In this document: positions 1 to 64,000 of the stretch, piece after piece | Layout of the letters: each line of letters starts with the position of its first letter | Numbering within the stretch: the first letter of the stretch is position 1 | Assembly: GCA_015659035.1 (NCBI GenBank) | Contig: DQNS01000001.1 | Location: 1-64,000 of the forward strand | DNA: 64,000 nucleotides | DNA from: Acidobacteriota bacterium | GTDB lineage: Bacteria > Acidobacteriota > Vicinamibacteria > Vicinamibacterales > UBA8438 | Direction: 5' to 3' | The notes under the pieces: generated by a model | The model's input: only the letters and a program-made list of their open reading frames with translations | What the model was told of the DNA's origin: nothing | Databases searched by the model: none | Program-made: the position numbers and the translations under genes

Positions 1-40
1 ATGTGGCGAACCTCCGAGACAGGACACGAGTGGCACTAGA

Positions 41-577
41 ATGGCTGACACCGGTGAAGACAATTGGAGTGCTTTTGACCCACGGGCGGGAGTTGCGGTG
101 ATGTCGGCGTGTGTCATCCGGGCGGCCACGGTCGACGACCTGGAGACGATTGCCGACTTCAATGCCCGCCTCGCGGAAGAAACCGAGGACACGTCACTCG
201 ATCGCGAGACGGTGCGTCAGGGTGTGCGGGCGCTACTGTCTGACCCCACGCGCGGCGCGTACTACGTGGCGTCTGCCGATGGCCGGATCATCGGCCAGAT
301 CATGCACACCCGCGAGTGGAGCGACTGGCGCAACGGCGACATCTGGTGGATCCAGAGCGTCTATGTGCACCCGGATCACCGCCGGCTGGGTGTGTTCCGA
401 TCGCTCTACGCACACCTGAAGCGGCTGGCCGAATCGGACCCGCGGGTCGTGGGGCTCAGACTCTATGTGGAACTGGACAACCACGCGGCTCAGGCCACCT
501 ACCAGGGTCTAGGGATGACGCGGGCTCGCTACCAGATCATGCAACACCTGTTCGGCGCGGGACGCCGCCCCTCATGA
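41..577 (+). CDS. GNAT family N-acetyltransferase
   Basis: ORF with acetyltransferase pattern (IWWIQSVYVHPDHRRLGVFRSLYAHL, then LYVELDNHAAQATYQGLGM). Exact start uncertain; an internal ATG near 101 is possible. Confidence 0.85.
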   Translation: MADTGEDNWSAFDPRAGVAVMSACVIRAATVDDLETIADFNARLAEETEDTSLDRETVRQGVRALLSDPTRGAYYVASADGRIIGQIMHTREWSDWRNGDIWWIQSVYVHPDHRRLGVFRSLYAHLKRLAESDPRVVGLRLYVELDNHAAQATYQGLGMTRARYQIMQHLFGAGRRPS

Positions 578-1372
578 CGGGTCGTCGTGTCCCATCGCCC
601 ACCTGATCCCCTCCAGCAGATGACGCTGAAACCGTGCGTCATCCCACACCCCGGGTCGGTGTCCCAGTGCCGTGTAGAACACGCGGCCGTCCCCTTCCCG
701 ACGGGTCCATGCGAGGGCGAAGTCCCGGTCGCTTCTCTTGATGCCTGATGCCGCGAGGTCGACCGACCCGACATCGAGGCTCAAGAGCACGTCGACCGCG
801 GCACGGGACCACTGGCGGAACTGGTAGATCTCGTCGTCGATTCTGAACGACGCACCAAGGTGGCGGGTCGAGGGGTGTGTCTGGTCCTCGACACGGACGG
901 TGACCTCCTGTCGCCAGGGGTGACCGTCGAAGTAGCCACCGATGAGGGCCAGGTAGCCGGGCCAGTCATAGAACGTGTCGGTGGCACTGTGCACCCCGAC
1001 AAAACCGCCGCCCCCGCGGACGTAGGCCAGCAACGCGGCCTTCTGGTCGTCACGCATCGGGAGCTCGCCGGTCGTGTAGAAGACGACGGCGTCGTAACGG
1101 TCAAGCATGTCGGCCGTCACCGTCGACGCGTCATGCGACACGGTGACGTCGAACGCACCCGAATCGGCACCGATGCGCCCGAGGACCGCTTCGGAGTGAC
1201 CGAGGACCGCGTGCGCGAAGCCCGCCGATTGCGTGAGATACAGCACCTGGTGTGGCGCGGCCCGCAGGGCCGTCTGCTGGTCGCTCAGCGGCGGCAGCGT
1301 CAGCGTGACGACCCCCACGAAGAAGACGAGAGCTGGCGTGCGGTTGCGCGTCAATCCGGTCGATCCAGTCAT
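572..1372 (-). CDS. ThuA domain-containing protein
   Basis: ORF 572..1648 trimmed to MTGSTGLTRN; contains VLYLTQSAGFAHAVLGHSE, YDAVVFYTTGELPM, GGGFVGVHSATDTFYDWPGYLALIGGYFDGHPW and GRVFYTALGH, typical of ThuA-like domains. Confidence 0.85.
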   Translation of the reverse strand: MTGSTGLTRNRTPALVFFVGVVTLTLPPLSDQQTALRAAPHQVLYLTQSAGFAHAVLGHSEAVLGRIGADSGAFDVTVSHDASTVTADMLDRYDAVVFYTTGELPMRDDQKAALLAYVRGGGGFVGVHSATDTFYDWPGYLALIGGYFDGHPWRQEVTVRVEDQTHPSTRHLGASFRIDDEIYQFRQWSRAAVDVLLSLDVGSVDLAASGIKRSDRDFALAWTRREGDGRVFYTALGHRPGVWDDARFQRHLLEGIRWAMGHDDPS

Positions 1373-1451
1373 GGGGGGATCCTCACATTCCGTGGCGGGG
1401 TCATCGTTGATCGCGCGGGTAGGGACCCATGAGTATCCTAGACTAACTCCA

Positions 1452-2951
1452 ATGGCACTGCTGGGTCTCGATATCGGGACGACGGGCTCGCGGGCGGTGC
1501 TCGTCGATGGCGACGGGCACCTGCTGGCCACGGCGACCGAGCCCCACGAGGCGTTCGCCTCACCGGAAACAGGATGGGCCGAGCAGCACCCGGACGATTG
1601 GTGGCGTGCCGCGCAGCACGCCGTTCGGCGTGTGCTGTCCACCGGCACGGCGGCACCTGGCGATGTGCGAGCCGTCGGGCTGGCCGGTCAGATGCACGGG
1701 GCGGTGCTGCTGGACAGCGCCGACGTCGTCGTCCGACCGGCCATCATCTGGTGCGACCAGCGGACCGACGAGCAGTGTCGCTGGTTGACGGCACATGTCG
1801 GCGCGACACGTCTCGTCGGGCTCGTGTCGAACCCCGCGCTCACCGGGTTCACGCTGCCCAAGCTGCTCTGGGTCCGCGAGCACGAACCGGACACCTGGGC
1901 GCGGGTGGGCGCCGTGCTGTTGCCCAAGGACTACGTGCGGCTGCGGCTGACCGGCGAGCGCGCCACCGACGCCGCCGACGCCTCGGGCACCCTGATGTTC
2001 GATGTCGCGAACCGTCGCTGGTCATCCGAGCTGTTGGTCCTGACCGGAATCGAACCCGCATGGCTGCCGGTCGTCCATGAGGGCCCGGCCATCACGGGCC
2101 GGGTGACCGGTGCCGGGGCACAGGCCACGGGCCTCCGGGTCGGCACGCCCGTCGTGGCGGGTGGGGGCGACCAGGCGGCCGGAGCCGTTGGCATGGGTAT
2201 CGTGAGGCCCGGTACAGTCAGTGGCACCATCGGCACCTCCGGCGTGGTCTTCGCCGCGACCGACCGACCCGCGCTGGACCCGCTCGGGCGCGTCCACACG
2301 TTCTGTCACGCGGTGCCGGACCGCTGGCACGTCATGGGAGTGACGCAGGGTGCCGGTCTGTCGCTGCGATGGTTCAAGGATACTTTTGGCGTGGGTGGCC
2401 CCGGTGGCCATGCCGGTCGGGATCCCTACGACCTGCTGTGCGACGAGGCCGCACAGGCACCCGTCGGGTCCGACGGTGTGACCTGGGCCCCGTATCTAAT
2501 GGGCGAGCGCACCCCCCACCTCGACCCGCACGCGCGCGCCGCGCTGGTCGGGTTGTCGGCGTCACACACACGCGCGCACGTCACGCGCGCGATCCTGGAG
2601 GGGGTCGCGTTCAGCCTGAGAGAGAGTCTCACGATCATCGAAGACATGGGATTGCCCGTCACGCGGATTCGCCTGGGTGGTGGTGGCGCCCGCTCGCCCC
2701 TGTGGCGACAGATCCAGGCTGATGTCTACGGTCAGACGGTCGAGGTGCTGGCGGCCGAGGAGGGTGCGGCCTATGGCGCGGCGCTGCTCGCCGGCGTCGG
2801 GTGCGGCGTGTGGAGCACCGTCGACGAGGCGTGCGACCGGGTCGTCCGTGTGGCCGAGACGATCCACGCGGTACCCGAGCACGTGGCGATCCTCGACGAG
2901 CGCTACAATCGGTTCCGCACGCTGTATCGAGCGCTGCACCCGACACCATGA
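1452..2951 (+). CDS. xylB: Xylulokinase (FGGY family)
   Basis: [19 protein letters not shown] start, [49 protein letters not shown]; directly followed by xylose isomerase. Confidence 0.93.
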
Positions 2952-2961
2952 CCCACGACCC

Positions 2962-4131
2962 ATGACCACCGACCCGTTCGAACCCCGACCTGAGCACAAG
3001 TTCTCGTTCGGCTTGTGGACGGTGGGCAACCCTGGCCGCGATCCGTTCGGCGACCCCGTCCGCCCCCGCTTGTCTCCTGGTGAGATCGCGGCGCTGCTCG
3101 GCGAGGTTGGGGCCTGGGGCGTCAACCTCCACGACAACGACCTCGTGCCGATAGACGCCACCCCCGCCGAACGCGATCGGATCGTGCGGGACTTCGGCCA
3201 GGCCTGCGAGCGACATGGTCTCGTCGTCCCGATGGTCACGACCAACCTCTTCACCGACCCCGCGTTCAAGGACGGTGCCTTTACCGCCAACGACCCGGCG
3301 GTCCGCGCGCTGGGTGTACAGAAGGCGATGGGAGCCATGGACATCGGTGCCCAGCTGGGGGCCAAGATCCTGGTCATGTGGGGAGGGCGCGAGGGCACGG
3401 AAACTGACGGGTGCCGCCGACCGGATGTCGCGATTCAGCGGTTGCGGGAAGCGGTCAATTTTCTCTGCGAGTACTCGATCAGCAACAAATACGACTACCG
3501 GTTCGCGCTGGAAGCCAAGCCGAACGAGCCGCGAAGCGACCTCTACATGGCCACCACCGGCGCCTACCTTGGGTTCATTCCGACCCTCGACCATCCGGAG
3601 CTGGTCGGGGTCAACCCCGAGGTGGCGCACGAGCACATGGCCGGGCTGAACATGACCCATGCCGTCGCGCAGGCCTGGGAAGCGGGCAAGCTGTTCCACA
3701 TCGACCTGAACGACCAGGTGATCGGACGATACGACCAGGACTTTCGTTTCGGGGCGGCCAACCCGAAGGCGGCGTTCTGGCTCGTGAAGTTTCTCGAGGA
3801 GGTCGGCTACGCGGGGCCACGCCATTTCGACGCGCACGCGTATCGCACGGAGGGGCTCGAGGGCGTCAAGGACTTCGCCCGCGGATGCATGCGGACGTAT
3901 CTGATCCTGAAGGACAAAGCCGTGCGGTGGATCGCCGACCCCGAGATCAGCGAGCTCGTTGCGGAGCTGGACCGCGGCTCACAGCCGTCACCGCCGATCG
4001 GGCAGTACAGCGACGCCACCGCGCGCGCGCTTCGGGAGCACCGGTTCGACCGCCAGGCGCTCGGTGCGCGCGAGCTGGCCTACGAGCGTCTCGACCAGCT
4101 GACGATCGAGATCCTGCTGGGAGTGCGGTAG
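2962..4131 (+). CDS. xylA: Xylose isomerase
   Basis: [69 protein letters not shown] and [11 protein letters not shown] match the Streptomyces-type xylose isomerase family. Confidence 0.95.
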
Positions 4132-4255
4132 CCACCCGGTTGACCGACCGCGTCGGGGCGGAACCCGGCCACCGCATGCTGTCACTCCGGTGACAGACAC
4201 CATGATCGGCCGTACCAGCACATCGAAACAGCGAGTGTGATATCAGTGTTCGGCC

Positions 4256-5245
4256 ATGGCACGACATGTGACGTTGTTCACGGGACAGTGGGCCGACCTG
4301 CCGCTCGGGGAACTGGCCCCGAAGGCGCGCGGCTTCGGGTTCGACGGGCTGGAGCTGGCCTGCTGGGGAGACCATCTCGACGTCGACCGCGCGGCCACCG
4401 ACCAGGCCTACTGTGACGCCCGGACGGCGCTCCTGGCTGCACACGACCTCGGGTGCTGGGCGATCTCGCATCACCTGGCCGGACAGCTGGTGTGTGACCT
4501 CAACGATGCGCGGTCGGACGCGTTTGCGCCCGCGGCGACGCACGGGAACCCCGACGCCAAGCGTGAATGGGCTGTCGAGACGATGAAGAACACCGCGCGT
4601 GCTGCGCGGAACCTCGGCGTCCCGGTCGTCTGCGGCTTCACCGGGTCGTCGATCTGGCACCTGCTCTATTCCTTTCCGCCGGTGACACCGGAGATGATCG
4701 ACGCCGGCTATCGGCAGTTTGCCGAGCTGTGGCACCCGATCCTGGATGTCTTCGACGAGTGTGGCGTGCGGTTCGCCCTCGAGGTGCATCCGACCGAGAT
4801 CGCCTTCGACATCGTGAGCGCGCACCGCGCGCTCGAGGCTCTCGACCGGCGGGAGGCATTTGGCTTCAATTTCGACCCGAGCCACCTCGAGTGGCAGGGG
4901 ATGGAGCCGGCCCGGTTCATCGACGAGTTCCCGGACCGGATCTACCACGTGCACATGAAGGACGCGGCGGTGACCCTGGACGGTCGCACGGGCCTGCTGT
5001 CCTCGCATCTGCCGTTCGGCGTCCCGGAACGCGGCTGGGACTTCCGCTCGGTGGGCCGCGGAGATGTCGACTTCGAGGCGATCATCCGGGCGCTGAATCG
5101 GGTCGGCTATGGGGGCCCGCTGTCGGTCGAGTGGGAAGACTCCGGGATGGACCGCGAGCACGGCGCCCGCGAATCGTGCGCGTTCGTCCGGGAGATCGAC
5201 TTCGCCCCGTCGCGCGTCGCCTTCGACGCCGCCTTCGACAAATGA
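4256..5245 (+). CDS. Sugar phosphate isomerase/epimerase (xylose isomerase-like TIM barrel)
   Basis: [64 protein letters not shown]. Confidence 0.88.
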
Positions 5246-5258
5246 CGGACGCGACGAC

Positions 5259-6422
5259 ATGACGACACTCCGCATGGGCATGGTCGGTGGCGGCCCCGGC
5301 GCGTTCATCGGTGACGTGCATCGACGGGCGGCCTGTCTCGACGGCGACGTCGAGCTCGTGGCCGGGGCATTCTCGGCGAGCCCGTCGAAGTCGAGACGCA
5401 AGGGACGCGAGCTCGGGTTGAGTCGCGCTCGGACCTATGACTCGTATCTCGACATGGTCGAGCGGGAACGGGCGTTGCCCGAGGACCAGCGGATCGACTT
5501 CGTCTCCGTCGTGACACCGAACCACCTGCACTGTCCGGTGGCGACGGCCTTTCTGGAGGCCGGTTTCCACGTGGTCTGTGACAAGCCGATGACGTTGGAT
5601 GTGCCGGAAGCGCGACGGCTCAAGCAGGTCGTCACACGGTCGCGACGGGTGTTCGCGCTGACCCACAACTACACCGGCTATCCGATGGTGAAGCTGGCGC
5701 GCGACCTCGTGCGCCAGGGCGATCTGGGTCGGCTGCGCAAGGTCGTCGTCCAGTACCCGCAGGGGTGGCTCTCGACGCGTCTCGAGCAGGCGGGTCTGAA
5801 GCAGGCCGAGTGGCGAACCGACCCGACGCGCAGCGGCGCGGCGGGCTGTATCGGCGACATCGGGACGCATGCTGAAAACCTCGCCGAGTACATCACGGGC
5901 CTGCAGATCGTCGAGCTGTGTGCCGATCTGACGACGTTTGTTCGCGGTCGGCGTCTCGATGACGACGGCACCGTGCTGCTCCGGTTGCAGCGCGGAGTCC
6001 GGGGCGTGCTGCTCGCCAGCCAGATCGCGGTCGGGGAGGAGAACGGGCTGGCGATCCGCGTCTACGGCGAGGAGAAGGGTCTCGAATGGCACCAGGAGCA
6101 CCCGAACACGCTCACCCTCAGGTCGCAGGACGGGCCGCTCGAGGTCTGGAGCCGTGGACACGGCTACGTCGAGGCCCGGAGCCCCGCCGCCGCCAGAGCC
6201 ACCCGGCTGCCCGCGGGACACCCCGAGGCGTTTCTGGAAGCGTTTGCGAACGTCTATCGGAACGCCGCAGACACCATCCGCGCACGTCGCGCCCGGACGC
6301 GGCCCGACCCGCTCGCGCGCGACTTTCCAACCGTGGACGACGGTCTCCGGGGGATGGTGTTCATCGAGACCGTCGTCAAAAGCGCACGCTCGACGCGAAA
6401 GTGGCTGAAGGTGCCGCGGTAG
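5259..6422 (+). CDS. Gfo/Idh/MocA family oxidoreductase
   Basis: Start trimmed to [25 protein letters not shown]; contains [40 protein letters not shown]. Confidence 0.92.
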
Positions 6423-6455
6423 CTGACGTAGAATCGGTGACACTGGCGCAGCAGG

Positions 6456-8162
6456 ATGGCGAGGCTTCAACCCACCCCGGAGATCCACGATGTGGTCGTC
6501 ATCGGCTCGGGGGCCGGTGGCGGCACCGTGGCGCACGTGCTGACCGGCCTCGGTGTGCAGGTGACCCTGCTCGAGGCGGGGCCGATGCTCGATCCGTATC
6601 GCGACTTCAAGGAGCATCAGTGGCCCTACGACGTCGACCATCGGGGTGCCAATGAAGACGGGAGCCGATATCTCAACGCCCGGTCGCGTAGCTACTTCAG
6701 CACCACGAGTGGCGGATGGGAGCTGGAGGGCGAGCCGTACACGGTGGGCGACGGCAGCGAGTTTCAGTGGTTCCGGTCGCGGGTCATCGGCGGTCGCACC
6801 AACCACTACGGTCGCATGAGCTTCCGGTTCTCCGACTACGACTTCAAGCCCTACGACCGAGACGGCCTGGGCACGAACTGGCCGATCGGCTACGACGACA
6901 TTGCGCCGTACTACGACAAGGCTGAAACGCTCATCGGCGTCACCGGCAGTCACGAAGGTATTCGCAGCGCCCCGGACGGGGTCTTCCAGGACCCACCAGC
7001 CCCCAAGGCCCACGAACTGCTGATCAAGGCGGCGAGCGAACGGCTCGGCATTCCCTGTATCCCGAATCGACGCGCCATCCTGACTCGCCCGCTGAACGGA
7101 CGCCCGGCGTGCCACTACTGCGGACAGTGTGGGCGGGGCTGTCGAGCCGCCTCCAACTACTCGTCGAGCCAGGTGCAGATCTTCCCGGCGCTCGAGACCG
7201 GCCGGCTCCGGATTCTCGACCAGGCGATGGCCCGGGAGATCGTAACCGACGGAAACGGCAAGGTCACCGACGTGATCTACATGGACAAGCGCACGCGGCA
7301 AGAGCGGCGGCTGCAATGTCGAGTGCTCGTGCTCGCGGCGAGCGCCTGCGAATCGGCGCGCATCCTGCTCAACTCGAAGACGTCCGAGTTCCCCAACGGT
7401 GTCGCCAACAGCTCCGGCGTGGTCGGCCGGTTTCTGATGGACACGGTTGGCTTCGGTCTGTCGGCGCGTGTGCCCAGCCTCGAGGGGCTCCCTCGCTACA
7501 ACAGCGACGGTGCCGGCGGGGCGCATCTGTATATGCCCTGGTGGGGGTGGGAGCGGCAGCAGCGGCTGGGATTCCCGCGCGGGTATCACATCGAGATCGG
7601 CGGCGGGTACGGCATGCCCGGCATCGGATCGTTCGCGCGCGTGGCGCGGGAAAGCGGGTATGGGGCCGGCTTGAAGGCGCAGGCGCGCCGCGAGTACGGT
7701 ACCTCGATCAGCTTCCAGGGTCGTGGCGAGATGATCCCGAACAATTTCACCTACTGCGAGATCGACCCCGACACCGTCGACCGGTGGGGCATTCCCGTGC
7801 TGCGGTTTCACTTCAAGTGGAGCGACTACGAGCGCGACCAGGCCAGACACATGGCCGAGACCTTCCGCGCGCTCATCGACACCATGGGGGGCGTGGCACG
7901 CGGGCCGTCGACCCGCGACGCCTCCGGCATTTCGGTGGGGGGCAGCATCATCCACGAGGTGGGAACCGCGCGTATGGGGAGCAACTCGCGCACCTCGGTG
8001 CTCAACGGCTTTTGCCAGACCCACGACGTCGACAACCTGTTCGTGTGCGATGGCGCATCATTCGTCGGCAACCCCGACAAGAACCCGACGCTGACGATCA
8101 ACGCGCTGGCGTGGCGGGCATCGGAGTACATGGCCGAGGAGATGCAAAGGGGCAACCTGTGA
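6456..8162 (+). CDS. GMC family oxidoreductase
   Basis: DVVVIGSGAGGGTVAHVLTGLGVQVTLLEAG FAD motif; C-terminal GGSIIHEVGTARMGS...VCDGASFVGNPDKNPTLTINALAWRASEYM. Confidence 0.92.
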   Translation: MARLQPTPEIHDVVVIGSGAGGGTVAHVLTGLGVQVTLLEAGPMLDPYRDFKEHQWPYDVDHRGANEDGSRYLNARSRSYFSTTSGGWELEGEPYTVGDGSEFQWFRSRVIGGRTNHYGRMSFRFSDYDFKPYDRDGLGTNWPIGYDDIAPYYDKAETLIGVTGSHEGIRSAPDGVFQDPPAPKAHELLIKAASERLGIPCIPNRRAILTRPLNGRPACHYCGQCGRGCRAASNYSSSQVQIFPALETGRLRILDQAMAREIVTDGNGKVTDVIYMDKRTRQERRLQCRVLVLAASACESARILLNSKTSEFPNGVANSSGVVGRFLMDTVGFGLSARVPSLEGLPRYNSDGAGGAHLYMPWWGWERQQRLGFPRGYHIEIGGGYGMPGIGSFARVARESGYGAGLKAQARREYGTSISFQGRGEMIPNNFTYCEIDPDTVDRWGIPVLRFHFKWSDYERDQARHMAETFRALIDTMGGVARGPSTRDASGISVGGSIIHEVGTARMGSNSRTSVLNGFCQTHDVDNLFVCDGASFVGNPDKNPTLTINALAWRASEYMAEEMQRGNL

Positions 8163-8196
8163 GGGCGAATGCTCCAAGGAGGCAGAAGTCAGGAGG

Positions 8197-8261
8197 CCCT
8201 TCGACGGGACTCAGGGCAGGCAGGAAGCCCTTCGACGGGGCTCAGGGCAGGCAGGAGGAAG
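8197..8261. repeat. Two tandem copies of CCCTTCGACGGGRCTCAGGGCAGGCAGG
   Basis: CCCTTCGACGGGACTCAGGGCAGGCAGGAAG (8197-8227) and CCCTTCGACGGGGCTCAGGGCAGGCAGGAGGAAG (8228-8261) read directly. Confidence 0.9.
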
Positions 8262-8305
8262 CCGGGGGGCTTCGCCAGCTTCACGTTCAGAGACATACGG
8301 CAGGG

Positions 8306-8935
8306 GTGAGAGTGGACCAGGTTTCGCAGGTATCGCGGCGGCAGGTGCTGAAACAGCTGGCACTGGCCATCACGGCCGCCGGCTCTGGCGCGTTCAACCT
8401 CGAGGCGGCGCGCGTGGTCCATGCCCTGGCCGGGGAGGAGCGCCAGGCGGGCGGCTATGCGCTGAAGGGACTGACCCAGCACGAGTTCGCGACGGTGTCG
8501 CGGCTGGCCGAGCTGATCGTACCGGCGGATGAGGGTGGCGGGAGCGGTGTCGATGCCGGGGCGCCTGAGTTCATCGACCTGCTGTGTAGCCAGAATGACG
8601 AGCTGGCCGACATCTATCGGGGTGGGCTGGCCTGGATCGACGCCACGATGCGCCGGCGCGACGGCACCCGCTTCGTCGATGCACCAGCGGCGCGGCAGAC
8701 CGCGCTGCTCGACGCGCTGGTCAGTGCTGAGCGGGCCGGGCGGGCCCAGACCGCGGGTGACCTCGGCCCGGGCGTAGCCTTCTTCAACTGGATACGACGG
8801 ATGACCGTCGATGCCTACTACACGAGCCCGATCGGCATCGCCGATGTGCGGTATCAGGGCAACGCCGTGTTGACAGGGTTCGAGGTGCCGCCGGAAGCGG
8901 TGGACTTCATCAATCGGCGGATCGAGGAGATGTAG
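8306..8935 (+). CDS. Gluconate 2-dehydrogenase subunit 3 family protein
   Basis: In-frame GTG starts at 8306/8312; SRRQVLKQLALAITAAGSGAFNLEAA signal-like start, TVSRLAELIVPADEGGGSG, MTVDAYYTSPIGIADVRYQGN; follows a GMC partner gene. Confidence 0.78.
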   Translation: MRVDQVSQVSRRQVLKQLALAITAAGSGAFNLEAARVVHALAGEERQAGGYALKGLTQHEFATVSRLAELIVPADEGGGSGVDAGAPEFIDLLCSQNDELADIYRGGLAWIDATMRRRDGTRFVDAPAARQTALLDALVSAERAGRAQTAGDLGPGVAFFNWIRRMTVDAYYTSPIGIADVRYQGNAVLTGFEVPPEAVDFINRRIEEM

Positions 8936-9113
8936 CCCCAGCCGCTGTGCTTGAGGAACACACGCCTCTCTGGGTGCTCCCGTCTCTTGTCGCGGCGACA
9001 GTGGAGCTTGCGGCCCCGGCCGTTGCCGGCGAAGATCAGCGCCAGCCCCCGGACCTTGTCCCGTCGGTCACGGCTCTCCGTCCGACCACTATCCTCAACT
9101 AAGGAGGCTCGAT

Positions 9114-11096
9114 ATGTCGAAGGCGACGGTTCACCGCGCACTGCGATACGTTGCCCTCGCCGTCGCACTTGCCCTCCAGGCGGCGGTCCCGGCCGCGGCC
9201 GGCCAGACGGGCGAATGGCGCGCGTATGCGGCCGACAAGGCCAGCACCAAGTACACCCCGCTCGATCAAATCAACGCGGACACCGTGCAGGACCTCCGCG
9301 TGGTCTGGCGGCAGTCGACGATTCCCGATGACACGCGGCAGGGGAACACGATGCGGGCGCCCGGCGGGTCGCAGAACACGCCGCTCATGGCCGATGGCCT
9401 CATCTACATCAGCACGGCCCTCGGCATGGTGGCCGCGCTCGACGCCGCCACAGGCCAGGTGGTCTGGTTCGACGCGCCGCCGGCGCGCGAGGGTCAGGGG
9501 ACCGCACGCGGCTTCGCGACACGGGGCGTGGCGTACTGGACCGACGGCAGCGATGCGCGGGTCCTCGCAGTCATCGGCTCGCGGCTCGTCTCGCTGAACG
9601 CGAAGACCGGCGCACGCGACCCGGATTTCGGCGACGGGGGCGAGGTCGACCTCGTCCAGGGCTACGACGACCGGACGGTCAACAGCTTCCGCTGGCGGTC
9701 GGCGCCGCTCGTCGTCAACGATGTCGTGGTGATCGGCTCGGCCATCGGCGACATCATCAGCGCCACGATGCCGGCGCTGAAAGAGATGCCGCCCGGAGAC
9801 GTGCGCGGGTTCGACGTGCGTACCGGCGAGCAGCTCTGGATCTTCCACACCATCGCGCGTGAAGGCGAGCCGGGCAACGAGACGTGGCTGACGGGCCTCA
9901 ACGAGGACCGCGCGTCGTGGGAATACACCGGCAACACCAACATGTGGGCCTCGCCGAGCGCCGACGCGGAGCTCGGCTACGTCTACCTGCCGCTGTCGAC
10001 CCCGACCGGTGACTACTACGGCGGACACCGGCCCGGCGACAACCTGTTCGCCGAAAGCCTGGTCTGTCTGGACGCGACAACCGGGGAGCGGATCTGGCAC
10101 TTCCAGGCGGTCCACCACGGCCTGTGGGACTACGACTTTCCCGCCGCGCCGACGCTGGTGGACATCACGGTGGACGGGCGCGAGGTCAAGGCGGTCGCCA
10201 TCACCAGCAAGCAGGCGAACACGTATGTGTTCGACCGCGTCACCGGCGAGCCGGTCTGGCCGATCGAGGAGCGACCGGTCCCGCGGGGCGACGTGCCGGG
10301 CGAGTGGTACGCGGCGACACAGCCGTTCCCCACAAAGCCACCGGCGTACGACCAGCAGGGGGTGACGATCGACGACCTCATCGATTTCACGCCGGAGCTG
10401 CGCGACGAGGCGATCGCCATGCTCGACGACTATGTCTGGGGGCCGTTCTTCACACCGCCGACGCTCATCGACGACCGTCCGGGCGGCACCCAGGGCTCGC
10501 TGGTGGTCCCCGGTCTGGTTGGGGGCACCGACTGGAACGGCGCCGGGGTCGATCCGGAGACCGGCATCCTCTATGTCCCGTCCGTGCACAGCGGGACCGT
10601 CGTCGGGCTGGGCCGCTCCGAGCACCCGCGGTCCGACGTCAACTGGGTCATGAAGGGGGCACGACATATTCCGGGCCCGCAGGGGCTGCCGCTTTTCAAG
10701 CCGCCCTACGGCCGTCTCGTGGCGATCGATCTCAACGCGGGCACGATCCTCTGGACGGTCGCCAACGGCGATGGACCGCGCGACCACCCGGCCATCCGGC
10801 ACCTGGACCTGCCGCCACTCGGGCAGGGCGGACGCGCCGCCCCACTGGTGACCAAGACCTTCGTGTTTCTTGGCGAGGGAGCGAACGTCGGGGCCGCCTT
10901 CCTGCCACCCGGCAGCGGCGGCAAGATGTTCCGGGCCTACGACAAGGCGACGGGCGACGTGGTCTGGGAGATGGAACTGCCGGGCGGCACGACGGCCGCC
11001 CCGATGAGCTACATGGTCGACCAGAAGCAGTACATCGTGGTGACGGTCGGCTGGGACGACATGCCGAGCGAGTATGTGGCGCTCGCGCTGCCGTGA
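9114..11096 (+). CDS. PQQ-dependent dehydrogenase (quinoprotein, beta-propeller)
   Basis: [89 protein letters not shown]. Confidence 0.92.
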   Translation: MSKATVHRALRYVALAVALALQAAVPAAAGQTGEWRAYAADKASTKYTPLDQINADTVQDLRVVWRQSTIPDDTRQGNTMRAPGGSQNTPLMADGLIYISTALGMVAALDAATGQVVWFDAPPAREGQGTARGFATRGVAYWTDGSDARVLAVIGSRLVSLNAKTGARDPDFGDGGEVDLVQGYDDRTVNSFRWRSAPLVVNDVVVIGSAIGDIISATMPALKEMPPGDVRGFDVRTGEQLWIFHTIAREGEPGNETWLTGLNEDRASWEYTGNTNMWASPSADAELGYVYLPLSTPTGDYYGGHRPGDNLFAESLVCLDATTGERIWHFQAVHHGLWDYDFPAAPTLVDITVDGREVKAVAITSKQANTYVFDRVTGEPVWPIEERPVPRGDVPGEWYAATQPFPTKPPAYDQQGVTIDDLIDFTPELRDEAIAMLDDYVWGPFFTPPTLIDDRPGGTQGSLVVPGLVGGTDWNGAGVDPETGILYVPSVHSGTVVGLGRSEHPRSDVNWVMKGARHIPGPQGLPLFKPPYGRLVAIDLNAGTILWTVANGDGPRDHPAIRHLDLPPLGQGGRAAPLVTKTFVFLGEGANVGAAFLPPGSGGKMFRAYDKATGDVVWEMELPGGTTAAPMSYMVDQKQYIVVTVGWDDMPSEYVALALP

Positions 11097-11163
11097 GCCC
11101 CTCACCCCGACCCTCAGAGGGAGGAGGGAAACCAGGGCGCGTGTCGTGTGCCCGAGTGGCGAT

Positions 11164-13602
11164 CTATTCGTAGCGCAGCGCGTCCATCGGGTTGACGCGG
11201 GTGGCGCGGCGGACGGGGACGTAGCAGGCCACGATGGCAACCGTGACCAGCACCACCGGCACGGTGATGAGAGTCGGCAGGTCGAGGGTCGTGACGCCGA
11301 AGAGCAGGCTCTCGAGCGCACGGGTCGTTACAAGCGCGCCCGCCAGTCCGAACGCCACCCCCACACCGACGAGCAGCGCGCCTTGCCGGACCACCAGGTT
11401 GCGGATGCGACCGCCGTCGGCGCCCAGCGCCATCCGCAAGCCGATCTCGCGGCTGCGCCGGGAGACCGTGTAGGCGAGCACCCCGTAGATGCCCACCATC
11501 GCCAGAGCCAACGCACCGGCGGCAAACACGCCGAGCACGAGGGCGTAGAACCGGGGCTGCGCCACCGACGACGAGAGCCGGGCCTCCATGGTCATGACGT
11601 TGTCAATCGGCAGGCTCGGATTCAGGTCGAGGATGTCCTGGCGGAGGAACGGCACCAGCGCGAGCGGGTCACCGGTGGTGCGCGCCACGATGCTGGCGCG
11701 CGGTGCACCCTGCCCGCTCAACGATTGCCGATAGGAGAAATAGAGCTCCGGCTGGGGCCGGCTGTCGAGACCGCGGTGGTGGACATCGCCCACGACGCCG
11801 ACGATCTCGGTCGGTTCGCCCCGACCCAGATTCAGACGCTGGCCCACGACCTCTTCTCCTGGGAAATAGGCGCTCGCGAACGCCTCGTTCACGACAAACA
11901 CTCTCGGGCTGCTGTCGGTGTCCTGATCGGTGACGAACCGTCCCGCAACGAGGCGCAGACCCATGGCGTCAAGATAGCCGGGGCTGACCAGCTGCGGCCG
12001 AGCCGCCGTCATCTCCTCGCGGCTGGTCGGCGCCGCCTGTCCCTGAATGCGAAACGCGATAAGTGATTCACCCGGTGTGAGCGGCAATGACGACACGAGA
12101 CCCACCGCTTCGACGCCGGGACGCCCGGCCGTGCGCTCGAGCACCTGATCGAAGAGGGCATTGGCCGCCGTCAGGTCGGAGTACTGCGGTCGCGGTAAGT
12201 TGAGCTCGACGGTTAGCACATTCGTGGGGTCGAACCCAGGGTCGACCGTCGCCAGGGTCACGAAGCTGCGCACCAGCAAGCCGGCGCCGACCAGCAGCAT
12301 CAACGCCAGCGCAACCTCGGCAACCACCAGCGCGCTCCGTGTGCGGTTGCCGCGGCGAAACCGAAAGCCCCCCATCTGCGCGGCGCCTTCGTTCAGCGCC
12401 CGGACCAGATCGAAGCGCGACGCCTGTAGGGCGGGCACCGTGCCGAAGAGCACGCCTGCGCCGACCGAGGCCGCCAGCGCGAACGCCAGCACGGTTGCGT
12501 CGATCCCGGCCTCGCCGAGTCCGGGGATGCCGGCCGGCGCGAACGACGGCAGCACGCCGAGAATCCAGTAGGCCGCCGCGAGACCCAGCCCCCCCCCGAT
12601 GACGCTGAGAGCGACGCTCTCGGTGACCAGCTGTCGTATCAGGCGACCGCGACCGGCGCCGATCGCCGCTCGGACGGCGAGCTCGCGCTGCCGGGCGGCG
12701 CCCCGCGCCAGCAGCAGATTCGCGAGGTTCGCCGTCGCGATCAGGAGCACAAAGCCGACGGCGGCCATCAAGGCGAGGAGCGCCGGCCGCACGTCACCGA
12801 CCATCTCGTCATGGAAACCCACCAGACGCAGTGTCGGCGCGGCCATGCCGGGCGCCAGCGGCGCCTGCCGGCCAACAATGGTCTGGCCTTCGGCCTCAGC
12901 CTGCGCCAGCGAGACGCCGTCCTTGAGCCGCGCGAGGCCGGAGAAGGCGATGATGAACCGCTGGCCGGGGCGTTGTTGCGGCGTCGTCAGGGTCAGCGGT
13001 ATCCAGATCTCGGTCTCGCGGTCCGGAAAGTAGAAACCCTCGGGCATGACGCCGATAACGGAATAGCTCACGTCATCGAGCGTGATCAGACGGCCGAGGA
13101 CGCGCGGGTCCGCGTCGTGCCGGGTCTGCCACCGGGCGTAGCTCAACACCGCGACCGGTTGAGCGGCCGACGCTTCCTCGTCCTCGGTGAACACCCGGCC
13201 GAGCCAGGCTGTCGCGCGCAGCAGCGGGAAGAGCGCAGGCGAGACCGCGGCCCCCCGCACCCGCACCGGCTCAGATTCATCCTGATACGTGAACGAGCGG
13301 CCGGTGTACCCGGCGATCTGGTCGATGGCCTGAGGATTCTCGCGCCACGCCTCCAACGTGTCGCTCGTCATGAACGCCGGCATCTCCCGCCCGCGATTCA
13401 TCGGGTGCTCTTCCTGTATCCGGACGAGACGGTCGGCGTCGGGGTATGGCAGCGGACGCAGCAGCGTTGCGTTGACCACACCAAACACCGCCGTCGTGGC
13501 CCCGATGCCCAGCGTGAGGGTGCCCAGCGCCACGGCGGTGAACCCGGGGCTCTTGATCAGCACCCGCAGGCCGTGCCGGATGTCCTGGAGGAAGGTATCC
13601 AT
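11164..13602 (-). CDS. ABC transporter permease, ADOP/MacB-FtsX type
   Basis: MDTFLQDIRHGLRVLIKSPGFTAVALGTLTLGIGATTAVFGVVNATLLRPLPYPDADRLV; two FtsX-like halves; C-terminal RRATRVNPMDALRYE. Confidence 0.93.
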   Translation of the reverse strand: MDTFLQDIRHGLRVLIKSPGFTAVALGTLTLGIGATTAVFGVVNATLLRPLPYPDADRLVRIQEEHPMNRGREMPAFMTSDTLEAWRENPQAIDQIAGYTGRSFTYQDESEPVRVRGAAVSPALFPLLRATAWLGRVFTEDEEASAAQPVAVLSYARWQTRHDADPRVLGRLITLDDVSYSVIGVMPEGFYFPDRETEIWIPLTLTTPQQRPGQRFIIAFSGLARLKDGVSLAQAEAEGQTIVGRQAPLAPGMAAPTLRLVGFHDEMVGDVRPALLALMAAVGFVLLIATANLANLLLARGAARQRELAVRAAIGAGRGRLIRQLVTESVALSVIGGGLGLAAAYWILGVLPSFAPAGIPGLGEAGIDATVLAFALAASVGAGVLFGTVPALQASRFDLVRALNEGAAQMGGFRFRRGNRTRSALVVAEVALALMLLVGAGLLVRSFVTLATVDPGFDPTNVLTVELNLPRPQYSDLTAANALFDQVLERTAGRPGVEAVGLVSSLPLTPGESLIAFRIQGQAAPTSREEMTAARPQLVSPGYLDAMGLRLVAGRFVTDQDTDSSPRVFVVNEAFASAYFPGEEVVGQRLNLGRGEPTEIVGVVGDVHHRGLDSRPQPELYFSYRQSLSGQGAPRASIVARTTGDPLALVPFLRQDILDLNPSLPIDNVMTMEARLSSSVAQPRFYALVLGVFAAGALALAMVGIYGVLAYTVSRRSREIGLRMALGADGGRIRNLVVRQGALLVGVGVAFGLAGALVTTRALESLLFGVTTLDLPTLITVPVVLVTVAIVACYVPVRRATRVNPMDALRYE

Positions 13603-13726
13603 GTCAGTGATTCAGAAGACGGCCTTCGTGGCGTCGCGCTCTTCAGACGCCACGGCGCCACAGAAAGTCGACGGCCGTCCCGAGAAAACCCGGCATCGAG
13701 ACCTCATCCTGGTAGGATGACCCATC

Positions 13727-14212
13727 TTGACTGGTAGGATGGCATATTTTCAGTTGATGAGCATGGGGAGCAGCGATATGACACCACGGTTTCGGTCCGG
13801 AGGCAGGCTCGCGCTGGCACTCGTGGCATCGGCCATTTTCGTGTGGCTGCTGGTCGGCCAGCAGTCCCCCACCGCAGCGGCGCAGACCAACTTCGTCGGT
13901 GGCTCGCCGAGCCGGCCCGACTCGTCCGACATCCGGGCCCTCAGGTTACGGTTCGAGCCGGGCTCCCGATCGAACTGGCACAGCCACAGCAACTGGCAGA
14001 TCATCGCGGCCGAGGAGGGGCGTGGGCGCACGCAGGTGCGTGGTGAGCCGATGCAGGAGATGCTGCCCGGTGAGCCGGCGGTCTTTGCCGGCGCCGGTGT
14101 GGTGCACTGGCACGGCGCGGCGCCCGACGAGCACGTCGTGCAGCTGACGTTCATCAGCGGCCAGGCCACCTGGCACGAGCCGGTCAGCGACGACGACTAC
14201 CTGGGGCGGTAA
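13727..14212 (+). CDS. Cupin domain-containing protein
   Basis: LRLRFEPGSRSNWHSHSNWQIIAAEEGRGRTQVRG...GAGVVHWHGAAPDEHVVQLTFI; start may be a downstream ATG (MTPRF...). Confidence 0.8.
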   Translation: MTGRMAYFQLMSMGSSDMTPRFRSGGRLALALVASAIFVWLLVGQQSPTAAAQTNFVGGSPSRPDSSDIRALRLRFEPGSRSNWHSHSNWQIIAAEEGRGRTQVRGEPMQEMLPGEPAVFAGAGVVHWHGAAPDEHVVQLTFISGQATWHEPVSDDDYLGR

Positions 14213-14317
14213 AGCAGGCGGCCGTCACTCGACCGCCTAGCGGGCTTCGGGCTTCGAGCGCTCCGGGCCATGACCCGGCCGCAGGCCCGACACGTCGTAG
14301 AAAGCGGGTTGAAAGAG

Positions 14318-15727
14318 ATGAACCGAACCGTTCGCGTTATCGGCGTGATTCTTCTCATGCTGGTCGGTGCCGCCACCGTGGCGATCGTCACGCTCTCGGC
14401 CAAGGACTGGCCGCAGTGGCGCGGCGCCGAGCGGCTCGGTCTGTGGACCGAGACGGGGATCCTGGAAGAGTTCCCGGACGGGGGGCTGACGGTGACCTGG
14501 CGGGTACCGATCAACGGTGGGTACTCCGGTCCGGCGGTCGCCGACGGCCGCGTGTTCGTGCTGGACTACGTGGAGACCGAGGCCCGCGTCATGAACGGCA
14601 CGGAGCGCCTGCTCGCCCTGAGCGAGGAGACGGGCGAGGTGCTCTGGACCCACGAGTGGGCGACGACCTACCGGATGCTGATGTTCACCTACGCCACCGG
14701 CCCGCGCGCCACCCCCACGGTGGACGGTGACCGGGTCTACGTCACCGGCTCCACCGGCCGGATCTTCTGCCTCGACGCCGAGACCGGCGACGTCGTCTGG
14801 GACAAGGACACGGTCGCGGAGTACGACACGAACATCCCGGTCTGGGGCACCTCGAGCGCGCCGCTGGTCGACGGCGACCGGGTGATCTTTCTCGTCGGCG
14901 GCGAGCCTGACGCTCTGGTGATGGCGTTCGACAAGCACACCGGCGAGGAGGTCTGGCGGGCGCTCGAGAGCCGGACGGAAATGGGCTACACGCAGCCGCT
15001 CATCATCCAGGCGGGCGGCGCTCGCCAGCTGATTGTCTGGCACCCACGCGGGCTCTCCTCGCTCAACCCCGAGACGGGTGAGCTGTACTGGGAAGAGGAG
15101 TTCACGGGACGCGCAAACATGACGGTGGCCGACGCGGTCAAGAGCGGCTCGTATCTGTTCGTGTCGGGGTTCTACAGCGGGTCGCTGATGATGCGGCTCG
15201 ACCTGGACCGCCCGGCCGCCACCGCGCTCTGGAAGGGGAAGAACAACCGGGTGCTGGAAAACGGTATCGAGGTAGCCGAGACCTCCGGGCTGCACTCGGT
15301 GATGACGACACCGCTCGTCGTCGGCGACTACATCTACGGCATCGGCAGCCACGGCCAGGTACGCGGGCTGCTGGCCGAGACCGGCGAACGGGTCTGGGAA
15401 GCCGAAGGGCTGACGACCCGGAACCGCTGGGGGTCCGCCTACTTCATCAAGCACGAGGACCGCTACTTCGTCTACAACGAGAACGGCGACCTCATCATCG
15501 TGCGGTTCAGCCCCGACGGTTACGTGGAGCTCGACCGAACCCATCTGCTGAACCCGACCTCGCGGTCCGGCTACGGCGGCGCGCGGCCCGGGTCCCGAGG
15601 GCGCGTCAGTCACGGTCAGAGCGACCGTCTGGTGGTCTGGGCGCACCCCGCGTTCGCCAACCGCCACATCGTGCTGCGCAACGACGAGGAGATCATCCGC
15701 GTGTCGATGGACGTGAACGACTACTGA
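14318..15727 (+). CDS. PQQ-binding-like beta-propeller repeat protein (BamB-like)
   Basis: DWPQWRGAERLGLWTETGILEEFPDGGLTVTWRVPINGGYSGPAVADGRVFV and repeated propeller blades; start trimmed to MNRTVRVIGVILL. Confidence 0.87.
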   Translation: MNRTVRVIGVILLMLVGAATVAIVTLSAKDWPQWRGAERLGLWTETGILEEFPDGGLTVTWRVPINGGYSGPAVADGRVFVLDYVETEARVMNGTERLLALSEETGEVLWTHEWATTYRMLMFTYATGPRATPTVDGDRVYVTGSTGRIFCLDAETGDVVWDKDTVAEYDTNIPVWGTSSAPLVDGDRVIFLVGGEPDALVMAFDKHTGEEVWRALESRTEMGYTQPLIIQAGGARQLIVWHPRGLSSLNPETGELYWEEEFTGRANMTVADAVKSGSYLFVSGFYSGSLMMRLDLDRPAATALWKGKNNRVLENGIEVAETSGLHSVMTTPLVVGDYIYGIGSHGQVRGLLAETGERVWEAEGLTTRNRWGSAYFIKHEDRYFVYNENGDLIIVRFSPDGYVELDRTHLLNPTSRSGYGGARPGSRGRVSHGQSDRLVVWAHPAFANRHIVLRNDEEIIRVSMDVNDY

Positions 15728-15746
15728 TCCACGATACGATTGCGCG

Positions 15747-16340
15747 ATGTCCCTGTGGCGAGTGCACTCCAGCCACGCCCCCGGCGACCCAGGTCGCCTC
15801 GCGGTCACCCTCGGCGTCGTCCTCCTGGGCACCCTCCCGCTCCTCGCGGAACAGCTTCCGCCCGGGCTACGGGAGCAGGCGGAGCGGGGAGACGCCGTCG
15901 CGCAAACGGAGCTGGGTAGCCGGTACTACGCGGGTCGGGGTGTCCCCCCGGACGATACCGAGGCGGCGCGGTGGATCCGAATGGCGGCCGAACAGGGGCA
16001 CGCCCCCGCGCAGTACGACCTGGGTCTGCTGTATTTCAGGAGCCGCGGGGTGCGTGGTGACGATGCGGAGGCCGCGACGTGGTACCGCCGGGCGGCCGAG
16101 CAAGGGTACGCCCCTGCGCAGGGGGGCCTCGGGTACATGTTCGCGTACGGCGCTGGAGTCGACGAGAATCACGCCCTGGCATACATGTGGCTCGAGCTGG
16201 CCTTGACCGGCGCGACCGACGACTTCACAAGAAGGCTCTATGCCCAGCAGCGCGACGAGCTCGCGGGGCGGATGAGCCCGGAACAGATTGTCGAGGGCAA
16301 ACGTCTGACCCGGGAGTGGAAACCGAGGGCCGAGCCGTGA
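15747..16340 (+). CDS. Sel1-like (TPR) repeat protein
   Basis: Repeats GDAVAQTELGSRYYAGRGVPPDDTEAARWIRMAAEQGHAPAQYDLGLLYFRSRGVRGDDAEAATWYRRAAEQGYAPAQ. Confidence 0.9.
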   Translation: MSLWRVHSSHAPGDPGRLAVTLGVVLLGTLPLLAEQLPPGLREQAERGDAVAQTELGSRYYAGRGVPPDDTEAARWIRMAAEQGHAPAQYDLGLLYFRSRGVRGDDAEAATWYRRAAEQGYAPAQGGLGYMFAYGAGVDENHALAYMWLELALTGATDDFTRRLYAQQRDELAGRMSPEQIVEGKRLTREWKPRAEP

Positions 16341-16365
16341 GGCGACCCGATCCCAGGAGGATTTC

Positions 16366-18072
16366 ATGTCTACCTACACCCGGAAAGAGTTCCTCGGGCT
16401 GAGCGCGGTACTGGCCGGCGGCGTCGGCTGCGCAGGGCTCCCGGACACCGAGGCCCAGGAGACCGGGGCTCGTGGCGGGCAACAGCCGGACCTGGCGCTG
16501 GTCAACGGGCGGGTCTACACCATCGACGACGCCACGCCGCAGGCCGAGGCGTTCGCGGTCGCGCAGGGGCGGTTCATCGCGGTCGGGAGCACCGATGACA
16601 TCCGCAACCTGGTCGGGCCGAATACCGAGGTGATCGACGCCGAAGGGATGACGGTCACACCCGGCTTCATCGACACGCACTGTCATCCGAGCGGGGTGAA
16701 CGAGCTGTACGGCGTCAACACGAACCTGCGCACGGTGGCCGAGATCCAGGCCGCGCTCCGGGCGAAGGCGGCCGAGACCCCGCCCGGCTACTGGGTCAGC
16801 GGCTTCATGTTCGACGACACGAAGGTGGTCGACGGGCCGCTCCACCGGACCCATCTCGACGAGGCGGTGCCGGACCATCCGGTCAACGTGGCACACCGCG
16901 GCGGGCACACCAACTGGTACAACAGCGCGGCGTTCGCGCTGGCGGGGATCACGCGAGACACGCCGGATCCGCCGGATGGACGCTTCACCCGCGACGCCGA
17001 TGGCGAGCTGGCGGGGATGGTGGCCGAGAACGCCCGGGGCGTGTTCAACGGCGTCGGCCGGCGCGACGAGCTGACCCCGGACCAGCGACGCGCGCGCGCG
17101 CGTGAGGGGATGGCGCACATCTCCACGCTGCTGACCGCCGCCGGGCTGACCACCGTCCACGACGCGGGCGCGAGCCGCGGCAAGCTGGTCGCCTATCAGG
17201 ACGCTTACACGGCGGGCGAGCTGCGCCATCGCGCCTACATCATGATTCGCGGCGCCTACCAGGCACTGCGCAACGCCGGCATCTCGACCGGATTCGGCGA
17301 CGAGTGGGTGCGGATCGGCGGCGTCAAGTACGCCGCCGACGGGTCCGCCTCCGAGCGCACCATGCGAATGAGCACGCCGTTCGAGGGCCGACCGGACGAC
17401 TACGGCATTCTGACGATGTCACAGGAGGAGATCCACGAGGTCGTAGAGGACGCGCACCGCAACAACTGGCAGATCGGGATCCACGCCAACGGCGACGTCA
17501 CGATCGACATGGTGTTGAACGCCTACGAGCGCGTCCTCACGCAGTGGCCGCATCCCGACCGGCGGCACCGGATCGAGCACTGCTCGCTGGTGAACCCCCA
17601 GCTCCTTCAGCGGATCAAGGACACCGGCACGATCCCGACGCCGTTCTGGACCTACGTGCACTTCCACGGCGAGAAGTGGCAGGCGTATGGAGCAGAGAGA
17701 ATGGAGTGGATGTTCGCACACCGGTCGTTTCTCGACTACGACATTCTGGTGCCGGGCGCGTCCGACTACACGCCGGGACCGTTCGAACCGCTGATGGCGA
17801 TTCAGAGCATGGTGACACGGAAGGACTTCGACGGGCAGGTGTGGGGCGGCAATCAACGCGTGACGGTCGACGAGGCGCTGCGCATCGCGACCATCCACGG
17901 CGCCCGAGCGTCCTACGAGGAGCACGTCAAGGGGTCGATCGCCGCCGGCAAGCTGGCCGATTTCGTGATGCTCGAGCGTGATCCGCACGAGGTGGACCCG
18001 GACGACATCAAGAACATCGCCATCGTCCGCACCGTGGTGGGCGGCCGCACGGTGTATCCGGCGACGACATGA
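16366..18072 (+). CDS. Amidohydrolase family protein
   Basis: PDLALVNGRVYTIDDATPQAEAFAVAQGRFIAVGS, VTPGFIDTHCHP, IGIHANGDVTIDMVLNAYE; signal-like N-terminus. Confidence 0.92.
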   Translation: MSTYTRKEFLGLSAVLAGGVGCAGLPDTEAQETGARGGQQPDLALVNGRVYTIDDATPQAEAFAVAQGRFIAVGSTDDIRNLVGPNTEVIDAEGMTVTPGFIDTHCHPSGVNELYGVNTNLRTVAEIQAALRAKAAETPPGYWVSGFMFDDTKVVDGPLHRTHLDEAVPDHPVNVAHRGGHTNWYNSAAFALAGITRDTPDPPDGRFTRDADGELAGMVAENARGVFNGVGRRDELTPDQRRARAREGMAHISTLLTAAGLTTVHDAGASRGKLVAYQDAYTAGELRHRAYIMIRGAYQALRNAGISTGFGDEWVRIGGVKYAADGSASERTMRMSTPFEGRPDDYGILTMSQEEIHEVVEDAHRNNWQIGIHANGDVTIDMVLNAYERVLTQWPHPDRRHRIEHCSLVNPQLLQRIKDTGTIPTPFWTYVHFHGEKWQAYGAERMEWMFAHRSFLDYDILVPGASDYTPGPFEPLMAIQSMVTRKDFDGQVWGGNQRVTVDEALRIATIHGARASYEEHVKGSIAAGKLADFVMLERDPHEVDPDDIKNIAIVRTVVGGRTVYPATT

Positions 18073-18124
18073 AGCGTATAATCTCTGCTCGTTCAGTCCT
18101 TGATTCGATGACCAGGAGGTTGGA

Positions 18125-18829
18125 ATGAAGCTTCGGTTCGCATCAGCACTCGCCGTCGTCCTGCTCGTCGTCGGTCTCGTGTCGACCGCGACGGCACAAC
18201 GGTCGAACGACCCGACGCGGTGGGCGGACGCCATCGCAGCCTTCGACGCCGACGCCGCCTCGCGCCCCGAGGGCGCCATCGTGCTCACCGGTAGCTCCAG
18301 CTTTGCGCGCTGGCGAACCATGGAGGCGGATCTGGCGCCGCTCACCGTCGTCCCTCGGGGGTTCGGCGGCAGCACCATGGCCGACGTGCTCCACTGGGTC
18401 GACCGGCTGGTAATGCCCTACAAGCCGCGCGCGGTGGTCCTGTACGAGGGCGACAACGACACCTTCCGTGGGGTGTCTCCGATGAAGGTCGCCGGCGAGC
18501 TGAAGCAGATCATCTCGGAAATCCACGCCGCCCTGCCGGACACCCGCGTGTATGTGCTCTCGGTGAAGCCGAGCTTGGCCCGCGTGTCGGTCTGGAACGA
18601 GGCGCAGAAGACCACCGAGCTCTACAAGCAGATCGCCGCCAGCGACGACCGGCTGCACTTTATCGACGTCGCCACGCCGTTCCTCAAGGCAGACGGCACA
18701 GTGATGGACGACGTCTTCGTCGACGACGGCCTGCACCTCAACGACAAGGGCAACAAGATCTGGGCGGCGGCCATCAAGTCGGCGCTGATGGAGATCGAAG
18801 CGCAGTACGAATCGACCAACAACGAGTGA
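18125..18829 (+). CDS. SGNH/GDSL hydrolase family protein
   Basis: IVLTGSSSFARWRTMEADLAPLTVVPRGFGGSTMADVLHW, VVLYEGDNDTFRG, DGLHLNDKGNKIWAAAI. Confidence 0.85.
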   Translation: MKLRFASALAVVLLVVGLVSTATAQRSNDPTRWADAIAAFDADAASRPEGAIVLTGSSSFARWRTMEADLAPLTVVPRGFGGSTMADVLHWVDRLVMPYKPRAVVLYEGDNDTFRGVSPMKVAGELKQIISEIHAALPDTRVYVLSVKPSLARVSVWNEAQKTTELYKQIAASDDRLHFIDVATPFLKADGTVMDDVFVDDGLHLNDKGNKIWAAAIKSALMEIEAQYESTNNE

Positions 18830-18910
18830 GCCCGCCCGGGGGATGTCCCCTCCCGGTTGCCTTCTGGGCTTTCGGCGATCGGCTCTTGGCGCTCAGGGCC
18901 GCCGGATGGT

Positions 18911-18974
18911 CGCGGAGTGGGGCCTTGGGGGTCCACGCAAAGCGCCCGCGGGGGCTCGGGGCGCAGTCCCGTCT
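18911..18974 (+). repeat. 64-bp GC-rich dispersed repeat, copy A
   Basis: CGCGGAGTGGGGCCTTGGGGGTCCACGCAAAGCGCCCGCGGGGGCTCGGGGCGCAGTCCCGTCT; same length and aligned to the reverse complement of 26489..26552. Confidence 0.75.
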
Positions 18975-18976
18975 GA

Positions 18977-20137
18977 TTAGGGATGCGTCCCCCACATGAG
19001 CTCGGCGACGAACCCGGCGGGAATCCCCACCACCAGCAGCGCCATGCTGATCAGCAGGAACCGCGAGTAGATCGGCACCTTGACGGCGCGGTGTGACAGC
19101 TCGACCCGCACCGTCTCGGCCTCGTCGATTGCTTCGTAGGCGCGCGCCAGTCCGTCGCCGTCGGTCACATCGAAGTAGTCTCCCCCGAACTCGCGGATCG
19201 TCTCGATCAACGCCTGGGTGTTGCCCACCGGCGTGCTGACGGCCGAGGCGCGAGTCGGGCGCTGCTCGGCCGCGTTGATGAAAATCATGTACGGCACGAT
19301 GTTGCGTTTGTTCAGCTCGACGAACTCCGCCACCGGAATCTCATCCACGTCTGCGTCGGTGACGATGAGCACGGCCCGATGCGGATTGGCGCCATCCGCC
19401 ACGCTCGCCACGTCCCGGTCGAAGTGCTTCACGACCGACTGCAACGCCCGGATGATATTGGTGTTCCCCTCGCTGTCGATGATCCGGACCTTGTCCCTGG
19501 GCACGAACATCCGGTCGGTCGGTGTCCCGGACTGGGCCGCGAGGATCCGCACGATGGCGTAGGGGGCGTCCATCACCTGGAAGTAGTACAGCTCGTCATC
19601 GATGACGAAGTCGTCCACCATGTACGGAAACGACGAGAACAGCCACAGCGCCACCCGGTCGTTCTTGTCGCGCCGCATCTCGAGAAATTCGAGATGCGCC
19701 TCGCGGGCCACCTGGGCCCGCGACTTCCCGCTGCCGGGAAACTCCCACGCCATCGAGAGCGAGGTGTCGACGAGATCGATGCGCACGCGCGACTCCATGT
19801 CGCCGGTCACCTCCTCGGTCGCCGTCAGATACGGGTCGGCCATCGCGACCAGCAGCACCGCCAGCGCCAGCCCCAGCAGCAGCTTGGGCAGGTTGTAGAA
19901 GGCCCGGCCCCAGGACCCTCGCTGGAACCGCCGTTCGATCACGTGACCGGAGTGCTCTCGGCGGTGCCTGGGGGAGGTGAGCCACAGACGGACCAGCGTC
20001 AGGACCGCGACCAGGGTCACGCCGATCGACAACCAGTAGGTCATGCCGATGTCCGTATACCGAATCTGGGTGAGCTCGGTGCCCACCAGTTCGTGTGCGC
20101 GGGTGCGCAAGAAGTCCGAGAAGGGCGTCCAGTCCAT
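18977..20137 (-). CDS. VWA domain-containing membrane protein
   Basis: RVRIDLVDTSLSMAWEFPGSGKSRAQVAREAHLEFLEMRR (divergent MIDAS region), AVLIVTDADVDEIPVAEFV, TM segments at both ends. Confidence 0.75.
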   Translation of the reverse strand: MDWTPFSDFLRTRAHELVGTELTQIRYTDIGMTYWLSIGVTLVAVLTLVRLWLTSPRHRREHSGHVIERRFQRGSWGRAFYNLPKLLLGLALAVLLVAMADPYLTATEEVTGDMESRVRIDLVDTSLSMAWEFPGSGKSRAQVAREAHLEFLEMRRDKNDRVALWLFSSFPYMVDDFVIDDELYYFQVMDAPYAIVRILAAQSGTPTDRMFVPRDKVRIIDSEGNTNIIRALQSVVKHFDRDVASVADGANPHRAVLIVTDADVDEIPVAEFVELNKRNIVPYMIFINAAEQRPTRASAVSTPVGNTQALIETIREFGGDYFDVTDGDGLARAYEAIDEAETVRVELSHRAVKVPIYSRFLLISMALLVVGIPAGFVAELMWGTHP

Positions 20138-20372
20138 GGAGTGAAGGTGCCTGCGGCCGGTGGCGGCCCATCTTACAGCCCGATGCCGGCCCGTTCAAAT
20201 GTGGCAGGCCCCCGATACTTTTCTGGTTGCCAGGAGTCTAAGTGGTCAGAGAGCGCGAAATCTGCCGATTGAGTGGTCCGTGTCATGAATACGGCAGGCA
20301 CCGAGGGCGTCGCGATCGACGTCGCGCACGGCCCGCCTTGGCCGAGGAGGGAGCGAACTCATGCAGAAAAAA

Positions 20373-20402
20373 AGGCGCCCGGGGACAGATCCCCAGGCGC
20401 CT
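20373..20402 (-). terminator. Rho-independent terminator downstream of the DUF6152 gene
   Basis: Minus strand reads AGGCGCCTGGGGATCTGTCCCCGGGCGCC followed by TTTTTTT: strong hairpin plus T-tract (20366-20373). Confidence 0.88.
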
Positions 20403-20450
20403 GTGATCACGAAGGTGGCACGCGGCCCGTCCGGCGGGCGGCGCGGCGAG

Positions 20451-20906
20451 CTACCGCGGCGGCTCGGTGACGTCCCGGCCGTCACGCGGCGCCCCGGTGC
20501 CGGACGACCCCATGAAGAACTTCCGCCCGTCCTCGAAGGTCACGTCCCGCCCGTTGGCCCGGGCGGTACGGTCCTTGCTCTGGTAGCCGTCGACGACGAT
20601 CATCGAGCCGACCGGGATCGAGTCCCGCGACAGGCCTCGCCGCAGCAGCGTGTTCGGGGTGCCGCCTTCGACCATCCAGACCTGCTTGGCCCCGTCCTCA
20701 CCGGTGACCTCCACGTGAATCCAGGTGTGGGGGTTCACCCACTCCACCTTGACCACGGGACCGCGCAGCACGACCGGCCGGTTGGGGTCGAACTCGGCGC
20801 CAAAGGCGTGATGGGCGCCCACCGGCACGCCAACCGCCACCACGAGACCAACCAGGGCGACCGTCGCCACACCGAACTTCAACATCACACGGGTTTGATT
20901 GCGCAT
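20451..20906 (-). CDS. DUF6152 family secreted protein
   Basis: VGAHHAFGAEFDPNRPVVLRGPVVKVEWVNPHTWIHVEVTGEDG pattern, N-terminal hydrophobic segment. Confidence 0.8.
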   Translation of the reverse strand: MRNQTRVMLKFGVATVALVGLVVAVGVPVGAHHAFGAEFDPNRPVVLRGPVVKVEWVNPHTWIHVEVTGEDGAKQVWMVEGGTPNTLLRRGLSRDSIPVGSMIVVDGYQSKDRTARANGRDVTFEDGRKFFMGSSGTGAPRDGRDVTEPPR

Positions 20907-20955
20907 CGTACGTCTCCTGACAGTGTTGACACAGGTCTTGCCCTGATATTACCGA

Positions 20956-22095
20956 TTACCGGGTCGGGTTCGCGACTCCCTCGGGCTCCTCGCCACGGAA
21001 GTCCGCCTCGAGCAACCGCGCGCCACGCATGATGCCCTCCAGCGCATAGTTTCCCTCGTGACAAGCATACTCGAACATTTTGTTGTCGCTTCGCGGCCAC
21101 ACATACTCGCCGGTGAACGGCGCGGACCAGACCGTCGAGTCCTCGACCGTGAAGTTGTAGAGCAGGGTGTCGGCGTCAATACGCGCGAACCGCTCCGTCA
21201 CCGTCATGTTCTCCGAGCCCTGGGCGAATGCCGGACGCTCACGGAAGTTCGTCGTCTCGACGACCAGGGTGTCGCCTTCCCACCACCCGATCGAATCGCC
21301 CAGCCATTTCCGAATCTCGGGCGGGTCGTGCTCGGCGTTCATCCGGACGATCCTGGCATCGTGCACCATCTCGACGAGAATCACGACCGTGTCCTCGCCC
21401 TGCACGATCCGCTTATGGTTGTTGTAGAAGTAGTTGGGGAGCGTCGGCGGTCCTGCCGTCGAGCTGAAGGCGAGGAGGCAGCGCTCAGCGAACCCTCGCT
21501 GTTCCATGTTGTCGTATGGACCCGGCGCATCCAGACCGGCCTCCAACCAGTATGCCGTGCCGTCGTTCGCGCGGAACCGGGGTCTGGCGCTCTCGCCGGC
21601 GGCGCGGGCGGATTCGCGGGCGGCGCGGGCGGCCGCCCGGGCGGCGATCCGCGCCTCGCTCTGGGGCGGGAACCGCCCGTTCGGCGGGTCGATGAGGATG
21701 GAGGTGCGCCACTGCCCGTCGATCTGGAACGCACCGTTACCGCGATCGAGCCAGAACGAGTTGTAGCCACCGACGTTGCCGGCGGCGCCGGGCGACCCGT
21801 CACCGCCCTGTGGGGGAGCGCCACGGTCGGGGTCGCTGGGTTGGTTGCGCGCGACGTTTCGTGAGCGCTCGCGCTCGGCAATCTCGGCGGCCTCTTCATC
21901 GGTCAGGAACAGCTTCTCGCCCAGCGCGGTCGGACGCTGCATCGGTGTCAGCGTCGAGACGTCGTAGGTGCCGGACAGATCCGGATGACCACTCGGTGTC
22001 CGGGGAAGATCGTCGTTCTGTGCCGCCGCCACCGGCGACAGCGCCAAGCACACGACCGCTAGCCCGCCTAGACACATCGCGATTCGACTGCGCAT
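20956..22095 (-). CDS. Secreted protein of unknown function
   Basis: Start trimmed to MRSRIAMCLGGLAVVCLALSPVAAAQ; shares PDLSGTY / GDTLVVETTNF-type segments with the next gene (PDMNGIW / GDTLVVDVTGL). Confidence 0.65.
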   Translation of the reverse strand: MRSRIAMCLGGLAVVCLALSPVAAAQNDDLPRTPSGHPDLSGTYDVSTLTPMQRPTALGEKLFLTDEEAAEIAERERSRNVARNQPSDPDRGAPPQGGDGSPGAAGNVGGYNSFWLDRGNGAFQIDGQWRTSILIDPPNGRFPPQSEARIAARAAARAARESARAAGESARPRFRANDGTAYWLEAGLDAPGPYDNMEQRGFAERCLLAFSSTAGPPTLPNYFYNNHKRIVQGEDTVVILVEMVHDARIVRMNAEHDPPEIRKWLGDSIGWWEGDTLVVETTNFRERPAFAQGSENMTVTERFARIDADTLLYNFTVEDSTVWSAPFTGEYVWPRSDNKMFEYACHEGNYALEGIMRGARLLEADFRGEEPEGVANPTR

Positions 22096-22126
22096 CCTCA
22101 ACCTCCCTCGACCACGTTGGTCTCTA

Positions 22127-22978
22127 TTACCGTGGCAGCGGAGTTCTGCGCCACTCGCCAAACAACAGCTCTTCCACGAACTCGACGCACCGGAAGTCCA
22201 TCAACCGGGCATTTTCTTCGATTCGACGATACAACGGCATCGCGATCGTAAACGGCTCGGTCAGCACCTCGGGGTCCTCGATGGTCGCTTCGTACTGGAT
22301 GTGGTTCGGCCCGATCATCGTGTACCGCTCCACCACGTGAAGGCGGTAGCTGTGATGGCTGCCGGCCCGGTCCAGCCAGCTCCCGTCGCCGAGCCCGGTG
22401 ACATCGACGACCAGCGTGTCGCCCTCCCAGGTCCCGACCGACCACCCCATCCAGGAGTCGACCTGTGAGGGCCCCGGGTTGTCCATGTAGATGTCACGCA
22501 CCGCGCCGGCGAACTGGTAGGCGATGAAGACGTCTGTCTCGCTCTGAATGATCTGAAACGGCATCGGGATGTAGGTGGCGCGCGGCACCCCCGGCATGTA
22601 GCACTTCACCTCGGGGTCGCGGTCGACCCAGTTCGCGGCGTTCTCCTCCTTGAGGACGCGCGCCGCCGGGGTGTACGGGATCTTTCCGCCACCGACGATG
22701 ACCCCCAGGCTGCCCGGGACGGCGCCGACCGCACCCATGCGCAGCGTGGGAATGGATGGCACCGGCCCCACCGGACCCTCGCGGAGCTGCAATGAATGAC
22801 GGGCCATGTGCGGCTCGAGGTCGTAGTTGGCCTCGTTCAGCACCTGCCAGATGCCGTTCATGTCGGGGCGACCGTCGGACAGTCGCGGCACATCCTGCGC
22901 GGCTGCCGGGTACGTCGTCACGAACAACGCCAGGACCAGAACCACAACACCGACCGCTACCTTCATTCGACACTCCAT
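22127..22978 (-). CDS. Secreted protein of unknown function (paralogue-like to 20956..22095)
   Basis: Signal peptide MKVAVGVVVLVLALFVTTYPAAA; DGRPDMNGIWQVLNEANYDLEPHMA; SVGTWEGDTLVVDVTGLGDGSWLD. Confidence 0.65.
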   Translation of the reverse strand: MECRMKVAVGVVVLVLALFVTTYPAAAQDVPRLSDGRPDMNGIWQVLNEANYDLEPHMARHSLQLREGPVGPVPSIPTLRMGAVGAVPGSLGVIVGGGKIPYTPAARVLKEENAANWVDRDPEVKCYMPGVPRATYIPMPFQIIQSETDVFIAYQFAGAVRDIYMDNPGPSQVDSWMGWSVGTWEGDTLVVDVTGLGDGSWLDRAGSHHSYRLHVVERYTMIGPNHIQYEATIEDPEVLTEPFTIAMPLYRRIEENARLMDFRCVEFVEELLFGEWRRTPLPR

Positions 22979-23077
22979 GTAGACCTGCGTACGCGCGACC
23001 GCCTGTGCGGGGCTCGAGTTGCGCCCGTACTGACGTGACCCCGTATTGTAAACTGCCGCCGTCCGACCAGCAAGATC

Positions 23078-23965
23078 TTAGTGCGCGGCCGGCACCCTCA
23101 GGGTCTGGCCCGGGAAGATCTGCGTCGACGCCAGTCCGTTGGTCCGCTGGAGCGCGCGAGGCGAGGTACCGTGCCCTCGTGCGATCCCCCAGAGAGTGTC
23201 CCCCCGACGGACCGTGTAGATACTCGGTGGCCGCGTGCGGCCGGCTCCGCTGCCGGTCAGCCGGTCCACATGGACGGCGTACTGGCCGGGAAAGACCGCC
23301 ACGTGATAGTGCGGCGGACGCCGTTCCGCGGTCGCTTCCAGCACAGCTTGGCCCTCCAGGTAGAGGAGCGTGCGCTCCAGCCATTGCCGGCATGCCCCCT
23401 GTGGACGACGCAGGTCGAGCGCCATTCCGGTCGGATGCACCGACTGGTCTGAGGCGTTGCGTGGCTGGTGTGACCGCGGGCGGGTCAGGCTGGTCACCAC
23501 CAGTCGCTCGCCACAGGCCCGGCGATACTGTCCCGCGAGGCGCTCGATGAACAGCTTCACCGCAGGCCGCGCAAACGGGAACGAGACATCTGTGAGCGTG
23601 TAGTCCCGATTGCCGCGTACCGACACCAGCAAACCGGCATCCACGAACCGGCGCAGTTGTGCCGTTCCGAGCAGATACGTGAAGTCGTGCAGTGCGGCTT
23701 GAGTGGTCTGCCGGTCCAGCGACGACGCGCTCCCCCGCAGGCTCTGCGCCGACGCGCCACCCTGCAGGAGTCCGAACGCGACGCAGGCGAGAACCAGCAG
23801 GTGACGATGACTCCGCTGCAGTTGCCGGGTTGCCGATGTGGGTCGCACGCTACGCTCGCTTGGAATCTCTCGACAATGGTAGACCGAACGACGTACTGAA
23901 TGTCGGCAGGCGACCGACCCCGCATTAGGCGGTGAAGTACCGCACGACGACGATGAGCCCGGCAC
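23078..23965 (-). CDS. DUF5715-like protein with C-terminal LysM domain
   Basis: C-terminal YTVRRGDTLWGIARGHGTSPRALQRTNGLASTQIFPGQTLRVPA = LysM; central ERLVVTSLTRPRSHQPRNASDQSVHPTGMALDLRRP. Start uncertain. Confidence 0.78.
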   Translation of the reverse strand: MPGSSSSCGTSPPNAGSVACRHSVRRSVYHCREIPSERSVRPTSATRQLQRSHRHLLVLACVAFGLLQGGASAQSLRGSASSLDRQTTQAALHDFTYLLGTAQLRRFVDAGLLVSVRGNRDYTLTDVSFPFARPAVKLFIERLAGQYRRACGERLVVTSLTRPRSHQPRNASDQSVHPTGMALDLRRPQGACRQWLERTLLYLEGQAVLEATAERRPPHYHVAVFPGQYAVHVDRLTGSGAGRTRPPSIYTVRRGDTLWGIARGHGTSPRALQRTNGLASTQIFPGQTLRVPAAH

Positions 23966-24644
23966 CCGTCGCGATCGTCAGCACCGCCCGCCGCGTGTAG
24001 CCCCGATCGAGGCGTGACGCGATCCGGCGCGACACGATGAACCCGAACAACACCCCTGGCAGCAGGGCGAGCGTGAGACGTAGCTCGTCGCGTCCGAAAC
24101 GGCCCACGAGGGTCAGCGCAACCAGGGAGATCAGGGTGCCGATCAGAAAGATGCTTGACAGGGTGCCGCGGACACGGGCGCCCGGGGCGTGCTGATAAAG
24201 CAGCGCCAGTGGTGGCCCTCCGATCGACGCGATCGTGCCCATGATGCCCGAGAGCGCGCCCCCCACCACCAGCGACACCGGACGTGGCTCGACACGCAGA
24301 CCGGAGATGCTGATGGCCACGGCGACCAGCACGATACCCCCGAACAGCAGGCTCAGCTGCTCGGCGGGCAGCACCGCGAGCACGGCGGCCGCCGGGATCG
24401 TGCCGGCGGCCCGGCCGACGATGGCCCATCGCAGGCCACTGAGGTCGATCGCGCTACGTTCGCGCACCGTCAGCAACGCCGTGAACACCATGCTCGAGGC
24501 CAGCACGGGACCCGGCACGAGCCGGCTGTCAATCAGGATGAGCATCGGCGAGCCGAGGATTCCCATGCCGAACCCGACGGCCCCCTGAAGGGTAAACCCG
24601 ACCCCGCCGCAGAGGATGACGAGGAGCGTGTCGAACGGGGACAT
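23925..24644 (-). CDS. Sulfite exporter TauE/SafE family protein
   Basis: Start trimmed to MSPFDTLLVILCGGVGFTLQGAVGFGMGILGSPMLILID; GIMGTIASIGGPPLALLYQHAPGARVRGTLSSIFLIG. Confidence 0.88.
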   Translation of the reverse strand: MSPFDTLLVILCGGVGFTLQGAVGFGMGILGSPMLILIDSRLVPGPVLASSMVFTALLTVRERSAIDLSGLRWAIVGRAAGTIPAAAVLAVLPAEQLSLLFGGIVLVAVAISISGLRVEPRPVSLVVGGALSGIMGTIASIGGPPLALLYQHAPGARVRGTLSSIFLIGTLISLVALTLVGRFGRDELRLTLALLPGVLFGFIVSRRIASRLDRGYTRRAVLTIATGAGLIVVVRYFTA

Positions 24645-24729
24645 GTGCGCGGCAGGCCGGAACGTGTGACGATGGGGCTTCGGACACCGAACTTGAAGTG
24701 CCGCTAGCGTACCATGGGACGCAACGGCG

Positions 24730-25425
24730 ATGCCTAAGTCACCCTCGAACGTCGTCACGCCCGCCCCGGCTGCGTCTGTCGTGCTGCTGCGCGACACCGA
24801 CGCCGGGCCCGAGATCCTGTATCTGCACCGAAACCCCGACCTGCGGTTCATGGGCGGGTACTGGGTGTTCCCGGGAGGACGGGTCGACCCGGCAGATCAT
24901 GTCTCCGGCGGCGACACCGACGGCGCCGCCGGGCGGGCGGCCGCCCGCGAAGCCCACGAAGAGGCCGGCGTTCGGGTCGACCCGGTGGATCTGCACCCCG
25001 TCTGTCAATGGACAACACCGGTGTCCAGCCCGATCCGGTTCGCCACCTGGTTCTTTGCCGCGGCATCGAACCCGGAGATGGTCCGTGTCGACGGGGGCGA
25101 GATCCGCGACCATCGCTGGCGGCGGCCCGAGGACGCGCTGCAGGCCCACCGGGCGGGCGAGATCAAGTTCGCGAACCCCACATTCGCACTGACTACGCGA
25201 CTGTGCGGGCACGCCACGGTGCGCGACGCCCTCGCAGTGGTCGATACCTGGGAGTGGGAACAACTGCTCGGCCGCATCCACCCGGTCGAGGGCGGTCGGG
25301 TGGCGCTCTACGCCGAGGACTGCGGATACGAGACCGGCCACATCGAGTGCGAGGGACCCCGCCACCGAATCTGGATGCTGGACACCGGCTGGCGTTACGA
25401 GCGGGCGTTTCAGCCATTGATATGA
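24730..25425 (+). CDS. NUDIX domain-containing hydrolase
   Basis: YWVFPGGRVDPADH...AGRAAAREAHEEAGV resembles a Nudix box; ILYLHRNPDLRFMGGYWVFPGG. Confidence 0.85.
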   Translation: MPKSPSNVVTPAPAASVVLLRDTDAGPEILYLHRNPDLRFMGGYWVFPGGRVDPADHVSGGDTDGAAGRAAAREAHEEAGVRVDPVDLHPVCQWTTPVSSPIRFATWFFAAASNPEMVRVDGGEIRDHRWRRPEDALQAHRAGEIKFANPTFALTTRLCGHATVRDALAVVDTWEWEQLLGRIHPVEGGRVALYAEDCGYETGHIECEGPRHRIWMLDTGWRYERAFQPLI

Positions 25426-25440
25426 CTGTCACGTCACGAG

Positions 25441-25611
25441 ATGCTCGTCGCGCGTAGACGCGGCGAACGGGCATTCGTCATGATGCTGCCGATCATCGCC
25501 GCCGCGTTCGCCCTGCTGCTCGGCGCGATCGGTCTCTACGGCGTCATCTCCTCCGCCGTGGTGCAGCGCCGCCGGGAGATCGCCATCCTCATGGCGATCG
25601 GCGCCGAGTGA
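25441..25611 (+). pseudogene. C-terminal remnant of an FtsX/ADOP-type permease
   Basis: Manual translation MLVARRRGERAFVMMLPIIAAAFALLLGAIGLYGVISSAVVQRRREIAILMAIGAE*; matches the intact gene's [45 protein letters not shown]. Not in the ORF track (57 codons). Confidence 0.75.
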
Positions 25612-25678
25612 ACGTCCAACGAACCGTTTCCGCGGAACGGCCGCCCGACCACGTGGACGAGGACCCAAGGGTCCGAAC

Positions 25679-26479
25679 CTATTTTCGACCTGGCCCTCGG
25701 CCGACGTCCGACGCGTCCGGGAAGCGGGCCTGCAGCTTGCGCATCCCCCGGAGCCAGCGGTCGTAGTCGGCGGTCTTCCGACGGACATACTCGAGCACCT
25801 CCGGGTGCGGCAGGATGAGGAACCGCTCGTCGCCCAGCCCAGCGACGACTGCGTCGGCCACCTGCTCCGGCTCCAGCATGCCGTCGACCGCCGAGACCGT
25901 GCCGGCGTCGACACCCGCCGTCATCGGTGTGCGGACCGCCTGCGGGCACAGCACCGAGACCCCGATGCCCTGGTCGCCATAGGTGATGGCGAGCCATTCG
26001 GCGAACCCGATGGCCGCATGCTTGGTCACCGAGTACGGCGCCGACCCGATCTGACTGAGCAGCCCGGCGGCCGACGCCGTCTGCAGCAGATAGCCGTGCC
26101 CCCGGGAGAGCATCTTTGGCAGGACAGCGCGCGCCGCGTGGATGTGCGCCATGACGTTGACGTCCCAGATCGACTGCCAGCGATCGGTTGAGACGTCGAT
26201 GCCCCCGGGAATGAACACCCCGGCGTTCGAGCAGAACAGGTCGATCGGCCCGACCTCCGCCTCGGTGTCGTCCACCACCCGGACGACCTCCGACCCCAGG
26301 GTGACGTCGGCGGTCATGGCCGTGCCGCCGACCTCGGCCGCCACACGCCGGGCGCCGTCGGCGTCGATATCGACCACCACCACGTGACGCGCGCCCTGGG
26401 CTGTGAACCGGGAGGCAAGCGCCCGGCCGATGCCGCTGGCCCCGCCGGTCACAACCGCGATGGAGTCCTTGATCCGCAT
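25679..26479 (-). CDS. SDR family NAD(P)-dependent oxidoreductase
   Basis: [63 protein letters not shown]. Confidence 0.94.
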
Positions 26480-26488
26480 CTAGTCCCT

Positions 26489-26552
26489 AGACGGGGCTAC
26501 GCCCCGAACCCCCCGCGGGCGCTCGCGGGGGCCCCGAGAGCCCCACTCCGCG
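26489..26552 (-). repeat. 64-bp GC-rich dispersed repeat, copy B
   Basis: Reverse complement CGCGGAGTGGGGCTCTCGGGGCCCCCGCGAGCGCCCGCGGGGGGTTCGGGGCGTAGCCCCGTCT aligns with 18911..18974 (+). Confidence 0.75.
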
Positions 26553-26574
26553 CCCGCGGGGCGCGCACCTGCGC

Positions 26575-26633
26575 GCCCGGCCGATGCCGGCGGCGCCGCC
26601 GGCGACGACCGCGATTCTATGCTTGAGCCGCAT
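26575..26633 (-). pseudogene. N-terminal remnant of an SDR gene
   Basis: MRLKHRIAVVAGGAAGIGRA matches 15 of 20 residues of [20 protein letters not shown] from the adjacent intact SDR; then runs into repeat copy B. Confidence 0.65.
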
Positions 26634-26702
26634 CGACCGCATCTGTTGAAATGTCTCCGCGAGCCTTGATGCGGGGCCCATGCAGCTGCCCAGAGAGAGA
26701 TT

Positions 26703-27512
26703 ATGCCCTCAGACCCGCACCCGCACATCCACACCGAGATCGAGCCGCTGGGCGACACCGGTCGCCTGGCCCAGGTCACGGTGGACAACCCAACGCGTCT
26801 CAACGTCCTGGACTCCGATCTGATTCGTCAGTTGAGGGCGGCGATCAGGGCGCTCGGGCCGGACCGTCAGCTGCGCTGCGTCGTACTGAGGGGTGCCGGC
26901 GACCGGGCGTTCATCGGCGGGGCCGACATCCGCGAGATGGTCGGTCTCGACGCGGCGACCGCACACGCGTTCATCACCCGCTTGCATCTGGCGTGTGCGG
27001 CGATCCGCGAGCTTCCGGTGCCGGTCATCGCTCGTATCCACGGGTACTGTCTCGGCGCCGGACTCGAGATTGCCGCCTCGTGCGATCTGCGGGTGGCGAG
27101 CGACGACGCGACGTTCGGCATGCCCGAGGTCACGGTGGGCATCCCGTCCGTGATTGAAGCGGCCCTGCTTCCGAGGCTGGTCGGGACCGGACGGGCGCGG
27201 GCACTGGTCTACACCGGGGAATCGATCTCGGCCGCCGACGCCGAACGGTGGGGGCTGGTCGACCGAGTCGTGCCCGGGGTCGAGCTCGACGACACGACCC
27301 AGACCTGGGTGCGGGCCATCGGCGCCGCGGGCCCCGAAGCGATTCGTCTGCAGAAGAGCCTGATACGACAGTGGGAGGCGATGCCACTCGACGACGCGAT
27401 CCAGGCGGGGATAGGATGCTTCACGAGCGCCTACGACAGCGACGAACCGCGCCGGCGCATGCAGGCGTTCCTGGACCGCAAATCTAGCCCCCAGAGAAAT
27501 CGTGAGGGCTGA
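26703..27512 (+). CDS. Enoyl-CoA hydratase/isomerase family protein
   Basis: RCVVLRGAGDRAFIGGADIREMVGLD, PVIARIHGYCLGAGLEIAASCDLRVASDDATFGMPEVTVGIPSVIEAALLPRLVG. Confidence 0.93.
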   Translation: MPSDPHPHIHTEIEPLGDTGRLAQVTVDNPTRLNVLDSDLIRQLRAAIRALGPDRQLRCVVLRGAGDRAFIGGADIREMVGLDAATAHAFITRLHLACAAIRELPVPVIARIHGYCLGAGLEIAASCDLRVASDDATFGMPEVTVGIPSVIEAALLPRLVGTGRARALVYTGESISAADAERWGLVDRVVPGVELDDTTQTWVRAIGAAGPEAIRLQKSLIRQWEAMPLDDAIQAGIGCFTSAYDSDEPRRRMQAFLDRKSSPQRNREG

Positions 27513-27538
27513 TGTCGAGCTCTGGAGGGAGACCTAGA

Positions 27539-28030
27539 TTAGTTCGCATCCATCGACTCGATCTCGCCATACATCAGACCGCCAAACTGGCCGTGTTGCC
27601 AGGACCCACCGTAGCGGTCGTCGTAGAAAAAAACCCGCGCGGTGAAGGTTCCAAGGGTGGGAATCGTGAAATCGGTGATGGTGACCATCGGCGTGTCGCC
27701 GGCCCAGGCGATGGGCACGACTACCGGCAAGGTTACGTCGACGCTACCGTAGACCATGTGGACATCGAACCGCCACCGGTCGTCACCGACCTTGACGGCA
27801 CGCGTGATCTCGTAGCGCTCGGGGCTGCCGCCACCGGTGTCGCGCCCCTCGATGGTGAAGTGCCCGACGAGGACCACGTTCTCCATCCGTTCGGTGAAGT
27901 CCCGCTCCAGCTCGGTCAGCGACGCGATCGGCACGGCCTGTCCGACACCTGTCTTGGCCACCCCCCAGCCGAGCGCGAACATCACCACGAGAGCCACCAC
28001 CACGGCGCCGATCCGAATACCTCTCGACAT
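27539..28030 (-). CDS. Membrane-anchored protein of unknown function
   Basis: N-terminal TM MSRGIRIGAVVVALVVMFALGWGVAKTG; coding-like composition, no family recognised. Confidence 0.55.
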   Translation of the reverse strand: MSRGIRIGAVVVALVVMFALGWGVAKTGVGQAVPIASLTELERDFTERMENVVLVGHFTIEGRDTGGGSPERYEITRAVKVGDDRWRFDVHMVYGSVDVTLPVVVPIAWAGDTPMVTITDFTIPTLGTFTARVFFYDDRYGGSWQHGQFGGLMYGEIESMDAN

Positions 28031-28178
28031 CTGATCTTCCTCCTGGTCGCCGAAAGCGAGTGGGTCAAATTATACCGCCTTCCAACCGGGTCAGCCGGTC
28101 TCCGAGATTGGTAACGGGCCATCGGTGTGGTAGGGTGGTCGGTAAGTGTCTGTTACTGAAGTAGTGAGGAGAATATCG

Positions 28179-29885
28179 ATGACGCGATCCAGCACACTCG
28201 GTCGTCCGGCGGCAATCGGCGTAGCATTGGCGCTGGCTACACTGGTTTCTGGTGCCTCGAGCACCGCGTCGGCGCAGGGCGACGTCACGTTCACGAAAGA
28301 CGTCGCGCCGATCATCTTCGAGAATTGCGTCTCCTGCCATCGCCCGGGCCAGACGGCGCCAATGCCGCTCCGCTCCTACGCCGAAGTGCGGCCGTGGGCT
28401 CGCGGGATCAAGGAGCAGGTGGTGAGCGGCGCGATGCCGCCCTGGTTCGCCGACGCCCGTCATGGTTTCTTCAAGAACGACATGCGTCTGGTGCAGGATG
28501 AGATCGACACCATCACGCGGTGGGTCGACGCAGGCGCGCCACAGGGTGCCCCAAGCGACCTCCCCGAACTCCCGACCTTCTCTGAGGGGTGGCAACTCGG
28601 GGAACCGGATCTGATTGTGACCCTCAACGAAGTTACGGTCCCCGCCGTCTGCGAAGGGAATACTGAGGGGTCGGGCGGCCTACGGTCGGCGCGCCTGAAT
28701 GCCGCGGGCGCGGCTGAGGGAGGAAGCTCGGGAGCAGGTTGCGTCGGCGGCGATTACTATCCCGACCTTAACCACACGCTAGACATTCCGGAAAAGCGCT
28801 GGATCCGCGCGATCGAGGTCAAGCCCAGCAACCGGAAAGTGACCCATCATTCGGTTATTTTCACCACCGGCGGCGCCGCCCAGGGCGCCAGCCGGAGTGG
28901 CTTCTTCGACGTGCTCGCGGTCTGGTCGGTCGGCACCAACCCGCACGAGTTCCCGGAGGGCTCGGGCCGGTGGGTGTATCCAGGTCAGACCTGGAACATC
29001 AACGCGCACTATCACCCCACCGGCGAGGTCGAGACCGACCGGACACAGATCGGCCTCTACTGGGGTGAAGGCGAGATGCAGAAGGAAGTCGTCGCGGCGC
29101 TGGCCGGCACGGTCGGGTTCGAAATCCCCCCCCACGCCAGCAACCACGAGATCCGTTCGTCCTACATCATCGACCAGGACGTCAGCGTCATTTCGTACTT
29201 TCCGCATGGGCACGTCCGGATGACCGACATGGACCTGATTGCCAACTATCCGAACGGCGAAAAACGGTCACTGATCAACGTCCCCAAGTACGACTTCGAC
29301 TGGCAGCTGTTCTACTACCCACAGCAACCGGTACCGCTCCCCGCGGGCACGCGGCTGGACATCATCGCGCACTACGACAACTCGGCCGCGAACCCCAACA
29401 ACCCCGACCCGAACCGGGCGGTCGGGTTCGGGTTGGAGACCGTTGACGAGATGATGTTCAACGTCTTTGAGTTCATTGCCGACGAGGGGGTAAGCCCGAC
29501 GCCCGCGAGCGACGAGACACGGCGTGACGCGCTGCTCAAGTCGCTGCCGACCGGGTCGGCGTTCAGCGTCGAGCTTCCGTTCGCGATGCCGTTCGCGCCA
29601 GCCACCAACCTGCCGACCGTCCTGCATCTCCCGAAGGACGGTGAGGGCACCTGGTATATCCCGATGCGCGGGGAGCTCCTGGTCTTCCCGGCCGAGAACA
29701 TCACCTGGGACGGGAACGCCTACCAGTTCGACATGAAGCTACGCCTGGGTCCGATGCAGAGCGACCTCGTGGTCAGCGGTGAGGTCGACGGCGACGGCGC
29801 GATCCAGGGAACATTCGAAGCGCAGGGGAACAGCCTCTCGCCCCTCCAGGCATTCGAGGGCGCGTTGGCCGGCGCGGGGAACTGA
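28179..29885 (+). CDS. Cytochrome c/ascorbate-dependent monooxygenase-like secreted protein
   Basis: TFTKDVAPIIFENCVSCHRPGQTAPMPLRSYAEVRPWA (CxxCH haem motif); NAHYHPTGEVETDRTQIGLYW and SVISYFPHGHVRMTDMDL resemble Cu type II monooxygenase-like domains. Confidence 0.75.
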   Translation: MTRSSTLGRPAAIGVALALATLVSGASSTASAQGDVTFTKDVAPIIFENCVSCHRPGQTAPMPLRSYAEVRPWARGIKEQVVSGAMPPWFADARHGFFKNDMRLVQDEIDTITRWVDAGAPQGAPSDLPELPTFSEGWQLGEPDLIVTLNEVTVPAVCEGNTEGSGGLRSARLNAAGAAEGGSSGAGCVGGDYYPDLNHTLDIPEKRWIRAIEVKPSNRKVTHHSVIFTTGGAAQGASRSGFFDVLAVWSVGTNPHEFPEGSGRWVYPGQTWNINAHYHPTGEVETDRTQIGLYWGEGEMQKEVVAALAGTVGFEIPPHASNHEIRSSYIIDQDVSVISYFPHGHVRMTDMDLIANYPNGEKRSLINVPKYDFDWQLFYYPQQPVPLPAGTRLDIIAHYDNSAANPNNPDPNRAVGFGLETVDEMMFNVFEFIADEGVSPTPASDETRRDALLKSLPTGSAFSVELPFAMPFAPATNLPTVLHLPKDGEGTWYIPMRGELLVFPAENITWDGNAYQFDMKLRLGPMQSDLVVSGEVDGDGAIQGTFEAQGNSLSPLQAFEGALAGAGN

Positions 29886-29937
29886 GGGGCCTAACGGCCC
29901 CAGGCGTTGGGCTGTAGGCTTTACCACGTGTGCAGTG

Positions 29938-29969
29938 AAAGGGCCGGGAGCATCGCTCCCGGCCCTTTT
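29938..29969. terminator. Bidirectional intrinsic terminator between convergent genes
   Basis: AAAGGGCCGGGAGCATCGCTCCCGGCCCTTTT, stem of about 14 bp with T-runs on both strands, between stops at 29885 (+) and 29971 (-). Confidence 0.85.
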
Positions 29970-29970
29970 G

Positions 29971-31113
29971 CTATCTGGCTCCCGCTGAGGCGACGTAGGG
30001 CTGCCCGATCAACAGCGCCGGGTCCGCGTCGGCCTTCGGCACGAGTTTCTGGGTGCGCCCCAGCTGGTTGTCGGATCCGTACAGATTGCCATCGGTGTCG
30101 ACGGCGAACGAGTGCATCTCGAGAAACCGCCCCGGTCCTTCGCTGTCCAGCGCCCATGTGTACAAGCGGTTGCCGTTCAGGTCGAGCTTGATGACCTCGG
30201 CCGGCGCAAGCTGGGTCACCCAGGCGTCATACCCGCTCACGATGATGTCGAGCGGGAGACCGAACCCGGGCCAGACCCCGATCGGCGCAATGTTCGCGTG
30301 ATACCACACCGCGGCCCGTGTCGTCTCGTTGAAGACCTGGACCCGGTGGTTGTCACGGTCGGCCACGTAGATCTGGCCGTCGGGCCCGACAGCCAGGCCG
30401 TGCACACCGTTGAACTGACCGCGTCCAGTCCCGCGTTCGCCGAACTCGGTGATGTAGTGGCCGTCGGCATCCAGGATGATGACGCGCGAGTTGACGAGTC
30501 CGTCGGCAACCAGCACCCTCCCATCGGGCAGGAACGCCACATCCTGCGGCCCCCCCAGATGGGTCTCGTCGTCACCGCTGACGTTCTTCTCGCCCAGCGT
30601 CATCAGTAGCTCGCTCCCATCGTTCGAGAACACGAAAATCTGATGCCCCGTCTCGTGCACCACCCACACGCGGCGTTCGGGGTCATACGGGCTGATCCTG
30701 ATCCGGTGCGGCCCGGGACCGTCCGAACCTTCGAACAGGTGATCCCACTGGTCCCAGACCGCGATCAGGTTGCCGTCGCCGTCAACGACAAAGATACAGT
30801 GCTGCCATGTACGGCGGTCCGCTTCCCGCAGCGCGTTGATCCCGATCGACCCCACGAAACCGGCGAACCCAGGCGGAACCGGGTCGGGCAAACGGGTCTC
30901 GCCCCGCTGGACCACGAAGATGCGGTCTGGCGACTCGGGGAACACGCCGGAGTTCCCACCCCACGCGAACCCGTCGTCCGCAAACGGCTTCAGCCAGCCG
31001 TCCACAACCTCATACGGACTCGGTCCCCTGGGCCCCAGATCCTGAAGCAACGCGGGCGCGGCACAGAGACCTCCCGCGACAACGGCTACGAGGACAAGAA
31101 CGGATTTGCGCAT
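29971..31113 (-). CDS. NHL-repeat / peptidyl-alpha-hydroxyglycine alpha-amidating lyase-like six-bladed propeller protein
   Basis: HLGGPQDVAFLPDGRVLVADGLVNSRVIILDADGHYITEFGERGTGRGQFNGVHGLAVGPDGQIYVADRDNHRVQVF. Confidence 0.85.
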   Translation of the reverse strand: MRKSVLVLVAVVAGGLCAAPALLQDLGPRGPSPYEVVDGWLKPFADDGFAWGGNSGVFPESPDRIFVVQRGETRLPDPVPPGFAGFVGSIGINALREADRRTWQHCIFVVDGDGNLIAVWDQWDHLFEGSDGPGPHRIRISPYDPERRVWVVHETGHQIFVFSNDGSELLMTLGEKNVSGDDETHLGGPQDVAFLPDGRVLVADGLVNSRVIILDADGHYITEFGERGTGRGQFNGVHGLAVGPDGQIYVADRDNHRVQVFNETTRAAVWYHANIAPIGVWPGFGLPLDIIVSGYDAWVTQLAPAEVIKLDLNGNRLYTWALDSEGPGRFLEMHSFAVDTDGNLYGSDNQLGRTQKLVPKADADPALLIGQPYVASAGAR

Positions 31114-31149
31114 GATCGGATTGCCTCCTGAAGCCCCCCGGGCGCGACA

Positions 31150-32283
31150 TCAAGCGGAATCGCGCCCCGACGCCCGCCACCGCAACCAGTGGTCGGCGAG
31201 CACGATCGCGACCATCGCCTCGGCCATCGGCACGAACCGTGGGAGCAGGCAGGGGTCGTGACGCCCCTTGGTGCTGACAGTGGTCGGCTCGCCGCTCGCG
31301 GTGACGGTCTCCTGCTCCCTTGGCAGGCTGCTGGTCGGCTTCACGGCGGCGCGCAGCACCAGAGGCATGCCGCTCGAGATGCCGCCCAGCATCCCGCCGT
31401 GGCGGTTGGTGCGTGTCGCGATCCGACGGGCCGGGGACGATGCCCCCGCCTCGGCGACGTAGAACAGATCGTTGTTCTGGCTGCCCCGCAGCACCGCGCA
31501 GCCGAACCCGACCCCGTATTCGACGCCCAGGACGGCCGGTAGGCTGAAGAGCGCCTTCGCCAGGTCCGCCTTCAACTTGTCGAACACCGGCTCGCCGAGT
31601 CCGGCCGGCACCCCGGTGGCCACGACCTCGGCAACCCCGCCGATCGAGTCGCGCGCCTCGCGCACCTGCTCGATCAGCGCCACCATCTCGGCCGCCCGCG
31701 TGGCGTCAGGACACCGGACAATGTTTGGAGTGCCGTCCGGCAACCGCTCGACCTGCTCGAGGGTCACCGCGGCCGGGTCGGCGATGTCGGCCACGATGCC
31801 GCCGACCTGCCGGACGTAGCCGATCACCCGGCCGCCGAACGCCGACGCGATCAGCTTCTTCGCCACCACGCCGGCGGCGACCCGCACCGTCGTTTCACGG
31901 GCGCTCGACCGGCCGCCACCCCGGTAGTCGCGTGCGCCGTACTTGGCGTCGTAGGTGAAGTCGGCGTGCCCCGGCCGGTATGTGTCCTTGATGTCGATGT
32001 AGTCGCGACTACGCTGGTCCTTGTTGCGAATCAGCACCGCGATGCTGGTGCCCGTAGTCTTGCCCTCGAACACGCCCGACAGAATCTCGGGCACGTCCGG
32101 CTCGTCCCGCGGCGTGACGATCCGGCTCTGCCCCGGGCGCCGGCGTGCCAGGTCCTCGGCCAGGTCCGCCTCGGCCAGCGGCAACCCGGGCGGGCAGCCA
32201 TCGATGACGACGACATACCCCGGACCGTGCGACTCGCCGGCCGTCGTGATGCGGAAGCTGTGTCCGAACGAATCACCGGGCAT
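31150..32283 (-). CDS. aroC: Chorismate synthase
   Basis: [97 protein letters not shown]. Confidence 0.97.
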
Positions 32284-32525
32284 GGGGAGATCTTACGACA
32301 CTAGGACTCGAACCGACGCACGGCGGCAGGCCTGATAGGATGACGGGTTGAGCACCTCTACCGCTGACCCTCTCCCAGGGGGAGAGGAAGAGAGCATCCA
32401 GGGGCGCTCTCAGCCTGCGTCCGATGATCACGCCACCTTCCCCCTCGAGCAGGCGGCTGATACGCCGAAAATGATGGAACGCCGCGAAGTAGTCTGCCAG
32501 ATCGTCCTGACGACAGACCGAGACG

Positions 32526-33203
32526 ATGAGCCTGCCGCCTGACCCTGTGACGAGATTCCGCGCGATCATCTTCGACCTGGGCGGCGTGGTGCTCGGGTCG
32601 CCGCTGCCGGCAATTGCCGCCTACGAGACCCAGACCGGGCTGCCCCCGCACTTCGTCGCCCGGCTGGTCGTCGAGGGTGGCGACGACGGTCCCTGGGCGC
32701 GTTTGGAGCGGGGCGAGCTGGACGCACAGGCGTTCGGCGCGGCATTCGAGCAACAAGCGGTCGCCGCCGGGTGCCGCCTGGACGGCGCCAGCCTGCTCGG
32801 TCGCATTGCAGACGCAACGGTGGTGCGTGCGCCCATGCTGACAGCGGTCCGACGGCTGCGTGACGCTGGGCTCCGCGTCGCCGCGCTGACCAACGCCTGG
32901 GCGACACCGGACCGTGAGTCGCGCGTGGCGTCGCTGGCACACGAGTTCGACTGTTTCGTCGAGTCGTTCCGAGTGGGGATGCGCAAGCCGGAACCGCGGA
33001 TCTACGAGCTGGTGTGCCGACGACTCGACGTCCAGCCCGCGGCGGCCATTTTTCTCGACGACCTGGGCGGCAACCTGAAACCGGCCCGCGCCATCGGCAT
33101 GACGACCATCAAGGTCGGAGACGCGGCCCCCGCGATCGCCGAGCTCGAGCGCCTCTTGGACGTCTCACTTCAGGCGTCGGTCGAACCCGAGCGTCATACC
33201 TGA
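32526..33203 (+). CDS. HAD family phosphatase/hydrolase
   Basis: RAIIFDLGGVVLGSPL, RVAALTNAWATP, GMRKPEPRIYELVCRRLDVQPAAAIFLDDLGGNLKPARAIGM. Confidence 0.93.
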   Translation: MSLPPDPVTRFRAIIFDLGGVVLGSPLPAIAAYETQTGLPPHFVARLVVEGGDDGPWARLERGELDAQAFGAAFEQQAVAAGCRLDGASLLGRIADATVVRAPMLTAVRRLRDAGLRVAALTNAWATPDRESRVASLAHEFDCFVESFRVGMRKPEPRIYELVCRRLDVQPAAAIFLDDLGGNLKPARAIGMTTIKVGDAAPAIAELERLLDVSLQASVEPERHT

Positions 33204-33238
33204 ATCACGAAGCCTCGACGGCTCGGCACTGATTTCTC

Positions 33239-33463
33239 CTAATTCAACCCCATCCCGATCACCAGCCCCATCGCGATCCCGACGCCGACGAAGATCGACC
33301 CGACCACGATCCCGACGGCGACGTTGCCCTTGGCCAGCTCGGCGTGCGCGTCGAATGGGGTCAGCCGATTGAAGACGCGGAATGCGACCGCCATGAAGAC
33401 GATCGTCAGCACCGCGCCCAGGATCGCGTAGACGAAATTGAGGACAAGAATCGAAAGTTCCAT
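33239..33463 (-). CDS. DUF350-like small membrane protein
   Basis: Start trimmed to MELSILVLNFVYAILGAVLTIVFMAVAFRVFNRLTPFDAHAELAKGNVAVGIVVGSIFVGVGIAMG. Confidence 0.75.
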   Translation of the reverse strand: MELSILVLNFVYAILGAVLTIVFMAVAFRVFNRLTPFDAHAELAKGNVAVGIVVGSIFVGVGIAMGLVIGMGLN

Positions 33464-33623
33464 CAGGGTCCGTAAGGAGATAAGAGTAGCATCTCTGGGC
33501 GTCGAGGCGCCCGGCCGGCCAGGCGTGAGGAGCGCGCATACCGGGAGGACGTAAACGACGAGCAACGCAGTCGGGCGGGATGCATCGACGGCCAGAATGG
33601 CACTGTGATTTCCTTACGGGCCC

Positions 33624-34262
33624 TCACCGCAGTACCTGCCTGATGTCGAGGATCCGGGCCACGTAGGCCACGGTCTCCTGGCTGCGTCGGCCGGTGACCC
33701 GCGGCAATTCCCCGGCGACCGAGTCCCACAACATCGCGTTCAGGCCCTCGCCCAACGCGAACTGCTGTGCCCGGAGAATGCTTGACCGACCGGCGTTGTA
33801 CGAGCCGAACGTGAACTTGAGCCGTTCAACCAGCGAACGGTCGGCCGCCCACACCACGAAGTGCTGCCGGTCGTACCAGATGCCGGCTGCGATGTTCCAG
33901 CGTGGCTGGTCGAGGGACCCGGTGATCGCCGGATTCTTGCGCTGAATCTCCGCGAAGGTGCGCGGCATGATCTGCATCACGCCGACCGCCCCGACCGGGG
34001 ACCGGGCATCCTCGCGCAGGTTCGACTCCGCCACCGCCTGCGCCTTGAAGTAGTGCCAGTCGAACCCGACGCCGAAAAACCGTTTGCTGTACTTGGTGAA
34101 GTGCTGGTCGTAGGTGGTGAACCGCTTGTAGCGGGCGAACGCCGCCAGGTCGTCCGGCGCGATGCCTTGCTGCGCCGTGTACACGACCGGCCCCAACGCC
34201 AGCGTCAGGAGCGCGAGCAACGCCAGCCGCCCCCACCGACGCCAGCTCGACGGGGCGATCAT
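33624..34262 (-). CDS. Lytic transglycosylase (SLT domain) protein
   Basis: FDWHYFKAQAVAESNLREDARSPVGAVGVMQIMPRTFAEIQRKNPAI...NIAAGIWYDRQHF. Confidence 0.9.
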   Translation of the reverse strand: MIAPSSWRRWGRLALLALLTLALGPVVYTAQQGIAPDDLAAFARYKRFTTYDQHFTKYSKRFFGVGFDWHYFKAQAVAESNLREDARSPVGAVGVMQIMPRTFAEIQRKNPAITGSLDQPRWNIAAGIWYDRQHFVVWAADRSLVERLKFTFGSYNAGRSSILRAQQFALGEGLNAMLWDSVAGELPRVTGRRSQETVAYVARILDIRQVLR

Positions 34263-34438
34263 TCCCTACGCCTCTTCCAGCGCGCCATGACCAACGTCGT
34301 CAGCCCGAGCATGATCTCGTCGATGAACGGAATCGGGTCCGGCACCAGCAGGTCGACCACAAAGAGCGCGCCGGCCACCACGAACAGCTGCCAGGACCGC
34401 AGACGCGACAGCCACCCAAGAAGGCCGCTACCGGACAT
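34259..34438 (-). CDS. Small (59 aa) membrane protein of unknown function
   Basis: Manual translation MSGSGLLGWLSRLRSWQLFVVAGALFVVDLLVPDPIPFIDEIMLGLTTLVMARWKRRRE*; ATGA overlap with the downstream SLT gene and overlap with the upstream hydrolase gene end. Below the ORF track size cut-off. Confidence 0.7.
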   Translation of the reverse strand: MSGSGLLGWLSRLRSWQLFVVAGALFVVDLLVPDPIPFIDEIMLGLTTLVMARWKRRRE

Positions 34439-35111
34439 GCTCGCGGTAGAAGGCCAGGGTGCGCGACCAGCAGGTGGCGGCGTACGCCGCGTGGTAGGCC
34501 TGGGCGCGAGTGTCGTTGAAGAAGGCGTGGTCCGCCCCCTCGAAGACCGTGATGTCGACCGACTTGCCGGCTGTCTTCAGGTCGGCTTCTAGCTGACGCG
34601 CCGCCGCGGGCGGCACGAACTCGTCCTTCTCGGCGAAGAATCCGAGCACCGGCGCCTCGAGCGTCGACAGGTTCGGCGTAACCTTCGGGTGAATGCCGTA
34701 GAACACGACACAGGCGCCGACCGACGCGTTCTCGCAGGCCGCATACAGCGAGAGCTGCCCCCCCATGCAGAACCCGACGGTCCCCACACGCGCGCTCGTC
34801 ACCTCATCGCGAGCCAACAGAGAATCGATGGCGCCGCGCAGGTCCTTCTCGACCCGTCCGATGTCGAGCGCCATCATCAGCTTGCCGGCGTCGTCGGGAC
34901 TCGTCGCGCTCTCGCCGTGATACAGATCGGGTGCGAGCGCCACGAACCCTTCGGCGGCGAAGCGGTCGGCTACCTCCTTGATGTGGTCGACGAGCCCCCA
35001 CCACTCCTGCAGCACGATGACACCCGGCCCGCTGCCGGCCGCCGGCACCGCCAGATACCCGCTGCCCGTCTTGCCGTTGCTCGGAAACTCGACCATCGAT
35101 CCCGACATCAC
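34428..35111 (-). CDS. Dienelactone hydrolase family protein
   Basis: SGPGVIVLQEWWGLVDHIKEVADRFAAEGFVALAPDLYHGE, VGTVGFCMGGQLSLYAA. Confidence 0.93.
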   Translation of the reverse strand: MMSGSMVEFPSNGKTGSGYLAVPAAGSGPGVIVLQEWWGLVDHIKEVADRFAAEGFVALAPDLYHGESATSPDDAGKLMMALDIGRVEKDLRGAIDSLLARDEVTSARVGTVGFCMGGQLSLYAACENASVGACVVFYGIHPKVTPNLSTLEAPVLGFFAEKDEFVPPAAARQLEADLKTAGKSVDITVFEGADHAFFNDTRAQAYHAAYAATCWSRTLAFYREHVR

Positions 35112-35200
35112 GTTTACTCCTTGGCTGCACCCGACGACCCTGCTTCTCCCGCCGTGGCCTCCTGACCGCCGCCTTGGCGACGGCGGTCGGCGGAGGCGGC

Positions 35201-36643
35201 TCAGTTCTGGCCGTGGGTCACGCCGGCGGTGTCAACCTCGACGACCGACAGACTCTGGGCCAGGTTCTCGACCGAACCACCGGCGACACCGGCCGACCCC
35301 CTCAGCGGGGCGTAGACCTCGAGGCTCGCCTGCAGGAGCGTGCCAGCGTACAACGCACGCGCCTCGTCGGCGTTGAGCCCTGCGCGGTGAATCATCCAGT
35401 CCCGGTAGTCGACCTGGGCCGGTGCCGCGAAACCGGCCACGCCGGCGCCACCCAGCACGAACCGGTCCGGCTGGAGCCGTTCGACGACCGAGCCCGCAAG
35501 TTCCCCGTCAACGAACAGCAGCGTCTCGCCACGCGCCACGTAGTGGCTCAGCACGACGTGATGCCACGCGCCGTCGGTGGCGTCTTGGTTCGAGACCACG
35601 GTCGCGCCCGAAGATGCCACGTAGGTCAGCCGCTCGTCGATCACCCCGACACGGGTGCGGGTCCGGCCGCTCGGAGCCAGGTCATAGACGTCGATCTGCC
35701 GCCGCTGCCGTCCGTACGCAAGCTGCGTCACCGAGGTCTCGAGCGTCTGCCCCGCGACCGCGGCCACCGTGCCGTCTCCGCTCGGCCGCACAAGGAAACT
35801 CACGGCGAAGGACCGCATCGGCGCGTCCGGTGAGAACGACAGCGGCGCGGCGGAACCGCCCTGCACCCGGACGAACCCGGGGTCGGCTGACGCGCGCGGC
35901 AGCGGCTTGCCGGCCGCCAGCGCGTCAAACAGGCTCGGCACGAAGGCGTGGGCCATCTCGGTGTGCCCGGCCGAGTTCGGATGCAGGGGATCGGCGACGA
36001 ACCCCGTCGCCCACCGGCCACCACCGTCATCGATCGCGCCGAGCAGGTTGACGCTCGGGACGTCCCAGGAATTGATCAGCAGGTTCATCCGACGGGTGTA
36101 TGCATACTCCCGCTCGTTGAAATCGCCGCGGGTATAGCACAAGGTCACGACCGGGACTATTCCTTTTGCGCGGGTCCGCTCGACCAGGGTCCAGAGACCG
36201 CTGGCGTACTGATCGAAGATGCGGTCCGCCTCATCCTTCGTTGCCGTGCACCGCCGGGTCTCTCCGGACGCGCACGCCATGATGCCCTCGTTGCCGAGCG
36301 AGAGCGCAAGCACCGCGAAGCCTGGATCGACGGTCGTCAGATACCGCGTGTCGGGTTCCGGCGCGCCCTCCGGCTCGAACCGCGGCGCGATCGTGATGGT
36401 GTTGTCGCCGCCCCGCGACCGGTTCAGCACCTCCCACCCACGCGGCTCGAGCAACGTCCGCATCCGGCCGGTGTAGCCCCCCTGTCCCGTCTCGTCGCCG
36501 GTCCCGTTGGGCACCGAGGAGCCGAAAAAGGCGACGCGGTGTTCGCGGTTAGCGGTGTCGGCCCCCTGCTGGGCGACCAGACCAATCGTCGCGAGGAGAC
36601 ACAGCGCAACGACGAACGACGGCAGGCGCGGTCTGATGGACAT
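35201..36643 (-). CDS. SGNH/GDSL hydrolase with LamG/concanavalin-like C-terminal domain
   Basis: RVAFFGSSVPNGTGDETGQGGYTGRMRTLLEPRGWEVLNRSRGGDNT, DPLHPNSAGHTEMAHAFVP; DGAWHHVVLSHYVARGETLLFVDGELAG typical of LamG. Confidence 0.83.
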   Translation of the reverse strand: MSIRPRLPSFVVALCLLATIGLVAQQGADTANREHRVAFFGSSVPNGTGDETGQGGYTGRMRTLLEPRGWEVLNRSRGGDNTITIAPRFEPEGAPEPDTRYLTTVDPGFAVLALSLGNEGIMACASGETRRCTATKDEADRIFDQYASGLWTLVERTRAKGIVPVVTLCYTRGDFNEREYAYTRRMNLLINSWDVPSVNLLGAIDDGGGRWATGFVADPLHPNSAGHTEMAHAFVPSLFDALAAGKPLPRASADPGFVRVQGGSAAPLSFSPDAPMRSFAVSFLVRPSGDGTVAAVAGQTLETSVTQLAYGRQRRQIDVYDLAPSGRTRTRVGVIDERLTYVASSGATVVSNQDATDGAWHHVVLSHYVARGETLLFVDGELAGSVVERLQPDRFVLGGAGVAGFAAPAQVDYRDWMIHRAGLNADEARALYAGTLLQASLEVYAPLRGSAGVAGGSVENLAQSLSVVEVDTAGVTHGQN

Positions 36644-36653
36644 GGCGATCTCC

Positions 36654-36977
36654 TTACGCGACGACGCGGCGGATTTTCCGATTCAGGCTGTGGATCTTAC
36701 GTCGCACGACCCGGAGCTCCTTGTGGTCGTGCGCCTCGATCGCCGCGTTGCGGGCAACCCGGAGCTCGCGCATCTGCGCCTTGATCGCCGCCTTGTCGAT
36801 GCCCTTCACGGCGTGCTGCTCATGAGACTCGACGCCGAGCACCTTGCACACCAGCGCCAACAGATCCGCCTTCTTCAGTGATCTGTATCCCTTGAGGTCG
36901 TCCGAGTCCTGCGCCTCGGCGATCTCGCGAAGCCCGGCCACGGTCATCTTGTGGAGCTCGTCGTATGTATGTGCCAT
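36654..36977 (-). CDS. Rho termination factor N-terminal-like domain small protein
   Basis: MAHTYDELHKMTVAGLREIAEAQDSDDLKGYRSLKKADLLALVCKVLGVE; basic helical C-terminus. Confidence 0.7.
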   Translation of the reverse strand: MAHTYDELHKMTVAGLREIAEAQDSDDLKGYRSLKKADLLALVCKVLGVESHEQHAVKGIDKAAIKAQMRELRVARNAAIEAHDHKELRVVRRKIHSLNRKIRRVVA

Positions 36978-37091
36978 AAAGTTCTCGCGATGCGTGCCTA
37001 GAGCCGCCGCTCACGGATACCGGCGTGGCCTCACCGTGCAAGCAGCATAACACCGAGCGTGCTGCCGCGGAGCGCTCCTGGGGCCGGTGCG

Positions 37092-37820
37092 CTACCGCCG
37101 CGTGTCAGCCGACACGTCGCGCTCGAGCGCGCCCTCCGCGTCATAGAACGCCACGCTGGCCCGGCCGTTGTCGGCGACACCCAGGACCAGGCGTGGACGC
37201 GTGCCATCGCCCAGGTTGACGACCGTCGAGCCCTGCACGGTGCCCATCGCCAGGCGTTGGGCACCGGCCGCATCCCACAGGTACAGGAACGGCGCGTCGT
37301 CTGCGGCCACCACGAGACCGACACCCCGTTGACCCGCGGTGTTGAACAGGCTGATGCGCGGCGTCCCCTGGTCGCCGACGGTCATCCGGAGCCGGGTCCG
37401 CCCGCGGTCCACCAGGCCAACAATCGGGGTGCCGCCGAAAGACCCGATGAGCACGCTTCGTGCCGCCTCGTCCCCGACCGTGATCACCGGCTCGTCGTCC
37501 CGAACGCTCGCCGACAGTCGGCCGACCCCGGCGGGGTTGTTGAACCGGAGCACCGGGGTGCCGTCCGGGTCCGCGCCGACGACGCCGCGCACCGTCCCGT
37601 CCGGTCCGTAGAAGGCCAGCGAGGTCATCCCCCGCTCATCCTCGCCGGCCAGCACGGCCCGCAGGCGCCCCTCCCTGTCGACAATGTTGATCTGCGAGGC
37701 GGTTACGACATCGCCCCCCTGGGCGCCGAGACGTGCCGTCAGGACGAGGTTCGACGCCGCCCCACCGACCAGAGACGCCAGCAGCATCGCCCCGATCATC
37801 CAGCCACGTTGCCATGACAT
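37092..37820 (-). CDS. Membrane-anchored repeat protein of unknown function
   Basis: Start trimmed to MSWQRGWMIGAMLLASLVGGAASNLVLTARL; degenerate repeats ending in SLAFYGPDG, PVLRFNNPAG, ISLFNTAG, SVAFYDAEG. Confidence 0.65.
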   Translation of the reverse strand: MSWQRGWMIGAMLLASLVGGAASNLVLTARLGAQGGDVVTASQINIVDREGRLRAVLAGEDERGMTSLAFYGPDGTVRGVVGADPDGTPVLRFNNPAGVGRLSASVRDDEPVITVGDEAARSVLIGSFGGTPIVGLVDRGRTRLRMTVGDQGTPRISLFNTAGQRGVGLVVAADDAPFLYLWDAAGAQRLAMGTVQGSTVVNLGDGTRPRLVLGVADNGRASVAFYDAEGALERDVSADTRR

Positions 37821-37899
37821 ACCAATCTCCTCCTCTCCCACGTCGGAGGCGCCGGCCTCCCCAGTCCGCGCGACGAGCAGCCCGAACCAGCACGCCAGA

Positions 37900-39225
37900 C
37901 TATTCGCCGTCGGCTTCGTCCACGGCGCTGAAATGTCGGCCACGGGTCTCCGGCCCCAGCCAGATCATGGCGGCCACCAGCAGCCCCGACCCGACGATAG
38001 CCAAGCGCATCGCACCGCCGATCGTCATCCCACCATCCTGCAGTTGCCCCAACACGAGCGGTGTCACCGACCCGACCGCCGCACCGACATGGTAGGACAG
38101 CCCCGGTCCGACCCCACGCACCGCGGTCGGGAACCGCTCGGTCAGATAGGCCGGCGCCATCCCCCAGATCCCGCCCCCGGTAGCGCCCATCAGCGCCGCA
38201 CCGACCAGCAGGCTTTGCGTGCTCGATGTGGTCAGGAAGAGCGGCACCGACGCGAGACCGGTCAGGGCGGCCAGGGTCACCGCCCCCCGACGGCCGAGCA
38301 CCCCCTCCGACGCCCGCCCCCACAGCGCGATGCCCACGATCGCCCCTAAGTTGAACGCCACCAGATACCGGAGCGGGTCCAGTTCGAGCTCTAGCAGGAA
38401 GGTCGGGTACCAGAAGGTGATCGAGTAGTAGGAAAACATGAACATCGAGATCAGCAGCGAGCTCTGGATGGTGACCCAGAGCAGATCCGGTCGCAACAGC
38501 CGGACGAGGGACACCCGGTCCTCAAGCGAGCGCTTCCCCGTTTCCTTCAGGTGTCGTTGCCGCGCCAGCCAGACCGGGCTCTCGTGCACGCCGGTGCGGA
38601 TCCACAGCACCAGCAGCGCCGGGATCACCCCGGTCCAGAACATCACACGCCAGCCGAGCGAGGACCCGGGTGTGTCGCTGAACGGGTCCGGCATTTCGTT
38701 GAAGACCGGGTAGACATACGAGAAGGTCAGCGCCGACAGGATGTAGCCCCAGTACCACCCACCCTGCAAGAGCCCCGACGCCAGCCCGCGTAGCCGGGTC
38801 GGCCAGTGCTCAAGTGCCAACGGCATCCCCGCCGCCCACTCCCCGCCCATGCCGATGCCAAAGAGCGCCCGGAACGCGAACAGCATCGCGTACGAGGTGG
38901 AGAATCCGCTCAGAAACGCGAACAACGAGAACCAGAGGATCGACAGCATCAGCGGAAGCTTGCGGCCGTACCGGTCGGCCATCACACCAGCGCCGAGCCC
39001 GCCGACCAGCCGGAACATCAGTGTCACGGTGCCCAGCGCACCCGCCAGCGCCGCATCCACCGTGAAGCTCTCCTGAATGTCGATCAGGATGAACGTCATG
39101 ATGGTGAAGTCGAACCCGTCGAGCAGCCAGCCGAAGAAGGTGGCGAGGAAGGCTCGCCACTGGCGGCCGTCGACCTGGCGATACCAGGGGCCGGGGGATT
39201 CGCTCACGCTCTGCTCTAAGCTCAT
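37900..39225 (-). CDS. MFS transporter (sugar/aromatic acid type)
   Basis: Start trimmed to MSLEQSVSESPGPWYRQVDGRQWRAFLATFFGWLLDGFDFTIMTFILIDI; GGLGAGVMADRYGRKLPLMLSI; GIGMGGEWAAGMPLALEHWPTRLRGLASG. Confidence 0.92.
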   Translation of the reverse strand: MSLEQSVSESPGPWYRQVDGRQWRAFLATFFGWLLDGFDFTIMTFILIDIQESFTVDAALAGALGTVTLMFRLVGGLGAGVMADRYGRKLPLMLSILWFSLFAFLSGFSTSYAMLFAFRALFGIGMGGEWAAGMPLALEHWPTRLRGLASGLLQGGWYWGYILSALTFSYVYPVFNEMPDPFSDTPGSSLGWRVMFWTGVIPALLVLWIRTGVHESPVWLARQRHLKETGKRSLEDRVSLVRLLRPDLLWVTIQSSLLISMFMFSYYSITFWYPTFLLELELDPLRYLVAFNLGAIVGIALWGRASEGVLGRRGAVTLAALTGLASVPLFLTTSSTQSLLVGAALMGATGGGIWGMAPAYLTERFPTAVRGVGPGLSYHVGAAVGSVTPLVLGQLQDGGMTIGGAMRLAIVGSGLLVAAMIWLGPETRGRHFSAVDEADGE

Positions 39226-39226
39226 T

Positions 39227-39265
39227 GGGCTACGGGCTTCAGGCTGCAGGCTGCAGGCGCCCGGG
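39227..39265. repeat. Heptanucleotide repeat array
   Basis: GGGCTAC GGGCTTC AGGCTGC AGGCTGC AGGCGCC CGGG: five 7-bp units directly abutting the MFS start codon region. Confidence 0.85.
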
Positions 39266-39534
39266 TTTCGTCGCGGGGCTGCCCAGTTGGACGCCGGACC
39301 GGCAGGGCGGAAAAATGGGCCTCCGGCAGGTCCAGTCCTCGGTTGCGGTGTGGGCCAGCGTACCAAGAAGCGGGCGATAGGTGGGCACGTCGTACCAGGG
39401 CAGAGCGTTGGCGGTGGCGCCACAACTGCCTGCCGCCCGTTTTACTCACTGACGCTGTTCGTCCTGCCTCACGGCCTCCAGCCGGACAGCCCCCCGGCAC
39501 CGCCCTCCTGCCTCCTGTCTCGTGAGAGCGCGCG

Positions 39535-39587
39535 GCGGGGCCGAGGATCTCGTAGACGCCGATGCGGGAGCCTGGACTGAGGGCCAT
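39535..39587 (-). pseudogene. N-terminal remnant of a serine/threonine protein kinase gene
   Basis: MALSPGSRIGVYEILGP matches the conserved N-terminus of bacterial STPKs (MALSPGxRxGxYEIxxxLGAGGMGEV) but the glycine loop is absent. Confidence 0.5.
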
Positions 39588-39619
39588 GACGGCGCAGGGG
39601 ACGCTGATTGGTGAAGCGT

Positions 39620-39662
39620 CCGATTATAGCGTCCGGGCTTGCGACCACCACCCTATAATCGG
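39620..39662. promoter_or_regulatory. Perfect 10-bp inverted repeat CCGATTATAG-N23-CTATAATCGG, possible promoter/operator
   Basis: Arms 39620-39629 and 39653-39662; each arm contains TATAAT reading outward, placed between the kinase remnant (-) and the MNT remnant (+). Confidence 0.55.
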
Positions 39663-39666
39663 AGCT

Positions 39667-39900
39667 GTGACGGATGATACGATTGTGGGTCGTCTGGGCG
39701 CGTTCTTCGAGGCCGGTCACCACGAGGCGGCGGTCTGTCTCTTCGGCAGCGAGGCCCCGGCGACGCGACCGATTCGAGTGACGTGGACATCGCGGTCCTC
39801 TATGTCGCCGCGAGAGACTACAATGATCGGGGAGACGGTCGCTACACACACCGGACTCCACACCGAGGCAAGCGGTCTGTTCGACGCGTTCCAGGCCAGC
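39667..39900 (+). pseudogene. Minimal nucleotidyltransferase (MNT/MntA-like) domain, frameshifted and decayed
   Basis: VTDDTIVGRLGAFFEAGHHEAAVCLFGSEA then, in another frame, GDATDSSDVDIAVLYVAARD: together the GSxxRGDxxxxSDxD signature. Confidence 0.72.
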
Positions 39901-39936
39901 CGGCGTACCGACGACAACTAACTGGAGGCTCCTAGA

Positions 39937-40920
39937 ATGATTACCCCAACCGCGCGTCTGCGACCCGTCATCGGCGCGCTGCTTCCGCTCGCCATCATCA
40001 TCTTCGGCGCACCCTGGACTACGAGCCAGGAGGTGTCGGCCCAAGCCCAGGAGGTGTTCGTCAGCGTCATGGACGCCAGCGGCGAGCCGGTGACCGACCT
40101 GACCGCCGAAGAGTTGCTTATACAGTGGGACGGCATGGACTGCGAGACGCTCAACCTCGAGACGCTCAACTGGCCGGTACGTCTCACCATCTTCGTGGAC
40201 AACGCGGACGGTGCCCAGGGCCGCATGAACCCCTCAGCGGCTGCCACCGCCCAACAGAACGCCCGGGTAGCGCTTCAAAATATGCGCGAGGGGCTGAAGC
40301 TCTTCCTGGATGAGATCCCGGAGGAGGTCGAGGTGGGGATGGCAACCCTCGCGGGGCGAGCACGGTTCTTGACACGGAACCCACGGTACACCACCGACAG
40401 AGAGGCGCTCGCGCGTGCTATCGACCTGATGATACCGGACGCGGCTGCGGCCCGCTTCAGGGATTCGTTGGTCGAGGAGGCGGAGGCACTGAACGACGAG
40501 GCGGAACGCCAGTATTTCCCGGTCATCGTGGTGCTCTCCAACGACGGCGCCGAGGGGAGCACCAGTCAGCAGAACGCCTTCGAGCGCGGCTTCCAGCGTC
40601 TGATCGCCAACCAGGCGACGATCCACACGCGGCTGTTCACGGCCGGCAACCCGGCCGTGGGGCACGGTCAGACGCAGGTGGCCATCAACCTCGGAAATGC
40701 GACGCAAGGCACCTTCGAGCAGATCGCCGTCAGCACCGGGTTCCGCACCATGCTGCCGGAGCTGGGCCGGGACATCGCCCGCAAGCACCGTCTGGTGAGC
40801 ACCCAGTATCGAGTGACCTACGCCCCGCCGGCTGGCGCATCCGACCAGCCTTCCATGGGAATCCTGACGAGTCGTCAGGATGTCACCATGATCCCGACGA
40901 TAGACGGAAACGTGCCGTAA
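39937..40920 (+). CDS. VWFA-related domain-containing protein
   Basis: EVFVSVMDASGEPVTDLTAEELLIQWDG...RLTIFVDNADG...FPVIVVLSNDGAEGSTSQQNAFERGFQRLI...HRLVSTQYRVTYAPP. Confidence 0.78.
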   Translation: MITPTARLRPVIGALLPLAIIIFGAPWTTSQEVSAQAQEVFVSVMDASGEPVTDLTAEELLIQWDGMDCETLNLETLNWPVRLTIFVDNADGAQGRMNPSAAATAQQNARVALQNMREGLKLFLDEIPEEVEVGMATLAGRARFLTRNPRYTTDREALARAIDLMIPDAAAARFRDSLVEEAEALNDEAERQYFPVIVVLSNDGAEGSTSQQNAFERGFQRLIANQATIHTRLFTAGNPAVGHGQTQVAINLGNATQGTFEQIAVSTGFRTMLPELGRDIARKHRLVSTQYRVTYAPPAGASDQPSMGILTSRQDVTMIPTIDGNVP

Positions 40921-40980
40921 GGACGGAAGACAGCCCAAAGTCCGAAGTCGATGTGTGGCGCCTGCCCTAGCGCGCTCTGA

Positions 40981-41988
40981 TCAGCGCCGAGGGAAGAGGT
41001 CCGGGTTGTCCGTGAACACGCCGGTGGCACGCAGATCGTCAAACAGATACCGCATATACGCGCCGGCATCCGCGTAGCCAGCCGGTAGCCGGGTGGCTCT
41101 CACGGTGTAGGGATGCATCTCGAGGCCGTGGGCACGAGCCGCATGGCCCCGGGAGGGATCCTCCACGAGCAGCGCGATCGCCGGGCCGACGCCGGTCGCG
41201 TAGCTCGCGACGTCGGCGAGCCCCTCCCCGCCGAGCAACGCCTCTTGCCCCCCACCAACGAGCTGAATCAGCCGGTAGGTGTCGCCGGCGATGGCGTGGA
41301 GCCGCTTCAGACTCTCGGGGCTGAACGACTGCACGTAGATCGGGGTGGCGGCCTGCCCCGCGTGCGTATCGAGCCCATTGGCGGCGAACACCCGGACCAA
41401 CTCCTCCTCCATGGTGAACCCCAGCGCCTCGTATTCCTCGGGTGCCTTGGTCTCCGGATACATCCCCGCCGTGCCCTTCACCAGGTCGATCGCCTCCTGG
41501 AACGTCGGCACCCGCGCGCCGGCGAACTCCTCGCTGAACCAGGAGCCGGCGTCCAGCGTCTTGATCTCCTCGAGCGTGAAGTCCGACACGCGCCAGACCG
41601 GCCGCGTCTCGCCACCCGTCTTCACCTCGGTGGCGCGGTCCGGGAAGACCTCCTCGACGTTGGTCGTGCGGTTCAACGTCGTGTCGTGGAGACACACCAG
41701 CACGCCGTCCCTGGTCAACTGGAGGTCCTGCTCGACGTAGTCGGCGCCCATCTCGATCGCCAGCGCATACGCCACCAGGGTGTGCTCCGGCGCGTAGGCG
41801 GAGGCGCCCCGGTGCGCGATGTTGACCGGGCTGACCGGGTCGACCGCGACGGCGGTGGTCGCCGCTGGTTGCGGTGTCTCGACCGGTATCCCGCGCGGCT
41901 GCGGCTCACCGCACGCGACGAGACCGAGCGCGACAACGACGAGTAGGAACCGGAGGCGACGTCCGAGGTCTGTCAGCATACGGCGCAC
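40981..41988 (-). CDS. Glycerophosphodiester phosphodiesterase family protein
   Basis: NIAHRGASAYAPEHTLVAYALAIEMGADYVEQDLQLTRDGVLVCLHDTTLNRTTN; C-terminal GVFTDNPDLF. Confidence 0.94.
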   Translation of the reverse strand: MRRMLTDLGRRLRFLLVVVALGLVACGEPQPRGIPVETPQPAATTAVAVDPVSPVNIAHRGASAYAPEHTLVAYALAIEMGADYVEQDLQLTRDGVLVCLHDTTLNRTTNVEEVFPDRATEVKTGGETRPVWRVSDFTLEEIKTLDAGSWFSEEFAGARVPTFQEAIDLVKGTAGMYPETKAPEEYEALGFTMEEELVRVFAANGLDTHAGQAATPIYVQSFSPESLKRLHAIAGDTYRLIQLVGGGQEALLGGEGLADVASYATGVGPAIALLVEDPSRGHAARAHGLEMHPYTVRATRLPAGYADAGAYMRYLFDDLRATGVFTDNPDLFPRR

Positions 41989-41992
41989 CCTG

Positions 41993-42955
41993 TTACATCC
42001 CGGCGCGCGCCTTCACATACTCGGCCACCTGCTGATGGGTCGCGAACCACACGTCCCCCTTCGCCTGGATGTGCGCAATCAGCTCCTCGAGGATGATGAT
42101 CCGGGAGCGGTGGCCGATGATGTGCGGGTGGGTGGTCAGCAGAAACATCGTGCCTTCCTCGTAGGCTTTGTCGAACTCGTCGAGATAGACCTGGAGGAGC
42201 TCGCGGGGCGGCGTGTAGTTGCTCCCCCTGGGGTTCATCAGCGGCGCGTCATCGAGAATCCATTCCACCGGCAGCTCGACCATCCCGGTCGGCTCGCCGT
42301 CGGCCAGCAGCTCGTAGGGTCGGTCGTCCGCCATCAGCGAGCTGTCATACAGGAAACCCAACCCGCGAATGATGCTCAGCGTGTTCGGGCTGAAGTTCCA
42401 CGAGGGCGCGCGGTAGCCGACCGGCCGCGTGCCGGTCGCCTGCTCCAGGTAGCTAAGCGCCCGACGGACCAGCTCGCGCTCGGTCTCGGCGTCGAGCTCC
42501 GTGTTCAGCTCGTGGATCCACCCGTGCACGCCGAACTCGTGTCGCCCCGACGCCTGGATGACGTCGACCATGTCCGGCGCCAGGATCAGACTGACCGCCG
42601 GGATGAAAAACGACGCCGGGATCGCGTGCCGGTCCATCAGGTCGACCACCCGGCGCAGCCCAACCCGCGCACCATACTCGCCCTGCGACATCGCGCCGAT
42701 CGACGGGTTTCCCCGCCGGATGGTAATCGTGTCGTTGTCGACGTCGAACGACAGCGCCACCGCCACCCTGGCGCCGTCGGGCCACGAGGCCGGCTGCAGG
42801 CTGCGTCCGGCGCGCACACGACCGGCCACCGCCGTGAGCTCGGCCTCGCTGAGATGGAGGCCAAACTGCGTGGCATCCTGCGCGCGCGGCCCGGCACCGG
42901 CCAGAAGCCCAAGCACGGCGATCCAGACGAGACTCCGACTGCGAGCGTGTGTCAT
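41993..42955 (-). CDS. Polysaccharide deacetylase family protein
   Basis: VAVALSFDVDNDTI, LMDRHAIPASFFIPAVSLILAPDMVDVIQASGRHEFGVHGWIHE, GYRAPSWNFSPNTLSII. Confidence 0.9.
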   Translation of the reverse strand: MTHARSRSLVWIAVLGLLAGAGPRAQDATQFGLHLSEAELTAVAGRVRAGRSLQPASWPDGARVAVALSFDVDNDTITIRRGNPSIGAMSQGEYGARVGLRRVVDLMDRHAIPASFFIPAVSLILAPDMVDVIQASGRHEFGVHGWIHELNTELDAETERELVRRALSYLEQATGTRPVGYRAPSWNFSPNTLSIIRGLGFLYDSSLMADDRPYELLADGEPTGMVELPVEWILDDAPLMNPRGSNYTPPRELLQVYLDEFDKAYEEGTMFLLTTHPHIIGHRSRIIILEELIAHIQAKGDVWFATHQQVAEYVKARAGM

Positions 42956-44988
42956 GGTCGCCCCTCGGCAGTCGTCTCTTTGGCTTCGTCGCGCTCGCTG
43001 ATCGGCGGGTTATCGACATGCTCGCCGAAGAACTCCGCGTAGCGCCGGAGACGATCCATCTGGTGCCGCGGCTCGCTGAAGCCGTGCCCCTCCCGTGGAT
43101 ATCGCACGAAGGTCACCGTTTTCCCCAGGTCCTTCAGCGCCTGGTAGAACTCGACCGACTGCTCCACGGGCACGCGGGTATCCTGGCTCCCGTGGAGGAT
43201 CAGCATGGGGCTGGTGACGTTGCCCACATAACGGATCGGCGAGTGCGCGAGATAGCGCTCCTCGTCGGTCCAGGGGCGCCCGAAGAACGACGCCAGATAG
43301 TCCTGGATGTCGTTGGTGCTGTACATGCTGTAGAGATTGGCCAGCCCGGCACCCGGTGAGATCGCCTTGAAGCGGTCGGTCTGCGTCGAGATCCAGAAGC
43401 TCATGTAGCCGCCATAGCTCCAACCGTAGCAGATCAGCCGGTCGGGATCGGCCCACCCCTCGGCGATGACGTGGTCCACCCCCGTCATCACGTCGTCGTA
43501 GTCGGTGATGCCCCAGTTCTCGATGTTGGCGTTGACGAAGTCCTGCCCATAGTTCGTGCTGCCACGAAAGTTCGGTTGGAGCACGACATACCCGTTCCCG
43601 GCGAAGAACTGCGCCTGCGCGTTGAACGCCTCGAGCGAGGCGCCGCTGGGGCCACCGTGCGGGTTGACGATGAACGGGTATCGCCGGCCCTCCTCGTATC
43701 CGACCGGCTTCGTCAGCACGCCCTCGACGGTCTGGCCGTCGCTGTTCTGCCACTGCACGGTCTCGACCGCACCGAGCTGCACCGCCTCGTCGCGCAACCA
43801 GGCGTTGGCGTCGGTCAGGCGCACCGGGTCGACCAGATCGCGACCCGCCGTGTAGACCTCGCCCGGCCACCCCGGGGTGGTGTGTACCCAGACCCACCGG
43901 GTGCCGTCCCTCGCGAGATCCCACCCGCCGGCGCGTCCGGTCGGTGTGGCGCCGACGGTCACGGCGCCGCTCTCGATGCTGACGGTGAACTGCCGGGTCG
44001 AGGTGCCCTGTCCGGTCGACCAAAAAATGCGGCGCCCGTCGGGGGACCAGATCGGCGTGGTGAACTGATTGTCGAACTCGTCGAGCAGCGTGCGCGGCAC
44101 GCCACCCTCGGGCGCGATCAGATACAGCTTCCGAAACATCGTGGTGCTCGCCTCGACCTCGTTGGCGGCGAACGCGATGGCACGGCCGTCCGGCGACCAG
44201 CGCGGGCTGACATCGGAGCCTCCGTTCTGGTGGAGCTCGCGTGTCTCGCCGCTCTCGACGTCCACGATCCAGATGTCGCTCTTCCAGCGGTCGTTGGCCG
44301 CCGGCGACGGCCGCCGCTCGAAGACGATCCGCCCCGAGTCAGGCGACCAGTCCGGGCTGCTCACCGTGAACGACCCCTCGGTCAGCCGCGTGGCGTCATC
44401 CGTCTGGAGGTCCTGGACCCAGAGGTGCGTGCCCCGGAACGTCTCGTCCACCACCAGGGCGTCGTCCCGCTCGGTCCGACGCCGCTCGTCCTCGTCGGTC
44501 TCGCCGTCACGCGCCAGGAACAGCAGCTTCGTGCCGTCAGGTGACAGGCGGAACGTCGTCACCGCCTCGTCGTGCTCCGTCAGGGGGTACGCCTCGCCCC
44601 CGTCGACCGGCAAGACGTAGACCTGGCTGGGCGCGTCGTCCCCATCCCCGCGCGCCGCGAGAAAGGCGACCAGCGCTCCGTCGGGCGACCAGGCCGGCGC
44701 CCGGCTGTCGCTGGTGGCGCGGGTCAACTGCCGGCGCGCGGTGCCGTCGACCCGTACGCGCCAGACCTGGGTTCGTGCCTCGAACTGGTCGTCCTCCATG
44801 TCACGCGTGCGTTGGGTGTAGAGCACCCACTCGCCATCGGGAGACAGCGTCGGGCTGCCGACCTGATTGAGACGCAGGGTGTCCTTCGCCGACAGCACCC
44901 TGGGGTCCTGCCCCGCCTGCGCCGGGCTCACGCACATCCAACACAGGACGAGACTGCCCAACGATCGTGTCACGCGCAGGTCTGGCAT
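42952..44988 (-). CDS. S9 family peptidase (prolyl oligopeptidase-type)
   Basis: TolB-like propeller (SPTLSPDGEWVLYTQR), catalytic ICYGWSYGGYMSFWIST, MLILHGSQDTRVPVEQSVEFYQALKDLGKTVTFVRYPREGHGF. Confidence 0.94.
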   Translation of the reverse strand: MPDLRVTRSLGSLVLCWMCVSPAQAGQDPRVLSAKDTLRLNQVGSPTLSPDGEWVLYTQRTRDMEDDQFEARTQVWRVRVDGTARRQLTRATSDSRAPAWSPDGALVAFLAARGDGDDAPSQVYVLPVDGGEAYPLTEHDEAVTTFRLSPDGTKLLFLARDGETDEDERRRTERDDALVVDETFRGTHLWVQDLQTDDATRLTEGSFTVSSPDWSPDSGRIVFERRPSPAANDRWKSDIWIVDVESGETRELHQNGGSDVSPRWSPDGRAIAFAANEVEASTTMFRKLYLIAPEGGVPRTLLDEFDNQFTTPIWSPDGRRIFWSTGQGTSTRQFTVSIESGAVTVGATPTGRAGGWDLARDGTRWVWVHTTPGWPGEVYTAGRDLVDPVRLTDANAWLRDEAVQLGAVETVQWQNSDGQTVEGVLTKPVGYEEGRRYPFIVNPHGGPSGASLEAFNAQAQFFAGNGYVVLQPNFRGSTNYGQDFVNANIENWGITDYDDVMTGVDHVIAEGWADPDRLICYGWSYGGYMSFWISTQTDRFKAISPGAGLANLYSMYSTNDIQDYLASFFGRPWTDEERYLAHSPIRYVGNVTSPMLILHGSQDTRVPVEQSVEFYQALKDLGKTVTFVRYPREGHGFSEPRHQMDRLRRYAEFFGEHVDNPPISERDEAKETTAEGRP

Positions 44989-45070
44989 GGTCGTCGTTTT
45001 CTTCAGACTGCAGGCTGCAAGACGTACCGGACGCCTGCAGCTCGTAGGCTGCCAGTCTTCGGGCAGCCTA

Positions 45071-45110
45071 TCCCCTCACCCCGGCCCTCTCCCCGAGGGA
45101 GAAGGAGACA
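45071..45110. repeat. CCCTCACCCC...CCCTCTCCC...GGGAGA dispersed intergenic repeat (third copy in window)
   Basis: TCCCCTCACCCCGGCCCTCTCCCCGAGGGAGAAGGAGACA; related copies at 11098..11130 and 32363..32390. Confidence 0.75.
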
Positions 45111-45136
45111 CCCGAGCGCTCTTCTCACCAACCGAC

Positions 45137-46006
45137 CTAGTTGGACGATCGGCGTCCGAGGTGCTCCACGAACCAGTCGACCATCGCAGCTGTCGCCAGC
45201 TGAGCGTCCTCGCCGCGGAAGCCGTGGTCGGCGCCCGGAATGATGATCACCTTCGACTCGACACCGTGTTCCTGGAACGCCGCGTAGATGTCGTGGCTGT
45301 TGCTCACGGGCACCAGGCCGTCGGCATCGCCGTGAATCAGCAACGTGGGTGGATCGTCGCTGGACACATGGACGATCGGCGACACGGCCGACGCCTCCGA
45401 GACGTCGAAGTTCAGCGCCGGGAAGCGTCTGTTCCCGCCGTTATCGGGGGAGGCTCCCCGGGCCAGTGGCCGCAGATCGACGGGCGGGAAATACGCCACG
45501 ACGGCGGCGACCCGGCTGCTCACCCGCAGCACGGGGTCCTCGGACGACGGGTCCCCGTTGTCGGACGCGTTGCCGAGGATCAACGAGAGGTGACCACCGG
45601 CGCTGCCACCCCAAACACCCAGCCGGTTCGCGTCCACACCCAGCCGCCGCGCGTTGAGCCGGATGTACCGGACGGCACGACGTACATCGGGCACGATCTC
45701 CGGAATCACAAACTTCGGGCTGCTGCCGTGCCGCACCGCGAACACGGTCAACCCGACGTCGAGCAGCGGCTGATAGCGCCGCTGCGAGACCTCGGCCGGA
45801 CGCCACTGCGAGCGCCAGCCGCCGCTCACCATGTTCAACACGGCGGCGCCGTTCGCGTTGGCGGGCGTGAACACGTCGAAGGTCAACGCCATGCCGTACT
45901 TGTGGCCATAGACCACATCCGGCGTGACCGTCACGTCCTGGGCCTGGACCGCCACCGGGACCAACAGCAGGCCGACCACTGCAACGAGTGCGATTATCCT
46001 GAACAC
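45137..46006 (-). CDS. Alpha/beta hydrolase (esterase-like)
   Basis: GTG start at 46006 preceded by AAGGAG; VFRIIALVAVVGLLLVPVAVQAQ signal; VLNMVSGGWRSQW, LGVWGGSAGGHLSLIL, PPTLLIHGDADGLVPV, ADHGFRGEDAQ. Confidence 0.87.
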   Translation of the reverse strand: MFRIIALVAVVGLLLVPVAVQAQDVTVTPDVVYGHKYGMALTFDVFTPANANGAAVLNMVSGGWRSQWRPAEVSQRRYQPLLDVGLTVFAVRHGSSPKFVIPEIVPDVRRAVRYIRLNARRLGVDANRLGVWGGSAGGHLSLILGNASDNGDPSSEDPVLRVSSRVAAVVAYFPPVDLRPLARGASPDNGGNRRFPALNFDVSEASAVSPIVHVSSDDPPTLLIHGDADGLVPVSNSHDIYAAFQEHGVESKVIIIPGADHGFRGEDAQLATAAMVDWFVEHLGRRSSN

Positions 46007-46097
46007 ATGAAACTCCTTCTCGCTCTTCTGTCTGATGAACGGTCGGCGAAGTCCTCCCGGCTTCTCCTGACCCCTACCTTCTGCTTTCTGTGAGCCT

Positions 46098-47162
46098 TCA
46101 CCTCGGCATCTTGACCTGCAGCAGCTCGTACATCCTGAGTACCGCCCGCGGATCGACCATCGCCACACGCTGGCCGTAGTGCTCCGCGTGCGCGCTCAGG
46201 TCGACACGACCCGCCGCATCCTGGGCCGACACGCCCTCGGCGTGAAGCGACGTCACCTGCCGGTTCAGATCCCTGAGATACCCCTGGAGATGCTCGATCT
46301 GCTCGCGTTCACGGAACGGAAGCCCGTGCCCCGGGACCATGATGTCGAAATCGAGCGCCCTCAGACGATCGAGCGATGCCGGCCACTCCTCGACATAGCC
46401 GTCCCCCATGTAGGGCAGGCCGCCGGCGCCTGGCCGGCCGACGAAGAAGTCGCCGGTGAACACGATCCGCTCCTGGGGCAGGAACACCAGGGTATCGCCA
46501 CCGGTGTGCCCGCGTCCGGGAAAGTGGAGCTGCACTTCACGTCCGCCCTTCACCAGCGTCAACGTGTCGCTGTAGGTCACGTTGGGCGGTGTGGGTCGCG
46601 TTTCCTGGATCGCGGTCCAGTGGGCCTCCTGGATGCGCAGCTGCGTCTCCATGCGCTGCCGCTCGGCCACGTCCTCGGTCCGACTGAGGCGGGCCTGCAA
46701 TTGGTCGATCTGGGCCGGAATCCCCTCGGTAAACGACCGGTTGGTGCGCTGGGTGAGGACGTCAGTCTTCAGCATCGTGCGCACGAAGTCGTGCCCGATG
46801 ATCTCGACGTCGTCGCCGAAAATCTGGTTCCCGTGCGCGTGGTCGAAGTGGTAGTGCGTGTTGAACACATACTTGACCGGCTTGTCGGTCAGGGTCTTGA
46901 CGCCCTCCACCAACCCACGGGCCGCGGCCGGGCTGACCGACGAGTCGACCAGCATCACGTGGTCGTCGTTGATGATGACCAGGTTGTTGCTCATGACGGT
47001 CATCGACCCGGTGCCGATCGCGAAGTAGACACCGTCGGCGATCTCCTCAAAGCGGTGGCTGGGACTGCCGTCCGGGCTCTGGAGAACGGCACCGCGTGTT
47101 TGCCACTGGACGGAGAAGACGCCGAGCGCGCCGATTGCCACGGTCATCAGAAATCGCTTCAT
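46098..47162 (-). CDS. MBL fold metallo-hydrolase
   Basis: VFNTHYHFDHAHGNQIFGDDVEIIGHD, FPGRGHTGGDTLVFLPQERIVFTGDFFVGR. Confidence 0.94.
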   Translation of the reverse strand: MKRFLMTVAIGALGVFSVQWQTRGAVLQSPDGSPSHRFEEIADGVYFAIGTGSMTVMSNNLVIINDDHVMLVDSSVSPAAARGLVEGVKTLTDKPVKYVFNTHYHFDHAHGNQIFGDDVEIIGHDFVRTMLKTDVLTQRTNRSFTEGIPAQIDQLQARLSRTEDVAERQRMETQLRIQEAHWTAIQETRPTPPNVTYSDTLTLVKGGREVQLHFPGRGHTGGDTLVFLPQERIVFTGDFFVGRPGAGGLPYMGDGYVEEWPASLDRLRALDFDIMVPGHGLPFREREQIEHLQGYLRDLNRQVTSLHAEGVSAQDAAGRVDLSAHAEHYGQRVAMVDPRAVLRMYELLQVKMPR

Positions 47163-47183
47163 GACTGCATGAGCTCCTTGCTG

Positions 47184-47945
47184 CTAGAAAGGGGAGTCGG
47201 GGCCCGGCCCCCACGTGCGGGATGACGCCACGCGACCCGTTGGCACTGGGTGGTGATGCTCCACGTACAGATAGCCGGTGTAGACACCGGTGCGGTCGGT
47301 GCGCTGCTGGTGGTCACGGATGTGAATGGTGAGCGTGCGCGACACCTTGGCCTCATAGCAGTTACCACGACCGGCCGTGCCGAGATGCAGATACGCCATC
47401 CGCTGCTCCGGCGCATGCCGATACCGTGGCCGGTCGTCGGACCCGACATCCGAATAGGCCCCGCCACGCATGTTGTCGAGCGGTGTCGGCCGATGGCCGA
47501 CCACCCGCCGGTCCCTCCGATCGCCGGACTCGAGTAGCCGAGCGGTGATCGCGTCCCGCAGACGCGACACGTCGAGGCACCTGACAAGTAGACACTCCGG
47601 ATGCTCATCCCGGTGGTCCACCAGGTGCGAGTGCGGCTCCCCGAGCTGACGCTGCAGCTCGAGCACCTCCGGAAGCGGCGTGCCGAAGTAGACCATCCCC
47701 TCCGCGCGCTGGATGGCGTAGCAATCGTTCGGATGCAGGTCCACCACCTCGACCCCACTATGCTGCGCGGGCAGCACCCAGTGATAGGTTTCGGGGTCGG
47801 GACGCCGCGGTCGCTGACCCGACTCGGCCGCGCGACCCTCCACTGACGGCGTCACCAGCAGCGACAGCGCGAGACACACGCCGAGCAACCCATCGACCGC
47901 CGGCAACCGGACGCGCCGCGCGGCCGCACGGTATAGCCTGGTCAC
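47184..47945 (-). CDS. Secreted protein of unknown function
   Basis: Long ORF with N-terminal hydrophobic segment LPAVDGLLGVCLALSLLVTPSVEG; no family recognised. Confidence 0.5.
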   Translation of the reverse strand: MTRLYRAAARRVRLPAVDGLLGVCLALSLLVTPSVEGRAAESGQRPRRPDPETYHWVLPAQHSGVEVVDLHPNDCYAIQRAEGMVYFGTPLPEVLELQRQLGEPHSHLVDHRDEHPECLLVRCLDVSRLRDAITARLLESGDRRDRRVVGHRPTPLDNMRGGAYSDVGSDDRPRYRHAPEQRMAYLHLGTAGRGNCYEAKVSRTLTIHIRDHQQRTDRTGVYTGYLYVEHHHPVPTGRVASSRTWGPGPDSPF

Positions 47946-48058
47946 ATCGCGGTCATTCTATCTCGTCGTGGACCGCGCGGGGTGAGTCAAACGGCATGGA
48001 CACGCTATCATATGGCCTCGACAGTGGGACATGAGCGGTAGCCCTCTCGAGGAGCGCA

Positions 48059-50107
48059 ATGATGAGCCGACGAACGTCTCGGGTGCTCGCCCTGTGGAGC
48101 GTCGTCGTCCTCGTGTCGTCCGGCGCGGACGCCCAGCAGGGCGCCCCAGCCAGTGGTGAGTGGCCCACCTACGGCGGAGACCTCGGCGGCACGAAGTACT
48201 CGCCCTTGGACCAGATCGACGCCGCGAACTTCAGCGACCTCGAGATCTCCTGGCGCTGGCAGTCGTCCGACGCGTTCATGAGCAAGACGACGCCCTCGGG
48301 AGGTGAATGGTGGGCCACCTCAGACGTCATCTTCGAGGCGCTGAACGAAGAGGACCCGGACCGCTGGCGAGACGGCCAACCGCCCTACACCAACAACCTC
48401 AAGGCGACCCCGCTGATGGTCGGTGGGCGGCTGTTCATCAACATGCCGACCTCGTCCGGCGCCGCGGTCGACGCCCGCACCGGCGACACGCTCTGGGTCT
48501 ACAACCCGAAGACCTACGAGGCCGGCACCACCACCATGACCGCCCGCTGGAACCAGCGTGGCGTCGCATACTGGAGCGACGGCGAGGCGGAGCGGGTCTT
48601 CTGGGGCACCAGCAACGGCTATCTGATCTGCGTCGAGGCCGCCAGCGGTCGTCCCTGCGCCGATTTCGGCGAGAACGGCCGCGTCGACCTGATGCGAGAC
48701 ATCCCACGCGCCGACCGGGACGAGCGCGACTGGTTGAATGCGTTGCTCTACTCGGTACAGTCGCCGCCGATCGTGGTTGGCGACACCGTGATCACCCCGG
48801 CGTCGATCTCGTCGTACAACATTACACGCGAGGCGCCGCCGGGCTGGATGCGAGGATTCGACCCGCGGACGGGCCGCACCAAGTGGACGTTCCATACGAT
48901 TCCGCAGGGCGACGAGTTCGGCAACGACACCTGGGGTGGCGATTCCTGGCGCGTCACCGGCAAGGTCGGGGTCTGGTCGATGATGAGCGCCGACGCGGAG
49001 CTCGGTCTCCTCTATCTCCCCACCAACACGGCGGCCCCCGACTACTACGGCGGGCATCGACCCGGCGCGAACCTGTTCGCCGAGAGCGTGGTCGCGCTGG
49101 ATCTCGAGACCGGCGAGCGGGTCTGGCACTTCCAGGCGGTGCACCACGGGCTGTGGGACTACGACTTCCCGGCGGCGCCGAACCTGGTGGACATCGAGGT
49201 GAACGGACGGCCGGTCAAGGCGCTGGCGCAGGTGAGCAAGCAGGGTTTTCTGTATATGTTCGACCGGGTCACCGGCGAGCCGATCTGGCCGATCGAGGAA
49301 CGTCCGGTCCCGACGGACACCGACATCGCGGGCGAGCTGCCGTGGCCGACCCAGCCGTTCCCGACGCGGCCGGCGCCGTTCGAGTATCAGGGCGCCACGA
49401 TCGACGACCTGGTCGACTTCACCCCCGAGATCCGGCAGTTGGCGATCGAGGCGGTCGACGGGTTCCGGCTCGGCCCACTGTTCACGCCGCAGAGCCTGAC
49501 AGGCACGATTCAGCGACCAAGCACCGGCGGCGGCGCCAACTGGTCGGGCGCCGGGGTAGACCCCGAGACCGGGCTGCTGTATGTGCCGTCGGTCAACGCG
49601 TACTCGGTCCGCAACTACCGTGACCCGGAACCGGGCGAAGGGGCCACCCTGAACATCATCGAGAGACGCGGGGCGGGCACTCGGGGGCCGACCATGCCGC
49701 GGGGGCTCCCGCTGTTCAAACCGCCGTACTCGCGCATGACCGCCATCGATCTCGGTACGGGCGACCACACCTGGATGAAACCAATGGGAGACGGCGAACG
49801 GGTCCGCAATCATCCGCTGCTCCGCGATCTGGACCTGCCGCCGCTGGGAGGTGACAGCAGCCGGGCCGGGCCGCTGGTGACCAAGACGCTCCTCATCTAT
49901 GCGCTGACCTCCGGGGGACTGAGTGGGGGGCCCCGGCTGGTGGCGATGGACAAGGGCACCGGTGAGGAACTGGCGTCGGTCGATCTGCCGCGTGGGGCGA
50001 TCGGCACCCCGATGACCTATCTGCTCGACGGCCGGCAATACATCGCCCTCACCGTCGGCGGCTCGCCGGTCCCGGAGCTGATCGCGCTGGCGCTGCCGGA
50101 ACGGTAA
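48059..50107 (+). CDS. PQQ-dependent dehydrogenase (quinoprotein, beta-propeller)
   Basis: [80 protein letters not shown]. Confidence 0.93.
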   Translation: MMSRRTSRVLALWSVVVLVSSGADAQQGAPASGEWPTYGGDLGGTKYSPLDQIDAANFSDLEISWRWQSSDAFMSKTTPSGGEWWATSDVIFEALNEEDPDRWRDGQPPYTNNLKATPLMVGGRLFINMPTSSGAAVDARTGDTLWVYNPKTYEAGTTTMTARWNQRGVAYWSDGEAERVFWGTSNGYLICVEAASGRPCADFGENGRVDLMRDIPRADRDERDWLNALLYSVQSPPIVVGDTVITPASISSYNITREAPPGWMRGFDPRTGRTKWTFHTIPQGDEFGNDTWGGDSWRVTGKVGVWSMMSADAELGLLYLPTNTAAPDYYGGHRPGANLFAESVVALDLETGERVWHFQAVHHGLWDYDFPAAPNLVDIEVNGRPVKALAQVSKQGFLYMFDRVTGEPIWPIEERPVPTDTDIAGELPWPTQPFPTRPAPFEYQGATIDDLVDFTPEIRQLAIEAVDGFRLGPLFTPQSLTGTIQRPSTGGGANWSGAGVDPETGLLYVPSVNAYSVRNYRDPEPGEGATLNIIERRGAGTRGPTMPRGLPLFKPPYSRMTAIDLGTGDHTWMKPMGDGERVRNHPLLRDLDLPPLGGDSSRAGPLVTKTLLIYALTSGGLSGGPRLVAMDKGTGEELASVDLPRGAIGTPMTYLLDGRQYIALTVGGSPVPELIALALPER

Positions 50108-50115
50108 AGGCTCAT

Positions 50116-50216
50116 CGGCTGTGGGCTGTGGGCTTTGGCCACCCTTCCGGCTACCGGGCGTGGCCCGCTTTGTCTTGGTGCGTCAGTGAGCGCCCAAAGC
50201 CTATAGCCTGTAGCCG
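50116..50216 (+). repeat. Inverted-repeat element with heptamer-iterated 23-bp arms
   Basis: Left arm CGGCTGTGGGCTGTGGGCTTTGG (50116-50138), right arm CCAAAGCCTATAGCCTGTAGCCG (50194-50216); all 23 positions pair in RNA if G.U is allowed. Confidence 0.85.
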
Positions 50217-50231
50217 GAGGGTCGATCTGTC

Positions 50232-51197
50232 GTGCGTATCATCTTCGACACCGACTCGGCGGTCTTCAACGACGACGCGGCGGCGCTGGCGATGCTGCTG
50301 CAGCGGCGTGACCTGGTCGAGATCCTGGGGGTCACCGTGGTCGCCGGGAACCACACCGTGCCCCAGGGCGCCGAGCACATGCTGCATCTGCTCGAGCTGA
50401 CCGGCGCAGACGCCGTCCCGCTCTACCTCGGCGCCGACGCGCCGCTCGTCAACACACCCGCGCGCGCCGCCCGACAGGAAGCGCAGTGGGGCCCGATTAC
50501 GTTCAAGGGCGCGTTCGATGCCGGGCCCGAGGTACTGCCGCCGCACGGAGGACGCATCGCCGCGACTCGCCCCCGGGAGACCACTGCGGTGTCCTTCATC
50601 ATCGAGACCATCGAAAAGTACCCGGACGAGGTCACGCTCGTGGCGGTCGGTCCGATGACCAACCTGGCGACGGCGTTCCGCCGCCGGCCGGATCTGGCAG
50701 GGCGTGTCAAGAGCCTGGTCTTCATGGGCGGTAACGCCCGCGTGCGCGGGAACGTCACCCCGGCCGCCGAGTTCAACATCTGGTTCGACCCCGAGGCGGC
50801 CGCCGCAGTGCTGACCGCACCGATTCCGCGCATCGTGATGTTCGGGCTCGACATCACCAACCACGCGCCGATTCGCAAGACGCAGTTCGACGCGATCGTC
50901 GCCATCGACACCCCGCTGACCCGCCTCATGCGACACGACATGGGACCGCGGTTCGAGCGCGACCCGGATGCCACCTACTACGTGTGGGACTGCATCACCG
51001 CGGCCTGGCTGATCGACCCGTCGGTCGTGACGGTATCGGAACGGCTGCCGATCGAGGTCGACACCACGTTCGGCCCGTCCTACGGCGGCACCCGGGTGAG
51101 CGAGGAGCCCCAGGCCGAAGACCGGCTCGTCGAAGTGATGCTCGATCTGGATATCGAGAAGTTCTACGGCATGTACGAAGATCTGCTCACCCGGTAG
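50232..51197 (+). CDS. Inosine-uridine preferring nucleoside hydrolase family protein
   Basis: MRIIFDTDSAVFNDDAAALAMLLQRRDLVEILGVTVVAGNHTVPQ, GPMTNLATAFRRRPDLAGRVKSLVFMGG. Confidence 0.93.
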   Translation: MRIIFDTDSAVFNDDAAALAMLLQRRDLVEILGVTVVAGNHTVPQGAEHMLHLLELTGADAVPLYLGADAPLVNTPARAARQEAQWGPITFKGAFDAGPEVLPPHGGRIAATRPRETTAVSFIIETIEKYPDEVTLVAVGPMTNLATAFRRRPDLAGRVKSLVFMGGNARVRGNVTPAAEFNIWFDPEAAAAVLTAPIPRIVMFGLDITNHAPIRKTQFDAIVAIDTPLTRLMRHDMGPRFERDPDATYYVWDCITAAWLIDPSVVTVSERLPIEVDTTFGPSYGGTRVSEEPQAEDRLVEVMLDLDIEKFYGMYEDLLTR

Positions 51198-51206
51198 CAC
51201 GGTCCT

Positions 51207-52091
51207 TCAGGGTCGCCCCCTGAGACCCAGAATCTCTCGCGCCTGTGCCGAGGTCGCCACCGTCGCCCCGGTCACCTCCAGGACCCGGACCGCCTTCTCG
51301 ACCAGCGCGGCGTTGCTCGGGGCAAGCACCCCCTTTTCGAGATACAGATTGTCCTCGAGCCCCACCCGGCAATGCCCGCCGAGCATCGCGGCCAGCGCCA
51401 CGAACGGAAACTCGGCGCGGCCGATGCCGAAACCGGCCCAGTTGGCGCCGGGCGGCAGCAGGTTGCGCATGAAGACCATCGCCTCGGGTGTCGACGGCGC
51501 GCCCCAGGGGACACCCAGCACGATCTGGAAGAGCTGCGGCGCGTCGAAGGCGCCGTCGGCGACCATCTTCGCGGCCAGCTGGATGTGCCCCGCCTCAAAC
51601 ACCTCGAGCTCCGGTTTTACCCCGGCCTCCCGGATGTGGGCGGCCATCTTCGACAGGTGCGCCGGGATGTTGGCGAACACGTGTGGCCCGAAGTTCATGC
51701 TGCCCATGTCGAGCGAGCAGATCTCCGGCCGCAGCGCCAGGATGTGCTCGACCCGCCGTTCCGGGGTCGTGATCGTCGACCCGGGTCCGGCGGTCTTCGG
51801 GTCCGGATCGCCCGGCACGAACCTGGCGCCTGGACCGGTCGTCAGGTTGAGCACCACATCGATGCCGCTGTCCCGGACCCGCTCGACCACCTCGCGGTAG
51901 CAGCCCACGTTCATCGACCCGAGCCTGGTCTCCGGGTCTCGGACATGGATGTGGATGATCGCCGCGCCGGCACGTGCGGCCTCGATGCCGGAGGTGGCGA
52001 TCTCTTCGGGTGTCACCGGGACGGCCGGGTTCTTCCCCGCGGTGTCGGCGGAGCCGGTCAGGGCGCAGGTAATGATGGTGGGGGTGGGCAT
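51207..52091 (-). CDS. 3-keto-5-aminohexanoate cleavage family protein (BKACE)
   Basis: TIITCALTGSADTAGKNPAVPVTPEEIATSGIEAARAGAAIIHIHVRDPETR; GGHCRVGLEDNLYLEKGVLAPSNAALVEKAVRV. Confidence 0.94.
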   Translation of the reverse strand: MPTPTIITCALTGSADTAGKNPAVPVTPEEIATSGIEAARAGAAIIHIHVRDPETRLGSMNVGCYREVVERVRDSGIDVVLNLTTGPGARFVPGDPDPKTAGPGSTITTPERRVEHILALRPEICSLDMGSMNFGPHVFANIPAHLSKMAAHIREAGVKPELEVFEAGHIQLAAKMVADGAFDAPQLFQIVLGVPWGAPSTPEAMVFMRNLLPPGANWAGFGIGRAEFPFVALAAMLGGHCRVGLEDNLYLEKGVLAPSNAALVEKAVRVLEVTGATVATSAQAREILGLRGRP

Positions 52092-52281
52092 GGAAAGGAT
52101 CTTATACAGCCGCGAAGAAGTCAGAAGTCAGAAAACAACTCGAGGGCTTCACGGTCAGCTTCAGAAACTTGCTGTAGGCTATGTGGTCCCGGGTAACTGG
52201 CTTGCGATCGTGACAGATCACCGACTGTGTCCACCGAGACGGTGACCCACAGCCCTCTGCCTTCTAAGAGCATCCGAGATC

Positions 52282-53943
52282 ATGTCAGATTTTCCGATAG
52301 CCGGTGCCGACGCGCCGGCCTTTGCCCTGAGGGACCGGAACGGGACGCCGCTGGCGTTTGGCGACGGTGAGTCATCCGCGCCGGCGACCTTGCTCTTCTT
52401 CTTCAAGCACGATTGCGCCACGTGCGATCTGACGGCGCCCCTGGTGGAGCGGCTGCACGGTGCGCTCGCGGCCGAGGGACTTCGTGTCGTGGGTGTCTCG
52501 CAGGACGCCCCCGCCCAGACCACCGGCTTCGTGGACCGGCACGAGCTCAGCTTCGCGGTGGCGCTTGACACCGCGCTCGAGGTCTCGGCCGAGTACGGGT
52601 TCGACGCGGTGCCGGCACTCGTGCTCGCCGGCGACCCCCGACAGGTGCTCTTCAGCTTCGAGGGGTTCGTCAAGCGGGACCTGCTCGAGCTGACCCGGTT
52701 GGCCGCCCAGGCCTGTGGTGCGGCAACACCCGAGATCGTGCGCGACGAGGACCAGCTGCCCGAACACCAACCCGGCTGTGGGTCGAAGGTGCATGACCCG
52801 GATGTCGCCCGACGGCTGGCGGTGCGCCGTGGCGCGGCGACACTCGGCGCGCGGCGGGTGCGGATCCCGATCGATGACGACCCGTTCGAGTTCATGGCGG
52901 CCCAGGGGCTGGACGACGGCCTTCCGGTGGTGCCGCCCACCGAGGAACGGGTGCTGCGGATGCTGCAGGGGACCATGCGCCCCGCGTCCGCGGTCGTGGC
53001 CCACATCCCGCCGAACCTGGCGCCCGCAACCGTCGAGAAGATCGCGGTGAACGCGGTCATGGCGGGGTGCCGGCCCGAGTATCTGCCAGTGGTCATCGCG
53101 GCGACCGAGGCCGCCTGCACCGACGCGTTCAACCTGCACGGGGTTCTGGCCACCACCTACTTCGCGACGCCGGTCATCGTCGTCAACGGCCCGATCCGCC
53201 ACGAGATCGGCCTCAACTGCGGCGGCAACCTGTTCGGGCAGGGCTTCCGGGCCAATGCCACCATCGGCCGCGCCTTGCAGCTGCTGGTCCGCAACGTCGG
53301 CGGCGGACGGCCGGGCGGCGTCGACATGTCCACGCTCGGTCAGCCAGGCAAGTTCACCTGCTGCGTCGGCGAGAACGAGGAAGAGAGCGGCTGGGAGCCG
53401 CTGCACGTCGAGCGCGGGTTCGGCAGGAATACGAGCACCGTGACCCTGTTCGCCGGCGAGGCGCCGCGGGCGATCCGGGACCAGTTGTCACGCACGGCGC
53501 GCTCGCTCGGCGCCAGCGTGGGGTTGTGTCTGGAGGCGATGGCGCACCCGAAGCTGCACCGGATGGGCGAGGTGCTGCTGGTCGTGAGCCCCGAGCATGC
53601 CCGCACCTTCGCGCGGGACGGCTACAGCAAGACGGACCTGCGCGCCCGGATCCAGGAGGTGACGGCCCGGCCGTTACGCGAGCTGCTGCCGGACGACGAG
53701 TGTCAGAAGGGCATGGCACTCAGTGCGATACCGCGGGAACTCCTGGGATCCGACGGTCGGCCGACCCCCGATGCGCTGGACACCCCACTCGCGAAGTTCA
53801 AGCGCGACGAAGATATCCTGATCATCGTGGGGGGTGGGACGGCGGGCAAGTTCTCGGCGGTCCTCGGTGGCTGGGCTAGCGGTACCACTGGTTCGATAGC
53901 AGTGACGAGGGAGATCAGGAACGAACGGAGTTCGTCGGCTTGA
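52282..53943 (+). CDS. Redoxin/thioredoxin-like domain fused to a conserved GLPVVPP-type domain of unknown function
   Basis: N-terminal TLLFFFKHDCATCDLTAPLVERLHGALAAEGLRVVGVSQD (CxxC redoxin-like); FEFMAAQGLDDGLPVVPPTEERVLRMLQGT...VNAVMAGCRPEYLPVVIAA; C-terminal DEDILIIVGGGTAGKFSAVLGGW. Confidence 0.82.
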   Translation: MSDFPIAGADAPAFALRDRNGTPLAFGDGESSAPATLLFFFKHDCATCDLTAPLVERLHGALAAEGLRVVGVSQDAPAQTTGFVDRHELSFAVALDTALEVSAEYGFDAVPALVLAGDPRQVLFSFEGFVKRDLLELTRLAAQACGAATPEIVRDEDQLPEHQPGCGSKVHDPDVARRLAVRRGAATLGARRVRIPIDDDPFEFMAAQGLDDGLPVVPPTEERVLRMLQGTMRPASAVVAHIPPNLAPATVEKIAVNAVMAGCRPEYLPVVIAATEAACTDAFNLHGVLATTYFATPVIVVNGPIRHEIGLNCGGNLFGQGFRANATIGRALQLLVRNVGGGRPGGVDMSTLGQPGKFTCCVGENEEESGWEPLHVERGFGRNTSTVTLFAGEAPRAIRDQLSRTARSLGASVGLCLEAMAHPKLHRMGEVLLVVSPEHARTFARDGYSKTDLRARIQEVTARPLRELLPDDECQKGMALSAIPRELLGSDGRPTPDALDTPLAKFKRDEDILIIVGGGTAGKFSAVLGGWASGTTGSIAVTREIRNERSSSA

Positions 53944-54238
53944 GGGGCCGGCGATTCCAGCGCTTCAAGACCCTTTAGTCATCCGTTACACGGCTGCGGA
54001 GAGCACCAGCTACAGCGACGGACTTCCGTCGTGACCACACCAGCCAAGGTGATTCCCGAAACCCTTACGACACGTCGACGCTGAGAATCGTCCACGCGCT
54101 CGATCAGCGTTCCCCGGAGTGCACAGTAGCCCGGCTTCAACCTGGACCGTGGCACGACGGTTACAGTCCGGAGACGTACCGCCCCAAAGAAGCTCTAGTG
54201 ATAGAGTGAACGTCGAATCCCGTCACAAGGACAACCAA

Positions 54239-54778
54239 ATGAGTGAGTCGCTTGTCATCCTCGATCCTACCGACGAACGGGCACCGCTCGGCCGGCGGCC
54301 TGCGTCTCGACCAGACCGCCTGCACGGGACTCTTGGCATCATCGACATCGCCAAGCCCCGCGGCGACATCTTTTGCGACGAGATCGAGCGTTTGCTTCAC
54401 GATCGCTTTCCACAGCTCGACGTCATCCGGCTACAAAAACCGACATACACCAAACCGGCCCCCGGTGATCTCCGGGATGAAGTCGGCGAGCGGTGTCAAG
54501 CGGTGATCCAGGCGCTGGCCGATTGAGGGTCCTGCACGTCGTGCAGTGTGCACGACCTGGTCGACTACGAAGCGCGGGGGATCCCCTCGGTCCTGGTGGC
54601 GTCGTCCGAGTTCGTGCATGCCGCCCAGACCCAGGCCGAGGCGCTCGGCATGCCGGACCTGGCCGCCGGGTCGGTGTTCGTACCGCACCCGATCCAGGAC
54701 GCGACCGATGAGGAAATGCGTATGAAGGCCCAGGACGCGATTGATGCGATCGTGGAAGCGCTGACGGCCAACGGGTAA
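54239..54778 (+). CDS. UGSC family selenoprotein (in-frame TGA at 54524-54526 read as Sec)
   Basis: MSESLVILDPTDERAPLGRRPASRPDRLHGTLGIIDIAKPRGDIFCDEIERLLHDRFPQ...ALAD-U-GSCTSCSVHDLVDYEARGIPSVLVASSEFVHAAQTQAEALGMPDLAAGSVFVPHPIQDATDEEM; frames before and after the TGA are the same and family similarity continues across it. Confidence 0.88.
54528..54557 (+). promoter_or_regulatory. Candidate bacterial SECIS-like stem-loop
   Basis: GGUC-CU-GCAC [GUCGUGCAGU] GUGC-AC-GACC just downstream of UGA; two 4-bp helices separated by an internal mismatch, 10-nt apical loop. Hand-folded only. Confidence 0.4.
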
Positions 54779-54792
54779 GAATTCGCCAGACA

Positions 54793-54820
54793 GTCCGCCT
54801 ACACCGAGGCTACGGCGGAC
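54793..54820. repeat. Inverted-repeat element GTCCGCC...GGCGGAC
   Basis: GTCCGCCTACACCGAGGCTACGGCGGAC, 7-bp stem, intergenic between the UGSC gene and the SSS transporter gene. Confidence 0.55.
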
Positions 54821-54872
54821 CCGCCGAAGCTCGCCGTTGATTCTTACCGGCGAGCGAAAGCGGGAAGGCAGA

Positions 54873-54890
54873 CGGAGCCTGAAGGCTCCG
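54873..54890. repeat. Short hairpin CGGAGCC-TGAA-GGCTCCG
   Basis: Perfect 7-bp stem with TGAA loop; same core (GCC-TGAA-GGC) as 56541..56560. Confidence 0.75.
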
Positions 54891-54926
54891 ACGTCATTCT
54901 TTCGGCCACTCGCGCGCCGAACCGCC

Positions 54927-56483
54927 ATGGATGGCATCGCGATAACCGTCATCATCGTCTATCTCGTGGGGGCGACCGCCGCCGGCAGCTTCATGGCGCG
55001 GCGTGCCAAAAGCTCGGCCGGTTGGGCGGTGGCCGGTGGCGGCATGTCGACCGGGCTGATCGCGGTCGGCATCGCCGGCACCCGCATTGGCGGCGCCGGC
55101 ACTTACGGCGTGGCGGGTAACGTCATCAGCGGCGGGGTCTGGAACCTGTGGTGGTATGGCATCAACACGTTCCTTGCGCTCGCGATTGTGGGGCTGTTCT
55201 TCGGCGTCTTCTTCCGGCGCCTCAAGCTGCACACGGTCGGTGAGCTGTTCACGATCCGATTCGGCAACCGACGGTGCCAGTGGCTCACCAGTCTGTGCGT
55301 GCAGACCGAGTATGCCATCGTCAACCTGATCGAGGCCTACGTCATCGGCATCATCCTGAGCACGCTGACCCCGCTGTCGATGTTCGGCGGGGTGATGGTG
55401 GCGGCGGTCATCTTCGCCACCTACGTGTCATTCGGCGGGCTGTGGGGCACGGCGGTCACCAACCTGATTCACTGCACGGTGGTGCTGGTCGGGTTGGCGG
55501 CGGTCGGTGTCATGGGCATCGGACAGCTCGGCGGATGGAGCACGGTGACGGCGACGATCGGCGAACATCTGGCCGACGCATCCCGGAACGAGGCGACCTG
55601 GTGGGGATTCGTCGGCGCCGGCTGGCTGCCGGTGTTCGGGATGTTCTTCGCGGCCGCGGTGCACACACCGGCGGCATCAATCTACACCAACTACTCGACG
55701 GCAGCCAAAAGCGAACGCCACATCGCGCCCGCCTTCCTGCTGGCTGGACTTATCGGCGCGATGATGCCGATGCTCGCTGGTCTGATCGGCATCCTCACCA
55801 CCGCCCGCTACGGTCTGGATGCAGGACTGAGCGGCTACCGAAACCTGACGACCCTGGCCTCCGAGATCAGTCCGGTCGTCGGCGGTGTCGCGCTGGCGGC
55901 GGTGCTGGCGGCCGTCATCTCCTCCGGCGGGCCGATCCTGCTGTCGAGCGCCACGATGTTCGTGCGCGACTGGCTCCCGTTCACCCGGAACTACTCGTCG
56001 GACCAGCGGCTCAAGGCCTACCGCATCACGACCACGGTCTACGCGTTCCTGGCGGCGATCGCGGCCTGGTTCGTGGCCACCTATACGACGATCTCGATCC
56101 TCGACCTGCTGCTCTTCGGATTCGCAATGGTGGTGCCACCCGCGGTGTCACTGGGCTATCTCGTCTACTGGCCTCGCACGACGGAGAAAGGCGCCTACTG
56201 GGGCATGGCGGTCGGCTACGCCTCCGGGCTGATCTGGTTCGCGCTGATCAAGATCGCGCTGGCCAACGGGTTCGCCGCAGCGGAGGGCGCCGGTCTGTTG
56301 CGGCGCATTCTCGTCTACGGCCTCACCATCGGCGGCGAGGGGATCGACCCGTCATATCTGACCTTCTTCGTACCATTGTGTGTCGTCCCGATCGTGTCGC
56401 TGATGACCAGCGAGGGGAAGGTCCGCGAAGATTTCTACGAGATGCTCTCTGGACGCAAGACGGTCGAGCACGAGCTCGTATGA
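54927..56483 (+). CDS. Sodium:solute symporter family protein
   Basis: Start trimmed to MDGIAITVIIVYLVGATAAGSFMARRAKSSAGWAVAGGGMSTGLIAVGIAGTRIGGAGTYGVAGN; multiple TM segments, SSS-type pattern. Confidence 0.92.
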   Translation: MDGIAITVIIVYLVGATAAGSFMARRAKSSAGWAVAGGGMSTGLIAVGIAGTRIGGAGTYGVAGNVISGGVWNLWWYGINTFLALAIVGLFFGVFFRRLKLHTVGELFTIRFGNRRCQWLTSLCVQTEYAIVNLIEAYVIGIILSTLTPLSMFGGVMVAAVIFATYVSFGGLWGTAVTNLIHCTVVLVGLAAVGVMGIGQLGGWSTVTATIGEHLADASRNEATWWGFVGAGWLPVFGMFFAAAVHTPAASIYTNYSTAAKSERHIAPAFLLAGLIGAMMPMLAGLIGILTTARYGLDAGLSGYRNLTTLASEISPVVGGVALAAVLAAVISSGGPILLSSATMFVRDWLPFTRNYSSDQRLKAYRITTTVYAFLAAIAAWFVATYTTISILDLLLFGFAMVVPPAVSLGYLVYWPRTTEKGAYWGMAVGYASGLIWFALIKIALANGFAAAEGAGLLRRILVYGLTIGGEGIDPSYLTFFVPLCVVPIVSLMTSEGKVREDFYEMLSGRKTVEHELV

Positions 56484-56540
56484 GCGGTGACCGGAGAGAA
56501 CGTCTGAAACCGTCGGTGGGACAAGGCGTCAGCCTCGCCT

Positions 56541-56560
56541 CGCAGGCCTGAAGGCCTGCG
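56541..56560. repeat. Short hairpin CGCAGGCC-TGAA-GGCCTGCG
   Basis: Perfect 8-bp stem, TGAA loop, in the short gap downstream of the SSS gene. Confidence 0.78.
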
Positions 56561-56573
56561 CCACAGAGGGCGG

Positions 56574-58712
56574 ATGTCACAAGCAAAGGAGCAGAGATCG
56601 TCGATGTCTGACCTAGTGACCATATCAAACCGTGACGGCGTGGCCGTCATCACCCTCCAGAATCCGCCGGTCAATGGCCTTGGTTTCGCCGTACGAAGCG
56701 GCCTGCAGGCCGCGTTCGACTCAGCGGCGACCGACGACGCCGTCCGCGCGCTGGTCATCACCGGGTCGGGGCGGATGTTCTGCGGCGGCGCAGACATCCG
56801 GGAGTTCGGCCAGACGCCACCCGCGGGGACGCCGCACTTGCCCAGCCTGTTCGATGCGATCGAGGCACTGGACAAGCCGGTGGTTGCGGCCATCCACGGT
56901 GTGGCCCTCGGTGGAGGCTGCGAGCTGGCGCTCGGCTGTCATGTCCGGCTGGCCGCGCCCGGCACACGAGTCGGGCTGCCCGAGGTGACCCTCGGCATCC
57001 TCCCCGGAGCCGGCGGGACACAGCGGATGCCCCGACTGATCGGGGTGCCGGCCGCGCTCGATCTGATCGTCAGTGGCAAGATGGTGCCGGCATCCAAGGC
57101 CCTGACGCTCGGCATCATCGACGAGGTGGTTGAGGGCGACGTCGATGTCGTCGAAGCGGCCGTGGCCCTGGCCCGTCAGATGGCGGACGAGAACCGTCCG
57201 GTCCGCCGGGCATCCGCACTCGACGACAAGATCGCTGAAGCCCGTGGCAAGCCGGAGATCTTCGAGCAGTTCAAGAAGAAGATGGCACGTCGGGCCCGCG
57301 GGTTCGAGGCGCCGTACGCTTGTGTCGCGTGTATCGAGGCGGCGGTCACCCAACCGTTCGCCGAGGGACTCGCCACAGAGCGGGCGACGTTCCAGCGCCT
57401 CGTGGCCTCGGATCAGTCGAAGGCGCAACGACACGCGTTCTTCGCCGAACGCCAGGTCGCCAAGATTCCCGATGTCCCGAAAGACACTCCGACCCTCCCG
57501 ATCGACACGGCGGCGGTTATCGGCTGCGGCACGATGGGTGGCGGCATTGCGATGAACTTCGCCAACGCCGGTATCCCGGTGACGGTGTTTGAGGTGTCTC
57601 AAGAGGCGATCAACAAGGGACTCGGCATCATCACGAAGAACTACGCCGCGACCGTGTCGAAGGGCCGTCTCTCGCAGGAGGCGATGGACACCCGGCTCGG
57701 TCTGATCTCGACCACGGTCAACTATGAGGACCTCGGCAACGCCGACGTCGTCATCGAGGCGGTGTTCGAGGAGATGGGGCTCAAGAAGAAGATCTTCGGC
57801 ACGCTGGACACGGTGTGCAAGCCGGACGCGATTCTCGCCAGCAACACCTCGACACTGGACGTCGACGAGATCGCGAGTGCCACCAGCCGGCCGGAGAAGG
57901 TCATCGGCACCCATTTTTTCAGCCCGGCGAACGTGATGAAGCTGATGGAGAACGTGCGTGGCGCGCAGTCATCGCCGCAGACCATCGCCACCATCATGAA
58001 GCTGTCGAAGACGATCGGAAAAATCGGCGTACTGGTCGGTGTCTGCGACGGCTTTGTCGGCAACCGGATGCTCTACGCCTATCGTCGGCAGGCCGACTTC
58101 CTCCTGGAAGAGGGGGCGCTCCCCCAGCAGATCGACAAGGTTCTCTACGACTTCGGTATGCCGATGGGCCCATACGCCATGGGCGACCTGGCGGGGCTCG
58201 ACGTCGGCTGGCTGATTCGCAAAGAGCAAGCGGCGACGCGACCGAAGCACCTCCGCTATTCGACCGTGGCCGACCGGATCTGCGAGCTGGGCCGTTTCGG
58301 GCAAAAGACCGGCGCCGGCTGGCACCGCTACGAGGCGGGGAACCGGACACCGATCCCCGACCCCGAGATCGAGCAGCTCATCGTGTCGATCTCAGAGGCG
58401 CAGGGCATCCCCCGGCGCGAGGTCACCGACCAGGAGATCCTCGAGCGCTGTATGTATCCGCTGGTCAACGAAGGGGCCAAGATTCTCGAGGAAGGCCTCG
58501 CCATGCGACCCAGCGACATTGACATCGTGTGGATCTACGGTTACGGCTTCCCACGCTATCGCGGCGGCCCGATGTTCTGGGCCGACCTGATCGGCGTGAA
58601 GCAGATCTACGACGTGATGAGCCGTTTGCACGACGAGCACGGCGACTGGCTCGAGCCGGCCCCCTTGCTGCGGCGACTCGCCGAACAGGGCAAAGGGTTC
58701 GGGGATCTGTAG
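56574..58712 (+). CDS. Bifunctional enoyl-CoA hydratase / 3-hydroxyacyl-CoA dehydrogenase
   Basis: Hydratase half [22 protein letters not shown]...[55 protein letters not shown]; dehydrogenase half [28 protein letters not shown]. Start may be 56604. Confidence 0.95.
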
Positions 58713-58749
58713 CCGCTCTCGTCTGACACCGCTCGCGGAGTCGGCCGGT

Positions 58750-58917
58750 TTGACGGCGCATTTCGAATGTGGTCACAACGACCACATGGCCAATAACCTC
58801 GTGGGAGCCCGCGAGCTGAAGACCGTGCCGTTTGTGGCCTTCGACAGACGGTTACCCGGGGTGGCGCGTCTGCAGGGTCTGGACACCAGCGCCCGGGCAC
58901 GGTCACGGACGTCATGA
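58750..58917 (+). pseudogene. C-terminal remnant resembling a PIN-domain (VapC-like) toxin
   Basis: Frame reads ...AHFECGHNDHMANNLVGARELKTVPFVAFDRRLPGVARLQGLDTSARARSRTS*; FVAFDRRLPGVARLQGL resembles the VTFDRRLARLPGV end of PIN domains. No start or N-terminal half visible. Confidence 0.4.
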
Positions 58918-60260
58918 TCACCGAGAGTGCACTCATCGCCATCGGCGGCCTGGTGGCCGTGGTGGCCCTCCTCTTTCTGCTGATCACCCGTTTCCGCTGG
59001 CACGTCTTCATCGCGCTGCTCGTCCCGATCGTCCTATTCGCACTAATTCCGGGTATCGACCGTCAGGCGTTCATCGACGCGTTCGAGCAGGGGTTCGGAC
59101 GGACCATCGGGGGCATCGCGGTCGTGATCGTCCTCGGCTCGATACTGGCCGAGGCGCTCAAGCACACCGGTGGCATCGAGCGGATCACGGTCTCGATGAT
59201 CCGGTGGGTCGGCGAGTCGCGTATGCCGCTTGCCCTCACCCTGAGCGGCTTCGTCATCGGTCTCGCTATCTTCTCCGACGTGGGCTATCTCATCCTCAAC
59301 CCGCTCGTCCATTCCGCCGCGCTCAACAGCGGGCTGAATATGAGCGTGATGGCCACCGGACTCGTCGGCGCCATGCAACTCACCCACGCCATGGTGCCGC
59401 CGACACCCGGCCCCCTGGCGGCTGCGGCGCTGGTGGGGGCCGACATCGGGCGGGTCATTCTGTACGGCGGCATCGTCACCCTCATCGCGTCACTGGCGGG
59501 CTGGGTCTACGCCCGTCTGGTGGGTCCGCACATCGACTCGCCACCGTCTCGCGAGTTCGTGGGCCAGTCATTTGTCGAGCGCGGACGCGAATCCGACCTG
59601 CCGACGACGTGGCAAGCATATGCGCCGATTCTCATCCCGCTGACCCTCATTGCCGGACAGAGCGTGGCCGCCCTGACGCTACCCGCGGGCCATGTTGTCA
59701 ACACGGCGATGCTCTATCTCGGGTGGCCGGTCGTGGCACTGAGCATCGGCATCCTCCTCGCCTTCCGGAACACCAGCGCAGACCAGGCTACGGCACGGAC
59801 CGGTCAGTGGATCGAGGACGCCCTTCGGGCGTCCGCCATGATCATCATGGTGACCGGGCTCGGTGGCGCGCTCAGCCAGATTCTCCGCGAGACACCGGCT
59901 GTGGACACAATCGCCGAGACCGTGGCAGCGACCGGGTTGCCGGCCATCTTCCTCCCGTTCGTGCTAGGCATCGCCGGGAACATGATCACGGGGTCGACGA
60001 CCGTCGGTGTGATCACCGCCGCGTCGGTCGCCGCCCCCATGATGGACACCCTCGGACTGAGCCCCGAGGCGACGATGCTAGCCGGCGCGGCCGGGTCGAT
60101 CATCATCAAGTATGTGAACTCGAGTTACTTCTGGGTGTGCACGTCGCTGTCGCGGATGTCGCTCAAGGCGGCGCTCATCTCCTATGGAGGGGTCACGCTG
60201 GTGAACGGCGTGACCGCGATGGCGGTCGTGTACGGGCTGTGGGCGGCTGGAGTCGTCTAG
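58914..60260 (+). CDS. GntP family gluconate:H+ symporter-like permease
   Basis: GGIAVVIVLGSILAEALKHTGGIERI, AMQLTHAMVPPTPGPLAAAALVGADIGRVILYGGIV, NMITGSTTVGVITAASVAAPMM. Confidence 0.93.
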   Translation: MITESALIAIGGLVAVVALLFLLITRFRWHVFIALLVPIVLFALIPGIDRQAFIDAFEQGFGRTIGGIAVVIVLGSILAEALKHTGGIERITVSMIRWVGESRMPLALTLSGFVIGLAIFSDVGYLILNPLVHSAALNSGLNMSVMATGLVGAMQLTHAMVPPTPGPLAAAALVGADIGRVILYGGIVTLIASLAGWVYARLVGPHIDSPPSREFVGQSFVERGRESDLPTTWQAYAPILIPLTLIAGQSVAALTLPAGHVVNTAMLYLGWPVVALSIGILLAFRNTSADQATARTGQWIEDALRASAMIIMVTGLGGALSQILRETPAVDTIAETVAATGLPAIFLPFVLGIAGNMITGSTTVGVITAASVAAPMMDTLGLSPEATMLAGAAGSIIIKYVNSSYFWVCTSLSRMSLKAALISYGGVTLVNGVTAMAVVYGLWAAGVV

Positions 60261-60399
60261 CGAAGCTTCGCCTCACACCGACGCGTGTCCGGCGCCGGTG
60301 AGGGACTGCACATCGCGACGTATGGAACACCAGCCGCCCGGCGGCGTAGCCGGGTGAGGTGGGGCCTCCACTCAAGACGACGCGCACGCCGACAGACGA

Positions 60400-60834
60400 C
60401 TACAGCACGCCGGGCTTGACCCGGAACCCGCCGCCGTCGACGGGCTCGCGATACTCGTTGTGGCAGCTCTGACAGGTGCCGCCGAGCGCGTCGCGGGCGG
60501 GCGCGATCTCCTGGAAGGCCTGGCTCTCGACAGCCGACGTAATCGCACGGGCCGCCTCGGCAGCCTCGGTGGCGATCGCGGCGGCGGCCGGAACATCGTG
60601 GGACGCCCAGAACCCCTGCACCTGCTCGAAGAGGTCCGCGAGCTTGGCGGTGCCGGCGAGCACCGCCTCACCATCCCGCGCCTCCATGTCGCTCCGGAGC
60701 GCTCCGAAGGTGGCGCCAACCTCCTTCATCGCCGCGTCGTAGTCCGCTTCGGAGCTGATCTCGCCCGACTGGGCAATGCCGACGAGACTGGCAACGACGA
60801 CACCGGCGAGCACCATCAATAGATGTCTTCTCAT
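60400..60834 (-). CDS. Cytochrome c (class II/c'-like)
   Basis: Signal peptide MRRHLLMVLAGVVVASLVGIAQS; C-terminal DALGGTCQSCHNEYREP (CxxCH near C-terminus, c' architecture). Confidence 0.85.
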   Translation of the reverse strand: MRRHLLMVLAGVVVASLVGIAQSGEISSEADYDAAMKEVGATFGALRSDMEARDGEAVLAGTAKLADLFEQVQGFWASHDVPAAAAIATEAAEAARAITSAVESQAFQEIAPARDALGGTCQSCHNEYREPVDGGGFRVKPGVL

Positions 60835-60880
60835 GTCTGTCCTCCAGCAGCCAAAGCCTGAAACCGAAGCTGGAGGGTGG

Positions 60881-62792
60881 TCACGGTAGCGCCAGCGCGA
60901 TCAACCCCGACTCGGCGCCGCTGCCGAACGCGGCCACGATGTACTGCTTGCCGCCGGCCATGTAGGTCATCGGCGTCCCGGTCAGGGTCGCGGGCAGGTC
61001 GACCCCGTGCACGATCTCGCCGGTCGCCTTGTCGAACGCATTGAGAACCGGGCCCTGCCCGCTCTGCCGATTCCCGCTGAGCCCCAGGAACAGCAGCGTC
61101 TTGGTCACCACCGGTCCCGTGAAGGCGCCGCCACCGAGTGGGCCCGGATCCGACACCCCCATCTCGATCAGGCGCTGTCGGGGACCGTCGCCGAGCGTGA
61201 CCTGCCAGGCGTGCTCGCCGGTGGTCAGGTCGATCGCGGTCAGCCGCACATAGGGCGGCTTGACCAGCGGCAACTGTTGCGGGCCGCGCAGACTGCTGCG
61301 GCCTCGCCTGTAGTTGAAGTCGGACCGATCCGGGTCCGCCTTGTCTAGCCGGACTGAAATCGGGTTGGTCCTGGACGGCACATACAGGTAGCCGGTGTCG
61401 GGGTCGAACCCGGCGCCATACCAGTTGGCGCCGCCGCCCCACCCGGGCATCTGGATTGTCCCCTTCTCCGAGGGCGGGTGGAACAGGCCGCCGTAGTCGT
61501 GCTGCGCCAGAATCTCCTCGGCCTCGGCACGCAGCTCCGGGGTGAAGTCGATCAGGTCATCGACCGAGATCCCCTGCCGTTCGAAGGCGGGCGGCCTGGT
61601 CGGAAACGGCTGTGTGGGTGACGCCTGCTCGCCCGGCACCGACGACTGTGCCACCGGCCGTTCCTCAATCGGCCAGACCGGCTCGCCGGTGACCCGGTCG
61701 AAGACATAGGTGAACCCCTGCTTGCTGACCTGCGCCACCGCCTTGATGTCCCGGCCATCCACGGTGATGTCGACCAGGGTCGGCGCCGCCGGCAGGTCGT
61801 AGTCCCACAGGCCGTGGTGCACCATCTGGAAGTGCCAGACCCGCTCGCCGGTCGCCGCGTCGAGACAGACCAGGCTCTCGGCAAACAGGTTGTCACCAAG
61901 CCGATGCCCCCCCATACCAGTCGTTGGTCGGCGTGCCGATCGGCAGGTAGACGTAGCCCAGCTCCAGATCAGCGCTCATGATGGTCCACACGTTGGTGTT
62001 GCCGGTGTAAGTCCAGGAGTCGTTCTCCCAGGCGTCGTTCCCGAATTCGCCCGCCTGTGGGACGGTGTGGAAGGTCCACCGGAGCTCGCCGGTGTGCACA
62101 TCGAAACCGCGGATGTCACCCGGCGGCGCGGTCATGTAGCGGGGTCCGTCAGAAATCGAGGAGTCGACGATGACGACGTCGCCGACCACCAGCGGGGGTG
62201 AGATCACCTGATAGGCTCGGCGGTCCACCGGCCGGCGGAGCCCCTGGGTCAGATCGATCTTGCCATCGCCGCCAAACCGGCCAATTGGCCGCCCGGTCTC
62301 GGCGTCGAACGACCAGAGGTGCGCGTCACCGGTCGCCAGGAAGATCCGTGCGTCGTCCCCATCGGACCAATGTGCGACACCGCGTGAGTTGAACCCGAGA
62401 TTGGTCAGGCGCCCCGACTCATAGCTGCCAACGTCCTGCACCCACAGCTCCTCGCCGGTCTCGGCGTCGATCGCCGCCACGATGCTGAGCGAGGTCCGGA
62501 TGTAGAGCACGCCACCGACCATCAGCGGCGTCGCCTTGAACGCGCCCGCCCGAAGCTCGCGGTTCGCGATGACCGCGGTGTCGGACGACTCCCACTGCCA
62601 GGCGACCTGGAGCCGGTCGACGTTGCCGGCGTCGATCTGGTCGAGCGCCGCATACTTGGTGCTGCCGTCGTCGCCGCCGTAGCTCCGCCATTCGCCGTTC
62701 AACGCGCCGGTCTGTGCCACGACGGTCGGCGCGCACAGGGTCGTCATCAGCAGAAACACGAGGACCGACACTGTACCCTTCTGCATGGTCAT
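60881..62792 (-). pseudogene. PQQ-dependent dehydrogenase interrupted by a single-base frameshift
   Basis: ORFs 61893..62792 (N-terminal half, ending [10 protein letters not shown]) and 60881..61915 ([39 protein letters not shown]...) join as [11 protein letters not shown] if one G is removed from the G7 run (61907-61913). Confidence 0.88.
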
Positions 62793-63637
62793 TCCCCTTC
62801 TCCGGCAGGTTGAGGCCGCGACAGGACGGCCCTGACGACACCCACTCGGTTCTCGTCCAAGTTCGTCATCATGTTACCGGTCATCGTCTCCCATTCCGAA
62901 CCGAGCAGGATACTCGGACCGCTCGGCGGCGCCGCGGGGGCCCTTGTGCGTGCGCGCAGCTTCCGGAACCACTCGCGCGTCGGCTCGGTCAGGTCTCGCC
63001 ATGTCGTGACGTCGAAGCCGGCCGCCCGTAGTTCGTCCTCTAGCTGCTCGGCGGTGATGAGAAAGCTGATCGCCGGGTCGCGGGCCCACGGCACCGGAAA
63101 GTGTATCGGGCCGCCGGGGCCCGCCACGATGTCATAGAGCAGCAGCCGACCGCCTGGTTTTACGACCCGGAACATCTCGCCATAGAGGCGTCGCTTGTCC
63201 TCGATGTTCATCGACGCGTGCTGGGTCCAGACCACATCGAATGCGGCGTCGCCGAACGGCAGGTCGAGCGCGCTGGCCTGGCAGTAGCGCACCGACCGGT
63301 CCCGGCAGGCACGGAGGGCGAGCATCGTCGCGACCCGGCAGTATTCACCTACGAGGTCGATGCCGGTCACGCGGCACCCGGAGCGCGTTGCCAGCACCCG
63401 CGACGGACCGCCTATGCCGCACCCGACGTCGAGCACGCTGGTCCCTGGCGACAACGCCCCCAGCGCAGCCAGCTCGGTCGTCGCCTCGCGGCCGCGGATG
63501 TGGAACTCGTCGATCGGTCCGAGGTCGTCGAGGGTCAAGGCCTCGAGGTCAGCGCCGCTTTGCCGCAGCGCGTCGACGATCCGTTCAGCAAGGTCGAACC
63601 GCGTGTAGTGGCGTTGGACGGCTGCGGCTTCGCTCAT
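62789..63637 (-). CDS. Class I SAM-dependent methyltransferase
   Basis: Start trimmed to MSEAAAVQRHYTRFDLAERIVDAL; TSVLDVGCGIGGPSRVLATRSGCRVTGIDLV, AFDVVWTQHASMNIEDKRRLYGEMFRVVKPGGRLLLYD; 4-nt overlap with the downstream PQQ gene start. Confidence 0.93.
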   Translation of the reverse strand: MSEAAAVQRHYTRFDLAERIVDALRQSGADLEALTLDDLGPIDEFHIRGREATTELAALGALSPGTSVLDVGCGIGGPSRVLATRSGCRVTGIDLVGEYCRVATMLALRACRDRSVRYCQASALDLPFGDAAFDVVWTQHASMNIEDKRRLYGEMFRVVKPGGRLLLYDIVAGPGGPIHFPVPWARDPAISFLITAEQLEDELRAAGFDVTTWRDLTEPTREWFRKLRARTRAPAAPPSGPSILLGSEWETMTGNMMTNLDENRVGVVRAVLSRPQPAGEGE

Positions 63638-63759
63638 GCTCGACGGAGCTAAATGGCTTGAGGCTATGGGCGCTCTGGGCCGGGATCGTGCCCGGCGCCC
63701 GGGTGCACTATAGTGGTCGCGGCACAGGACCCACGGCGAACGAGGCCGATTATACGCAG

Positions 63760-64000
63760 ATGAAGCAGGACCAGGAACCATCGACAGCGCCCACCAGCGA
63801 TCAGGGCGACCTGGTCGAGTGGTACTTCGAGCAGGGGTGGACCGACGGGTTGCCGGTGGTCCCCCCGACCCCGGAGACGGTGGCCGCGATGGTCGCGGCG
63901 CTCGGCGGCGATGCCGAGCGACTCGAGGCCCGCGTACCGCCGCGGTGGGGCAACCTGACCCGCGAGGTCCTGGCCATCAACATGGTGCTGGCCGGGTGCA
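63760..64000 (+). CDS. Partial CDS: second protein with the GLPVVPP-type domain (runs off the window)
   Basis: Manual translation MKQDQEPSTAPTSDQGDLVEWYFEQGWTDGLPVVPPTPETVAAMVAALGGDAERLEARVPPRWGNLTREVLAINMVLAGC; aligns with DDGLPVVPPTEERVLRMLQGT...EKIAVNAVMAGC of 52282..53943. Missing from the ORF track because no stop lies in the window. Confidence 0.75.
   Translation, partial: MKQDQEPSTAPTSDQGDLVEWYFEQGWTDGLPVVPPTPETVAAMVAALGGDAERLEARVPPRWGNLTREVLAINMVLAGC

Follow-up and report, generated by a model that had tools for sequence, protein, structure and literature searches.

The stem between a PQQ-dependent dehydrogenase gene and a nucleoside hydrolase gene in the window (the whole 64,000-nucleotide stretch of Acidobacteriota DNA that was analysed) is one copy of a dispersed, polarised, fast-turning-over family of intergenic elements with inverted heptamer arms. 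Copies of the family are fast-turning-over insertions or expansions, and not ancient regulators, because a given junction can gain a copy, lose it or switch its heptamer class from one congener to another. The whole explanation that we favour, and in which we place slightly more belief than doubt, is of a dispersed element with fast turnover that acts, if it acts at all, as a 3′-end hairpin or weak terminator. The window's own genome (G000) is a MAG of 3.18 Mb, 89% complete; the data are MAG contigs, as sampled stretches of genomes, with genes from one simple codon-usage caller, and the sample G000s, picked from contigs with GGCT arrays, was excluded from rate estimates.

The stem and the element around it

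The PQQ-dependent dehydrogenase gene (48059-50107) and the inosine-uridine nucleoside hydrolase gene (50232-51197), both recognised by Pfam, enclose an intergenic spacer of 124 nt on the + strand (50108-50231), which runs from the stop codon of the former to the GTG of the latter; the stem thus lies where an earlier note on this DNA had placed it. Its left arm (50116-50138, + strand) is the class B heptamer array GGCTGTG GGCTGTG GGCTTTGG, flanked by a GCTCAT motif (50110-50115, + strand) that is found beside other class B arrays too; class A arrays, for their part, often have GCTC(GA) next to them. The right arm (50194-50216, + strand) is the inverted class B array CCAAAGC CTATAGC CTGTAGCC(G), matched by the GGCT-array search at C65:50198-50215 on the minus strand. 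Both arms are GGCTNNR arrays with the 7-bp periodicity that the earlier note described, and both arm sequences are unique within the 64-kb window. The complete pairing claimed for them was reproduced, 23/23 positions pairing through 18 Watson-Crick and 5 G.U pairs with 0 mismatches, and an extra outer U.G pair (50115/50217) extends this to an ungapped helix of 24 pairs. Folding of both strands gave -66.8 kcal/mol (z -4.56) for the + strand and -49.5 (z -2.61) for the minus strand, so that the + strand RNA is indeed the stronger, as had been proposed.

The longest helix in 2000 dinucleotide-preserving shuffles of the spacer averaged 9.8 and never reached 23, and a helix of at least 23 was present in only 4/506 intergenic regions sampled from the window's genome. 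However, the arm pairing is far less improbable than the shuffles imply, because both arms are GGCTNNR arrays and random pairs of such arrays from the same genome pair completely over 18 nt, G.U allowed, in 7.2% of cases (96/1332).

Rather than being open, the 55-nt loop of the earlier note contains a G+C-rich hairpin, GGCCAC...GTGGCC (about 50137-50165, + strand), followed by a T-rich, terminator-like tail (50166-50177, + strand) and then by GTGCGTCAGTGAGCGCC (50178-50194, + strand), which is conserved with two homologous copies of the element, one in the same genome (L136:11461) and one in the congener G002 (L156, about 1245-1360). An alignment of these 3 copies only gives a common layout of left array, GGCC..GGCC hairpin, T-rich stretch, GTGCGTCANYGAGCGCC and inverted array, with an A-U/G-C exchange in the hairpin; the T-rich stretch reads GCTTTGTCTTG in the window and TCCTTTTC and GTTTTTC in the homologous copies. 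Convergent-gene junctions host 2/3 of this subfamily, and CGTGCGTCANYGAGCGCC is restricted to the window's genus among the 162 genomes of the order that were searched. A loose intrinsic-terminator scan of the + strand returned 2 overlapping sites, against 0.2 in shuffles, with the weak T-tail CGCTTTGTCTTG. No Rfam match in the window reached a family's gathering score, on which ground a known structured RNA family was rejected for the stem, and no tRNA or tmRNA was found in the window.

Heptamer arrays at gene edges

The arms belong to a much larger set of repeats. In the window's genome the pattern GGCTN3GGCTN3GGCT has 41 matches, compared with 8 for the reversed control, and a motif-free count found 44 intergenic period-7 runs in 0.5 Mb of DNA sampled without bias, of which 83 kb is non-coding, where the other periods (5, 6 and 8-12) gave 0-2 runs each. 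Two unit classes dominate the sampled DNA of this genome: class A, AGRAGDC, with 75 arrays, and class B, GGCTDYR, with 14. The class A unit varies at position 3 (A/G) and position 6 (A/G/T), the remaining five columns being 85-99% fixed. The most variable position of the units, position 6 in class A and position 5 in class B, is rarely C (just 3% of units); A, G and T are the bases used there. The window itself also holds a solo class B array (39228-39261, + strand) and class A arrays at 52116-52137 (+ strand, AGAAGTC AGAAGTC AGAA) and 39504-39524 (minus strand, CCTCCTGCCTCCTGTCTC on the +). A heptamer-like run, CCGACCCATGACCCACGACCCATGACC, at 2941-2975 falls in DNA that the gene caller assigned as coding.

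A core of consensus AAGCCGGAGGGCTTCGCCGGCTTC commonly stands behind class A arrays; 71% of cells in its hairpin are paired, against 70% in column shuffles, and the class A core hairpin therefore gains no support from covariation. The classes can also share a spacer: the hybrid spacer L137:12043-12221 has a class A array at its left edge and class B further right, and the orthologous spacer in G003 (L257:11938) has the class A half only.

The placement of the arrays relative to genes is strongly polarised. Among 202 intergenic class A arrays from three congeners, the median distance to the adjacent gene is 14 nt at the outer edge, and the inner edge stands 97 nt from the gene on the opposite side; the outer side is the nearer in 175/202. 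Gene 3′ ends adjoin 134 of these arrays and 5′ ends 68. In 24/24 two-armed spacers the AGGAG... array at the left edge reads into the spacer and the right edge carries its complement; two-armed copies therefore form long stems. Class A arrays occur in 8/88 divergent regions and 59/439 co-directional ones, and class B arrays in 7/88 and 18/439 respectively. Arrays are thus found outside transcription ends too, in divergent regions; this counts against the terminator reading and would suit a repeat with no role equally well. The general plan of the element is an array that begins about 14 nt from a gene and runs inward, in many cases with a core hairpin behind it and in some with an inverted array at the opposite edge.

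Such an arrangement could also be read at the level of DNA, with each array a series of tandem sites to which a sequence-specific protein (of the nucleoid, or related to transcription) binds, and the inverted pair looped or bridged. The mixture of fixed and degenerate columns in AGRAGDC and GGCTDYR does resemble a recognition motif, and the strict inverted order of the arrays would suit it; but relatives differ completely in their unit, a change that a conserved binding protein should counteract, and no candidate protein was identified, so that we consider this reading quite unlikely.

Several other repeats were seen alongside the heptamer arrays. A separate dispersed, MITE-like palindromic family, whose terminal inverted repeats are long and imperfect (GGGTCCGCGCAAGAATAAGTTCCCATTTT...), has several intergenic copies (L266:7278-7586, L266:3033, L222:795, L232:9630 and, in G002, L168:9830). 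Another repeated intergenic stem, GTTTTCCTGGCGAGGCG...CGCCTCGCCAGGAAAAC, occurs at L155:11619, L268:10085, L147:2651, L277:11848 and G003 L253:12065, and a third palindromic family, built on AGCAGYCCGTGGTGAAAGTCC, at L230:9675, L210:2766, L149:2157, G003 L250:360 and G002 L171:18695.

Turnover of the element and matching of its arms

In 8/10 relatives that keep the dehydrogenase-hydrolase pair the junction measures only 2-37 nt (L042, L051, L038, L046, L052, L036, L047 and L040). Of the others, the junction of L050 is 98 nt long and contains an unrelated hairpin, and that of L035, from the congener G002, has 218 nt with a class A heptamer stem, AGGAGTCAGGAGTCAGAAGGCAGAAGGCAG against CTTCTGCCTTCTGCCTTCTGACTTCT. 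The 124-nt spacer of the window thus appears, from these sequences, to be an insertion relative to the junction of most relatives. Other junctions likewise come as filled and empty pairs (125 nt vs overlapping genes; 4 vs 130; 46 vs 4; 10 vs 41 nt), and a further class swap is seen at L265:17733, which is class A where G003 has class B. AGGAGNC arrays reach high numbers in the window's genus alone (228, 283, 134 and 61 matches) and are few elsewhere among the 162 genomes of the order, while GGCTNNR arrays occur in 107/162, with lineage-specific units such as GGCTCGG, GGCTTTA, GGCTGAA and GGCTCAG, the reversed control being equally common in several of the genomes that carry them. The reversed-control pattern is rich in G030, G042 (455 matches), G031 and G130, and its abundance in some genomes suggests still other heptamers there.

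Presence and absence between congeners, together with paired inverted palindromes in intergenic DNA, might recall REP/BIME-like palindromes mobilised by a RAYT or IS200-type (Y1) transposase. REPs are tied to RAYT transposases; REP/BIME palindromes have, to our knowledge, no tandem heptamer arms. Mobility of this kind is disfavoured, and to us highly improbable: no Y1_Tnp is found in the window's genome (at its 89% completeness), the 7 Y1_Tnp loci of the congeners have no class A array or core near them, and no target-site duplications are visible at the filled and empty pairs. One of the Y1_Tnp loci, L287, has a single GGCTTCGGGC word.

Within a spacer the arms resemble one another closely: 431/470 positions are Watson-Crick, and the within-spacer arm score is 411.5, against 346 (sd 14.8) for permuted arms, with 0/5000 permutations as high. 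The earlier note had read the G.U-only pattern as a sign of RNA-level structure. Its interpretation holds in part: the + strand fold of this copy is the stronger, but the pattern gives no support for selection at the RNA level and fails as a rule of the family. Among the genus's co-directional heptamer stems, 21 without that of the window, changes to G.U and to A.C in the transcript sense stand at 28:21 (p=0.39); G.U-only pairing was rejected on this count as an RNA signature of the family. The arms of the L136 and L156 copies are mismatched and pair more poorly than the window's, and the stem of the congener ortholog uses unrelated heptamers. Judged by the note's own yardstick of whether pairing is lost freely at homologous loci, arm pairing is not specifically conserved, though the arms fit above chance within a spacer. 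A structured functional RNA, selected for a long stem and with G.U-only pairing kept in the + strand transcript, is in our view very unlikely: the 5 G.U to 0 A.C of the window, its much stronger + strand fold and the similarly long stem of the congener spacer (G002 L035; 4 G.U to 1 A.C) speak for it, but have to be set against a family without G.U bias, homologous copies with mismatched arms, the 7% of random array pairs that pair fully and the lack of an Rfam family. The eye-catching pairing is, rather, a minor coincidence within an architecture that is itself real, because sister stems show no G.U preference and 7.2% of random pairs of class B arrays pair fully.

Template-switch homogenisation of a quasi-palindrome could be expected to yield the same picture of matched arms, and neutral repeats with arm homogenisation are a serious rival to our explanation. 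In this account slippage expands the units, template switching copies the arms and selection only purges coding DNA, with no function of RNA or DNA. Rapid turnover with class change at the same junction, arms that are alike per spacer without a bias of G.U over A.C (28:21), and drift of the variable unit positions between orthologous two-armed spacers (L144 and L261) would all be in keeping with it, as would the proposal, cited in PMC4679880 and PMC4692102, that heptamers favour polymerase slippage. Yet variation is limited to set unit positions across unlinked arrays, conserved cores stand behind arrays, and the arrays keep a very regular position with respect to genes. Plain slippage predicts neither set-position variation, cores nor regular placement, and we regard the account as possible but less than probable. 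Alternatively, an as yet unknown active process of the Vicinamibacterales might write AGRAGDC and GGCTDYR arrays at gene edges and keep spacer edges complementary, with the unit replaced wholesale between species. This seems unlikely to us; if it were true, the source of set-position variation would be imprecise synthesis on a template or a protein that reads the repeats, and not slippage plus point mutation.

Returning to the dispersed, fast-turnover element that we favour, the data suggest in part that selection on the stem is at most mild, and that the arms of one spacer are alike because they arise, or are homogenised, together. The window's copy would have been inserted into a tight, probably co-transcribed junction. 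Once transcribed it is most likely passive, forming a large intercistronic hairpin, and its inner G+C-rich stem and T-rich tail may bring about partial termination, or mark the 3′ end of the PQQ-dehydrogenase message, the nucleoside hydrolase perhaps being separated from that message in this way.

Relation to known heptamer repeats

Intergenic heptamers have been noted in bacteria several times before, with G4 or translational roles proposed, and a search of a limited literature collection found no paper on heptamer repeats in Acidobacteria. Palindromes paired in intergenic DNA are a feature shared with REP/BIME, for which roles in termination and mRNA stability are proposed (PMC3733652, PMC3116915). 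Geobacter metallireducens has multicopy elements of 4-5 heptamers (GGACCGG x4, MTYCTGA x5), partly intragenic, which PMC2700814 treats as putative regulatory RNA or global-regulator sites; the arrays described here are likewise multicopy, and class A, when read as CTTCTGN, comes close to MTYCTGA. Marine Beggiatoaceae carry an exact TAACTGA unit in 169 direct sets and one indirect, mostly just upstream of start codons (PMC4679880). These too are short intergenic heptamer arrays near genes at very many loci, whereas ours form inverted pairs and are enriched at gene 3′ ends. The Beggiatoaceae and Geobacter elements are looser relatives than the Xanthomonas repeats.

Intergenic heptameric repeats are described as GGGAATC in Xanthomonas and GGGGA(C/T)T in Nostoc (PMC4692102). 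The Xanthomonas repeats form 70-75 inverted pairs per genome, lie at 0-50 nt from ORFs, being on the coding strand where they follow a stop and on the non-coding strand where they precede a start, vary in length and sequence between close relatives at conserved positions, and were studied by those authors as G-quadruplex-forming (PMC4692102). The family described here is like them in its head-to-tail period-7 units, over-represented in intergenic DNA (44 runs against 0-2), and in its polarity at gene edges (median 14 nt, 175/202; 24 inverted pairs and 0 in the opposite order). In contrast to their near-fixed, G4-capable unit, AGRAGDC and GGCTDYR are degenerate, with no invariant GGG per unit, and here two interchangeable classes occur in a single genome, with conserved core hairpins behind many arrays. 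The window's family is a little-described variant of the Xanthomonas repeat type and no strict member of it, because its units are degenerate and without a G-run, and one class can take the place of the other.

Strict positional polarity thus persists here with degenerate units that are free of G-runs and are swapped between congeners at the same junction. The same polarity without a G-run speaks against explaining the architecture through G4 formation; it favours a shared process, or shared selection, acting on arrangement rather than sequence. With hundreds of copies per genome, and filled and empty sites between congeners, the family offers a system in which this can be tested.
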